From an uncultured Clostridium sp. (GTDB lineage: Bacteria > Bacillota > Clostridia > Lachnospirales > Lachnospiraceae), in the NCBI GenBank assembly GCA_945915475.1, contig CAMEFI010000024.1, positions 1 to 44,973 of the forward strand: a stretch of DNA of 44,973 bases. Reading direction: 5' to 3'. Below the pieces are notes generated by a model. That model ran no database searches. It was not told the DNA's origin and was given only the letters and a program-made list of their open reading frames with translations. The position numbers and the translations under genes are program-made. This document shows, in pieces, positions 1-44,973 of the stretch (the stretch's first letter is position 1; every line of letters begins with the position of its first letter).

Positions 1-1702
1 CCTCTTCTGCCTTACGGCGGGCTTCTTCCTCCGCCGCACGTCTCGCTTCTTCCTCGGCTCTACGTGCCTCCTCTTCTGCCTTACGCTTTGCTTCTTCCTC
101 CGCTTTCCGACGGGCTTCCTCTTCTGCCTTATGTCTTGCTTCTTCCTCCGCTTTCCGACGGGCTTCTTCCTCTGCCTTACGTCTTTCCTCTTCCTCGGCT
201 TTCTTACGAGCCTCTTCCATTTCACGTGCTTTCATCTCAGCTTCACGAATTCTGCGTTGCTCTTCTTCCGCACGTTTCATTGCTTCCGCAGCCGCCTGTC
301 GTTTCTTCTCCTCAGCCTGGCGCCTTGCTTCCTCTTCCGCTTTTTGTGCTTCCTCAGCAGCCTTGCGTTTGGCAGCTTCTTCAGCAGCTTTTCTCTCTTC
401 TTCCGCTCTTCGAGATGCTTCTTCGCTCTTTTCTGCATCAGAAGAAGAGAAACTCATAATGTCATCATCATCATCATCAAAATCGATATTATATGCACTT
501 TGAACATCATCGGACTCAACAGGACGCTGCCGAACTGGAACAACACTGATCACATCTCCATTCTCATCTACAAAAGAATCTTTCTTTGTCGTTTCCTTCT
601 TCGGCTGAACATGTTGTGGTTCTGCTCCTGAAGACACCCAGCTTACTTCTTCCTTCTTCTCTTCGCCCCAGCTGCTCTTACCATCATCTACAATAATTGT
701 ACTTGCGCCTCCCACAACCTGTACCGGCTCCGGAATCGGCGTATGTGGTTTTGGTTGTACAGACGGTTTAATCGGCTCTGCAGATTTTACCGGTTCGGCA
801 GGTTTTACCGGTTCCTTTGACTTTTCCACTGCTGCATTAATTTCATCTGCACTAAGTGTAACCGTACTCTCTTCTGCTCCAATCGATATATTGGATTTCT
901 CCGTTGGTGTAATATCAATTCCTAATCCACCACTATGAACAGAGTTCAAAGTCTCCTGTCCTTTATTTGGATTTGATAAACTTGGACCATTTCCATTAGG
1001 ATTTGATAAAGTAGGACCATCTCCAAGTCCTCCAAGACCACCTGAAATTCCTCCACCAAGACCTGAAGAAACTTTCTTCTCTTCTTTCTTCTCTTCTACC
1101 GGAGTGATTCCTGCTGCTTTCATTTTCTTCTTCTCTTCTAATCTCGCCATCTCCTCCGGAGAAATAGTACGAAATTGTGGCTTAGAATTGCCACTGGAAG
1201 ATGACTGTCCTGCCGCAGTCCTCTTTTCCTCTTCTTTTTTGTTTGCCGCAGCTTTCGCCGCTTTTTCTTTTTCAACTTGCGCTCTGATTGCTGCAATTAA
1301 TGCTTCTGTCTGATCCATTTTCTTTTCCTGCACCCGCCTTTCTGCCTCAATCTTAGCTTCCTCTTCCGCCTTAAATTTAGCTCTTTGTTCTTCCTCCGCT
1401 TTGGCAGCCGCCAAACGTTTCTCCCGTTCTGCTGCAAGCTTCGGATCCTTTTTAATCCGTTCCTCTTCTTCCCTTTGTCGCTTTGCAGCATCTCGTTGTT
1501 CAAATGCCAGCGCTTTCAGGCGTTGTTCTTCCTGTTTTTTTGCTAATGCTTCCTTGGCTGCAGCCGCTTCTGCTTCTCTCTTCATGCGAAGTTCTTTCAT
1601 TTGAGGAGTTTCCTCTATTTCACCTGAGCCAAAAGAATTATTATTCATGTTAAGGGAACGCTTATTCTTCCCTCCATTACCGCCTTTTAACTGAATCCCC
1701 AT
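1..1702 (-). CDS. Large Lys/Glu/Ala-rich coiled-coil protein, partial (runs off the left edge)
   Basis: An open minus-strand frame starts at ATG 1702 and has no stop down to position 1, giving at least 567 residues; the C-terminus is outside the window. The start lies 3 nt after the stop of the TPR gene (TAAGGTATG), so it is translationally coupled to it. The N-terminal third is charged coiled coil (runs of KREAEAAAAKEA and EEEERIKKD type), then a Gly-rich stretch with a duplicated GPTLSNPN/GPSLSNPN motif, a Pro/Lys-rich linker, an Asp run coded by GAT repeats near 463-480, and finally 16-residue AEEEARRKAEEEARHK-type tandem units coded by 48-bp repeats. No catalytic domain or signal peptide is visible. 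Function unknown; a structural or scaffolding role is inference. High confidence that it is coding, since frame and codon pattern hold across all low-complexity parts. Confidence 0.85.
   Translation of the reverse strand, partial: MGIQLKGGNGGKNKRSLNMNNNSFGSGEIEETPQMKELRMKREAEAAAAKEALAKKQEEQRLKALAFEQRDAAKRQREEEERIKKDPKLAAEREKRLAAAKAEEEQRAKFKAEEEAKIEAERRVQEKKMDQTEALIAAIRAQVEKEKAAKAAANKKEEEKRTAAGQSSSSGNSKPQFRTISPEEMARLEEKKKMKAAGITPVEEKKEEKKVSSGLGGGISGGLGGLGDGPTLSNPNGNGPSLSNPNKGQETLNSVHSGGLGIDITPTEKSNISIGAEESTVTLSADEINAAVEKSKEPVKPAEPVKSAEPIKPSVQPKPHTPIPEPVQVVGGASTIIVDDGKSSWGEEKKEEVSWVSSGAEPQHVQPKKETTKKDSFVDENGDVISVVPVRQRPVESDDVQSAYNIDFDDDDDDIMSFSSSDAEKSEEASRRAEEERKAAEEAAKRKAAEEAQKAEEEARRQAEEKKRQAAAEAMKRAEEEQRRIREAEMKAREMEEARKKAEEEERRKAEEEARRKAEEEARHKAEEEARRKAEEEAKRKAEEEARRAEEEARRAAEEEARRKAEE
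72..215 (-). repeat. 48-bp tandem repeat inside the coiled-coil gene
   Basis: Three adjacent 48-bp units (72-119, 120-167, 168-215) encode 16-residue Ala-Glu-Glu-Glu-Ala-Arg-Arg-Lys type blocks. The first two differ at only a few bases; the third is diverged. Being an exact multiple of three, copy-number change would keep the frame. Confidence 0.85.
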
Positions 1703-1705
1703 ACC

Positions 1706-4234
1706 TTATCGTCCACTTTCTTTCAATACTGACAATTTTTCAAGCATTGCATCCGTCAAAATAATACGAACACGCAACTTATCTCTATCTGTTCTATCAT
1801 CTACAGGTTGCTGCATCTGTTCCTGTACATCCGGTGATTGTATAGATTGCTCCACCTCCATCTGTACATCCCATGATTCTTCAGCCGTTTCATCTTGTGA
1901 TGGTATAGCCTCTTCTTTCTCATTTTCAACAGGTTCTTCATCTTCTATCATCTCAGATATCTCACCTGTTGAGAACGCCATTTCTTCTGTTGCGATTGCT
2001 TCTGTTGTAATCTCTTCTGTTGTGATCTCTTCTGCCGGAATCTCTTCTGTTGCGATCGCTTCTGTTGTAATCTCTTCTGCTATAATGTCTTCTTCGGCAA
2101 TCTCTTCTTCAAATATCTGTATGCCCTCTGCCTGTAACAACGTATCAGTGTCTTCATTAATGAAATCCCCTTGCTGTGACATTTCAATCTCTACAGGCGG
2201 TATCATCTCATCAAAATCAACAATTGGTTCTTCCGCATATATCTCTTTGACTAAAAGATTCTCTACATTATTGCTCTGAACATCCCCACCGTCCAATACA
2301 CTTGAAGAAAATGCTTCATATGTTCGAAATGTATAATCTTCTACCTCAAACTCACTATCTTGATAGCTTTCGCGAGACTCAAAATCTGTAGAATCTTCAC
2401 CGGAATAATATTCTTTATTGTCTATCATCCGATGCAGCATTTCCGCTTCTTGAGGAATATCCTCTTTCATCTGACTATCCACATCAGATTGCACAACTGA
2501 CATAAATCCAAGCGAATCCAATGGTTCTTCTTCTTTGTTATCTGCCAGAAATCTGGCTTTCAATTCTTCAAAGGATACTGTTGCAATTACTTCTGCTGCC
2601 ATTCCTTCCTGAACAACAACATCCTCTGGAATCTTGATAACATTCTCTGTCCTGTCTTCAGAATTCTCTATATCATCTGCTGTTTCTACCTGATCATCGC
2701 TAGTCTCTGTTTCAGATGCTTTTCGATTCTTCCTGCGGAGCTTCGCTTCTTTCTTTGCCTCTTTTTTCTCCTCTTCCAGTCGCACAGAGGCTTCCAATGC
2801 TTCTAATTCTAATCGTTCCTCTTCTTCCTTCTTTGCTTCTATGTCAGCAACTTCCTGCGCCGACATCGCCTCTAACGAATCCGGAATCAAAGCGTCTAGT
2901 TCCTCATTCATGACAACCTGTCCCACTGTCTTTTTAGGTGGATCAAGCACACTTTCTATAATTCCATCAACAAACTCCTCTGATATAGGCTCCAAGGCCT
3001 CTGAAGATTCCGGAATCTTTGCAGCTACAACCTCTCCAAATGACTCTGTTGCTTTTGCAACATTATCTTTCAATGTCTCAGCAACATTCTTAACCTGTAA
3101 TTTCGCTTTCGAAGTATCAATATCTTTTACACTTTGTGCTACATGTTTTGCGGTTGCCTTAATAACATCCTTATCCACCTTTTTGGAAAGAATCTTCTCC
3201 AACGCTGCCTCTCGTTCTTCCTTACGCTGTTCTTCTTCTGTTTTCATATCAGAAGCTTCCTCTATCTGCTCATTTTCGGAAGAATCTTCCACATCCTTAT
3301 TACCATGTTTGTGATCATCTCCGGCATCCTTCTCTGCCTTCTGTTCTTCGTCTACACTCGCTTTCGGTTTATCCTCTGATGTTATCTCTGCTTTTGTTTC
3401 AGAATCTGATATTTCTTCTGCCGAAGCATCTGTTTCTTCTTTCTTCTTGCTTTGTTTCTTTTTCTTTTTCTTCTTCTCTTTAACCGGTTTCGCATCAACG
3501 CCGTCTTTATCATCTGCTTCCACCATGATTCTTGCCTCTGGGGGATACATTCGCAAATAATCTGCTTCTAGTATCGCATCCTCCTGAGCAATCAAATCCC
3601 CAAATAGTTCCTTATCTTCCGGTTGTTCTTCCTTCGGATATTGGTAGAAATATTGATCGACGTCTAACTGATCATCAATATATTGAATAACCGGATCAAT
3701 ATAAACAGAATCCTTGTAATGTTCCAAAATATACTGACATTCTTCCAATGCCTTATCCTTGCGGTCCATCTTGTCATATAACAGTACCGCTTCAAAGTTC
3801 CATCTGTCATCCGGCATACGCTCTAAAATCGGTATCAGAATAGCCGCTATATCCTTCACATCGGCACCCTGTGATTTCTTAAAAGTATATTCCACATACT
3901 CTTTCAGCGTATCCTCCGGTGCTACATAAAACATGTACTCTTCATAATATTTCTGTGCTCTTGTATAATATCCTAACTCCAAATAAAGCTGTATTAATTC
4001 ATAAATGATACGGGTTCCCTGTGGAGACATCTGATGGGCCTTCATAAGATACTTCCGGCTATCATAATACCGCTTATTCTCACGAAAAATCTCTCCACTT
4101 ATTCTTAAAAACTGCGGGTTAATCGACTTATCCAGATTCTGGGTATCCAATATCTCAAGCGCCTGGGCAAATTTCTTCTCTTCCGCCAATTCCTTTATAC
4201 GATTGATACTAGCTATACTAATTCCCGTACTCAC
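1706..4234 (-). CDS. Acidic TPR-repeat protein of unknown function
   Basis: About 842 residues. Residues 1-160 are helical repeats of tetratricopeptide type (EKKFAQALEIL, YYDSRKYLMKAHQMSP, GYYTRAQKYYEEYM), suggesting protein binding. A Lys-rich block (KEKKKKKKKQSKKKEE) follows around 255-270, then a long, very acidic, low-complexity tail, including pentapeptide repeats EEITT/EAIAT/EEIPA near the C-terminus. No signal peptide. The frame opens at GTG 4243, but GAGAGG is spaced 8 nt from a second GTG at 4234, which I prefer. It lies 19 nt after the rhomboid gene and 3 nt before the coiled-coil gene, so the three look like one transcript. In Bacillus GluP, rhomboid and TPR parts are one protein; here they are neighbours, so a partnership is plausible inference. 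Confidence 0.85.
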   Translation of the reverse strand: MSTGISIASINRIKELAEEKKFAQALEILDTQNLDKSINPQFLRISGEIFRENKRYYDSRKYLMKAHQMSPQGTRIIYELIQLYLELGYYTRAQKYYEEYMFYVAPEDTLKEYVEYTFKKSQGADVKDIAAILIPILERMPDDRWNFEAVLLYDKMDRKDKALEECQYILEHYKDSVYIDPVIQYIDDQLDVDQYFYQYPKEEQPEDKELFGDLIAQEDAILEADYLRMYPPEARIMVEADDKDGVDAKPVKEKKKKKKKQSKKKEETDASAEEISDSETKAEITSEDKPKASVDEEQKAEKDAGDDHKHGNKDVEDSSENEQIEEASDMKTEEEQRKEEREAALEKILSKKVDKDVIKATAKHVAQSVKDIDTSKAKLQVKNVAETLKDNVAKATESFGEVVAAKIPESSEALEPISEEFVDGIIESVLDPPKKTVGQVVMNEELDALIPDSLEAMSAQEVADIEAKKEEEERLELEALEASVRLEEEKKEAKKEAKLRRKNRKASETETSDDQVETADDIENSEDRTENVIKIPEDVVVQEGMAAEVIATVSFEELKARFLADNKEEEPLDSLGFMSVVQSDVDSQMKEDIPQEAEMLHRMIDNKEYYSGEDSTDFESRESYQDSEFEVEDYTFRTYEAFSSSVLDGGDVQSNNVENLLVKEIYAEEPIVDFDEMIPPVEIEMSQQGDFINEDTDTLLQAEGIQIFEEEIAEEDIIAEEITTEAIATEEIPAEEITTEEITTEAIATEEMAFSTGEISEMIEDEEPVENEKEEAIPSQDETAEESWDVQMEVEQSIQSPDVQEQMQQPVDDRTDRDKLRVRIILTDAMLEKLSVLKESGR
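1984..2115 (-). repeat. 15-bp imperfect tandem repeats
   Basis: The segment repeats units like GTTGTAATCTCTTCT (plus-strand reading) and encodes the Glu-Glu-Ile-Thr-Thr / Glu-Ala-Ile-Ala-Thr pentapeptides in the acidic tail of the TPR protein. Units keep the reading frame. Confidence 0.75.
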
Positions 4235-4253
4235 AAATTTCACCTCTCAAAAA

Positions 4254-5267
4254 CTAGCTCACTTCTTTAAGTTTACCATATTGTGAAACCTTTGACAATA
4301 AAAAACCACCAATTATTCCACATATAAAACCACCTATATGTGCAGCATTATCAACTCCAATTGTAGTCATTCCATAATAAATTGTAAAAAATGCCAAAAA
4401 AAACAATCTTTTTGGTGTTGTTTCTGATGTTTTTGAACGATTCATAAACAAAACAATCAACAATGCGCCAATTACACCGAATATGGCTCCAGAGGCTCCG
4501 GCACTTACTGCATATTCTCCAATAGAATGGTAATACCAAAGTGATGCAATATTCCCAACCAGACCAGATGACAAATACAATACAAAATATGGTATCTTAC
4601 CGATTATTCTCTCTAACTGACATCCTGCATATACCAGTAAAATCATGTTATTAAATAAATGGGAAAAGCCAAAATGTAAAAACAGGGATGTTACAAGCTC
4701 ATACCATTTTCCCGCCATAAATGTCTCATAACTTAATGCTCCCATCCGAAGCATGATATCAGAATCATACACCGCATCATATCCACCATTCATTACAATC
4801 ACAGCAAGAAAATAAATGATATTCATTGCTACAATTGCCATATTCACCGGAGTCAGATAAAAAGTTGATTCCTTTCTGTTGTCTGCCAATCCTTTTTCAA
4901 AATAGGAAAACAGTTCATCAAACTCCCGAGGTTGATTTTCAAAAATATATATCCGCCCGGTATCCCTTGCAACAAGCCACACATTACTCAGTTCCTCCAC
5001 AAATTGCATTGCAGCATCATCAAACATTCCATCCTCTGTTGCAACAAGATTCAACAGACTGATCGGTTTCTTATATTTTGTTGCCACTTGAAAACGAATC
5101 CGGTCAGCTGCATTTTCATATACCTGAGCCGACATATCTTCTCGAAACATACTTAATGTCACAACATAAATTATATTCTCAGTCTCACGGATTAGAACTC
5201 CTCCATCGTTCTCATTAAACGGACGATACCCCTTTTTATATAATAATTCAATAATCCGCTCTAACAA
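4254..5267 (-). CDS. Rhomboid family intramembrane serine protease
   Basis: 337 residues. Residues 1-135 form a soluble N-terminal domain; the rhomboid core with about six membrane segments runs from 140 to 325. The catalytic serine lies in GASG (Ser259) and its histidine partner in AAHIGG (His310); HFGFSHLFNN (198-207) supplies the conserved His/Asn of the second transmembrane helix, so the enzyme should be active. It cleaves membrane proteins within the bilayer; the substrate is unknown. Start is TTG at 5267, chosen because GGGAGG is properly spaced and the start overlaps the phosphatase stop (TTGTTAG), giving translational coupling. The following gene encodes a TPR protein, reminiscent of the TPR tail of Bacillus GluP, although there is no fused TPR here. 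Confidence 0.93.
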   Translation of the reverse strand: MLERIIELLYKKGYRPFNENDGGVLIRETENIIYVVTLSMFREDMSAQVYENAADRIRFQVATKYKKPISLLNLVATEDGMFDDAAMQFVEELSNVWLVARDTGRIYIFENQPREFDELFSYFEKGLADNRKESTFYLTPVNMAIVAMNIIYFLAVIVMNGGYDAVYDSDIMLRMGALSYETFMAGKWYELVTSLFLHFGFSHLFNNMILLVYAGCQLERIIGKIPYFVLYLSSGLVGNIASLWYYHSIGEYAVSAGASGAIFGVIGALLIVLFMNRSKTSETTPKRLFFLAFFTIYYGMTTIGVDNAAHIGGFICGIIGGFLLSKVSQYGKLKEVS

Positions 5268-5926
5268 GCCTGATTCCTCCCGTCCAAAACTTCTAACAAT
5301 TCCTCCGGCTTATGAATAATGTAATCTGTACCCATGGAGCGTTGCAATTCTTCATCTCGGAATCCCCATGTCACACTGATACATGGCAAACCGGAATTTC
5401 TCGCCGTCATAATATCCACGTCAGAATCTCCAACGTAAACTGCTCTATCCTTCGTACTATGTAATTCTTTCAGTGCCGTAATAACAGAATCCGGTGCCGG
5501 TTTCTTCGCAACGGTATCGGAAGCTCCTATCGCAACAGGAAACAGACTTTCAAAATAATCAACATTCAATCCCTTCACAGCAGAATCAAACTTATTAGAA
5601 ACAATCGCAATATGATATCCTCGTTGTAACAATTCTTTGATCAACTCTAAAATACCGTCATACGGACGTGTTTTATTATCCATATTTTTACTATAATGTT
5701 TTTTGAATACTTCTAAGCATTGTTTTTCTTTTTCTTTTGGCAATGCACCGCCTACAGCGCGTTCAATCAATACATCCACGCCATTACCTACAAATTGTCT
5801 CACTTCCTCAATTCTACGTTCTTTGAGTCCAAACGCTCGCAAAGCATAGTTCGTACTATCAGCCAAATCCTCAAGTGTATTCAATAATGTTCCATCCAAA
5901 TCAAAAATTACTGTATCCGTCTTCAT
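5261..5926 (-). CDS. HAD-superfamily phosphatase, phosphoglycolate phosphatase-like
   Basis: 221 residues of HAD subfamily IA. Motif I is FDLDGTLLNT (Asp9 nucleophile, Asp11 acid/base), motif II is the Ser in IVSNKFD, motif III is the Lys in AKKPAPD, and motif IV is VYVGDSDVDIMTARNSG. The cap domain lies between about 15 and 80 (LADSTNYALRAFG, VGNGVDVLIERAVG), typical of Gph/PGP-like enzymes; the true substrate (phosphoglycolate, a sugar phosphate or pyrophosphate as in PpaX) cannot be told from sequence. First gene of the HAD-rhomboid-TPR-coiled-coil run; a TATAAT box precedes it at 5959-5964. Confidence 0.9.
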   Translation of the reverse strand: MKTDTVIFDLDGTLLNTLEDLADSTNYALRAFGLKERRIEEVRQFVGNGVDVLIERAVGGALPKEKEKQCLEVFKKHYSKNMDNKTRPYDGILELIKELLQRGYHIAIVSNKFDSAVKGLNVDYFESLFPVAIGASDTVAKKPAPDSVITALKELHSTKDRAVYVGDSDVDIMTARNSGLPCISVTWGFRDEELQRSMGTDYIIHKPEELLEVLDGRNQAC

Positions 5927-5958
5927 AGTGTATGCCTTTCTTTTCCCCTTGAATATAC

Positions 5959-6011
5959 ATTATAGCATTACACGAGGAAAGTGACCGAATCACAGTTCAG
6001 TCACCTCCTCG
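5959..6011 (-). promoter_or_regulatory. Hairpin followed directly by a TATAAT -10 box
   Basis: An imperfect stem (6000-6011 with 5973-5985, CGAGGAGGTGAC against GTCACTTTCCTCG, one bulge) follows the YbjQ gene's position and lies upstream of the HAD gene; TATAAT (plus-strand attata 5959-5964) comes 8 nt after it on the minus strand. I see no good -35 hexamer. The hairpin has no U-tract, so terminator activity is doubtful. Confidence 0.4.
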
Positions 6012-6041
6012 CTTCTACACACACCACAACACTCAAATATG

Positions 6042-7142
6042 TTAATTCTCAAATACCTTCAAAACTTTATCTAATACCGTACTTCTCATATCTCCTCGGG
6101 TCTTTTCGTACTGCAGACCAGATTCCATAATTTCAAGAAGCTCCATACGATACTTCGCATCGATAGCACCCTTCTTAATGTACTCCATCAAAATGTCTTT
6201 CATGGCAGCAACGTTCTCACAATTCTTCATACGTTCACACATTGCTTCATAGTTAAATCCAACATTTACGCGAAGATCTTCTTCTTTTCTTCCGCAGATC
6301 GCACACTCCTCATCTCCGGCAGCATTGATATAGCCACAATTGCAAAGCCAGGTAGTGCCATCTGACTTATAACGTTCTACTGCATCTTTACCTCTCTTAT
6401 CTTTCAGACCCTCTAACCCTCTCTTAGAAAGTGTTACATCAACCGGATCTACATCTGGTGCAAATACGCCCTTTGCAGTTACATATTTCTTAACATACAT
6501 CTTGACATCCTTGATCAGAGGAATATCCTTCATCGGAAGCTTGCACTCAACAAATTCTGCACGCAGTTTCGTTACATTATTCTTCTCAAACACAAAATCA
6601 ATCCCCTGCAGCAGAAGCTTCTCCTCATAATAATTCGTCAACTCAATATCACAACGAACCGCCTTAATCTCATCCTGGTTATAATTATAAAACAATGGTG
6701 AAATCTTAACGATATTATCCTCTCCGGCAAGTGTAACTTCAACCGGTCTTGGCATAAGCATATTATAATAATTACTTACAAAAATCTTCGCAGCTGTAAT
6801 CTTGTGAATCGGCTCTTTCTTACGAAGCTTCACAGCTGTACCGGAAGCAACTGTACCAATCGTATTATTCGAAAATCCCGTATAGTCAAGCTGAACACCA
6901 ATAACCGCATTGGCACCTTTCTTTTTTGCCACCTGTGTCAGATTCTCAATAGCATTCTCGCTTGCGCTCTCAAGTTTGTTCGTAACCGTTGTACTCTCCT
7001 GCATAGTCCACTCTGCAATATTGGAAGATAAATCCTTGAAAAAATTCGAGCTCAGTGCTATCTGGCCATTAACAAATCCCAGATATTCCACCACTTCATA
7101 TCCTTCAAATCCACTCCCAGTTGTTAACATAATCTCGCCCAT
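6042..7142 (-). CDS. YbjQ-like (heavy-metal-binding domain family) protein with zinc ribbon
   Basis: 366 residues from ATG 7142. Residues 1-110 match the YbjQ/UPF0145 pattern (GYEVVEYLGFVNGQ, ENAIENLTQVAKKKGANAVIGVQLDY, SGTAVKLRK), a pentamer-forming domain of unclear function. The middle is not recognised. Near residues 265-290 is a small zinc ribbon, WLCNCGYINAAGDEECAICG, with CxC and CxxC pairs. The open frame extends to 7220, but the upstream ATG would lie almost at the inferred transcription start (-10 at 7233-7238), whereas GGGAGG is well placed before 7142. Monocistronic by position: the DHFR terminator precedes it. Function unknown; a metal- or envelope-stress role is speculation from the domain name. 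Confidence 0.8.
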   Translation of the reverse strand: MGEIMLTTGSGFEGYEVVEYLGFVNGQIALSSNFFKDLSSNIAEWTMQESTTVTNKLESASENAIENLTQVAKKKGANAVIGVQLDYTGFSNNTIGTVASGTAVKLRKKEPIHKITAAKIFVSNYYNMLMPRPVEVTLAGEDNIVKISPLFYNYNQDEIKAVRCDIELTNYYEEKLLLQGIDFVFEKNNVTKLRAEFVECKLPMKDIPLIKDVKMYVKKYVTAKGVFAPDVDPVDVTLSKRGLEGLKDKRGKDAVERYKSDGTTWLCNCGYINAAGDEECAICGRKEEDLRVNVGFNYEAMCERMKNCENVAAMKDILMEYIKKGAIDAKYRMELLEIMESGLQYEKTRGDMRSTVLDKVLKVFEN

Positions 7143-7232
7143 AACGCATATCCTCCCAAATAAATCTTTCATTATGTGAGTTTCTCTCACCTTCTGCACT
7201 TCGATAAATCGATTATGCATTTAACCTCTCAT

Positions 7233-7260
7233 ATTATAACACACTTCTATCTATTAACAA
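7233..7260 (-). promoter_or_regulatory. Sigma-A-type promoter of the YbjQ-like gene
   Basis: On the minus strand TTGTTA (7255-7260), a 16-bp spacer and TATAAT (7233-7238). Transcription would begin near 7226, leaving a leader of about 84 nt before ATG 7142. Confidence 0.55.
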
Positions 7261-7324
7261 AGCACTTTTTATACATTTTGTGGTTTTTTCTAGGATATTT
7301 TGTGTAATATTGACAAAACAGAAG

Positions 7325-7349
7325 AAAAGAGTCCCAAGGGACTCTTTTT
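7325..7349 (-). terminator. Rho-independent terminator after folA
   Basis: AAAAGAGTCCC pairs with GGGACTCTTTT across a very short loop, followed on the minus strand by TTTTCTTC. It begins 9 nt after the folA stop and would end the thyA-folA transcript. The plus strand also has a T-run, so it could work both ways. Confidence 0.85.
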
Positions 7350-7357
7350 CTACTTTT

Positions 7358-7867
7358 CTATTCCGTTATTGGTTTCGGACAACTATTACTGTATTTATAA
7401 AAATAATACTCCAAATCAAAATATGTCTGCTCATCACTCTCCCCGACAATCTTCCAATTCTCTTCTTTGTCCAGATCAGGGAAATATTTATCTGCCTGAT
7501 AACTATACTGAATCTTAGTCACATGAGCCGTGTCGCAGTATTCATACATCATCTTATATATACTCTCTCCACCGATAATGAACACTTTATCACTCTCATA
7601 TTTCTTAATCTCCTCTAACAATTCTTCCTTGGAATGTACAACAATGGCACCCTTTACAGAAAACGATTCATCTCTTGATAAAATGATATTCGTTCTTCCC
7701 TTCAGAGGCAGTCCATTCGGAAATTCTTCTAAGGTTCTTCTTCCTAACACCACTACATTTCCCATTGTGGTCTGACGAAAAAATTTCTGATCCTCCGGGA
7801 TTCTTACTAATAATTTATTTCCGTTACCAATTGCCCAATGTTCATCTACTGCTACGATTAACTGCAT
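7358..7867 (-). CDS. folA: Dihydrofolate reductase
   Basis: 169 residues, usual family length. It reduces dihydrofolate to tetrahydrofolate with NADPH. Diagnostic features are LIVAVDEHWAIGNGNKLLVRIPEDQKFF (the acidic Glu/Asp of the active site lies in the PED segment), the NADPH-binding VVVLGRRTLEE, the ILSR strand and KVFIIGGESIY (GG cis-peptide). RBS AAGGAG stands shortly before the ATG. It follows thyA by 29 nt, the classical pairing: ThyA makes dihydrofolate, which this enzyme recycles. Ends at a clear terminator. Confidence 0.97.
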   Translation of the reverse strand: MQLIVAVDEHWAIGNGNKLLVRIPEDQKFFRQTTMGNVVVLGRRTLEEFPNGLPLKGRTNIILSRDESFSVKGAIVVHSKEELLEEIKKYESDKVFIIGGESIYKMMYEYCDTAHVTKIQYSYQADKYFPDLDKEENWKIVGESDEQTYFDLEYYFYKYSNSCPKPITE

Positions 7868-7896
7868 TCTCTATCTCTCCTTTTCATATGCTGTAT

Positions 7897-8745
7897 TCAT
7901 ACTGCAATTGGAATATTCTTAATCTGCTCACCGGCCTGATAATCTTCTATCACAATATCATCTGTTGTAAATTCATAGAAATCCCGAATATCCGGGTTCA
8001 AGCGGAACTTTGGTGCCGGATATGTAGGCCGCTTAATCAGCTCCTTCACAATGTCAATATGACGATCATAAATGTGTGCATCCGCAATCACGTGCACAAG
8101 CTCCCCCGGCTCCATATCACATACCTGGGCAAGCATATATACAAGTACCGCATATTGTACCACATTCCAATTGTTAGCTGCTAAAATATCCTGGGAACGC
8201 TGATTCAAAATCGCATTCAAAGTAAGCTTATCGTGCCCGGTTTTTTTCGTTACATTGAAAGTCATACTATAAGCACAGGGATATAAATTCATCTCATGCA
8301 AATCTGCATGTACATAGATATTGGTCATAATCCGCCTGCTGTACGGATTGTTCTTCAGATCGTAAATGACACGATCCACCTGATCCATCATTCCTTCCGG
8401 ATACTGATGTTTCACTCCCATCTGATATCCATATGCTTTACCAATGGAGCCACTCTCATCTGCCCATTCATCCCATACATGACTTTTGAGATCATGAATA
8501 TTGTTAGATTTTCTCTGCCAGATCCACAACATCTCATCCACTGCTGATTTGACATAGGTTTTCCGTAAAGTCAGGGCAGGAAATTCTTTTGACAAATCAT
8601 AGCGATTCACAACTCCAAACTGTTTGATTGTATACGCGAAGGTTCCATCCTCCCACTTAGGTCTTACCTTCTCTCCCTCCGTGCTATAACCATTCTCTAT
8701 AATGTCTGAACACATTTTAATAAATACATCATCTGCGTAACTCAT
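7897..8745 (-). CDS. thyA: Thymidylate synthase (ThyA type)
   Basis: 282 residues. Converts dUMP to dTMP with methylene-tetrahydrofolate. The catalytic cysteine lies in LYPCAYSMTF (about residue 157), a variant of the usual PPC; the phosphate-binding arginine pair is YSRRI; the folate/dUMP region reads NQRSQDILAANNWNVVQYA with the conserved Asn, and DAHIYDRH is the final family motif. The divergent motifs resemble a Firmicutes subgroup of ThyA. Two ATGs are adjacent (8748 and 8745); TAGGAG is spaced 6 nt from the second, which I use. Forms an operon with folA and follows the HExxH protein by 15 nt. Confidence 0.95.
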   Translation of the reverse strand: MSYADDVFIKMCSDIIENGYSTEGEKVRPKWEDGTFAYTIKQFGVVNRYDLSKEFPALTLRKTYVKSAVDEMLWIWQRKSNNIHDLKSHVWDEWADESGSIGKAYGYQMGVKHQYPEGMMDQVDRVIYDLKNNPYSRRIMTNIYVHADLHEMNLYPCAYSMTFNVTKKTGHDKLTLNAILNQRSQDILAANNWNVVQYAVLVYMLAQVCDMEPGELVHVIADAHIYDRHIDIVKELIKRPTYPAPKFRLNPDIRDFYEFTTDDIVIEDYQAGEQIKNIPIAV

Positions 8746-8760
8746 CATCTGCTCCTATAT

Positions 8761-9225
8761 CTATGCTACATAATCAATCCGGTTACCTGTTGCTGCCTCT
8801 TTCTCAAATGCCTTCTGATTCTTTCCGTATGGATCCTCCGAATATGTCTTCATAAGCGTTCTCGTCGTTCCACCTGCAATATATACCCTTCCGCATTCCG
8901 GACAAATTGCTGTCTTAAGTGACACGGTGGCAGATACCAACTCTTTATTCTCTTCATTCCCTTCTGCAATTGCATTCGTTACATGCTCCTGCTCATGCGA
9001 CATCACCTTTGCATAAGACTCTCCCGGCGAGATCTTTCCCGGAGTCTTAAAGGATACCATCTCATCAGAAGCATCCTGATACCGACGGTTCTTACAGGTC
9101 TGACATTCTACCGGTGACACCTTGCGGGAACTAAATACTGTATTATCCGTATTGACAGGTGTTACAGTATCAACGTTTGCAATTGGAATAATATACCTGT
9201 TACTCATACCTACCGAATCTATCAT
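8761..9225 (-). CDS. Small cysteine-rich HExxH protein, putative metalloprotease-like
   Basis: 154 residues. HEQEH at 77-81 fits the zinc-binding HExxH pattern; it is preceded by CQTCKNRRYQDASDE (Cys41, Cys44) and VSFKTPGKISP, a combination I recognise from hypothetical proteins widespread in Firmicutes. CPECGRVYIAGG (Cys108, Cys111) forms a second CxxC pair, so two zinc-knuckle-like sites frame the motif. No signal peptide or membrane segment. Catalytic activity is not established. RBS GGAGGTGAG precedes ATG 9225. Lies between the Ala/Gly-rich WXG-like protein and thyA; presence in the set with DUF4176 suggests a secretion-associated role, inference only. Confidence 0.75.
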   Translation of the reverse strand: MIDSVGMSNRYIIPIANVDTVTPVNTDNTVFSSRKVSPVECQTCKNRRYQDASDEMVSFKTPGKISPGESYAKVMSHEQEHVTNAIAEGNEENKELVSATVSLKTAICPECGRVYIAGGTTRTLMKTYSEDPYGKNQKAFEKEAATGNRIDYVA

Positions 9226-9310
9226 AAGATCTCACCTCCATCCATATCATCCTTATTATTACCATTGTAACCGAAATGAAGACAAATCACAAGTATCCTC
9301 TTCCATCTCC

Positions 9311-10450
9311 CTACGCATTTGCTGCAATAGTATTTTCTGTATCTGTATATAATTTTGAAATATCTTCAAGTGTTTGTGACATGTTCTTAAGATTCTTCTT
9401 TTGTTCCTTCATATTATCTACAACATTGCTCATCTGTTTTTTCAAAAGAACAGCCGAAGCGCCATCCATTTCCAAATTTCCTTTTATTCGGTCAACCTGC
9501 GATGACAATCTTTCAATTTCTTTGGAAATATCCTGTAATGTCTGGGCATCCGATTTCAGTTTCTGCGGATATACATCCAGATTGGTCTTTCCATTGCCAC
9601 CGGAGGAACTGCTCTTCTTTGACTCACTCTGTTTCTTTTTATCCGACCAAGGCCACTCAAATTCTGTCCAGTCAATGGAAACATTCACACCCAATCCAAC
9701 TAAAGCCCCTATCCCAAGTCCGGCTTTCAAACCACCTGACTTAACTTCTGCACTTCCTGTAGCACCTGCTCCACCGGCCTTAAAATCAACTGAGGCATCA
9801 ACCTTGATACCACAAATAGTTAATCCGCCAGACAATGTACCCTTCGCAAGGTATGCCTCCGCACCAACTTCTGCATAAGCTCCATACTCCGCTTTTGTCT
9901 GTCCGTTCTCATCTTCATATGTAATCTTTCCAATGCCGGCTCCGGCCTTTGCTTCAGCATGTCCCACTACTCCATTTGCCTTGACATGGGCATTATTTTT
10001 CTTACTTCCTAATGTTGCACCTATGCTTCCTTTTACTGCATCAATAGATGCCTTAGCTTCAACAGAAGCCTGTGGTGCCAGTTTTCCTTTTTCAAAAACC
10101 TTTATCTTTCCACTAATTTTGGCCTCTCCTGCAACGACACTGCCTTCTGCATTCGCTGATGCCATCCCATAAGAGCCTTCAACATGACCGGTTGCCAAGC
10201 TCCCTTTTGCCTGAACAGAAGCATCTAATACATTAGCTTCATCTATCTTTCCATCTTTATCGAATTTAACATTCCCTACACCTTTAAAGCTTTTATTCAC
10301 TTCACCGCTTACAAATTGAGAACCTCCACTAACCGACCTCTCTGTCCCCCTTTGAGATGTTCCGGAACCCGAAAAGCTTCCTCCATATAATTCTCCACTT
10401 ATTGAATGATCCGTTTTATTTCCTCGCATTCCATGTGTTTCTGCATCCAT
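9311..10450 (-). CDS. Ala/Gly-rich repeat protein with C-terminal WXG100-like helical module
   Basis: 379 residues from ATG 10450 (GGGAGG 10 nt upstream; a GTG at 10468 is less likely). Residues 1-60 are Gly/Ser-rich. About 60-260 is an amphipathic beta-prone, Ala/Gly-rich stretch (GHVEGSYGMASANAEGSV, HVKANGVVGHAEAKAGAG, AEYGAYAEVGAEAYLAKG) ending in SIDWTEFEWPW, resembling modules of polymorphic-toxin and T7SS effector proteins. Residues 290-379 are a predicted helical hairpin: two helices around LEMDGASA, in the place of the WxG turn, and a C-terminal YTDTE (368-372) that fits the YxxxD/E export signal. No signal peptide. I infer a type VII-type substrate or structural partner; no nuclease or other toxin domain is recognisable. 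Confidence 0.75.
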   Translation of the reverse strand: MDAETHGMRGNKTDHSISGELYGGSFSGSGTSQRGTERSVSGGSQFVSGEVNKSFKGVGNVKFDKDGKIDEANVLDASVQAKGSLATGHVEGSYGMASANAEGSVVAGEAKISGKIKVFEKGKLAPQASVEAKASIDAVKGSIGATLGSKKNNAHVKANGVVGHAEAKAGAGIGKITYEDENGQTKAEYGAYAEVGAEAYLAKGTLSGGLTICGIKVDASVDFKAGGAGATGSAEVKSGGLKAGLGIGALVGLGVNVSIDWTEFEWPWSDKKKQSESKKSSSSGGNGKTNLDVYPQKLKSDAQTLQDISKEIERLSSQVDRIKGNLEMDGASAVLLKKQMSNVVDNMKEQKKNLKNMSQTLEDISKLYTDTENTIAANA

Positions 10451-10524
10451 AAATAAACGACCTCCCACACTTCCTCAATCCCTTGGCATTCACCATTTAC
10501 ACATTCCATATGTTTGACGCAATC

Positions 10525-10977
10525 TTATACCATTCCCATAATTAATAACACTACAAAAGTAATAACGATTAAAAATCCACATATAGTAAATAAAACATAC
10601 ATAATATTAAAAATCTTCGCAGCCGCTTCCGGTTCTTCCTCCGGTACAAAGATTTCTTTCGGGTTATCCGGATTATAATAAAGCGTCACCTGCTGCCCCT
10701 GTTGAAACGTATCTTGGCCACTGCCAAATTCACTCTGTTGAACAATCATCTCTCCATTAACATAATACTGATAAATTGGGTACCATGAATAATTATATTC
10801 ATCTACGTTTCTGGTACGAACCTCTTTAATTTCTTGTACTGTTGCGGTAGTCACTGTTACACAAGCTGCCTTTCTTTCTTCAATCTTAGCCATCGAATGC
10901 TTACATAATACATGCATAAGTGCAGCCATTCCCCAAAAGCCAAGTAATAATCCACCACAAATGATAATAGCCATCAT
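10525..10977 (-). CDS. DUF3592-type membrane protein
   Basis: 150 residues. One membrane segment lies at about 3-24 and a second at about 125-148, framing an extracytoplasmic or cytoplasmic domain with YPIYQYYVNGE and QQVTLYYNPDNPKEIFV, the signature of DUF3592. The open frame begins at 11025 inside the previous gene, but AGGAG is spaced 8 nt from ATG 10977, so the shorter form is used. It follows the DUF4176 gene by 16 nt and precedes the WXG-like fusion protein, in the same orientation. Function unknown. Confidence 0.8.
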   Translation of the reverse strand: MMAIIICGGLLLGFWGMAALMHVLCKHSMAKIEERKAACVTVTTATVQEIKEVRTRNVDEYNYSWYPIYQYYVNGEMIVQQSEFGSGQDTFQQGQQVTLYYNPDNPKEIFVPEEEPEAAAKIFNIMYVLFTICGFLIVITFVVLLIMGMV

Positions 10978-10993
10978 TTTGCTCACTCCTATC

Positions 10994-11296
10994 TTATTCT
11001 TTTGGTACAATCTGCCCATCGACAACTTCCACCTCTTTTAAGGAACCCAACACATGTTCTCTAAAATCTAATTCCTCCTGGGCTTCGTATCCTTTATGCA
11101 AACATTCCACAACAGCATTATGATTAAAGAAATAAAGTTCGGAAACATCAATCAAACCCTCCGGATACAAACATGCCACATAATCATACACATCATCTGC
11201 ACCATCTCTTGCAACAACCCTTCCACAGATCATCAGATTTCTTTCTGCTCCCTTAACATTTACAACAGAACCAATCGGTAATAAATCCTTATACAT
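10994..11296 (-). CDS. DUF4176 domain protein
   Basis: 100 residues. LLPIGSVVNVKGAERNLMICGR, YDYVACLYPEGLID and YFFNHNAVVECLHKGYE match the DUF4176 pattern, a small cytosolic family that recurs in type VII secretion loci of Firmicutes (established association, function unknown). First gene of the run that continues through DUF3592, the WXG-like protein and the HExxH protein. A possible promoter with TATACT lies upstream near 11375-11405 on the minus strand, -35 weak. Confidence 0.85.
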   Translation of the reverse strand: MYKDLLPIGSVVNVKGAERNLMICGRVVARDGADDVYDYVACLYPEGLIDVSELYFFNHNAVVECLHKGYEAQEELDFREHVLGSLKEVEVVDGQIVPKE

Positions 11297-11478
11297 ATCT
11301 TTTCTCCTTTACCATATATCTTCATAATGCCAGCCCATCACTTCGCACCAAACTGACAATATATAACTAAATCTAGTATACCTTACCTTTTGCGAAAAGT
11401 CCACTGAAACATCATATCCCTACATATATTTTCATTGTTGTTCATATACATTATAAAAGTCCAATACAGGAGCAGTAT

Positions 11479-13383
11479 ATGCATCATTTCACACGAAAAA
11501 AAATTACATTTCTCTCTATTATCATTTTCTGTCTGCTTCTATTCATTACCTTATTCTTTTTTAATCAATATCAGGGAAATACCACCAGAGAGCAATACCA
11601 TAAACATCTTTTAGACAAAATGACAACTTCTGATTCCTTTCGTGAATTTACCTCCTGTCTCTTCTGTTATGAAGTAACATCCGATTCCATTACCACCGCT
11701 TATCATCTAAGACAACCTTCTTCTTACGATATCCCGGAACTTCCCGCTGTATTATCCGGCTTTTCCTACGAAAAATACGAAAAAGACCGTAAGAATAATG
11801 CCAGTCAAAAGAGACTTGCCATTCTCTCTGATTCATTAACCCGTTTTCCTTATTCCGAGCTTTCCTCCTCAGAACAACTCACTTATAATCTTCTTAAAAA
11901 TCATTTACAATTAAACAATTCCTTGACCTACTATGCGTATTACGATGAACTTTTAGGAAGCACCACCGGTATTCAGGCAAATCTTCCTGTTACTCTTTCC
12001 GAGTATCCTCTTCCCGATGAAAATGCCGTAAAAACTTATTTGAACCTGCTGACACAGGTTCCGGATTATTTTGAAAATGTGATTCTTTACGAAAAAAAGC
12101 GAAAGAATCTTGGTTATCAGACACCGGATTTTATTCTTGCATCTACCAAAAAAGAAATGAAGTCTTTGCTTGAAAATCTAAAACAGGATGATAACTGTTT
12201 TGTTTCCACTTTTCATCAGCGTATTTCTGATATCGGTAGTCTATCTGACCAAAAAAAGCGACAATACAAAAAACAGAACCAGCTATCTATTCAAAAATAT
12301 ATTCTCCCTGCCTACGAAACTTTGTATCAGTATGTCAATTCCACTCTTGATACAAAGGACTCAAACGAGTCTTCTGATTCATCTGATAACAATACTGCTT
12401 TATCCAGCCACGCAAATGAAGCATATGGACTATCTACATTTCCAAAGGGTACAGATTACTATACCCTTCTGGTAAAGAATAGTACCGGCTCAAACCGATC
12501 GGTTTCTGAACTGATTGCCATAACCAACTCTGCTTTAAAACAGGCTTTGGGCAATGTTTTAAATATTGCATTAACCGATCCTGATGCATACACATATTAT
12601 TGCGAGCATCCATTAGAAAGCTATTATGAATCCCCGGAAGCCATCTTAGAATCCCTTTCCCTTATGATTCATGAGGATTATCCTGTTCTTTCACCGACCC
12701 CTCAATATACCGTAAAAAATGTTCCCAAAAGTCTTGCTTCTTCATTAAGTCCTGCCTTTTACATGATTCCGGCAATGGATGATTACAAGCATAATACCAT
12801 TTATATCAACTCTTTATATACTAACGAAGAAAATGGTAACTTATTTACTACCCTTGCTCATGAAGGATTTCCAGGCCACCTCTATCAAACTGTATACTTC
12901 AATCAAACAAAACCCGATCCCATCCGCCAGATTCTTGACTATCCCGGCTATGTGGAAGGCTGGGCAACCTATGTAGAGATGGATGCCTTCACCTTTTTGG
13001 ATTATCCCATCGTGGGAGATTCCCTATGTAAACTTTATCAAAACGACACCATTATTAACCTTGCACTCTGCTCTCGTATTGACCTCGGTGTCAACTATGA
13101 AAATTGGACATTAGAAGACACCCGACATTTTTTTGAAGAAAACGGTTTTCGTGATTATTACGCAGAAAATGTCTATTCTTATGTAGTGGAGGCTCCTGCG
13201 AACTATTTAAGTTATTTTATCGGCTATCTGGAAATCCAGGATTTAAAAACTGCTTATAAGAATCTAAAAATGGAACAATTCTCTGAAAAAGATTTCCACA
13301 AAGCTTTTCTGGACATTGGCCCTGCTGATTTTGACACCATTCGTAATTATCTGATTCCCACCACTGCATCCGATGGATCCTAA
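11479..13383 (+). CDS. Membrane-anchored DUF885 family metallopeptidase
   Basis: 634 residues. An N-terminal hydrophobic helix at about 10-29 (FLSIIIFCLLLFITLFFF) with no obvious cleavage site or lipobox points to a membrane-anchored extracellular protein. The family zinc site is HEGFPGH (His461, Glu462, His467) and the third ligand is probably in EGWATY (Glu493), as in DUF885 peptidases. The rest is helical. The substrate is unknown. RBS AGGAG lies 6 nt before ATG 11479. It is divergent from the DUF4176 run and is followed by a 311-nt intergenic region holding the MITE-like element, so it is probably monocistronic. Confidence 0.9.
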   Translation: MHHFTRKKITFLSIIIFCLLLFITLFFFNQYQGNTTREQYHKHLLDKMTTSDSFREFTSCLFCYEVTSDSITTAYHLRQPSSYDIPELPAVLSGFSYEKYEKDRKNNASQKRLAILSDSLTRFPYSELSSSEQLTYNLLKNHLQLNNSLTYYAYYDELLGSTTGIQANLPVTLSEYPLPDENAVKTYLNLLTQVPDYFENVILYEKKRKNLGYQTPDFILASTKKEMKSLLENLKQDDNCFVSTFHQRISDIGSLSDQKKRQYKKQNQLSIQKYILPAYETLYQYVNSTLDTKDSNESSDSSDNNTALSSHANEAYGLSTFPKGTDYYTLLVKNSTGSNRSVSELIAITNSALKQALGNVLNIALTDPDAYTYYCEHPLESYYESPEAILESLSLMIHEDYPVLSPTPQYTVKNVPKSLASSLSPAFYMIPAMDDYKHNTIYINSLYTNEENGNLFTTLAHEGFPGHLYQTVYFNQTKPDPIRQILDYPGYVEGWATYVEMDAFTFLDYPIVGDSLCKLYQNDTIINLALCSRIDLGVNYENWTLEDTRHFFEENGFRDYYAENVYSYVVEAPANYLSYFIGYLEIQDLKTAYKNLKMEQFSEKDFHKAFLDIGPADFDTIRNYLIPTTASDGS

Positions 13384-13444
13384 AGATTTGATTTCATCTT
13401 TTTTCTGTAAAATGTGAATAAATATATCTCTTTTTTATCATACT

Positions 13445-13455
13445 ACCATATATCA
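13445..13455 (+). repeat. Target-site duplication, left copy
   Basis: ACCATATATCA directly abuts the left terminal inverted repeat. The identical copy abuts the right end at 13665-13675. Confidence 0.8.
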
Positions 13456-13664
13456 TAGGCAATTGCGAAACTCTTGAAAATGCATATTGAGTTGTGCAGA
13501 TTTGACAAGTATCCTAAGCAGGTGCTTTGAGACCGCCGGTACTTAACGAGTGTGAAACACGAGTTTAGTACCGCTGCGAGGCGAGAGCAGCGCAAGCGTG
13601 CCTGTGAGGATATTGTCAAATTGCACAACGTTTATAGAAGAAACAGGCGTTTCGCAAACGCCTA
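13456..13664. mobile_element. MITE-like palindromic element with TIRs and 11-bp target duplication
   Basis: A 209-bp element fills most of the 13384-13694 gap. Its ends are 16-bp inverted repeats: TAGGCAATTGCGAAAC at 13456-13471 and the complement of TAGGCGTTTGCGAAAC at 13649-13664 (14 of 16 match). It is bounded on both sides by a perfect 11-bp direct repeat, ACCATATATCA (13445-13455 and 13665-13675), as expected of a target-site duplication. Inside is a long imperfect stem (13491-13629). It has no transposase gene and would need one in trans. I cannot assign a family; 11-bp duplications are known from IS4/IS231-type elements (knowledge), but I have no further match. Confidence 0.8.
13491..13629. 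repeat. Long internal imperfect hairpin of the MITE-like element
   Basis: GTTGTGCAGATTTGACAA at 13491-13508 pairs with TTGTCAAATTGCACAAC at 13613-13629 with one bulged base; pairing continues through TATCCT/AGGATA and CAGG/CCTG. A second stem, GGTACT with AGTACC around 13538-13572, closes the apex. Transcribed either way it would fold into a stable RNA about 139 nt long. Whether it is a functional RNA is not known. Confidence 0.7.
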
Positions 13665-13675
13665 ACCATATATCA
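13665..13675 (+). repeat. Target-site duplication, right copy
   Basis: ACCATATATCA directly follows the right terminal inverted repeat and is identical to 13445-13455. It ends only 19 nt before the small spore-coat-like gene. Confidence 0.8.
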
Positions 13676-13694
13676 ATAGAAAAGGAGATAGAAA

Positions 13695-13880
13695 ATGAGT
13701 AATTTATCAGAAAAAGAATTATCTACATTGAATGATTGCTTATCCGAAGAAGAACTGCTGGTTAAGAAATTTAAAATGCTGGCAAGTCATGCAACCGATG
13801 CGACTGTCAGAAGAGAAATGGAAGAGATTTCTATGAGACATCAGTCACATTTTAACAAATTATATAATCATTTAAACTAG
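13695..13880 (+). CDS. Small spore-coat/ferritin-like helical protein
   Basis: 61 residues, two predicted helices (LSEEELLVKKFKMLASHATDATVRREMEEISMRHQSHFNKLYNHL). The pattern EELLVKK...A..ATD...R...E.I..RHQ.HF..L resembles small ferritin-like proteins found beside CotF genes in clostridia. RBS AAAGGAG sits before the ATG. The gene following, 9 nt on, is CotF-like, so both may be spore-coat components; expression in the mother cell is inference. The MITE-like insertion 30 nt upstream leaves little native promoter space. Confidence 0.75.
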   Translation: MSNLSEKELSTLNDCLSEEELLVKKFKMLASHATDATVRREMEEISMRHQSHFNKLYNHLN

Positions 13881-13889
13881 GAGGCAATC

Positions 13890-14156
13890 ATGGAATTATA
13901 TAAAGAAAAAGAAATTTTAGGTGATGCATTAGCTGCACAAAAGTCAGCAACCAATCTGTTTAACATGTCTTCCAATGAATGTGTTCACGAGGGGCTTCGT
14001 TCCACCATGTTAGACATCCTTGCCGACGAACATACTATGCAGCAGGATGTATTCTATTCTATGCATGAGAGAGGATTCTATCCGACTCCCGATGCAGAAC
14101 AAAACAAGATTGATGAGGCGAAACAAAAGTATTCCCCTTCTTTTAAGCCATTATAA
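13890..14156 (+). CDS. CotF-family spore coat protein
   Basis: 88 residues matching the Coat F domain: ILGDALAAQKSATNLFNMSSNECVHEGLR, then LDILADEHTMQQDVFYSMHERGFYPTPDAEQNKIDEAKQKY. The domain is a ferritin-like helical pair seen in Bacillus CotF and in many clostridial paralogues; it is a spore coat component in Bacillus. AGGAGG is followed by ATG after the preceding small gene's stop. Ends 30 nt before a terminator hairpin. Supports a spore-forming host. Confidence 0.88.
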   Translation: MELYKEKEILGDALAAQKSATNLFNMSSNECVHEGLRSTMLDILADEHTMQQDVFYSMHERGFYPTPDAEQNKIDEAKQKYSPSFKPL

Positions 14157-14186
14157 TAGGTTCGAAAGATAAATACCTATCCTGTT

Positions 14187-14231
14187 AAAAGGGTACTTTA
14201 AAACCCATATAATGTTTCAAAGTACCCTTTT
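14187..14231 (+). terminator. Strong rho-independent terminator after the CotF gene
   Basis: AAAAGGGTACTTT (14187-14199) pairs perfectly with AAAGTACCCTTTT (14219-14231). The plus strand continues with TTTTATTATTG. The A-run on the other side makes it capable of acting on the convergent coiled-coil gene too. Confidence 0.88.
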
Positions 14232-14282
14232 ATTATTGTTTTCTTGAATTATTCACGATTGTCTTCATATTGGCATTCTGTA

Positions 14283-14669
14283 TTATGATATCTTTTCTAA
14301 CTTTTCGCTATGTTCCTGAATTACAACTTTCATAGTATCAATATCATTCTGCATATCATCAATTTGTTTAACCTTTTCCATATAAATCTTAGAAGAATCC
14401 ACATACAATTTCTCAATCGTCTGAAGTCTTGGTAAAACATCATTTTCAAGTATAAGACTATTACGTCTTACTTCCTTCTCAAGTGAATCCATTCGGCCTG
14501 TTAAGCATTCTACCTTCTTGTCTAATGCATCCATTCGCCCTGTTAAGCATTCTACCTTCTTGTCTAATGCATCCATTCGTCTTGTTAAACAGCAGATATC
14601 CTGTTTTAACGGCTCAATTTTTTTATCCAGCATGTTTGAAATTGCAGATAATAATTCCTGATCAGTCAT
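14283..14669 (-). CDS. Repeat-bearing coiled-coil protein
   Basis: 128 residues, almost entirely predicted coiled coil. A 14-residue unit (two heptads), RMDALDKKVECLTG, occurs twice perfectly at about 32-59 with a partial third copy, encoded by 42-bp tandem repeats. No membrane segment or enzyme motif; similar short coiled coils are common in Lachnospiraceae and have no assigned role. AAAGGAGG precedes the ATG, and a strong promoter lies at 14778-14806. Convergent with the CotF gene. Copy-number change would lengthen or shorten the coil by whole heptads. Confidence 0.8.
   Translation of the reverse strand: MTDQELLSAISNMLDKKIEPLKQDICCLTRRMDALDKKVECLTGRMDALDKKVECLTGRMDSLEKEVRRNSLILENDVLPRLQTIEKLYVDSSKIYMEKVKQIDDMQNDIDTMKVVIQEHSEKLEKIS
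14489..14592 (-). repeat. 42-bp tandem repeat coding for 14-residue heptad units
   Basis: Unit 1 is 14489-14530, unit 2 is 14531-14572, followed by a partial third unit. Units 1 and 2 differ by only one base in the first ten. The period is 14 codons, which matches two coiled-coil heptads. Confidence 0.88.
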
Positions 14670-14727
14670 ACACTCCCTCCTTTCTCCGTAAAGTAACAGG
14701 TTTCCCCCTCTCCATTATCCTTTCGTT

Positions 14728-14762
14728 CACAAAAGAAGGTCACAAAAGAAGGTCACAAAAGA
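14728..14762 (-). repeat. 13-bp tandem repeat in the leader of the coiled-coil gene
   Basis: The plus strand carries CACAAAAGAAGGT at 14728-14740 and 14741-14753 and a partial third copy from 14754. It lies between the promoter (-10 at 14778-14783) and the start codon at 14669, so it is in the 5' untranslated region, read as CTTCTTTTGTGAC-like units. Confidence 0.75.
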
Positions 14763-14777
14763 AAATGAATCATTTAC

Positions 14778-14806
14778 ATCTTAACAATTTGCACGCATTG
14801 TGTCAA
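14778..14806 (-). promoter_or_regulatory. Strong sigma-A-type promoter of the coiled-coil gene
   Basis: TTGACA (14801-14806), 17-bp spacer, TAAGAT (14778-14783) on the minus strand. Gives a leader of about 100 nt containing the 13-bp repeats. Confidence 0.75.
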
Positions 14807-14860
14807 GTTAAAAATGTAGTTTATCTGCCGTCAAATTGTAACATAAAATTGTAAATTCCC

Positions 14861-15436
14861 TTAAAAACGTCCAGCTAATATTTCTCTGTTCAACAAACTG
14901 AGCAAATTTGTCATTTTCCCTTCTGTCTTTTGTATAATCAGAGATATATGATCCTTATCTAATTGCAAATTCTTCGTTTTTGCAACCGCTTCAACAATCT
15001 GAGGAGTAACCTCTATTTCCTTATTCTCTAATATAGTAACATAGTCTGGAAAAGCAATCGTATAATCAATTGTAGTACCTATAAACAGTCTATTATCCTG
15101 CTTCAACCAGCCCTGAATCCAATCAAAAATACAGGTAAATGTACTATCCTTTCCTTTCAGATCCTCCATATTTTCCATTACCACAACAGGAGTCTGCAAT
15201 TCCATTAAAATATCCTTATCATGCAAAAGAGAATCTACTGCATATTCTGTTGTTATCCATGTAATCATCTTCCTATTCTGTTGCTTTTGCCAATCGGCGT
15301 CTAATTGTTTTAAAAATGTTGTTTTTCCACTGCCACTTTTCCCAACCAGCATATAGGCACCAAATTTACGCCCTGCGAGCCACTCCTTTTCCATATCCTG
15401 CAGCACTTTGTTGTCCTTCGTAAATAAAAAATCCAT
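14861..15436 (-). CDS. DnaA domain III-like AAA+ ATPase, stand-alone
   Basis: 191 residues, the length of a single AAA+ core. Walker A is GKSGSGKTT (32-40). The Walker B position reads VVVMENMEDLKGKDSTF (84-100) and aligns with the DnaA segment (LLIDDIQFLAGKE), but the two Asp residues are replaced by Glu-Asn, so hydrolysis may be altered. There is no DNA-binding domain IV, so it resembles Hda/DnaA-like regulators rather than an initiator. RBS AGGGGGG lies 6 nt before ATG 15436. It is third in a run with the LRR and HTH-GNAT genes (gaps 11 and 33 nt). Role unknown; interaction with DnaA or an independent switch is inference. Confidence 0.8.
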   Translation of the reverse strand: MDFLFTKDNKVLQDMEKEWLAGRKFGAYMLVGKSGSGKTTFLKQLDADWQKQQNRKMITWITTEYAVDSLLHDKDILMELQTPVVVMENMEDLKGKDSTFTCIFDWIQGWLKQDNRLFIGTTIDYTIAFPDYVTILENKEIEVTPQIVEAVAKTKNLQLDKDHISLIIQKTEGKMTNLLSLLNREILAGRF

Positions 15437-15447
15437 TTCTGTCCCCC

Positions 15448-16110
15448 CTATTTCTCCAAAATTATTCGATTCCGATATATTAGATCATCCCTTACCGTAA
15501 AGCCCATCTTCTCCCAAAATGCATTACCATCTTCATTCTCTTTAAATGCCACCAATGCAGCCTTCTGGATTCCCAAAAAGTCAAATGCATTCATAACAGC
15601 ATCCACCAGTTGTGTTCCGATACCCCTGCCTCTATATTCATTGGCAACAGCCAAATGATAGATATACGCTCTTCTTCCATCATGACCGGCAAGTATCACA
15701 CCTACAACCTTTCCATCTTTTTCTTCAACAAAACAGGTGTCCGGATTACGAAGCAGAAAACGCTCGATTCCTTCCTTTGAATCATCCAATTCATTTAATC
15801 CAATACCTTTGCAGGAAAGCCACAGCTTATGAACCTCTTCATAATCACTTTTATTCATCTTTCGGATACCCGACTCGCCTCTATCCTTAAGTTCCTTCCC
15901 TTTTTGTTCTGCAAGCATCTGATCCGTTCGTATCTTATATTCCAACAGCCGCAGTACATATTCCGGCATCGTTCTTTTGCCACATTCCCAGTCCTGTACC
16001 GTACGATAAGGAATACAGAAATAATCACAAAATTCTCTACGGTTATAATTCAATTCCTTACGCAATGCTTTGACTATTTCACTTGGTTCCATATTCATTT
16101 TCTTATCCAT
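15448..16110 (-). CDS. XRE-type HTH fused to GNAT acetyltransferase
   Basis: 220 residues from ATG 16110 (GGAAG about 7 nt upstream; the frame opens at a TTG at 16143, which lacks a good RBS). Residues 6-60 are a helix-turn-helix: IVKALRKELNYNRREFCDYFCIPYRTVQDWECGKRTMPEYV. Residues 75-215 are a GNAT fold: KMNKSDYEEVHKLW start, YIYHLAVANEYRGRGIGTQL as the acetyl-CoA loop (RGRGIG), and NEDGNAFWEKMGF at the end. It could acetylate a small molecule or protein while binding DNA. Middle gene of the LRR/HTH-GNAT/AAA+ run; the substrate is unknown. Confidence 0.88.
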   Translation of the reverse strand: MDKKMNMEPSEIVKALRKELNYNRREFCDYFCIPYRTVQDWECGKRTMPEYVLRLLEYKIRTDQMLAEQKGKELKDRGESGIRKMNKSDYEEVHKLWLSCKGIGLNELDDSKEGIERFLLRNPDTCFVEEKDGKVVGVILAGHDGRRAYIYHLAVANEYRGRGIGTQLVDAVMNAFDFLGIQKAALVAFKENEDGNAFWEKMGFTVRDDLIYRNRIILEK

Positions 16111-16143
16111 TCCAACTCTTCCTTTCCAGCTCTTTTCCGGCAA

Positions 16144-16989
16144 TTACAAATCCCATTCTTTCCATATTTTCCCCTGTATATCCGATTGTCTCATCATTTC
16201 CCTGATATGAAGCAGATACCCCCTGCTCTCCGTATAACACGGATCCACCATCTTCCTAAGAAGCCTGTCAGCATTCTCCAATGTAAGCACACCCTGTTTT
16301 TCGCATAATACAAGAGATTCATATGCCTGTTCCCGTTTCTCAAGCAATACCGCAAATAACGCTTCTTCCTGTTCCGACAGATAGGATGCATAGATTTCCT
16401 GTCTTTCTTTTGAAAGATAGTTCTCCTGTCGGAATCTTGCAAATAAAACAGAAATTTTCTTTTGCTTTCTTGCAAACATATAATAATCTAAATGATTTTC
16501 CGGTTCCTCATAATCTTCTTCCCCTCCTGCCAGGAACGGGTCAAACCCTTCATCATCCGGAGTTCTCAAATATCTGCAAATCTGCCTGTCCAGCCATTCA
16601 TACCAGTTTGCTGTTCCAATTTCCGTTCCATCAAACACCTCATTGCCGGGAGCAAACTTTTCAGCGCATGCGAGCAGTTCTCCTTCCTGTTCATAAAACC
16701 GAATATTACCATTGTTCAGCTCATAAAAGATAATCTTAGAAAGCTGGTTACAGCCATCTAATATTCCCTGTCCTACTTTGATTTTTTTCTTAGGCAGCCA
16801 TAGTTCTCTTAAATCCCTGCAATGGGCAAATGCCCAGTCCTCTATACTGTGAATGTTATACGGAAGTATCACCTGCCGGAGTCTCCTGCTACCCAGACAA
16901 TATTTCCTGGGCACAATGCCATCTGCAAACGGTTGCTCATTATATATTTGTTTCCGACATTCTTCTTTATCTTGTATTTTTGTTATCAT
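16144..16989 (-). CDS. BspA-type leucine-rich-repeat protein
   Basis: 281 residues, no signal peptide. Residues 25-95 contain LRR_5-type repeats (LGSRRLRQVILPYNIHSIEDWAFAHCRDLRELWLP, GILDGCNQLSKIIFY). The C-terminal part (about 125-280) is helical and not recognised. ATG 16989 lies in a weak RBS context. First of three minus-strand genes with HTH-GNAT and the DnaA-like ATPase. Cytosolic location, from lack of signal, contrasts with secreted BspA proteins. Confidence 0.75.
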   Translation of the reverse strand: MITKIQDKEECRKQIYNEQPFADGIVPRKYCLGSRRLRQVILPYNIHSIEDWAFAHCRDLRELWLPKKKIKVGQGILDGCNQLSKIIFYELNNGNIRFYEQEGELLACAEKFAPGNEVFDGTEIGTANWYEWLDRQICRYLRTPDDEGFDPFLAGGEEDYEEPENHLDYYMFARKQKKISVLFARFRQENYLSKERQEIYASYLSEQEEALFAVLLEKREQAYESLVLCEKQGVLTLENADRLLRKMVDPCYTESRGYLLHIREMMRQSDIQGKIWKEWDL

Positions 16990-17120
16990 ATCGTTCTCAG
17001 ACTCTTTCAGCTATTGATACAAGTACCTTGTACATATATTCCATTTTCTCATATTTTGATGGAAAGCTCAATAACCATTCCTATATAATATGCTTCTCTC
17101 CTACGCCGTTTGTATACACA

Positions 17121-17175
17121 AAAGACACAAATTTACCACGCCAACTTCAAGAAGTCTTTGTAAATTTGTGTCTTT
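17121..17175 (-). terminator. Perfect 16-bp hairpin after the por operon
   Basis: AAAGACACAAATTTAC (17121-17136) pairs perfectly with its complement at 17160-17175. Read on the minus strand, it lies 53 nt after the porB stop, but only a short TTTT follows, so it may be a weak terminator or processing stem. Apart from this hairpin the region 16990-17227 holds nothing I recognise. Confidence 0.6.
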
Positions 17176-17227
17176 ATGTTCTATCCGAAAATTGTTTCCT
17201 GTCACAGTTTTTAGTCAAAATATTTTA

Positions 17228-18160
17228 TTACTGTGCACATCTATACTGTAGCTCTTCCCACCGTCTGTCCACTTCCTCCTGGAATTGAACAAGCAGGTCT
17301 TCATTTCCTTTCTTGAATAAATGTTTGAATCTTCCCTGTGGTCTTAAAAAATCCTCTATCGGAAGCTTTTTCTTTGGCTCATAGTTGAGAATCCATTTAC
17401 CATGGTCTACTTCAAACAATGGCCAGTAGCAGGTTTCCACACCAAGCTTACAGATTTCCATAATATCCTCTGTGGGATATCTCCAGCCTCTTGGACACGG
17501 AGCCATAATATTTAAGAAACAGGCTCCCTCCGTATAGATTGCTTTCTCTGCTTTTGTATGTAAATCTTTGAAATTATTCAAAAATGTTGTCTGTGCTACA
17601 TAGGGAACATCATGTGCTGCAATAATGGATGCCAGATCTTTACGGTTCTGCATCTTACCATTGGACTCACTTCCAACCGGTGTTGTGGTGGTATCTGCAT
17701 ACATTGGAGTTGCAGAAGAACGCTGGATACCGGTATTCATATAGGCACCATTGTCATAGCACACATAAACGAAATCATGATTTCTCTCCATGGCACCGGA
17801 AAGGGACTGTAATCCGATATCATAAGTTCCTCCATCACCACCAAAGGTAATGAATTTGTATGTATCATCAATCTTTCCTTTTCTCTTTAAAACTTTATAT
17901 GCTGTCTCCACACCACCCATGGTAGCGCCTGCATTTTCAAATGCATTATGAATATAACTGTCTTCGTATGCTGTGTATGGATACATAAAGGTAGATACTT
18001 CCAGACATCCGGTTGCATTACCAATGACTGCCTTGTCTCCTTCGTGAAGGGCACGAAGTACCGCACGTACTGCAATGGTTCCGCCACATCCGGCACACAT
18101 TCTATGTCCAGGAGCCAGACGTTCCGGTTTATTCATTTCTTCCTTAAAATTATAACTCAT
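17228..18160 (-). CDS. porB: Pyruvate:ferredoxin oxidoreductase (or 2-oxoacid), beta subunit
   Basis: 310 residues. Carries thiamine diphosphate: the TPP motif is GDGGTYDIGLQSLSGAMERN; the iron-sulfur cysteines include CAGCGG near the N-terminus, the NATGCLEV cysteine and probably APCP late in the chain. Together with the alpha, gamma and delta subunits it converts pyruvate and CoA to acetyl-CoA, CO2 and reduced ferredoxin, the main acetyl-CoA source in anaerobic clostridia. Sequence cannot fully separate pyruvate from 2-oxoisovalerate specificity. Last gene of porC-porD-porA-porB, 15 nt after porA. Confidence 0.93.
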   Translation of the reverse strand: MSYNFKEEMNKPERLAPGHRMCAGCGGTIAVRAVLRALHEGDKAVIGNATGCLEVSTFMYPYTAYEDSYIHNAFENAGATMGGVETAYKVLKRKGKIDDTYKFITFGGDGGTYDIGLQSLSGAMERNHDFVYVCYDNGAYMNTGIQRSSATPMYADTTTTPVGSESNGKMQNRKDLASIIAAHDVPYVAQTTFLNNFKDLHTKAEKAIYTEGACFLNIMAPCPRGWRYPTEDIMEICKLGVETCYWPLFEVDHGKWILNYEPKKKLPIEDFLRPQGRFKHLFKKGNEDLLVQFQEEVDRRWEELQYRCAQ

Positions 18161-18175
18161 CTCATCTGCCTCCCT

Positions 18176-19399
18176 CTAATTCTTTTTTGCAGGATTCTCC
18201 CGCATAGCAACATAACCTTCGCCGCGCAGCCCTATATAACGATATTCTGCAAATGGCTTACCCTCTTGATCATAACTTTCCAGATCTTTAAAAATCTGTT
18301 CTGCCTCTTTCACAGTAAAATCACGTCCACCTAATCCGTATACCAGATTAAATGCTGTCACATTTCTTGCATAATCATAAACGGCCGACTTCACCTCTGC
18401 ACCAAGGGGACCACCCTGTCCCCGGAAACTCTCGCAACGATCCATAATTGCTACTGTCTTACAATTTTTAAGTGCTTCTGCAATCTCTTCATCCGGGAAC
18501 GGACGAAATACTCTAAGCTTCAACAGACCAACTTTCATTCCCTGCTCACGCAGTTCATCGATTGCATCTTTGGCGGTTCCTGCTGCAGAACCGATGATCA
18601 CCATCGCATACTCTGCATCCTCCAAACGATATGCCTCAAAGAAACCATAGCTTCTTCCTGAAACTTCCCCATATTCTTTGCCAACGTCTAATATTACTTT
18701 CTTGGCATTCCGCATGGCAGTATTCTGTGCCATCTTTGTCTCCATATAATAATTGGAAACTGCATATGGACCAACAGCCATTGGCTGGTCAGCATTCAGC
18801 AGATAATTCTCCGGTTCATACTCACCAACAAACCTTTTAACCTTATCATCCTCTAATAACTCAATATTCTCTACCGCATGACTGGTAATAAAACCATCCT
18901 GGCAGATCATGATCGGAAGTCTTACATCCTTGTGTTCCGAAATTCGGTATGCCTGCACGAAATTGTCATATACCTCCTGATTATTTTCAGCATAGATCTG
19001 GATAAATCCGGTATCTCTTGCGCCCATGGAATCCGAATGGTCACAGTTAATATTAATCGGACCGGATAATGCACGGTTTACCAGACAAAGTGCCAAAGGT
19101 AGACGGTTCGATGCTGCCACATAAAGTTCCTCCCACATCAAAGCCAGACCGCAGGAGGAAGTAGCAGTCAATGCCCTTGCACCGGCTGCGGAAGCACCAA
19201 TGGTAGCACTCATGGAACTATGTTCACTCTCCACCGGAATAAACTCCGTATCCATCTCACCATTTGCAATATAATTTGCCACATACTGTGGAATCTCCGT
19301 GGAAGGTGTAATTGGAAATGCCGGCATAACATCCGGATTTACCTGCTTGATTGCATAGGAAATGGCTTCATTTCCCGATAAACGCTCTCGAATTGCCAT
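18176..19399 (-). CDS. porA: Pyruvate:ferredoxin oxidoreductase, alpha subunit
   Basis: 407 residues. The N-terminal pyrimidine-binding half shows PAFPITPSTEIP, VESEHSSMSATIGASAAGAR, TSSCGLALMWEELYVAASNRLP and NINCDHSDSMGARDTGFIQIYAENNQE, the usual PorA signature; the C-terminal half is the domain II transketolase fold (VIIGSAAGTAKDAIDELREQGMKVGLLKLRVFRPFP). Starts immediately after the porD stop. A complete family member of usual length. Confidence 0.93.
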   Translation of the reverse strand: MAIRERLSGNEAISYAIKQVNPDVMPAFPITPSTEIPQYVANYIANGEMDTEFIPVESEHSSMSATIGASAAGARALTATSSCGLALMWEELYVAASNRLPLALCLVNRALSGPININCDHSDSMGARDTGFIQIYAENNQEVYDNFVQAYRISEHKDVRLPIMICQDGFITSHAVENIELLEDDKVKRFVGEYEPENYLLNADQPMAVGPYAVSNYYMETKMAQNTAMRNAKKVILDVGKEYGEVSGRSYGFFEAYRLEDAEYAMVIIGSAAGTAKDAIDELREQGMKVGLLKLRVFRPFPDEEIAEALKNCKTVAIMDRCESFRGQGGPLGAEVKSAVYDYARNVTAFNLVYGLGGRDFTVKEAEQIFKDLESYDQEGKPFAEYRYIGLRGEGYVAMRENPAKKN

Positions 19400-19400
19400 C

Positions 19401-19706
19401 TTACTGTCCCTCCTTCATTGAAATAGCATCAAAAGGACATACTTTTGCACATATGCCGCATCCCTTACAGTGGTCATAGTCAAAATCCTGTCTCTTACAT
19501 TCTTTTACCGGAATGGAGCTATCCGGACAGACTGGAACGCAAAGAAGACATTGCTTGCATTTCTCACTATGAAATACCGGCGTCTGTGTTCTCCATTCAC
19601 CTGTTTTGAATAATCTGGAGGTTCCGGCACCATATACCTGATTTCCCTCCGTCAGATCCTGCCATTCGCTTTTTTCTGTAATCTTTGTAATATCCGTTGC
19701 TGCCAT
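19401..19706 (-). CDS. porD: Pyruvate:ferredoxin oxidoreductase, delta (2x[4Fe-4S]) subunit
   Basis: 101 residues. Two complete cluster motifs: CKQCLLCVPVCP and CKGCGICAKVCP, each CxxCxxCxxxCP, which carry electrons from the TPP site to external ferredoxin. The start ATG directly follows the porC stop, with GGAGGTGGAG in the porC end as RBS. Second gene of the operon. Confidence 0.95.
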   Translation of the reverse strand: MAATDITKITEKSEWQDLTEGNQVYGAGTSRLFKTGEWRTQTPVFHSEKCKQCLLCVPVCPDSSIPVKECKRQDFDYDHCKGCGICAKVCPFDAISMKEGQ

Positions 19707-20279
19707 CTACTCCACCTCCTTAAATGCCATATGTAATGCCTTTAAGTTACCCTCAATCACTTCCGGTTTCTTTGCAAATTTATGTTTGTAAGAACCTTCC
19801 ATCTCCCGAAAGAAATCCTCCTTTGTCATAACCTTGCTGATTGCAACAATGGCTGCTAACATCGGGGAGTTCGGAAAATATCTTCCCAGGCACTCTTCAG
19901 AGATTCTTCTTGCATCTAAGGTATATACCTTACCGGTATATCCCTTCAAAAATGGTTTTACCTCTTCCACACTCTTTGTGGTATTGATGACAATGGCACC
20001 CTCCGGATTCAATCCATTGGTCACATCTACACTCTCTAGCAATGTTTCATCTACCACAACCACATAATCCGGATCATAAATATTGGAATGTACACGGATC
20101 GGATTCTCACTAATCCGGTTATATGCCGTAATCGGTGCTCCCATTCGTTCCGGACCATACTCCGGAAACCCTTGTACATGTTTTCCTGTCATAAATGCGG
20201 CATCCGCTAACATCAGTGCCGCTGACTTGGCGCCCTGGCCACCACGGCCATGCCATCTGATTTCTACTGTGTTTTTCAC
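19707..20279 (-). CDS. porC: Pyruvate:ferredoxin oxidoreductase, gamma subunit
   Basis: 190 residues. RWHGRGGQGAKSAALMLADAAFMTGKHVQGFPEYGPERMGAPITAYNRI is the signature of the gamma subunit, which binds the CoA substrate. First gene of the operon. Start is GTG at 20279, with AAGGAG 8 nt upstream; no ATG alternative is nearby in frame. The promoter lies at 20338-20366, nested with the terminator of the upstream ABC operon. Confidence 0.95.
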   Translation of the reverse strand: MKNTVEIRWHGRGGQGAKSAALMLADAAFMTGKHVQGFPEYGPERMGAPITAYNRISENPIRVHSNIYDPDYVVVVDETLLESVDVTNGLNPEGAIVINTTKSVEEVKPFLKGYTGKVYTLDARRISEECLGRYFPNSPMLAAIVAISKVMTKEDFFREMEGSYKHKFAKKPEVIEGNLKALHMAFKEVE

Positions 20280-20310
20280 GTTTTACACTCCTTGCCTTTC
20301 CTTTTTTCAT

Positions 20311-20354
20311 TAAAAAACCCATAGCGCACTATTCGGTATTATAGGTGCTATGGG
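20311..20354 (-). terminator. Rho-independent terminator of the ABC transporter operon
   Basis: CCCATAGC (minus strand 20354-20347) pairs with GCTATGGG (20325-20318), followed by TTTTTT at 20317-20312. The 21-nt loop contains the -10 box of the por promoter. Confidence 0.82.
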
Positions 20355-20366
20355 CAAAAATGTAAA
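20338..20366 (-). promoter_or_regulatory. por operon promoter nested in the upstream terminator
   Basis: On the minus strand TTTACA (20361-20366), exactly 17 bp, TATAAT (20338-20343). The spacer contains the first arm of the terminator hairpin and the -10 is in its loop, so transcripts starting near 20331 keep only the second arm and should not terminate. Confidence 0.75.
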
Positions 20367-20419
20367 GTGAAAATATGAATCGTTTTCATCGTATAGATGA
20401 GCGCATCTCATTATTATGC

Positions 20420-21190
20420 TCACACATTTCTCCGGTTAAAGACCACCACAGCCACTCCAAGCTGCACCACCGTTAGGATTCCGGTTACCACCAGTGCCGT
20501 GGCATAATCATTGGTTGATCCCGTACCGGATAACAGACCGGAGGCACCCATCAGATATGTCGGAAGATATTCTTTCCAATCCGGCACAATACTGAACAGA
20601 TAAAGGATAAATAATACCCCGCCGGTTCCCACTGCCACTGCGGAGCCTGAGGAACAAAGTGTGGAAAAAAACATCAGAAGGGATATGAGCCACACCCCCA
20701 GCATATAGACGCAAAATGCAGCAAACCCCAGATCTTTCGCAATCCCATTCTCCCAGAAATATGCATTATACACATAGGTAATCCCATAACACATCCAGTA
20801 TCCATAACTCCATAATAAAAGTAGCACCACGCTTTTTGCCGCAACAACTTTCCACCGGGAAAGCCCTTTTGTGATCATATTGATCAACGTCCCTTTTTGA
20901 TATTCCATTGCAAGAATACCACTAAACATCAGAAGGAATACGATTAATGCCATGGGAACATTTTTGTAAAACTGCATCCAGGAAGTAAGCGCATCAACCT
21001 TTGCCTCCGTTATCGTAAGTCCGGAGCCCTCCAGACTTTCTGAAATAGTCTCCATCATCCATGGTGTCAGTTTGGCAATGGCAGGATTCATAACACCGAA
21101 TAGAATAAACAATACCGTAATGATCAGGAACTTACCGGTACGTAATAATTCCATACATTCCTTTTTCATAAACGCCATAAACTGTGTCAT
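20420..21190 (-). CDS. ABC-2-type permease
   Basis: 256 residues with about six membrane segments. The N-terminal MKKECMELLRTGKFLIITVLFILFG and MEYQKGTLINMITKGLSRWKVVAAK are typical of ABC-2 permeases of the NatB/BcrB-like type. It forms the channel for the ATPase encoded just upstream, with which it overlaps by 4 nt (ATGA). Substrate unknown; the operon layout (XRE regulator, PLDc_N protein, ATPase, permease) is like peptide-antibiotic defence modules. The operon ends at the terminator 20311-20354. Confidence 0.88.
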   Translation of the reverse strand: MTQFMAFMKKECMELLRTGKFLIITVLFILFGVMNPAIAKLTPWMMETISESLEGSGLTITEAKVDALTSWMQFYKNVPMALIVFLLMFSGILAMEYQKGTLINMITKGLSRWKVVAAKSVVLLLLWSYGYWMCYGITYVYNAYFWENGIAKDLGFAAFCVYMLGVWLISLLMFFSTLCSSGSAVAVGTGGVLFILYLFSIVPDWKEYLPTYLMGASGLLSGTGSTNDYATALVVTGILTVVQLGVAVVVFNRRNV

Positions 21191-22089
21191 CTGCCTACCA
21201 CCTCCATAAATAAATCTTCCAGATCCGGCTCTAGCATCTCCAACTTCTGTACAGGAATATGATTCTTGGCTAAGATATGCATGATTTCCATCATATCCTG
21301 CTCTGTCTTTTTCTCATAAATCAGTCTCAGTGCTGACTCCTGTTTTCCTTCTGCATACAGCTTTTGAAAACGACATGCATCCTCCGGCTTACAGAACTCG
21401 ATTTCCAATCCCGTTCCTCCCCGAAGTCTCTTCACTTCTTCCAAGGTTCCCTGTAAGGCAATCTCTCCGTTATGAAGAAATGCAATCTTGTCACAAATAC
21501 GTTCCACATCGGATAAGATATGTGTGGAAAAAATAACCGTTGTCTCATCTTTCACTGCAGATAAAATATCCAGTATTTCTTTTCGCCCTACCGGGTCTAA
21601 TGCAGACGTGGGTTCATCACAAATCAACAGTTTCGGTCTGTTTAACAATGCCTGTGCAATCCCTAACCGTTGCTTCATTCCTCTGGAAAATCCGTGAATC
21701 CGTTTATTCGCCTCTTTGAGACCAACCATCTCCAAAAGTGCGTCCGTTCTCTCTCTACACTCCGTCTTAGATAATCCCGTAATACTTCCGCACAACATTA
21801 GATATTCTCCCGGGGTCATAAATCCATAAAACTCCGGTACATCCGGCAGATATCCGATATAACGATTGGTTTCATTCTGTCCATAACGAACCTTCTTTCC
21901 ATTTACGCTAATCTCTCCTCTATCCATCTGTAATAATCCAAGTATCATTTTCATGGTTGTGGTTTTCCCTGCACCATTTTGTCCGATAAAGCCAAACACC
22001 GAACCCTCCGGCACCGAAAAATTGATATCCTTTACAATCCTTCTCTCGCCAAAGGACTTTGATACATTGGTTAATGTAAGCATATCCAT
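21187..22089 (-). CDS. ABC transporter ATP-binding protein
   Basis: 300 residues. Walker A is GQNGAGKTT (36-44), the signature is FSRGMKQRL in place of LSGGQ, Walker B is LLICDEPTSALDP, and the His switch is IFSTHIL. The C-terminal region after residue 230 resembles the domain of BcrA/NatA-type ATPases. The frame extends to 22167, but ATG 22089 overlaps the previous stop (TGATG) and has GAGG before it, so the shorter form is used. Energises the permease of the next gene. Confidence 0.92.
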   Translation of the reverse strand: MDMLTLTNVSKSFGERRIVKDINFSVPEGSVFGFIGQNGAGKTTTMKMILGLLQMDRGEISVNGKKVRYGQNETNRYIGYLPDVPEFYGFMTPGEYLMLCGSITGLSKTECRERTDALLEMVGLKEANKRIHGFSRGMKQRLGIAQALLNRPKLLICDEPTSALDPVGRKEILDILSAVKDETTVIFSTHILSDVERICDKIAFLHNGEIALQGTLEEVKRLRGGTGLEIEFCKPEDACRFQKLYAEGKQESALRLIYEKKTEQDMMEIMHILAKNHIPVQKLEMLEPDLEDLFMEVVGR

Positions 22090-22310
22090 CACGCATCCTC
22101 TTTTCCTAAAATAAAGTAAAGAATCGGTCCCACATAATTCATCCCCACAATGGCTATGATTAACCAAAGGGTTCGATTTCCTCTCTTATAGGTCTTATGG
22201 GTCAAAATGTGCCATAGGGTATAACCGAATAATCCAAACTCCAGAATAATAAGTGGTATTAAAAATGGTAAAAACTCTGTTAACTGACTAAATTGTGCCT
22301 GCATGTTCAT
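22089..22310 (-). CDS. Small PLDc_N-type membrane protein
   Basis: 73 residues with two membrane helices (LPFLIPLIILEFGLFGYTLWHIL and TLWLIIAIVGMNYVGPILYFIL) joined by a short basic loop TYKRGNR, matching the phospholipase-D N-terminal membrane domain family, without a nuclease part. Its ATG overlaps the regulator's stop by 4 nt and its stop overlaps the ATPase start by 1 nt, so it is tightly coupled in the ABC operon. It may be an immunity or accessory subunit; that is inference. Confidence 0.85.
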   Translation of the reverse strand: MNMQAQFSQLTEFLPFLIPLIILEFGLFGYTLWHILTHKTYKRGNRTLWLIIAIVGMNYVGPILYFILGKEDA

Positions 22311-23446
22311 TCTCCTCCTATTTCCTCTCTTCTTTTTTGTATTATTCTTTCTTTCAATGTAACAAATGCCTTTTCCCTCTCCAAAGAAGCAAATGCCGGA
22401 TGGCTAAATGCATGGATTGCACTGTCCCAGATTACTTTTTTATCCCGGGGTGCATTTCCGCCAAGCTCCTGTTCCTGAAGCCATTGCTCCAACTTGGTAA
22501 AATAGGAATCTCCATGAATAATAATTTCCTCGCCCGTCAACAAAATCTCTATTGCTTTCCCGAACCGTTTAAGATAGTTCAATGCATTCTCATTGTCCCC
22601 CTGTTCCGCATAAAGAATAGCTGCCTGATACCAGAAAAGTGCAATACTGTTTGCATTTAAATGAAGCAGATCATAAGCTTCTGCCACTATACTCACCCGT
22701 CGGATGGTTTCTTCGCAAACATCTATATCTCCACCATGAATCGACAGATATTCCGTCGCCCATCCAATCAGATTGATCACCTCATGATACATATTAAGCT
22801 GACTGAAACTATCTGCCTTGTCCAGCTCGCCTGTCATCTGATATGCCTGAACCAGTAATGCTGCACTCTGCCTTGTTTCACTGATGGGATTCATAATCTC
22901 TTCCAATGTTTCGATTACTTCTGCTGCTTTCCCCAGTTGCAGCAAAATCATGGCACGCATTACTACCGTCTTATTGCAAATGCTGATTTCCTTACACAAT
23001 CCTAGAATATGATCACACACTTGCAACGCATGCTCCAATAGTTCCTGTTGACGTTGCGGATTGTCTGCCAACATAAAATGATTGAGATACAATAAGACAA
23101 GCTGATATAGGAAGGAATAACAGTTATAATATTCCTTTTCTATTCTCCCCGCCCTTGCAACCACCTCTTCAAAGGGTTCCTTTGCAAAAGCCTCTGCCAG
23201 TTCCAAATATATCTTTTGTATCTGTTCCCGGCTAAGTTGCGGTTCATATCCTAACAATTCGTCAATGGTCACATCAAAAAATGATGCCAGTCTCGGAAGT
23301 AACAAAATATCCGGCATACTCTGCTTTGTTTCCCATTTCGAAACGGATGCCTTTGTCACCCCCACATAGTCTGCCAACTGTTCCTGCGTAATTTTCTTTT
23401 CACGCCGAAACCTGATAATATTTTCTGCTATACTCAATGCATTCAT
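22307..23446 (-). CDS. XRE HTH regulator with TPR-like helical C-terminus
   Basis: 379 residues from ATG 23446 (AGGAGG ahead; the frame extends to 23548 but those residues lie upstream of the mapped promoter). Residues 5-60 are XRE-type HTH: IIRFRREKKITQEQLADYVGVTKASVSKWETKQSMPDI, followed by TIDELLGYEP. Residues 80-379 are helical repeats (LVLLYLNHFML, AAILYAEQGDNENALNYLKRFGKA), as in peptide-responsive or metabolic-sensing RRNPP-like regulators. First gene of the operon, so it probably controls its own transporter. The ligand is unknown. Confidence 0.88.
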   Translation of the reverse strand: MNALSIAENIIRFRREKKITQEQLADYVGVTKASVSKWETKQSMPDILLLPRLASFFDVTIDELLGYEPQLSREQIQKIYLELAEAFAKEPFEEVVARAGRIEKEYYNCYSFLYQLVLLYLNHFMLADNPQRQQELLEHALQVCDHILGLCKEISICNKTVVMRAMILLQLGKAAEVIETLEEIMNPISETRQSAALLVQAYQMTGELDKADSFSQLNMYHEVINLIGWATEYLSIHGGDIDVCEETIRRVSIVAEAYDLLHLNANSIALFWYQAAILYAEQGDNENALNYLKRFGKAIEILLTGEEIIIHGDSYFTKLEQWLQEQELGGNAPRDKKVIWDSAIHAFSHPAFASLEREKAFVTLKERIIQKRREEIGGE

Positions 23447-23467
23447 GAAAAAACCTCCTCTTGATTT

Positions 23468-23496
23468 ATCATAACCAAAAGAAGGCTCTAATTCAA
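23468..23496 (-). promoter_or_regulatory. Sigma-A-type promoter of the HTH/ABC operon
   Basis: TTGAAT (23491-23496), 17-bp spacer, TATGAT (23468-23473) on the minus strand. The transcript would begin near 23461, about 15 nt before ATG 23446, which supports the short start of the regulator. Confidence 0.7.
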
Positions 23497-23544
23497 TGGA
23501 GCAAAGCGATATTCTGCGATTAAAAATCAACCGGCAGGAAACCA

Positions 23545-24915
23545 TCACTCCTTTTTTATTGCTTCAAATTTCACAAAATATTTTCGATAGGTAACAATAA
23601 ATAAGATAATGGACAATGTTGCAGCCAAATAATCCGTAACCGGCTGTGCTAACGCAACATATCTTGCTGTATGAAAGATATGACTGAACACAAAAAGGAT
23701 TGGCATATACAATAGTCCCTGCCTGCTAATGGAAAGAATTAACGATGGAATTGCCGCACCGGTAGACTGGATTGCATTGATCATCACAAATAAAATTCCC
23801 AAAACCGGTCCGGACAAAATATAGATCCTTGCAAATTGCATTCCATAAGTAAATGCATCCGCATTATCTAAAAATGCCGTGACAAGCGGACCTGCAAAGC
23901 AATAACAGATTACAGTCATAACCATACTTAACCCAAATGCGAGACACAGCGAAAACCGTAAAACTGCCATGTAACGTTTCTTATTACGTGCTCCAAAACA
24001 GAATCCAAGTAACGGCTGGATACCTGTTCCCAATCCAATAAGCAACATAACTGCAATCATATTGACCTTCATGGCAACCCCAAGACCTGCAACCGCCATA
24101 TCTCCATATCCTGCCATTACTTTATTGATCAATATATTGGAAACACTCATCAACACACTATTTAAAGATGCAGGAACTCCAATCGCTAACACACCTGACG
24201 CAATCTTATCTGTTGCCTGATAATCCCCTATCCGGATCGATAAAATACTGCGTTTGGAAACCAGATGAATGATATAAAAAACCGCAGCAAATGCATTTCC
24301 CAATACAGTTGCCACAGCAGCACCTGCAACATTCCAGCCCAATCCCAGGATCATGACCGGATCCAGAATGATATTTACCAGATTCCCAATGATCATACCA
24401 CTCATAGCAGTTTTGGCACGTCCTTCGGAACGAATAATATTACTAAATGCATTACTAACAATCAAAAAGGGAATTCCCACTGCCACAATATTCAGATACT
24501 GGGAAGCATACTGTATCGTATCATCACTGGCTCCCACCAATCGACAAATAGGCTTCACATAAATCCATATACAAACCATGGCAATCACACCAATGCCAAG
24601 TCCTGTCCAGAAGCAAAAAGAAGAAGTTTTCTTTGCCTTATCTTCCTTTCCCTCACCAAACAGACGGGAAATCAATGATGTACCACCAATTCCAAACAAA
24701 AGCCCCACCGCCATAAACAGCAGAAATACCGGTGTTGCAATGGAAACTGCTGCCACCATATATGCATTTTTTGTCTGACCAATAAAAAATGTATCTGCCA
24801 GATTATATAATAACACCATCAACATACTGATAATTGACGGCACAATATTGCTAAGTACCGCCTTCGGAACCGGAGCATTTTCAAAAATCTCTAATGTTTT
24901 ATCTTTTTTGTCCAT
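23545..24915 (-). CDS. MATE-family multidrug efflux protein
   Basis: 456 residues with about 12 membrane segments. The N-terminal part LSNIVPSIISMLMVLLYNLADTFFIGQ and the internal repeat around VGVPASLNSVLMSVSNILINKVMAGYG-type sequence show the two-lobed MATE fold of the NorM/DinF superfamily, which exports cationic drugs with Na+ or H+. Start chosen at ATG 24915 (GAGGA 5 nt upstream) rather than the GTG at 24927. It follows the ABC exporter by 20 nt, so it likely belongs to the MarR-controlled operon. Confidence 0.9.
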   Translation of the reverse strand: MDKKDKTLEIFENAPVPKAVLSNIVPSIISMLMVLLYNLADTFFIGQTKNAYMVAAVSIATPVFLLFMAVGLLFGIGGTSLISRLFGEGKEDKAKKTSSFCFWTGLGIGVIAMVCIWIYVKPICRLVGASDDTIQYASQYLNIVAVGIPFLIVSNAFSNIIRSEGRAKTAMSGMIIGNLVNIILDPVMILGLGWNVAGAAVATVLGNAFAAVFYIIHLVSKRSILSIRIGDYQATDKIASGVLAIGVPASLNSVLMSVSNILINKVMAGYGDMAVAGLGVAMKVNMIAVMLLIGLGTGIQPLLGFCFGARNKKRYMAVLRFSLCLAFGLSMVMTVICYCFAGPLVTAFLDNADAFTYGMQFARIYILSGPVLGILFVMINAIQSTGAAIPSLILSISRQGLLYMPILFVFSHIFHTARYVALAQPVTDYLAATLSIILFIVTYRKYFVKFEAIKKE

Positions 24916-24935
24916 ATTTTTCCTCACTATTCTAT

Positions 24936-26867
24936 CTATGCTGTCTTACCTGTATACAACTGATAATATTTGCCCTTCTGTTCAAGCAGTTCTTCATGGG
25001 TACCTTTCTCGATAATCCGTCCATGCTCTAACACCACAATACAGTCACTGTTCCGGATGGTTGACAGCCGGTGTGCAATCACAAATGTGGTTCTGCCTGC
25101 CATTAATTTATCCATACCGTCCTGTACCAAACGTTCCGTACGGGTATCAATAGATGAAGTTGCCTCATCTAAGATCAGTGCCGGCGGATTGGCAATAGCT
25201 GCCCTTGCAATAGCTAGAAGCTGGCGCTGTCCCTGACTTAAGTTTGCGCCGTCTCCCGTCAGCACCGTATCATACCCCTTTGGCAGATGCATGATAAAAT
25301 TGTGGGCATTGGCAAGCTTGGCTGCCGCCACCACCTCTTCATCTGTAGCATCTAAGTTACCGTAACGGATATTCTCTCTTACCGTATTGGTGAATAAATG
25401 CGTATCCTGTAATACAATTCCAAGGGAATGTCTCAGATCCGCTTTCTTAATCTTGTTAATGTTAATTCCATCATACCGGATCTTTCCATCCTGAATATCA
25501 TAGAAACGGTTGATAAGATTCGTGATAGTCGTCTTACCGGCTCCCGTAGACCCAACAAAGGCAATCTTCTGTCCCGGTTTTGCATAGAGTTTGATATCAT
25601 GTAATACCATCTTGCTGTCGTCATATCCAAAATCCACACCATCCAATACGACACCGCCCTGGAGCGGTTCATATGTCACACTACCATCTGCCTGATGTTC
25701 ATGCTTCCAGGCCCATTTTCCGGTATACTTCCTGGTACTCTCGGTAATTTGTCCATCTTTTTCCTCTGCAACAACCAATTTCACATATCCATCATCCACT
25801 TCCGGTGTCTCATCTAACAACCGAAATACCCGGTCTGCTCCTGCAATCGCCATGACAATGGCATTTAACTGCATACTGATCTGATTGATGGGCATATTGA
25901 AACTCTTATTAAAGCTTAAGAAACTGGCAAGGGTTCCCAATGTTAATCCACCAAATCCATTTAATGCCATAACACCACCAACAATGGTACATACCACATA
26001 ACTCATATTTCCAAGCTGGGCATTGATGGGACCTAAAAAGTTGGCATATTTATTCGCTTTATATGCACTGTCAAACAATTGGTCATTTAACCGGTTAAAC
26101 TCCTCCATACATGTCTTCTCATGGCAGAATACTTTTACCACCTTCTGCCCGGACATCATTTCCTCAATATATCCATTTACCGCACCAAGATCCTTTTGCT
26201 GCTTTACAAAATAACTGCCGGAATTTCCTGATACATATTTTGTTACCACGAGCATGATTCCAACCATCAATAATGTCACAATGGTAAGTGGAATACTTAA
26301 CCGTATCATACAAATCAATACGGTAAGGATCGTAATTGCACTATTTAAAAACTGTGGCATACTCTGGGAAATGACCTGTCTTAATGTATCAATATCATTG
26401 GTATATACAGACATAATATCTCCATGTGCATGGGTATCAAAATATTTGATTGGAAGTCCTTCCATATGGGTAAACAGATCATCCCGCAGATCCCGTAAAG
26501 TTCCCTGGGTCACATTAACCATCAGCCAATTGTATAACCATGTTGTAAAGACACCTACCGCATAAAAACAGGCCACCCGTCCGATGGCAGCTGCCAGACC
26601 GGAAAAATCCGGATTGGATGTATTGATCAATGGCACAATATAATCATCAATTAATGACTGCATGAACATAGTTCCCTGTGCATTACAGATTACACTGACA
26701 AAAATGCTGACAATCACCACAATCACATGAATACGGTAATGGCGCATCACATAATCCATCAACCGCCCGAACACTTTTCCCGGATTTTCTACAGAGGGTT
26801 TCTGCCCCCTTGGTGGATGTCCGCCCATTCCCTTCACAGGCTTTGCATGTTCTATCTTTCTTTCCAT
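24936..26867 (-). CDS. Heterodimeric ABC exporter half (TMD-NBD), catalytically intact half
   Basis: 643 residues, an N-terminal six-helix exporter membrane domain (about 45-350) and a C-terminal ATPase. Walker A GSTGAGKTT, Walker B ALILDEATSSID with the catalytic Glu present, and His switch VIAHRLSTI are intact, but the signature is LSQGQ instead of LSGGQ. Overlaps the preceding exporter gene by 1 nt (TGATG). The two halves form one transporter in which the second half carries the altered Walker B. A basic N-terminal extension of about 30 residues (GMGGHPPRGQKPS) is Pro/Gly-rich. Substrate: drugs or lipid-like compounds, inferred from the MarR and MATE neighbours. Confidence 0.92.
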   Translation of the reverse strand: MERKIEHAKPVKGMGGHPPRGQKPSVENPGKVFGRLMDYVMRHYRIHVIVVIVSIFVSVICNAQGTMFMQSLIDDYIVPLINTSNPDFSGLAAAIGRVACFYAVGVFTTWLYNWLMVNVTQGTLRDLRDDLFTHMEGLPIKYFDTHAHGDIMSVYTNDIDTLRQVISQSMPQFLNSAITILTVLICMIRLSIPLTIVTLLMVGIMLVVTKYVSGNSGSYFVKQQKDLGAVNGYIEEMMSGQKVVKVFCHEKTCMEEFNRLNDQLFDSAYKANKYANFLGPINAQLGNMSYVVCTIVGGVMALNGFGGLTLGTLASFLSFNKSFNMPINQISMQLNAIVMAIAGADRVFRLLDETPEVDDGYVKLVVAEEKDGQITESTRKYTGKWAWKHEHQADGSVTYEPLQGGVVLDGVDFGYDDSKMVLHDIKLYAKPGQKIAFVGSTGAGKTTITNLINRFYDIQDGKIRYDGININKIKKADLRHSLGIVLQDTHLFTNTVRENIRYGNLDATDEEVVAAAKLANAHNFIMHLPKGYDTVLTGDGANLSQGQRQLLAIARAAIANPPALILDEATSSIDTRTERLVQDGMDKLMAGRTTFVIAHRLSTIRNSDCIVVLEHGRIIEKGTHEELLEQKGKYYQLYTGKTA

Positions 26868-28618
26868 CACTTTGCACCTCCTGCCTCGTCAAAATCTCCA
26901 TTTCCGTTTGTCTGAGACTCATAGATATCCTTATAGATTTCATTATTCTGCAATAATTCCTCATGTGTACCAAATCCATTCACTTCACCATTTTCCATAA
27001 CAAGAATCCTGTCTGCCTGTTGCACACTGGAAATTCTCTGTGCAATGATAATCTTTGTCGTATTCGGGATTTCCTCCCGAAAAGCTTTACGGATTCTTGC
27101 ATCGGTTGCAGTATCCACTGCACTGGTAGAATCATCCAAAATCAGAATTTTAGGTTTTTTCAGTAATGCTCTTGCAATACACAATCTCTGTTTCTGTCCA
27201 CCGGACACATTCGAACCACCCTGTTCAATATAGGTATCATATCCATCCAGGAAACTTTCGATAAAATCATCGGCACAGGCAAGCTTACATGCACGAATAC
27301 AGTCCTCCCTGGTGGCATTTTCATCACCCCAGCGAAGATTCTCTAAGATTGTGCCGGAAAACAACACATTTTTCTGCAACACAACTGCAACTTCATTACG
27401 AAGTGTCTCCAGATCATATCCTCTAACATCCTTGCCACCAACTTTAACACTCCCTTCTGACACGTCATATATACGGCTTATGAGATTCACAAGGGAAGAC
27501 TTGGCACTACCGGTTCCACCGATAATACCAATGGTCTCACCGGAGTGAATATCTATGTTAATATCTTTCAGTACCCACTCCTCTGCATCCTCTTTATAAC
27601 GGAAATTAACATGTTCAAATGCGATGCTGCCATCGGATACTTCCCTATCCGGATTCTCCGGATTCGTAAGAGAACTCTTTTCTTCCAACACTTCTGCAAT
27701 ACGTTTTGCACTTGCAGTACTCATGGAGATCATAACAAACACCATGGAAAGCATCATTAGGCTCATCAAAATATTCATACAGTAAGTGAACAGACTCATT
27801 AACTGTCCGGTCTCAAGGGAAGAATGAACAACCATTTTTGCGCCAACCCAGGAAATAAGCATAATACATGTATATACCGTTGCCATCATCACCGGTGAAT
27901 TCATGGAAACGATTCTCTCTGCTTTTACAAACATGTTATATAGATTGCCACTTGCTGTGGTAAAACGTTCTCTCTCATAATCTTCTCTGACAAATGCCTT
28001 TACTACACGAATAGCAGACACATTTTCCTGCACACTCTCATTTAAATCATCATACTTGGGAAATACCTGATTAAAGTATCTTGTTGCAAAAAAAATGATA
28101 ATTGCCAGAATACTTCCAAGAATAATGACTGCACAAAGATAAATGCTCGCTAGCCTTGCACTGATAAAAAATGCCATTCCCATGGCACAGATCAAACTGA
28201 AAAAGGCACGGATACACATTCTAAGAATCATCTGATAAGCATTCTGGATATTGGTTACATCTGTTGTCATACGGGTTACCAGCCCTGCCGTTGAGTATTT
28301 ATCAATATTCGCAAAGGAAAATGTCTGTATATTTTCATACATTCCTTTTCTTAAATTTCTTGCAAATCCTGCCGAAGCCCGGGCACCATACTTACCTCCC
28401 ATAAGACCTGCCCACAGACCAACGGCAGCTGCAACTACCATAAAGGCACCCATTTTATATATATGATGGATATCCCCTACATTCACTCCTTTGTCAATAA
28501 TAGATGCCATCATTAATGGTATGATCATTTCCATGACCACCTCTAACACCATAAAACAGGGAGTTAAAATGGAATCCTTCCTGAATTCTTTTAACTGTTT
28601 TCCTAATGTCTGAATCAT
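26867..28618 (-). CDS. Heterodimeric ABC exporter half (TMD-NBD), degenerate ATPase half
   Basis: 583 residues. Membrane domain at about 20-310, then ATPase. Signature VSGGQKQRL is canonical, but Walker A reads GGTGSAKSS (last Gly to Ala), Walker B is LILDDSTSAVD (catalytic Glu replaced by Asp) and the His switch is IIAQR (His to Gln). These replacements fit the inactive site of heterodimeric exporters such as BmrC/BmrD and TM287/288, and the partner's altered LSQGQ completes the same degenerate site. ATG 28618 has AGGAG 7 nt upstream; MarR ends at 28623. Confidence 0.93.
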   Translation of the reverse strand: MIQTLGKQLKEFRKDSILTPCFMVLEVVMEMIIPLMMASIIDKGVNVGDIHHIYKMGAFMVVAAAVGLWAGLMGGKYGARASAGFARNLRKGMYENIQTFSFANIDKYSTAGLVTRMTTDVTNIQNAYQMILRMCIRAFFSLICAMGMAFFISARLASIYLCAVIILGSILAIIIFFATRYFNQVFPKYDDLNESVQENVSAIRVVKAFVREDYERERFTTASGNLYNMFVKAERIVSMNSPVMMATVYTCIMLISWVGAKMVVHSSLETGQLMSLFTYCMNILMSLMMLSMVFVMISMSTASAKRIAEVLEEKSSLTNPENPDREVSDGSIAFEHVNFRYKEDAEEWVLKDINIDIHSGETIGIIGGTGSAKSSLVNLISRIYDVSEGSVKVGGKDVRGYDLETLRNEVAVVLQKNVLFSGTILENLRWGDENATREDCIRACKLACADDFIESFLDGYDTYIEQGGSNVSGGQKQRLCIARALLKKPKILILDDSTSAVDTATDARIRKAFREEIPNTTKIIIAQRISSVQQADRILVMENGEVNGFGTHEELLQNNEIYKDIYESQTNGNGDFDEAGGAK

Positions 28619-28622
28619 ATTC

Positions 28623-29120
28623 TTACTCCTTTCTGTCATCCTCTTGCTCCATGCACTCTAAAAGATTATGCTGCATCTTCTTAACAATATCCCGGAAGTT
28701 CTGAAGTTCCTGTTCAGATAGCCCCTTTGTCACCTGGGCTTCCGCCCGCAACCTGTCCTGCTCCATATTACAGTGATACTCCTTTGCCTTCTTTGTCAGT
28801 ACCACCTGCTTCACTCTTGCATTTCCAGGCACAGCCTTTCTTTCAATAAAACCCTTCTCCTCCATGATTTTCAATGTCCCGGAAAGAGAAGATTTGCCAA
28901 CCTTAAAGTTCTTTTCTAAATCCTTCTGATATACGGTTTCTTTTTCATGCCGGATTAAATACCCGATGATCCATCCATTCATCATTGTCAGGTTGTCATA
29001 TCCATTCTTGCGCATTCCTTCTTCCATACGCTTTTTAAACATCCGGTCTAACACTTTTAATTGATATCCAACCCGCTCTTCTTCCGATTCGGAAGCAATA
29101 TACAATTCATTGTCATTCAT
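28623..29120 (-). CDS. MarR-family transcriptional regulator
   Basis: 165 residues from ATG 29120 (AAGGAG about 8 nt upstream; the frame continues upstream past the promoter). Winged-helix core at about 50-130: YLIRHEKETVYQKDLEKNFKVGKSSLSGTLKIMEEKGFIERKAVPGNARVKQVVLTKKAKE, as in MarR family members. First gene of the MarR-ABC-ABC-MATE operon; it most likely represses this operon and is released by a drug-like ligand (family knowledge plus inference). Candidate operators lie at 29194-29237. Confidence 0.92.
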   Translation of the reverse strand: MNDNELYIASESEEERVGYQLKVLDRMFKKRMEEGMRKNGYDNLTMMNGWIIGYLIRHEKETVYQKDLEKNFKVGKSSLSGTLKIMEEKGFIERKAVPGNARVKQVVLTKKAKEYHCNMEQDRLRAEAQVTKGLSEQELQNFRDIVKKMQHNLLECMEQEDDRKE

Positions 29121-29193
29121 TCCACTTTCTCCTTCTATCGTTTCACCAATACCTATATCTTTTCGATAAATCACTTTGTTATATACGCAAAAA

Positions 29194-29237
29194 GTTCGCC
29201 GCCGAATCGTTTGTCTCCAAACAGTTCGGCAACGAAC
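29194..29237. promoter_or_regulatory. Three tandem 14-bp palindromes, probable MarR operators
   Basis: On the plus strand GTTCGCCGCCGAAT (29194-29207), GTTTGTCTCCAAAC (29209-29222) and GTTCGGCAACGAAC (29224-29237) each have arms GTTCG/CGAAC or GTTTG/CAAAC around 4 bp, separated by single bases: a strict 15-bp period. They lie between the TATAAT at 29241-29246 and the MarR gene, where a repressor would block transcription. Confidence 0.7.
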
Positions 29238-29240
29238 TTT

Positions 29241-29269
29241 ATTATAGTGCAATATAAAATGAATTGCAA
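29241..29269 (-). promoter_or_regulatory. Sigma-A-type promoter of the MarR/exporter operon
   Basis: TTGCAA (29264-29269), exactly 17 bp, TATAAT (29241-29246) on the minus strand. Start near 29234 falls in the first operator-like palindrome. Confidence 0.75.
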
Positions 29270-29302
29270 GCGTAAATGCTTCATTTCACTCTTTTTTCAC
29301 AT

Positions 29303-30115
29303 CTACTCCAGATTCAGATGCTTATCAAACAGGCGGTTTGTGATGGCAAAGAACACAATAAATGCAATCACCCCAACACCCAACATTGTTCCAACTACAC
29401 CGTTCACAATGGCATATGCACTAGCATTTGCAAAGAAATCAAAGCTTACATCCGGTGCTGCAACTACTAAGCTCATAATTCCTGCTATTCCCACTATATA
29501 CAAACAAATAACAAGAATGAAAAAGGATGCGATAGAAGCAAAAATTCTCCATTTTCCAAATAACTGTCCGATTGCAATGCACATATAAATCATCAAAAAC
29601 GGAACAAAATTCCATACGATAATCAACAGTACAGCAAGGAGTATCGTAACAATATACTTTGCCTGAAATTCCGGTAACACATCACTCAGTTCATGAAAGA
29701 TATCCTTTAACTCCTGTATCTCATCACACCAGTAACCTCCTGCCATAAATAACAAACGACTTATCATGACAAACGCACTTGCAATCAACTGCCATAAAAC
29801 ACCTGCAAATAGCTTTGACCAGATATGGGTAGACGTCTTGACCGGTAATGTAAATGTGAGATATCCTCTATCCGCAACCATGGTATTAAAGAACCGGACA
29901 ACTACAAAGACTTCCATTGCTACACCCACCAGGGCGATCAGATAATAAAAACCATAAAAAGACAACATTTGTAATAAATATCTGCCATTCTCATCTGCCA
30001 CTGGCAACAAACTGATAATTTTCATCAAAAGAGTAACAACTACGCCTGCCAATAGAGTAATCCCTGCAGGCAAGCAATATGATTTCATCTCATGCTTAAA
30101 CAATTTTCCTAACAT
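29303..30115 (-). CDS. Integral membrane protein, ABC-2-like permease partner
   Basis: 270 residues with about six membrane segments (LPAGITLLAGVVVTLLMKI, FYGFYYLIALVGVAMEVFVVVRFF, GVVGTMLGVGVIAFIVFFAITN). VADRGYLTFTLPVKTSTHIWSKL is typical of permeases paired with YtrB-like ATPases. Start ATG 30115 overlaps the ATPase end by 7 nt. Substrate unknown; cell-envelope antibiotic response is inferred from the GntR family of the operon's regulator. Confidence 0.85.
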   Translation of the reverse strand: MLGKLFKHEMKSYCLPAGITLLAGVVVTLLMKIISLLPVADENGRYLLQMLSFYGFYYLIALVGVAMEVFVVVRFFNTMVADRGYLTFTLPVKTSTHIWSKLFAGVLWQLIASAFVMISRLLFMAGGYWCDEIQELKDIFHELSDVLPEFQAKYIVTILLAVLLIIVWNFVPFLMIYMCIAIGQLFGKWRIFASIASFFILVICLYIVGIAGIMSLVVAAPDVSFDFFANASAYAIVNGVVGTMLGVGVIAFIVFFAITNRLFDKHLNLE

Positions 30116-30804
30116 CTGAACACCTCCCGAAATACCTGATCTAATGATTTCTCATAATTGGTACGAATATTATCTGCCGAATCATAACACACAATATTAC
30201 CCTCTTTGATCATGATGACATCATCTAAAATATTCTCAATATCCGATATTAAATGTGTGGATATCAAAATACTACCTTCCTGGTTATAATTCGTAATGAT
30301 CGTGTCTAATATGTAATCTCTTGCTGCAGGATCTACACCACCCATTGGCTCATCTAACAGATACAGATCCGCTTTACGACTCATGACCAGAATCAACTGT
30401 ACCTTTTCCCTGGTACCCTTAGACATTGTTTTCAGCTTATCTTCCGGATTAATTTCTAAATCCTCTAACATCTGATATGCTTTATCCCTCTGGAAATTAT
30501 CATACATTTCATCAAAGAAATCAATAATTTCACTTACCTTTGCCCATTTACTTAAATAAGTTCGCTCCGGTAAATATGCAACCATTGCCTTTGTTTCCGG
30601 ACCAACCGGTAATCCTAAAATCCGGATATCCCCTGCATTTGGTGTCAGCAGTCCTGCACATAACTTGATAAATGTGGATTTACCACTTCCATTTGGTCCC
30701 AGTAAACCGATGATTCTTCCCGGCTCTAATTTCAAGTTCACACCGTTCAGAGCTTTTTTCCCGCTATAACACTTGACCAGACCATTGCATTCTAATAAAC
30801 TCAT
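30109..30804 (-). CDS. ABC transporter ATP-binding protein
   Basis: 231 residues. Walker A GPNGSGKST, Walker B LYLLDEPMGGVDP, His switch ILISTHL; the signature is MSKGTREKV in place of LSGGQ, typical of the small ATPases of GntR-linked ABC systems. No C-terminal extension. Start overlaps the GntR stop by 4 nt (ATGA). Confidence 0.92.
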   Translation of the reverse strand: MSLLECNGLVKCYSGKKALNGVNLKLEPGRIIGLLGPNGSGKSTFIKLCAGLLTPNAGDIRILGLPVGPETKAMVAYLPERTYLSKWAKVSEIIDFFDEMYDNFQRDKAYQMLEDLEINPEDKLKTMSKGTREKVQLILVMSRKADLYLLDEPMGGVDPAARDYILDTIITNYNQEGSILISTHLISDIENILDDVIMIKEGNIVCYDSADNIRTNYEKSLDQVFREVFRC

Positions 30805-31172
30805 TTCACATCCTCCTCACTATATTCCGTAAGCATACGAATCATATCTTCTTTCTGATATCCTAATGCACACATCTCCTTATAATATTCCTTCACATGG
30901 GACTGTGCAAATTCTTTCTTTGTCTCTTCAATCAATACTACATCCTCCGTAATATATCTTCCTGTTGTACGTACCGCAAATACAAGACACTGCCTTTCCA
31001 ACTCCGCTAAGGCTTTCTGCATCGTATTCGGATTCACTTTTGCTTCCTGTGCCAATTCCCGAACCGGTAGAAGCTTCTCACCTGGCTGATATTGGCCAGA
31101 AACTATTCTGCGTTTCAGCTCTTCTAATAATTGCGTATATATAGGCAAGCCTGATTTGATTTCCCAGTCCAT
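30801..31172 (-). CDS. GntR-family regulator, YtrA type
   Basis: 123 residues. Winged-helix at 10-75: LPIYTQLLEELKRRIVSGQYQPGEKLLPVRELAQEAKVNPNTMQKALAELERQCLVFAVRTTGRYI, then a short C-terminal helical tail with no ligand-binding domain, the layout of YtrA, which represses ABC operons in Bacillus. First gene of GntR-ATPase-permease; RBS AAAGGAGG. A palindromic operator overlaps its promoter. Confidence 0.93.
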   Translation of the reverse strand: MDWEIKSGLPIYTQLLEELKRRIVSGQYQPGEKLLPVRELAQEAKVNPNTMQKALAELERQCLVFAVRTTGRYITEDVVLIEETKKEFAQSHVKEYYKEMCALGYQKEDMIRMLTEYSEEDVK

Positions 31173-31188
31173 ATGGTTCCTCCTTTAT

Positions 31189-31234
31189 TGTATTATCTAA
31201 TTAGTACAGTAATACATTATGACAATTTTGTCAA
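31189..31234 (-). promoter_or_regulatory. GntR operon promoter with operator-like palindrome
   Basis: TTGACA (31229-31234), 17-bp spacer, TACTGT (31206-31211) on the minus strand. TGTATTA (31210-31216 reading) and TAATACA (31189-31195) form an inverted repeat spaced 14 nt, overlapping the -10 and just downstream of it, positioned for repression by the YtrA-type regulator. Confidence 0.65.
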
Positions 31235-31243
31235 CAGTTTTTT

Positions 31244-31289
31244 AAAAAAAGACCGGCACATAAAATCATTTTAAATGTACCAGTCTTTT
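31244..31289 (-). terminator. Rho-independent terminator of the CBS-domain gene
   Basis: AAAAGACTGGTACAT (minus strand, 31289-31275) pairs with ATGTGCCGGTCTTTT (31261-31247) with two G-U pairs, followed by a T-run. Confidence 0.85.
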
Positions 31290-31297
31290 CCACATTC

Positions 31298-32155
31298 TTA
31301 TTCCTCTTCCTGAACGGATTCAGCCTCCGGCATTTTACGTATCCGCACTTTACTGATCATTTTCCCCTGTCTCGCAATTGCAGTGAATACAAATCCCTGA
31401 TATGTAAATTGGATCGTTTCTTTGTCCTCTGGTAAATGTCCGATTTCATATAGCATGAATCCGTTCACAGTATCAATGTCTTCATCCGGGAATGTAATGC
31501 CAAACAAATCCTCTAACTCTTCCAATTCCGTGCTTCCATTCACAATATATCCCTGACCCTCTGCCAGCTTCCGGATATCCGTCTCTTTTTCATCATGCTC
31601 GTCTAATATATCACCAACAATTACTTCAAGAATATCCTCCAGGGCCACAAGTCCTTCTGTCTGTCCATATTCATCCACAACAATAGCCATATGAATCTTA
31701 TTGGCCTGCATCTCATTAAACAACTTACTAATCTTCTGTGTCGGGTGAATAAAAAATGGCTCACTTCCTAACTCACCAACAGATTGATGGGAATTCTCCA
31801 AATAAGCAGCTACCGCTTCCTTAATATGTAAAACTCCTATTATATTATCTAGATCCTCTTCATAAATTGGATATCTGGAATAGGAGTTTTCCAGCATAAT
31901 GTTCAGTGCTTCCGTAATATCCTTATCCGACTCAATCCCAACAATCTTCTGTCTTGGACTCATAACATCACGGGCTTCCTTGTCACCAAATTCAAATACA
32001 TTGGATATCATTTCCGCCTCGTCACTCTCTATTGCTCCCTGTTCATGTCCTTCTTCGATAATGGAACGTATCTCTTCTTCCACGGCTTCTGCCTGATCTT
32101 CTCCATTACGTTTATTGAAAAATGACTTTAAGCTACCGGGCCCACCAATTGCCAT
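31298..32155 (-). CDS. CorC/HlyC-type protein with two CBS domains
   Basis: 285 residues without membrane segments, like E. coli CorC (292). Residues 20-60 hold EEEIRSIIEEGHEQGAIESDEAEMISNVFEFGDKEARDVMSPR, then a CBS pair (EALNIMLENSYSRYPIYEEDLDNIIGVLHIKEAV; ISKLFNEMQANKIHMAIVVDEYGQTEGLVALEDILEVIVGDILDEHD) and a C-terminal CorC_HlyC domain (GYIVNGSTELEELEDLFG, GFMLYEIGHLPEDKETI). Adenine-nucleotide or Mg2+-related regulation is family knowledge. Own promoter at 32207-32235 and terminator at 31244-31289, so monocistronic. Confidence 0.9.
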   Translation of the reverse strand: MAIGGPGSLKSFFNKRNGEDQAEAVEEEIRSIIEEGHEQGAIESDEAEMISNVFEFGDKEARDVMSPRQKIVGIESDKDITEALNIMLENSYSRYPIYEEDLDNIIGVLHIKEAVAAYLENSHQSVGELGSEPFFIHPTQKISKLFNEMQANKIHMAIVVDEYGQTEGLVALEDILEVIVGDILDEHDEKETDIRKLAEGQGYIVNGSTELEELEDLFGITFPDEDIDTVNGFMLYEIGHLPEDKETIQFTYQGFVFTAIARQGKMISKVRIRKMPEAESVQEEE

Positions 32156-32206
32156 ATATACTCTTCCTCTCTTTTCCTACATAAATGTATTGTTCATGTT
32201 CTAAGG

Positions 32207-32235
32207 AATATATCACGTTTTCATATTCCGGTCAA
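32207..32235 (-). promoter_or_regulatory. Strong sigma-A-type promoter of the CBS-domain gene
   Basis: TTGACC (32230-32235), 17-bp spacer, TATATT (32207-32212) on the minus strand, 52 nt upstream of the ATG. Confidence 0.75.
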
Positions 32236-32269
32236 CTCATTTTACCACGTTTTAACAGATTTCACCAGT

Positions 32270-32611
32270 TTATAATGCCAGACTTACTCTCAGTGCCTGA
32301 TTCACATTACCCATAATTTCATCATCTAAATGACATACTTTTTCCCTTAAACGCTGTTTGTCTATTGTACGCACCTGTTCCAATAAAATAACCGAATCCT
32401 TTGCAATATTGCAACGATTTGCCGCAAGCTCAACATGGGTTGGAATCTTTGCCTTATTCTGTCTGCTTGTAATTGCTGCACAGATCACGGTAGAACTATA
32501 GCGATTCCCTGCTTCATTTTGTATGATTAATACCGGCCGTACACCACCCTGCTCTGATCCAATCACCGGTCTCAAATCTGCATAATAGATATCCCCTCTT
32601 GTCACTAACAA
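32270..32611 (-). CDS. mazF: MazF/EndoA-type mRNA endoribonuclease
   Basis: 113 residues from TTG 32611. [30 protein letters not shown], the [15 protein letters not shown] stretch and [17 protein letters not shown] match Bacillus EndoA closely (recognised). TTG 32611 gives MLVTRGD, aligning with MIVKRGD of EndoA, whereas GTG starts at 32620 and 32605 fit less well. Cleaves mRNA at specific short sites when not bound by antitoxin. Follows alr by about 180 nt as in Bacillus (alr-ndoAI-ndoA), but no antitoxin gene lies between them. Unusual enough to be listed among the findings. Confidence 0.92.
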
Positions 32612-32788
32612 TAATACCACTCTCCATATATAGATTTCTGACTCCTGCGAAGTACACGTATTCTATGTAATGTACCTTAATGCGTTATGCTTCATCAGGT
32701 ACTCTAAGTATTACCATTGTATTCAGACTCTATTCCATCTGTGACAAATTCCTTCTCCCCAATTTTAGGTGATGAGAACAGACAACCA

Positions 32789-33964
32789 TTATGCTAACCG
32801 TTCCGGAAATAAGTAATTCTTTACTTCAACCACTTTCCCATCCTGATGAAAGATTCTTGGAACCCGTCGGTTCACGTCACAGACAAACTCATAATTAAAA
32901 CTTGCAGACATGTTGGCAAGTTCCTCTACAGAAATCCGATTCTCTCCCTGGCAACCTGCTAATACAACTTCATCTCCTGCCTGTACATCCGGAATGTGAC
33001 TGACATCAATCATCGTCTGATCCATACAGACACGTCCCACAATCGGTGCATACTGCCCATGCACTAACATTCTTCCCTGATTGGACAATGCTCTTGGATA
33101 TCCATCTGCATAGCCAACACCAACCGTTGCGATGATTTTCTCTTCCGGTGCTGTATAGGTAGCACCATAACCGATGGTCTGTCCTGCCGGAACCTTCTTC
33201 ACATAGGTGATATGTGATTTTAATTCCATTGCCGGATACAATACATTTAATTCCGTATCCATCTCATCCGAAGGGTATAATCCATAGGTTGAAATGCCGG
33301 AGCGAACCATATCGTATGTATCATTTGGCATCTCCATAATACCTGCGCTATTGGAAATGTGTCGAATGGCAAATTTCACACCTGCCTCCTCTAACCATTG
33401 GAGCATCTGTGTATACTTCTCTAACTGTGCAAATGCCAACGATTTATCTTTTGCATCTGCCTTGTAATAATGTGTAAAGATTCCTTCTACATTCAGGTTT
33501 GGCAGCTTACTGATTGCTACGATTTCAGGAACACTTTCTTTCACACTGGCAAATCCAATCCGGTTCATTCCGGTATCAACCTTAATATGTAATTTAGCTG
33601 ATTTACCCTGTCTTCCTGCTTCATTAGAAAGGGCTTTTGCCTGTTGTAGTGTAAAAATCGTCTGTGTAATATCATATTTTACAAGATCCGGGAACAGGCT
33701 TTCATCCGTTACCCCAAGAATCAGAATCGGTTTAGTAATCCCGGCTAGACGCAGTTCCACAGCCTCGTCTATGCAGGCAACTCCGTAATAATCAGCCAGA
33801 TCATCCAACGCATTTGCCACTTCAATGGAACCATGTCCATAAGCATTTGCCTTGATTACAGCTAACAGTTTCTTTCCCTCGGGAATCCGTCCTCGCATCG
33901 TCATAATATTCTTTCGAATTGCAGTGAGATCAATGTCTACCCAAACTCTATAGTATTTACTCAT
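32789..33964 (-). CDS. alr: Alanine racemase
   Basis: 391 residues. Makes D-alanine for peptidoglycan. The PLP lysine lies in VIKANAYGHG (Lys38), the second catalytic residue is the tyrosine in TIGYGATY, and VDTGMNRIGF, IRHISNSAGIM and GYADGYPRAL are family motifs; MDQTMIDVSHI carries a substrate-binding Met/Asp. ATG 33964 overlaps the previous gene by 8 nt. Full length. Confidence 0.96.
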   Translation of the reverse strand: MSKYYRVWVDIDLTAIRKNIMTMRGRIPEGKKLLAVIKANAYGHGSIEVANALDDLADYYGVACIDEAVELRLAGITKPILILGVTDESLFPDLVKYDITQTIFTLQQAKALSNEAGRQGKSAKLHIKVDTGMNRIGFASVKESVPEIVAISKLPNLNVEGIFTHYYKADAKDKSLAFAQLEKYTQMLQWLEEAGVKFAIRHISNSAGIMEMPNDTYDMVRSGISTYGLYPSDEMDTELNVLYPAMELKSHITYVKKVPAGQTIGYGATYTAPEEKIIATVGVGYADGYPRALSNQGRMLVHGQYAPIVGRVCMDQTMIDVSHIPDVQAGDEVVLAGCQGENRISVEELANMSASFNYEFVCDVNRRVPRIFHQDGKVVEVKNYLFPERLA

Positions 33965-35447
33965 CTTTCATTACCTCCCCAATATAAGAAATAATATCTG
34001 ATGCCAACATTGCATATTTTCCTTTATGTGCAGCCGCCAGATCACCTGCCTGACAGTGAATGTAGGTTCCCATTCTCGCAGCATCTGCAAGGGATAATCC
34101 ACCTGCAAGCATACCGGCAATAATACCGGCTAACACGTCACCAGAACCGCCTGTGGACATTCCATTATTACCGGCAAGATTCATGTAGGTCTGCTGTCCG
34201 CCATTGGTTACTATGCTCTTCGCATCCTTTAACACCAGTGTCACCTGCATTTTCTTAGCAAATTCTCTGGAAATTGCAAAGCGATTCTTCATAATCTCTT
34301 CCACCGGTTTCCTTATTAAGCGGCTCATTTCCTTCATATGCGGGGTCATAATAATCTGAACCGACGATGTATGCAACAGTTCTATATTATTAGATAAGAT
34401 ATTAAGCGCATCTGCATCCACAACCATTGGAACTTCGGCATTCATCAACAATTCATAAAGCATACGCTCCGAAACCGTATCCACACCAAGTCCGGGACCA
34501 ACCACAATGACCGTGGCCCAGTGAAGTGCATCCTCTACACAGGCAAGTGCACCTTCATAATCCTCATAAGTCATCATCACTGCTTCCGGCAACTGGGACT
34601 GCAAAATTGTCCGGTTACTCTCATGGGTATATATTTTAACCAGACCTGCCCCTGTGGAATATGCCGCCTTGGAACACAGAAACGCTGCTCCTGACATATT
34701 CTTGCTCCCTGCGATTACTGCCACCCTTCCATATGTTCCTTTATTAGAATTATTGATCCGTTTTGGAAGTTTATCCAGATCGGAATTGTCATAGGCATAT
34801 ATCATCGGTTTTACATGCTCTATGGACTGTTTTGGAAATCCTATGGATCTACAGATAATCTCTCCACAGGCATCAATTCCTTCTGAAAAGAACATTCCAA
34901 GCTTTACAAGTCCAAATGTTACCGTATAGTCTGCATGAAATGCCGTACCCAGCATAGCTCCGGTTGTCGCATCAATTCCCGACGGAATATCAATGGCAAC
35001 TTTAATACCCTGCATCTGATTAAGAGAATCAATTACCTTTTTCTGAATTCCCTGTACTTCCCTTGAAAGTCCCACGCCAAATATACCATCTACAATTACT
35101 GCATATTCCTTATTCGGAATAGATTTCCGAAAGCGCACCCCTAAATGATGTAAAACATTTCTTTGTTGCTGGAATTCCTGTGATACCTTTTCAAAGCCGG
35201 CAATATAATAAATATCCACCTGATATCCTCGTTCTAACAACATTCTTCCTGCCGCAAGACCATCACCGCCATTATTGCCACCTTCCACGACAACCAACAC
35301 ACGTCCCTTTAGCGGATTCAATCGTTCGATCTCCTCCACAACGCAAAGAGCTGCACGTTCCATCAATACAGCAGACGGAATTCCTATTTTATCAATGGTA
35401 TATGCATCAATTGCCTGCATTTCTTTCTTTGTTACAATATATTGCAA
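33957..35447 (-). CDS. nnr: Bifunctional NAD(P)HX epimerase/dehydratase
   Basis: 496 residues. The N-terminal YjeF/NnrE domain (about 1-215) has VVVEGGNNGGDGLAAGRMLLERG and VDGIFGVGLSREV and epimerises hydrated NAD(P)H; the C-terminal NnrD domain (about 220-495) has VAVIAGSKNMSGAAFLCSKAAY, VVVGPGLG, VVDADALNIL, MTPHMKEMSRL and NGMSTGGSGDVLAGIIAGMLAGG (ATP/ADP-binding), which dehydrates it. Together they repair damaged NAD(P)H. Starts at TTG 35447 with GGGGATGAGG ahead. Overlaps alr by 8 nt, a frequent pairing in Firmicutes. Confidence 0.93.
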   Translation of the reverse strand: MQYIVTKKEMQAIDAYTIDKIGIPSAVLMERAALCVVEEIERLNPLKGRVLVVVEGGNNGGDGLAAGRMLLERGYQVDIYYIAGFEKVSQEFQQQRNVLHHLGVRFRKSIPNKEYAVIVDGIFGVGLSREVQGIQKKVIDSLNQMQGIKVAIDIPSGIDATTGAMLGTAFHADYTVTFGLVKLGMFFSEGIDACGEIICRSIGFPKQSIEHVKPMIYAYDNSDLDKLPKRINNSNKGTYGRVAVIAGSKNMSGAAFLCSKAAYSTGAGLVKIYTHESNRTILQSQLPEAVMMTYEDYEGALACVEDALHWATVIVVGPGLGVDTVSERMLYELLMNAEVPMVVDADALNILSNNIELLHTSSVQIIMTPHMKEMSRLIRKPVEEIMKNRFAISREFAKKMQVTLVLKDAKSIVTNGGQQTYMNLAGNNGMSTGGSGDVLAGIIAGMLAGGLSLADAARMGTYIHCQAGDLAAAHKGKYAMLASDIISYIGEVMKDE

Positions 35448-35464
35448 GCTACCTCATCCCCTTT

Positions 35465-35492
35465 CTTATACAATAAGATTATCTAATCACAA
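35465..35492 (-). promoter_or_regulatory. Possible promoter of the nnr-alr operon
   Basis: TTGTGA (35487-35492), 16-bp spacer, TATAAG (35465-35470) on the minus strand, directly upstream of the TTG start. Confidence 0.45.
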
Positions 35493-35500
35493 TAAGCAAT

Positions 35501-35555
35501 ATAGCAGAAAAACTGCTATGCTGCCTTTACACACCTTTCACAGTTTTCCTGCTAT
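35501..35555. other. Imperfect hairpin after purL
   Basis: ATAGCAGAAAAACTG (35501-35515) pairs with CAGTTTTCCTGCTAT (35541-35555) with one G-U type mismatch. It follows the purL stop on the minus strand but has no U-tract, so it may be a weak terminator or an RNA-stabilising stem. Confidence 0.5.
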
Positions 35556-35592
35556 TGGAATCTCTCTTTCATCTATATGAATCTATATGGAA

Positions 35593-38500
35593 TTATTGGA
35601 AGTATTCAACACCGGATTCAAAAATAAGCTGATTCTGGTCTCCGTAAATGTTAATTGCAACCGAATCATCTCTTCGTTCAGAATGTGCCATCTTACCAAG
35701 CACACGTCCATCCGGGCTTGTAATACCCTCGATTGCTGCATAGGAACCATTGATGTTGTAGTCCTCATCCATTGTTGGGTTGCCATTGATATCTACATAC
35801 TGCGTTGCAACCTGTCCATTTGCAAACAGCTTATCTATCCATTCTTTACTTGCTACAAAACGTCCCTCTCCATGAGAAATCGGAACAGTGTAGACACCAC
35901 CTAATGTTGCTTTTTGCAACCATGGGCTCTTATTGGTAACTACCTTTGTATATACCATCTTTGACTGATGACGACCAATACTGTTCATCGTTAGAGTTGG
36001 TGAATCTTCCTTCTGAGAAGTAATCTTACCATATGGTACTAAACCAAGCTTAATTAGCGCCTGGAAACCGTTACAGATACCAAGTACCAATCCATCTCTC
36101 TCGTCTAATAATTTCATGATCTCATCCTTCAACTTTGCATTTCGGAATGCAGTTGCAAAGAATTTTGCACTTCCTTCCGGTTCATCACCGGCAGAGAAGC
36201 CACCTGGGAACATAACAATCTGCGACTGTGCAATTTCCTTCTCAAACGCTTCTACAGAATCCAGAATATTCTGTTCTGTCATATTCTTGAATACCATTGT
36301 CTTTACCGTAGCACCTGCACGTTCAAATGCCTTTGTGGAATCATACTCACAGTTTGTACCTGGGAATACCGGTATAAATACTTTCGGCTTTGCAACCTTA
36401 TTCTTGCAAACATAGATCTCATCAGCCTTATATATATCATTTCTAACAATCTCCTGCTTCACACCGGACTCAGTTGGGAATACTTTCTCTAACGTATCCG
36501 TCCATGCAGCAAGTGCCTCGTCCATTGTAATTTCTGCTTCTTTATAACGAAATACCCCATCATCTGTTGTATGTCCAATTACGATAGCCGGAACCTTTAA
36601 CTCTGTAAGGTCTGACTTCTTCACCTCACAAATAATAGAACCATAATCCTTCGCTGTCATCTTCTCTTCCGGCATGGATTCTGCAATCGTCGCACCAATA
36701 TGGTTACCAAATCCCATCTTTGACACAGCCTCCACAACGCCACCGAAAGATACAGCAAATGCGGAAAGAATCTTACCTGCCTGAATATCTTCGTATAATG
36801 CAGAATACACTTTCTTCATATCTTCATAATCCGGAAGACCATATTCATCCCTCTTAATATTGATCTTGATAATAGCACTTCCAGATTCCTTGAATTCAGG
36901 TGTTACTACATCTTCTGCCTTTGCCACATCAATTGCAAAAGAGCAGAGGGTTGGTGGAACATCAATATCATTAAAGGAACCTGACATAGAATCCTTACCA
37001 CCAATTGATGCAAGACCGAATCCCATCTGTGCTGAATAAGCTCCAAGTAACGCTGCCATTGGCTCACCCCAACGCTTTGAATCTTCACCAAGACGCTTAA
37101 AATATTCCTGGAATGTAAAGTATATCTTCTTCCAGTCACCGCCAGAAGCTACAATCTTTGCAACAGAATGAACAACTGCATAAATAGCACCATGATATGG
37201 TGACCAGCTCAACATATATGGATCCAAACCATATGACATCATCGTAACAGTATCGCATTTACCATGATCAAGTGGAAGCTTTGCAATCATTGTCTGGGTT
37301 GGTGTCAACTGATATTTACCACCATACGGCATAACAACGGTTCCGGCTCCAATGGAACTGTCAAACATCTCCACAAGTCCCTTTTGTGAACATACATTTA
37401 AATCCTTCAATGTATCAAGCCATGCTTTCTTTGGATTGGAAAAATCTACTTTCTGATCAAAGTAATTATTCTTTTCATCCGGCATTGTAACAGTTACATC
37501 ACTTTCCTGATGAGCACCATTTGTATCGATAAATTTTCTGGAAAGATTCACAATCTCTTTCCCTCTCCAAGTCATAACAAGACGTGGATCCTCGGTCACC
37601 TCAGCAACCACAACTGCCTCTAAGTTCTCTTCCTCACAATAACCCAGCATAGTGTCCACATCGTTCTTATCTACTACAACAGCCATTCTCTCCTGGGATT
37701 CTGAAATGGCAATCTCTGTACCGTTCAAACCCGCATATTTTTTAGGTACCTTATCCAGATCAATCATCAGACCATCTGCTAATTCACCAATCGCAACACT
37801 GACACCACCGGCGCCAAAATCATTACACTTACGGATAATACTTGCAACTTCCTTCCGGCGGAATAAACGCTGGATCTTACGTTCAGTTGGCGGATTACCC
37901 TTTTGTACTTCTGAACCACAGGTGTCAATTGACTTTGTGGTATGTTTCTTTGAACTTCCGGTTGCTCCACCAATTCCATCACGTCCGGTTCTTCCACCAA
38001 TTAAAATAATGACATTACCCGGATCAGAGGTAAGACGTTTCACATTCCCTTTTGGAGCAGCTGCCACAACGGCACCAATCTCCATACGCTTTGACACATA
38101 ATTTGGATGATATACCTCGTTGACTAATCCTGTTGCAAGACCAATCTGGTTACCATAGGAACTATATCCATGTGCTGCAGTTGTTACGATCTTTCTTTGT
38201 GGCAGCTTACCTTCTAATGTCTCAGAAAGCGATTTTGTCGGGTCTGCAGCTCCTGTTACACGCATTGCCTGATATACATAGGAACGTCCTGACAACGGAT
38301 CACGGATACATCCGCCAAGACAGGTTGCCGCACCACCAAATGGTTCAATCTCCGTCGGATGGTTATGTGTTTCATTCTTAAACTGAATCAGATAATTGAC
38401 TTCTTCACCATCAATTGTAACCGGAACCTCAATGGAACAGGCATTGATCTCATCAGAAACCTCCATCTCCTGTAACTTTCCTTCCGAGCGCAGCTTCTTC

Positions 38501-39348
38501 ATTGCCATTAAGGCAATATCCATCAGACAGACAAATTTATCGTCACGGTCTTTGTATAATACTTTTCTATCCTCTAAATATTCATTGTACGTATCCTCAA
38601 TCGGCTTCTTATAATATCCATCTTCAAACTTCACATTTGTAAGCTCCGTTGCAAATGTGGTATGACGACAGTGATCAGACCAATAAGTATCCAACACACG
38701 AATCTCCGTCATGGATGGATCCCGTTTTTCATCCTTCTTGAAATAATTCTGTATATGTTTGAAATCCTTAAACGTCATGGCAAGTCCCAAAGAATCGTAC
38801 AACTCTTTCAGTGAAGACTCATCCATATCTTGAAAGCCGACAAAAATCTCAACATCTGCCGGCTCATCAAACTTCTGAATCAAAGTCTCCGGAATCTGCT
38901 TATCATCTGTCTCTCTCGAATCAACCGGATTAATGCAATATTCCTTAATCTGTTCAAACTGTGCCTCACTTATACTTCCGTTAATCACATAAGTGGTTGC
39001 CGTACGGATAACCGGTTCTTCTTTTTCATTCAACAGCTTGACACATTGTTCTGCAGAATCTGCACGCTGATCGAATTGTCCGGGTAAAGCCTCTACAGAA
39101 AAGACTTTGTCATCCTTCTCATAAGGAAATGTTGTCTCATATACATAATCAACTGGAGGTTCAGAAAATACAGTCTTCAATGCCTTCTTATAGGTATCAT
39201 CTGATACATTCTCTACATCATAGCGAATCAGCACTCTGACTTTCTCAATCTTCAAGTCTAAATATTCTGTTAACTCATCAAATAACTCCTTTGCTTTTAC
39301 AGCATATTCAGGCTTCTTCTCAACATATACTCTCTTTACCTTACTCAT
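35593..39348 (-). CDS. purL: Phosphoribosylformylglycinamidine synthase, single-chain
   Basis: 1251 residues, the long single-chain form combining synthetase and glutaminase (most Bacilli split it into PurL, PurQ and PurS). Catalyses ATP- and glutamine-dependent FGAR to FGAM conversion in purine synthesis. Seen in order: N-terminal PurS-like segment (1-150), linker with SDHCRHTTFATEL, AIRS-type ATP-binding domains (FKNETHNHPTEIEPFGGAATCLGGCIRDPLSGR, GGKDSMSG), and a glutaminase with nucleophile Cys in LVLGICNGFQALIKLG, the oxyanion/MFPGGFSAGDEPEGSA loop, and SHGEGRFVAS. AGGAGG lies before the ATG. Monocistronic, own promoter at 39397-39425. Confidence 0.97.
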   Translation of the reverse strand: MSKVKRVYVEKKPEYAVKAKELFDELTEYLDLKIEKVRVLIRYDVENVSDDTYKKALKTVFSEPPVDYVYETTFPYEKDDKVFSVEALPGQFDQRADSAEQCVKLLNEKEEPVIRTATTYVINGSISEAQFEQIKEYCINPVDSRETDDKQIPETLIQKFDEPADVEIFVGFQDMDESSLKELYDSLGLAMTFKDFKHIQNYFKKDEKRDPSMTEIRVLDTYWSDHCRHTTFATELTNVKFEDGYYKKPIEDTYNEYLEDRKVLYKDRDDKFVCLMDIALMAMKKLRSEGKLQEMEVSDEINACSIEVPVTIDGEEVNYLIQFKNETHNHPTEIEPFGGAATCLGGCIRDPLSGRSYVYQAMRVTGAADPTKSLSETLEGKLPQRKIVTTAAHGYSSYGNQIGLATGLVNEVYHPNYVSKRMEIGAVVAAAPKGNVKRLTSDPGNVIILIGGRTGRDGIGGATGSSKKHTTKSIDTCGSEVQKGNPPTERKIQRLFRRKEVASIIRKCNDFGAGGVSVAIGELADGLMIDLDKVPKKYAGLNGTEIAISESQERMAVVVDKNDVDTMLGYCEEENLEAVVVAEVTEDPRLVMTWRGKEIVNLSRKFIDTNGAHQESDVTVTMPDEKNNYFDQKVDFSNPKKAWLDTLKDLNVCSQKGLVEMFDSSIGAGTVVMPYGGKYQLTPTQTMIAKLPLDHGKCDTVTMMSYGLDPYMLSWSPYHGAIYAVVHSVAKIVASGGDWKKIYFTFQEYFKRLGEDSKRWGEPMAALLGAYSAQMGFGLASIGGKDSMSGSFNDIDVPPTLCSFAIDVAKAEDVVTPEFKESGSAIIKINIKRDEYGLPDYEDMKKVYSALYEDIQAGKILSAFAVSFGGVVEAVSKMGFGNHIGATIAESMPEEKMTAKDYGSIICEVKKSDLTELKVPAIVIGHTTDDGVFRYKEAEITMDEALAAWTDTLEKVFPTESGVKQEIVRNDIYKADEIYVCKNKVAKPKVFIPVFPGTNCEYDSTKAFERAGATVKTMVFKNMTEQNILDSVEAFEKEIAQSQIVMFPGGFSAGDEPEGSAKFFATAFRNAKLKDEIMKLLDERDGLVLGICNGFQALIKLGLVPYGKITSQKEDSPTLTMNSIGRHQSKMVYTKVVTNKSPWLQKATLGGVYTVPISHGEGRFVASKEWIDKLFANGQVATQYVDINGNPTMDEDYNINGSYAAIEGITSPDGRVLGKMAHSERRDDSVAINIYGDQNQLIFESGVEYFQ

Positions 39349-39396
39349 AATGTCCTCCTAAAGTATCTCCATATAGTATTGTGAACTTCGCTTACT

Positions 39397-39425
39397 ACTA
39401 TATAATAACTTGATAGTGAAGTCAA
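39397..39425 (-). promoter_or_regulatory. purL promoter
   Basis: TTGACT (39420-39425), 17-bp spacer, TATAGT (39397-39402) on the minus strand, leaving a leader of only about 40 nt, too short for a purine riboswitch. Confidence 0.65.
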
Positions 39426-39445
39426 ACCTTCTTGGTATTTTTTTC

Positions 39446-39482
39446 ATAAAAAAAGAAAAGATTATCCAACAGATAATCTCTT
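39446..39482 (-). terminator. Rho-independent terminator of the CheX/CheY pair
   Basis: AAGAGATTATC (minus strand 39482-39472) pairs with GATAATCTTTT (39466-39456), followed by CTTTTTTT. It ends the chemotaxis-type pair just upstream of the purL promoter region. Confidence 0.85.
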
Positions 39483-39503
39483 CTTTCAAAAATTACATCT
39501 TCT

Positions 39504-39863
39504 CTACGCAACTACCTTATCAATAATCTTTTTAAGCTGTTCCGGTTCGAATGGTTTGGATACAAACTCACTGGCACCATTCTGCACTGCTTCTACCATC
39601 TTTGTCTTCTGTCCGGCTGCTGTTACCATAACAACCTTTGCATCCGGATACTCGCCCTTAATCTTCTTAAGCGCTTCAATACCATCTAAAACCGGCATTG
39701 TAATATCCATTGTAACAACATCCGGTTTCAATTCAACATAACGCTCATAACCTTCCTGGCCATTCGTTGCTTCGCCAACCACTTCATAACCTTCGCTCTC
39801 CAAAATTCCCTTCAAAATCTTTCTTGAAGTTCTAGAGTCATCTACAATTAAAATACTTGCCAT
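39504..39863 (-). CDS. CheY-like single-domain response regulator
   Basis: 119 residues. ILIVDDSRTSRK with the Asp pair, phospho-acceptor Asp in VVTMDITMPVLDG, Thr in VMVTAAGQ and Lys in FVSKPFEP: a complete receiver domain and no output domain. ATG 39863 is preceded by GAGG; the frame extends to 39920 into the previous gene. Follows the CheX-like gene by 26 nt, so the two are probably one transcription unit acting in phosphate signalling. Confidence 0.93.
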   Translation of the reverse strand: MASILIVDDSRTSRKILKGILESEGYEVVGEATNGQEGYERYVELKPDVVTMDITMPVLDGIEALKKIKGEYPDAKVVMVTAAGQKTKMVEAVQNGASEFVSKPFEPEQLKKIIDKVVA

Positions 39864-39889
39864 AATACAATACCTCTTCATCCTTTTCC

Positions 39890-40786
39890 TTAATTCAAGC
39901 TCCATTTCGATTCGATGCAAATAATTAAATCCACCTGCTTATCCTGAATATAAAATGGAACCCTATACATATTACCTTCTGAATGAATTGTTGTCACCTG
40001 ATCCTTCATAATTGGTGGTAACATATCCAGATCTACATCTTCGTGGCTTAACTTGGTTGCGTACAATCCATTATTACAATTCAGGAACTCACAAGCAGCA
40101 TCTAACACATCCATATCGACTTCTTCAAACTCTTCCTTGGCATATGCTTCTGCAATCAGCTTAATTCCCTGTCCGTCTCCACAAAATCCGGAAAAGAACC
40201 GATAATCGCCATCTAACTCCTGTGCAGCTACAAAAGAAGCTGTATACTCATTCAACTTCTCAACCTTCTCCATACGGAAATGCCGGTCGATAAATCGAAC
40301 CATATTCCTTGCCGTTAATGCAATATAGTCTGTAACTGTTGGTAAAATACTGTCATCTTTCAAAAATACCTGCGCAATCTTGTCTATATCGCCACTCTTT
40401 AATGCTTCAATATCAAGTGCAGTAAATCGCCCTGACTTCTTATATGCATTCATCTCTTTCTGAATGCCATCCAATGTCATAATATTATTGTCCACTAGCG
40501 CCTGAACAAAAAGCAGATATTCATCCCCCTGCTTCTTTAATAATTCAGAAACCTGATTATCTGTCAAATATCCTTTCTCTACAGCAATATCACCGAATCG
40601 TTTGTCCTGCATCTGCTGTAACATATTCACTTCATCAGCCTGTTCCTTGCTCATGTAACCAGACTCTACAGCAAGCAATCCCATCTTCACCTTATTATTC
40701 TTGCTATCAGATAGAATGGAACTATACTGTTCTGGTGTCAAAATTCCCTTGCCTTCAAGATACTTACCAAAATATACGCCGAACAT
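39890..40786 (-). CDS. CheX-like protein with N-terminal helical region
   Basis: 298 residues from ATG 40786 (AAGGGGG upstream). Residues 1-130 are helical, with repeated EKGYLT/ESGYMSKEQADEV motifs; the C-terminal half (about 150-298) shows a CheX/CheC-like phosphatase fold: DILPTVTDYIALTARNMVRFI-type helix, AAQELDGDYRFFSGFCGDGQG, AACEFLNCNNGLYATKL with the Glu...Asn pair (EFLNCNN), and VPFYI. The ExxN pair is the catalytic motif of CheX. A CheY-like gene follows, so it likely dephosphorylates that protein; inference. No chemoreceptor or CheA is in the window. Confidence 0.75.
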   Translation of the reverse strand: MFGVYFGKYLEGKGILTPEQYSSILSDSKNNKVKMGLLAVESGYMSKEQADEVNMLQQMQDKRFGDIAVEKGYLTDNQVSELLKKQGDEYLLFVQALVDNNIMTLDGIQKEMNAYKKSGRFTALDIEALKSGDIDKIAQVFLKDDSILPTVTDYIALTARNMVRFIDRHFRMEKVEKLNEYTASFVAAQELDGDYRFFSGFCGDGQGIKLIAEAYAKEEFEEVDMDVLDAACEFLNCNNGLYATKLSHEDVDLDMLPPIMKDQVTTIHSEGNMYRVPFYIQDKQVDLIICIESKWSLN

Positions 40787-40880
40787 ATTGGCCCCCTTAT
40801 GTATAATATTATTAGCCACATTGCATACGAATGGCTTTCCTTGTTCCGAAAGCAAAAATCGCTGCTTCCCAAACACCATC

Positions 40881-40910
40881 ATTATAACACACATTGCATA
40901 TAAAAATCAA
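40881..40910 (-). promoter_or_regulatory. Promoter of the CheX/CheY pair
   Basis: TTGATT (40905-40910), 18-bp spacer, TATAAT (40881-40886) on the minus strand, back to back with the GGDEF-EAL promoter. Leader about 90 nt. Confidence 0.6.
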
Positions 40911-40990
40911 ATTATTTCCAATGATTTTGTACAATTTCACAAGATAAAATTGAATAATTATTTTATTACAATAAAATATGTTAATTTTCA

Positions 40991-41019
40991 TTGAATAATA
41001 TCTTCTTATTTTATATAAT
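40991..41019 (+). promoter_or_regulatory. Promoter of the GGDEF-EAL gene
   Basis: TTGAAT (40991-40996), 17-bp spacer, TATAAT (41014-41019) on the plus strand, about 40 nt before ATG 41059. Confidence 0.75.
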
Positions 41020-41058
41020 GTAGTGTAGCAAAGCAATATGGGAAAGGAAAGTATTAAT

Positions 41059-43497
41059 ATGTCAATCAAGAAATCACTACAGGGTTCCATTTTATTTATG
41101 GCTGTCATACCGGTTATCCTCATGGCAATCCTTGCATACGTTGTTACTGTTACCAAATATGCCAATATTACCAAAGAAAATACCACACAAATGGCATATG
41201 ATTATAGTCGTGGACTTGTTTCCCAATTACAGACGCAGATTGTAGAATCCCAAGCTATTGCCGACACAAATAACGTAAAAAATTATCTCTTAGAAAAAGT
41301 GAATTCTCCGGATACAATTTTGAATACCGGTTCTGCTGATATGATCAAAGATTCTATCGTCCAATTATCAAAGAATTTTGATTATAAAGTGAATTATTAT
41401 GTATATGATATTGATGGATATCTGACAATTACTTCCTCTAAGGAATCTGCCTCCGATTGGTCAGAGATCATGCAGAATCCCATTCAATCATACGATCAGG
41501 CAACCGTCATTTCTCAGTCAGAATTCACCAAGGGTACCTTGGATATTGTTGTTCCTGTCATTGTCAAGAAAAAAGTGATTGGTTTGGTGCGTGCTAATAT
41601 TTCCTCTGACTATTTTAATGCGTTTCTTTCAAACAGCAATACCATATGTTTCTTAATTGATGATAATGGCAATTGTCTTTTTCAATATGATGCCACCTCC
41701 GAAGAAGACGAGCTATTCTTTACCCATCTTAAGTCTACTTTTTTTTCAGCCATTGAAAGGGACAATGATAACCATTATACCCAAACGAGCAGTGCTTTCT
41801 CCGGTAATCGGGATTATATATATGGTTATGCGACCATTCCGGAATATAATTGGATTTATGTAACCAGACAGAATACGGCAAGTTTTTCCAACGTTGCCTC
41901 CACCTTACCACTTATTTTTCTGATTTTATTAGCTATCGTTATTATATTATCCTTTGTGTTAAGTCGGAATCTTGCTACCAAATACACTCAACCGCTTCTT
42001 GTTTTAAGCGATAAGATGCAACAGGCTGCAGATGGTCAGCTAAATGTACATTGTCCTGTAGAAAGCGAAGATGAATTTGGTCACCTATCCAATAGTTTTA
42101 ACCAGATGATGGACATTATCTCCACCAACTATAACGAAATATCTTCTGCAAGAAAAAAGTTAGAAGAAAGTCAATCAGAATTGGAAAACAATTACAAACA
42201 CATTGAAAAACTGGCATATACCGATGCTTTAACCGGTCTATATAACCGTATGGCATTCTTCAAGTATGCCAATGAGATTCTTACCAATAATAAGAATGGC
42301 CTTATAAAGCATGCCATTATTTTTATTGACTTAGATGGTTTCAAAGCAATTAACGATACATTAGGACATGATTATGGTGATTTGCTTTTACAAGCAGTAA
42401 CTGCACAGTTTTCTACTCTTGTCGATCAGGATGATATTTTGGCAAGAAATGGTGGTGACGAATTTGTAATTCTTCGCAATCATGTAGAATCCACAGAACA
42501 GTTAGAGAGTTTTCTTGACTCTCTCGTATCCATTGCCTCCCATCCGTTTGTCTTAGACGATGAAACCGTACATGTTACCATCAGTGCCGGTGTTGCTCTC
42601 TTCCCACAAAATGGTCTTTCATTAAGCGAATTAATGAAAAATGCCGACATCGCCATGTACACTTCCAAAGGCAACGGTAAGAACAGTTACACCTTCTTTA
42701 ATTCCACTATGGAAGATGAGGTGAACCGTCGTAATGATTTAATTGACATTTTACGGGATGCCATCGAAAATAAAGATATTTATCTACTCTATCAACCACA
42801 GGCAGATATTGCCACCGGTGAAATTATCGGTTGTGAAGCTTTAATGCGATTGAATTCTCCAATCGTCGGCTTCGTTTCTCCTGATGAATTCATACCGGTT
42901 GCCGAAGAATGCGGATTGATTGATGAATTAGGTGAATGGGCATTATTAGAGGCCTGCCAGTTCAATCAAAGGATTATTAATGCAGGCTTCAAACCTTTAC
43001 GTATTTCGGTTAACGTATCCACTGCACAATTGCGGGGTGATCGTCTGATCAAAGCAATTGAAGCACTTCCTCAAAAAACTTCTATGCCTCTCAAGTATCT
43101 TGAGATTGAATTGACAGAAAGTGTTTTAATGAAAAACTTTGATCATAACTTAGCCCTCATTAACCGCATGAAGGAATTAGATATCCATATTGCATTAGAT
43201 GATTTTGGTACCGGTTATTCATCCTTCAGCTATCTGACCAAAATTCCGATTAATACATTGAAGATTGACAAATCCTTCATTGCAGGTATCTGCGAAGATA
43301 AAAATGACACTTACATTGCAGGAACTATTATCAATCTTGCTCATCAGTTAGGCATTACCGTCATTGCAGAAGGTGTGGAAACCATTGAACAATTACGTAT
43401 TTTACAAAGCCAGATGTGTGATGTGTTACAGGGATATTTCTTTAGCCGGGCAATATCCGAAAAAGACTTTATTGAATTATTGAAGATCAACTCATAA
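41059..43497 (+). CDS. Membrane GGDEF-EAL protein with extracellular sensor domain
   Basis: 812 residues from ATG 41059 (AAAGGAAAG ahead; an ATG at 41038 has no RBS). First membrane helix at about 10-31, an extracellular Cache-type sensor (about 35-275), second helix LPLIFLILLAIVIILSFVLS, a HAMP-like region (SRNLATKYTQPLLVLSDKM..., ESEDEFGHLSNSFNQMMDI), coiled coil, GGDEF domain with intact DALTGLYNR, DLDGFKAINDTLGHDYGD and GGDEF, then EAL domain with EALMRL, VNVST, ELTES, DDFGTGYSS, KIDKSF and AEGVET. Both cyclase and phosphodiesterase motifs are intact; the RxxD inhibitory site before GGDEF is replaced by DQDD. Makes and/or degrades c-di-GMP. Divergent from the CheX/CheY pair. Confidence 0.95.
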   Translation: MSIKKSLQGSILFMAVIPVILMAILAYVVTVTKYANITKENTTQMAYDYSRGLVSQLQTQIVESQAIADTNNVKNYLLEKVNSPDTILNTGSADMIKDSIVQLSKNFDYKVNYYVYDIDGYLTITSSKESASDWSEIMQNPIQSYDQATVISQSEFTKGTLDIVVPVIVKKKVIGLVRANISSDYFNAFLSNSNTICFLIDDNGNCLFQYDATSEEDELFFTHLKSTFFSAIERDNDNHYTQTSSAFSGNRDYIYGYATIPEYNWIYVTRQNTASFSNVASTLPLIFLILLAIVIILSFVLSRNLATKYTQPLLVLSDKMQQAADGQLNVHCPVESEDEFGHLSNSFNQMMDIISTNYNEISSARKKLEESQSELENNYKHIEKLAYTDALTGLYNRMAFFKYANEILTNNKNGLIKHAIIFIDLDGFKAINDTLGHDYGDLLLQAVTAQFSTLVDQDDILARNGGDEFVILRNHVESTEQLESFLDSLVSIASHPFVLDDETVHVTISAGVALFPQNGLSLSELMKNADIAMYTSKGNGKNSYTFFNSTMEDEVNRRNDLIDILRDAIENKDIYLLYQPQADIATGEIIGCEALMRLNSPIVGFVSPDEFIPVAEECGLIDELGEWALLEACQFNQRIINAGFKPLRISVNVSTAQLRGDRLIKAIEALPQKTSMPLKYLEIELTESVLMKNFDHNLALINRMKELDIHIALDDFGTGYSSFSYLTKIPINTLKIDKSFIAGICEDKNDTYIAGTIINLAHQLGITVIAEGVETIEQLRILQSQMCDVLQGYFFSRAISEKDFIELLKINS

Positions 43498-43596
43498 TTC
43501 ATAACATAGGATAAACATAATACCATTTGTACTTTATAATTTTGATATAACCTTGATTATATATCTATGACAAATAAATACCAGGAGGATTACACA

Positions 43597-43896
43597 ATGA
43601 ATCACAATAATACGGAGATTACAGAAGATACAATTACACTTTATTTAGACAATAACAAAGAAGTCGAATGTGATATTCTTGCCATCTTTCCATTAAAGGA
43701 ACAATTCTATGTTGCCCTGATGCCACAAGAACCTATTGAAGGATATGAAGAAGGCGAATATTTTCTTTACCGTTACGCTTCTGATGGAGAAAATGTAGAA
43801 TTATCGGATATTGAATCCGATGCCGAATGGGAAGCCGTAGAGGACAAATTTGAAGAATTACTGGATGAAGATGAATTTAATAATATGTCTGAATAG
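43597..43896 (+). CDS. DUF1292 domain protein
   Basis: 99 residues, very acidic. ITLYLDNNKEVECDILAIFPLKEQFYVALMP, FLYRYASDGENVELSDIESDAEWEAVEDKFEELLDED match DUF1292 (YrzB-like), a small cytosolic Firmicutes family of unknown function. ATG 43597 has AGGAGG with ideal spacing; the frame opens 10 codons earlier without RBS. Followed after 8 nt by a membrane protein gene. Confidence 0.9.
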   Translation: MNHNNTEITEDTITLYLDNNKEVECDILAIFPLKEQFYVALMPQEPIEGYEEGEYFLYRYASDGENVELSDIESDAEWEAVEDKFEELLDEDEFNNMSE

Positions 43897-43904
43897 GAGA
43901 TTTT

Positions 43905-44231
43905 ATGGATAAACAGTCTTTTTCAAAATATAAACCAATTATTATATTTTTTGTGTTGCTTGCTTTTTCGCCAATTCTTGCCTTTATTGCAGCAGGAATA
44001 TATCTTTACTTACATTACAAAAAGAAATCTCAGGCTTCTGCACAACCTAACAAACCACGTAAAAACAAATCTGAAGCAATGCCGGAATATAGATTTACAA
44101 CAGATGCAACTACTATGGTTTCCGATCCGGGTGGTCATCAGTCTAATTATAGTGGGTTAGATCCATACTTACAGGAAGACCTTCGGAAACACAAAAAGCG
44201 TTATAAAGGTATGTCAGATTTACTTCAATAA
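43905..44231 (+). CDS. Small single-pass membrane protein, unknown
   Basis: 108 residues with one membrane helix at about 11-34 (IIIFFVLLAFSPILAFIAAGIYLYL), a basic segment KKKSQASAQPNKPRKNK, then a polar C-terminal tail with no recognisable domain. ATG follows GGAG at optimal distance; transcribed with the DUF1292 gene. Family not recognised. The 44-nt gap to the convergent gene has no clear terminator. Confidence 0.75.
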   Translation: MDKQSFSKYKPIIIFFVLLAFSPILAFIAAGIYLYLHYKKKSQASAQPNKPRKNKSEAMPEYRFTTDATTMVSDPGGHQSNYSGLDPYLQEDLRKHKKRYKGMSDLLQ

Positions 44232-44275
44232 TATACATTCAAAAATCACACACTGATATCCCGGCTTTTCTTTGA

Positions 44276-44500
44276 TTATCTGTTCAGATTATTAAGATTA
44301 CGTACTAATTCCATATCTGCCTCTGTTACTCTCATATTCGTGCAGATTTTCTTTCCCTCTGGCGAAGTTACACTAATTTCAATAACGGAGCCCTCCCCGA
44401 TTGATTGTGTTGCTGCTTGAAAAAACATTGGCACTTTCGGGTGATTACGTTTGAAAATATCAAAATATCCTTTTAATTTCATAAGATCCATTGGGTTCAT
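44276..44500 (-). CDS. Small hypothetical protein
   Basis: 74 residues: MNPMDLMKLKGYFDIFKRNHPKVPMFFQAATQSIGEGSVIEISVTSPEGKKICTNMRVTEADMELVRNLNNLNR. A helical N-terminus and a beta-hairpin-like C-terminal part; similar short proteins occur in Lachnospiraceae without known role. An excellent TAGGAGG lies before ATG 44500 and overlaps the end of the GH95 relic (its TAG stop), so the break point of the relic is close to here. Confidence 0.75.
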   Translation of the reverse strand: MNPMDLMKLKGYFDIFKRNHPKVPMFFQAATQSIGEGSVIEISVTSPEGKKICTNMRVTEADMELVRNLNNLNR

Positions 44501-44511
44501 AATAATACCTC

Positions 44512-44660
44512 CTAGCTTTTTTCCAATTCAACATTTACAATTTTCTCATCATGACTTTGCACAAGCATTTCCGCTATTGCAGCGGTACATCCAAAGTTTC
44601 CATCAATCTGAAATGGAGGATGATTATCAAACAAGTTAGGTAATGCCTCATTCCAATTAG
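44512..44660 (-). pseudogene. Remnant of a GH95-type alpha-L-fucosidase gene
   Basis: The minus-strand frame ending at TAG 44512 reads [30 protein letters not shown], the unmistakable C-terminal active-site region of GH95 alpha-L-fucosidases, in an enzyme normally above 700 residues. About 40 recognisable residues remain (44515-44660 at most); upstream sequence runs into the terminator and the tRNA and is unrelated. The natural continuation after QSH is lost: only [10 protein letters not shown] follows. I take it as a decayed fragment, not a gene; the open frame up to 44805 runs through the tRNA and is spurious. Confidence 0.8.
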
Positions 44661-44725
44661 AGGCAGGTGTATTGAATGAAATTTTATATGTATCAATCAC
44701 AATATCATCTCCTGTTTCAACAATG

Positions 44726-44766
44726 AAAAAAGCCTGCAACCTTTTATCTACAAAGCTTGCAAGCTT
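44726..44766 (-). terminator. Terminator of the rRNA/tRNA transcript
   Basis: AAGCTTGCAA (minus strand 44766-44757) pairs with TTGCAGGCTT (44739-44730) with one T-G pair; a T-run (TTTTTT, 44731-44726) follows. It lies 10 nt downstream of tRNA-Trp. Confidence 0.85.
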
Positions 44767-44775
44767 TTCAACCAC

Positions 44776-44846
44776 CAGGGGATGAGAGAATCGAACTCCC
44801 ACCAAAGGTTTTGGAGACCCCTATCATACCATTTGACCAATCCCCT
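44776..44846 (-). tRNA. tRNA-Trp (CCA anticodon)
   Basis: 71 nt. Acceptor AGGGGAT/ATCCCCT with discriminator G, D-stem GTCA/TGAT, anticodon stem GGGGT/ACCTT (two G-U pairs) with loop CTCCAAA, and T-stem GGGAG/CTCTC around TTCGATT. Anticodon CCA, so Trp. No encoded CCA tail. It follows the 23S 3' end by about 94 nt and is probably in the same transcript. Confidence 0.93.
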
Positions 44847-44939
44847 ACATATAAGAAAATTACCCTTTACAGGTAATCTCATAAAGGCATGTGCCTTCAG
44901 AACTTCATACAAAGATCTGCCATCTCTTCCACATTTCTA
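44847..44939 (-). other. 23S-tRNA spacer without 5S rRNA
   Basis: This 93-nt spacer contains two small hairpins (AAGGCA/TGCCTT and ATTACC/GGTAAT) but no 5S-like sequence, which would need about 117 nt. The second hairpin is followed by TTTTC and may be a processing site. Confidence 0.7.
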
Positions 44940-44973
44940 AGTTAAGCCTTCGACCGATTAGTACCCGTCAGCT
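44940..44973 (-). rRNA. 23S rRNA, 3' end (partial)
   Basis: Read on the minus strand, AGCTGACGGGTACTAATCGG TCGAAGGCTTAAC is the conserved 3' terminus of bacterial 23S rRNA; the gene continues off the right edge. The 3' boundary (about 44940) is by alignment to known termini from memory. No 5S rRNA gene can fit in the 93 nt to tRNA-Trp. Confidence 0.9.

Follow-up and report, generated by a model that had tools for sequence, protein, structure and literature searches.

To our knowledge, few transposons insert beside a general expression signal. The Mutator-like TnGBS, ISLre2 and ISKra4 elements are described as inserting upstream of sigma-A promoters, mostly in one orientation, with TnGBS/ISLre2 insertions lying 15-17 bp upstream of the sigma-A -35 box and generating duplications of 8-9 bp (PMC3942029, in the passages drawn on here). 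For IS1272, replacement of inverted-repeat targets has been reported (PMC5678879, likewise in the passages drawn on). Correia, RUP and MITEAba12 elements are short, with terminal inverted repeats (TIRs), a duplication and a hairpin, and Correia elements are often found upstream of genes (PMC10969869, PMC3049150 and PMC6382973, in part). That a MITE is driven by a DDE-type insertion sequence (IS) is already known; the apparently new aspect of the element described below is a target at a fixed distance from the Shine-Dalgarno sequence, for which we found no report in a search of freely accessible papers. This fixed distance is also the main feature that goes beyond an earlier note on the same DNA. 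Its probable mover is a transposase for which the Shine-Dalgarno signal serves as the landing mark, so that the element comes to rest immediately ahead of genes and leaves them intact.

The element at the coat-gene locus and its copies

The window, by which we mean the whole stretch of 44,973 nucleotides that was analysed, contains a 209-bp MITE at 13456..13664 (+ strand). Its 16-bp TIRs are TAGGCAATTGCGAAAC on the left (13456..13471, +) and TAGGCGTTTGCGAAAC on the right (13649..13664, −, given as the reverse complement of these positions), and by direct reading they agree at 14/16 positions. Immediately outside lie the gene-distal (13445..13455) and gene-proximal (13665..13675) copies of the target-site duplication ACCATATATCA, neither assigned to a strand, which are identical at 11/11 positions. 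An internal hairpin of 139 nt spans 13491..13629 (+) with the arms GTTGTGCAG...TTGCACAAC, and the DNA folding energy of positions 13440-13690 is -51.1 kcal/mol as against -25.8 (sd 3.3) in 200 shuffles, a z of -7.7. The earlier note had described an element of this length with these TIRs, a perfect 11-bp flanking duplication and a hairpin of about 139 nt, all of which we recovered. Only one open reading frame (ORF) of at least 60 aa, 61 aa long, lies over the element, so the MITE encodes no transposase.

On its right side the element faces a gene at close range. A 7-nt spacer (13676..13682, +), the spacing common to most copies, leads from the duplication to AGGAG (13683-13687), the Shine-Dalgarno sequence of a 61-aa ORF at 13695..13880 (+), which is the first gene 3' of the insertion. 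The motif GAAAAGGAG (13679..13687, +; consensus RRAAAGGAG) includes this Shine-Dalgarno sequence. The element had been placed 30 nt upstream of spore-coat genes: the distance is right, since 30 nt separate the element end at 13664 from the ATG at 13695, and the next ORF encodes an 88-aa Coat_F-domain protein (13890..14156, +; PF07875, E 7e-19), whereas the 61-aa ORF itself matches no Pfam family at E 0.001. Matches to the latter were found by tblastn in 24/24 loci compared. Directly upstream of the target site lies CATACT (13439..13444, +), a -10-like box that is also present at an element-free locus in a relative (L220) and in some other species, and which is a putative promoter element.

At least 35 full-length copies, 88-100% identical, are present in the same genome (3.09 Mb, 81 contigs), a lower bound because scoring covered 40 of the 94 candidates from a first look; two of the copies are identical over 209 bp, and there are six partial match rows, four at contig ends. 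Flanks differ among the copies and most copies have direct repeats of their own. Because it recurs in different flanks, the MITE is not a chance product. A TIR pattern allowing up to two mismatches matched 76 + 78 times, compared with 10 + 12 for a reversed control. TIR pairs in the same genome also enclose other lengths (577, 524, 260, 205 and 58 bp at L071, L072, L077, L078 and L079, respectively), the shortest being hardly more than both TIR ends, which points to several non-autonomous forms with common ends. Matches to the MITE at E <= 1e-5 occur in 21/60 genomes (its own included), all of the same genus, and searches with the interior alone identified TIR-bounded copies in two further genera (L247 and L261).

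An empty site was found in G016, the closest relative as compared by coat protein (95%). Its leader (L220) reads catact-ACCAAATATCA-atagaaaaaggag with no element, and at this one locus the single target copy ACCAAATATCA differs from the duplication at one base of 11. The DUF885 gene that lies upstream was not found in the stretch examined around L220. Copies with the same TIRs in different flanks and an empty site with a single target copy were the checks suggested in the earlier note, and both are now in hand; together with the duplications and an IS with the same TIRs (below), they support its proposal that the repeat is a non-autonomous transposable element.

One genome (G008) has an element of the same kind within the same coat-gene leader (L229), and TIR-like remnants can be seen by eye in this leader in further relatives (L221, L223 and L224), so that the leader seems to have been hit repeatedly. 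At L014 (G000:C29:18421-18652) the flanks have no matching repeat and a Shine-Dalgarno-like motif is faced on both sides; this copy is perhaps the product of recombination between two copies.

The probable partner insertion sequence and its transposase

The probable partner of the MITE is a 1.75-kb IS in another, well-assembled genome of the same genus (G002; L100:524-2276). Two perfect TIRs bound its 1753 bp, which contain one long ORF for a DDE-type transposase of 491 aa. The left end of the MITE is the counterpart of the right end of the IS and the right end that of the left, the final 19 bp of the MITE, GGCGTTTCGCAAACGCCTA, matching the left end of L100 base for base. On these common ends, the MITE would be mobilised in trans by its partner.

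Against Pfam, the transposase scored 51.4 bits for DUF772 (PF05598), above the cut-off, and 22.3 bits for DDE_Tnp_1_6 (PF13751), below the cut-off of 25.1. The NCBIfam model transpos_IS1182 matched 31/31 transposases scanned, giving the L100 protein 77.5 bits against a family cut-off of 270. Residues D147, D288 and E433 are invariant in the 31 aligned transposases, as are Y426, R429, E433 and K440; we take the former to be the catalytic triad and the latter the Y(2)R(3)E(6)K signature of the IS1182 type. We regard the partner transposase as divergent and only distantly IS1182-like. A comparison with solved structures returned a single match at E 0.3, and phage records returned none.

Relatives of the transposase, some of them fragments, occur in 8/26 genomes of the genus (E <= 1e-10) and in 36/397 genomes of family f1 (E <= 1e-40), which we take to be Lachnospiraceae because the contig of G002 is the same as SVEQ01000002.1, from a MAG of that family. 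The best 80 of 83 matches gave 78 named loci, most of them titled Lachnospiraceae or genera of this family; among these best matches, the titles of some others go no further than Clostridia or Eubacteriales, and Bacteroidales, Clostridiaceae and Oscillospiraceae appear once each. Six plasmid records contain a match, with full-length copies in two (Butyrivibrio proteoclasticus B316 and Roseburia sp. 831b). The relative in B. proteoclasticus is on plasmid pCY360 (NC_014389.1). The genome that carries the MITE yielded no relative at E <= 1e-10; its own source of transposase is missing, lost or unassembled, and two of its MITE copies are nonetheless identical throughout. An ISLre2/TnGBS source was considered and rejected, since PF06782 is present in 6/26 genomes of the genus and such a TIR pair in 0/9 of its loci; the Pfam hits of the partner, DUF772 and the weak DDE match, are likewise not those of a UPF0236-type transposase.

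Two loci (L116 and L285) are tandem, with an IS end, then the same target repeat, directly adjoining another IS copy. Distant relatives of the transposase at L134 and L139 (∼50% identity) have related but different TIRs, TAGGTAATTGTTAAAT-like, and by eye these two seemingly insert 4 rather than 7 nt before AGGAG.

Target site, orientation and proposed mechanism

Target sites were compared at loci that have both a TIR pair and a duplication. This retained 49 of 110 loci, the rest having no TIR pair, a decayed duplication or none, a contig end within the locus or a duplicate elsewhere in the set; the tandem insertion L116 was then dropped, leaving 48 sites. Six of the 35 full-length copies failed this filter and are outside the count (L014, L015, L021, L027, L030 and L035). 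Duplication length varies from 9 to 14 bp over the 49 sites (9 bp at one, 10 at 10, 11 at 12, 12 at 18, 13 at 5 and 14 at 3). Yet 7 nt usually separate the gene-proximal edge of the duplication from AGGAG, positions 5 to 12 past this edge reading G/A-A-A-A-G-G-A-G over the 48 sites. Information at positions 8-10 is 1.46, 1.75 and 1.85 bits, position 9 being G in 46 of the 48 and position 10 in 47, and at 40/48 a suitably spaced start codon opens an ORF of 25 aa or more. Some sites deviate (L023, L024 and L026), having AGGAGG at +4 and thus the core 3 nt nearer, and L045 has no clear motif.

These data bear on whether the promoter could be the target, with insertion directed to the -10 region or melted start in the manner of TnGBS/ISLre2 and the Shine-Dalgarno sequence merely nearby. 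By eye, several duplications do contain TATAAT-like sequence, and CATACT stands directly before the duplication at the window locus. However, sites aligned on the gene-distal edge show no position above 0.40 bits between 6 nt outside that edge and 9 nt inside it, in contrast to the values at proximal positions 8-10, and it is the distance to AGGAG that is constant while the distal edge varies. This constancy displaced -10 targeting as the primary reading, and we now consider it very unlikely.

For an independent test, a motif matrix trained only on the 33 sites in the MITE's own genome was run on the 78 autonomous IS loci, of which 33 have no TIR pair and 23 no duplication, leaving 22 usable copies with duplications of 10-13 bp. 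In 18/22 of these copies, all from other species, the best motif on either side fell at the trained offset (P ∼3e-24 for a uniform null over 66 positions, a null that ignores the richness of leaders in Shine-Dalgarno sequences); in the others it lay 3 nt nearer (L169 and L182), 1 nt farther (L154) or elsewhere (L164). The result does not require a duplication, as the best motif was 12-17 nt away at 47/56 IS left ends compared with 9/51 right ends. Insertion is targeted at a motif that overlaps the Shine-Dalgarno sequence, and this targeting, rather than any tie to spore-coat genes, is why the element lies 30 nt upstream of them.

Selection is probably also at work. Of 175 background hits to the motif (score >= 8) around the IS loci, 95 are within ORFs, as against 0/47 motif-bearing left ends (P 5e-14), and of 17 strong hits in the window 10 are inside ORFs, 6 at a Shine-Dalgarno sequence and 1 elsewhere; at a low threshold, 52/893 window hits are at a Shine-Dalgarno sequence. 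Random or merely AT-biased insertion, with selection keeping the copies that spare genes, could account for such an imbalance, but it cannot yield a fixed 7-nt offset together with a variable opposite edge or a purine tract beyond the Shine-Dalgarno core, and it is contradicted by the offset in the independent IS set. We judge this explanation extremely unlikely.

How the motif is recognised can be approached by comparing insertion sites with ordinary genes. With strict AGGAG, three purines precede it at 22/23 insertion sites compared with 10/43 control genes (P 7e-9), the 43 controls having been purged of element carriers, as an earlier set of 78 was not. A G following AGGAG is rarer at insertions (3/23 versus 16/43, P 0.048). 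Insertions thus favour one distinct class among Shine-Dalgarno sequences, in keeping with direct reading of DNA, and it is probably the DNA motif RRAAAGGAG that is read. The target might instead be chosen through the ribosome, the mRNA or the 3' end of 16S rRNA, whose complement the motif resembles. Most insertion sites are indeed translation starts, and among the 47 motif-bearing left ends (a further 9 of the 56 have a weak motif) 33 are start-linked and 14 are not, a ratio that exceeds the 36:44 of background hits outside ORFs at score >= 8 (P 0.009). Yet it does not differ from the 12:6 of strong background motifs outside ORFs (P 0.77), and the G that is depleted after AGGAG is one that would extend anti-Shine-Dalgarno pairing. 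Recognition via the translation machinery thus seems highly improbable. Direct reading of DNA with loss of intragenic insertions may suffice to explain the sites; transcription or translation may in addition bias insertion towards genuine starts.

Orientation distinguishes the IS from the MITE. The left end of the IS points towards the gene in 21/22 copies, the exception (L164) having no clear motif, whereas MITEs are unbiased, at 16:16 in their own genome and 5:3 elsewhere (IS 21:1 versus MITE 16:16, Fisher P 0.0003). Asymmetry of the TIRs alone was rejected as the cause, because MITEs keep one end of each type and are unbiased all the same. The bias of the IS must accordingly come from subterminal sequence or from selection against the opposite orientation of an IS, which contains a gene.

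Very probably, then, the MITE is mobilised in trans by a divergent IS1182-like DDE transposase that reads RRAAAGGAG and makes a fixed gene-proximal cut and a variable second cut. As deduced from how the elements are built, the transposase would bind the TIRs in trans and pair the ends, and it or a target complex would bind the ∼9-bp RRAAAGGAG in target DNA, overlapping the Shine-Dalgarno sequence. The attack on one strand would be fixed in position, in most cases 7 nt ahead of AGGAG; on the other strand it would fall a further 9-14 nt upstream, and repair would produce the variable duplication. The element would land in the 5' leader, leaving the Shine-Dalgarno sequence and the reading frame intact, from which a gene-sparing advantage may arise. 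At the window locus, insertion between the CATACT box and the Shine-Dalgarno sequence would cause the MITE to be transcribed within the coat-gene leader.

If a DDE transposase does recognise a Shine-Dalgarno motif, it would have a way to a harmless site beside nearly any gene. It would also open to experiment the way in which a transposase reads a 9-bp target and makes one fixed and one variable cut, and such an enzyme could be of use for placing DNA in 5' leaders. With dozens of copies in the leaders of one genome, effects on expression are possible.

The structured interior and comparison with known systems

The interior of the MITE is a covarying three-way junction. When 24 elements of the genus are compared, standard pairs fill 97.6% of pair cells in the 139-nt hairpin and both partners have changed in 28/52 pairs, more than in any of 500 shuffles, compared with at most 10 pairs and at most 46.9% paired in slid controls. 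Related sequences may surpass shuffles even if they form no structure; the slid controls speak against this here, albeit for a structure drawn from the very alignment on which it was assessed. Two adjacent G-U pairs persist in 19/23 and 21/24 sequences, a pattern more in keeping with RNA than with duplex DNA.

A structured core (model R1; 13509..13613, +) is also found without these TIRs in other genera, where by eye the outer stems are unrelated in sequence but complementary at 8/11 loci. In an alignment of 13 core sequences, 30/45 pairs are compensatory. A BLAST query of the core matched 53/397 genomes of the family, and its covariance model 65/392 genomes of the order, 65/65 of them in f1. 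The core could be located in 11/30 covariance-model loci, with TIR-like ends on both sides in 3, on one side in 1 and on neither in 7. It is multi-copy in many f1 genomes, often lacking the TIRs (loci include L244, L249, L252, L253, L263, L266, L267 and L272). Rfam matched neither the element nor the core, whether in the window or at eight further loci. A leader RNA is one possibility for the core.

Strong covariation and a core that occurs without the TIRs could mean that we are dealing chiefly with a structured RNA or regulatory leader in dispersed copies, to which the TIRs are incidental. Against this, the TIRs, the duplications, the empty site and the same-ended IS indicate that the whole 209-bp unit moves, making this account quite unlikely as an alternative to transposition. 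It does not exclude transposition, however, since a core carried within a MITE may still serve some function independently. A wider idea, that evolution has led a whole transposon family to use the Shine-Dalgarno sequence as its mark of safe sites and that MITEs have thereby spread a conserved structured RNA leader, a regulatory element for 5' UTRs, throughout the genome, is speculative and on balance doubtful.

REP, BIME and REPIN palindromes are dispersed, structured intergenic repeats, and as such they resemble the inner core. The unit described here differs from them in its 209-bp extent with TIRs, target duplications and ends common to a DDE-type IS. Correia, RUP and MITEAba12 elements are similar to it in build, and the parts of PMC10969869, PMC3049150 and PMC6382973 drawn on describe no Shine-Dalgarno target at fixed distance. 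TnGBS, ISLre2 and ISKra4, as far as the cited passages describe them, differ from the partner IS in transposase family, in their anchor at the -35 box and in their shorter duplications. The closest likeness in the transposase itself is to the IS1182 family, which includes IS1272, through the transpos_IS1182 matches and the DUF772 domain, although the first partner member scores 77.5 bits where the family cut-off is 270. The target replacement of IS1272 is not seen here: instead, duplications of 9-14 bp lie beside a Shine-Dalgarno motif, and the empty site at L220 shows that the element was added to its target.
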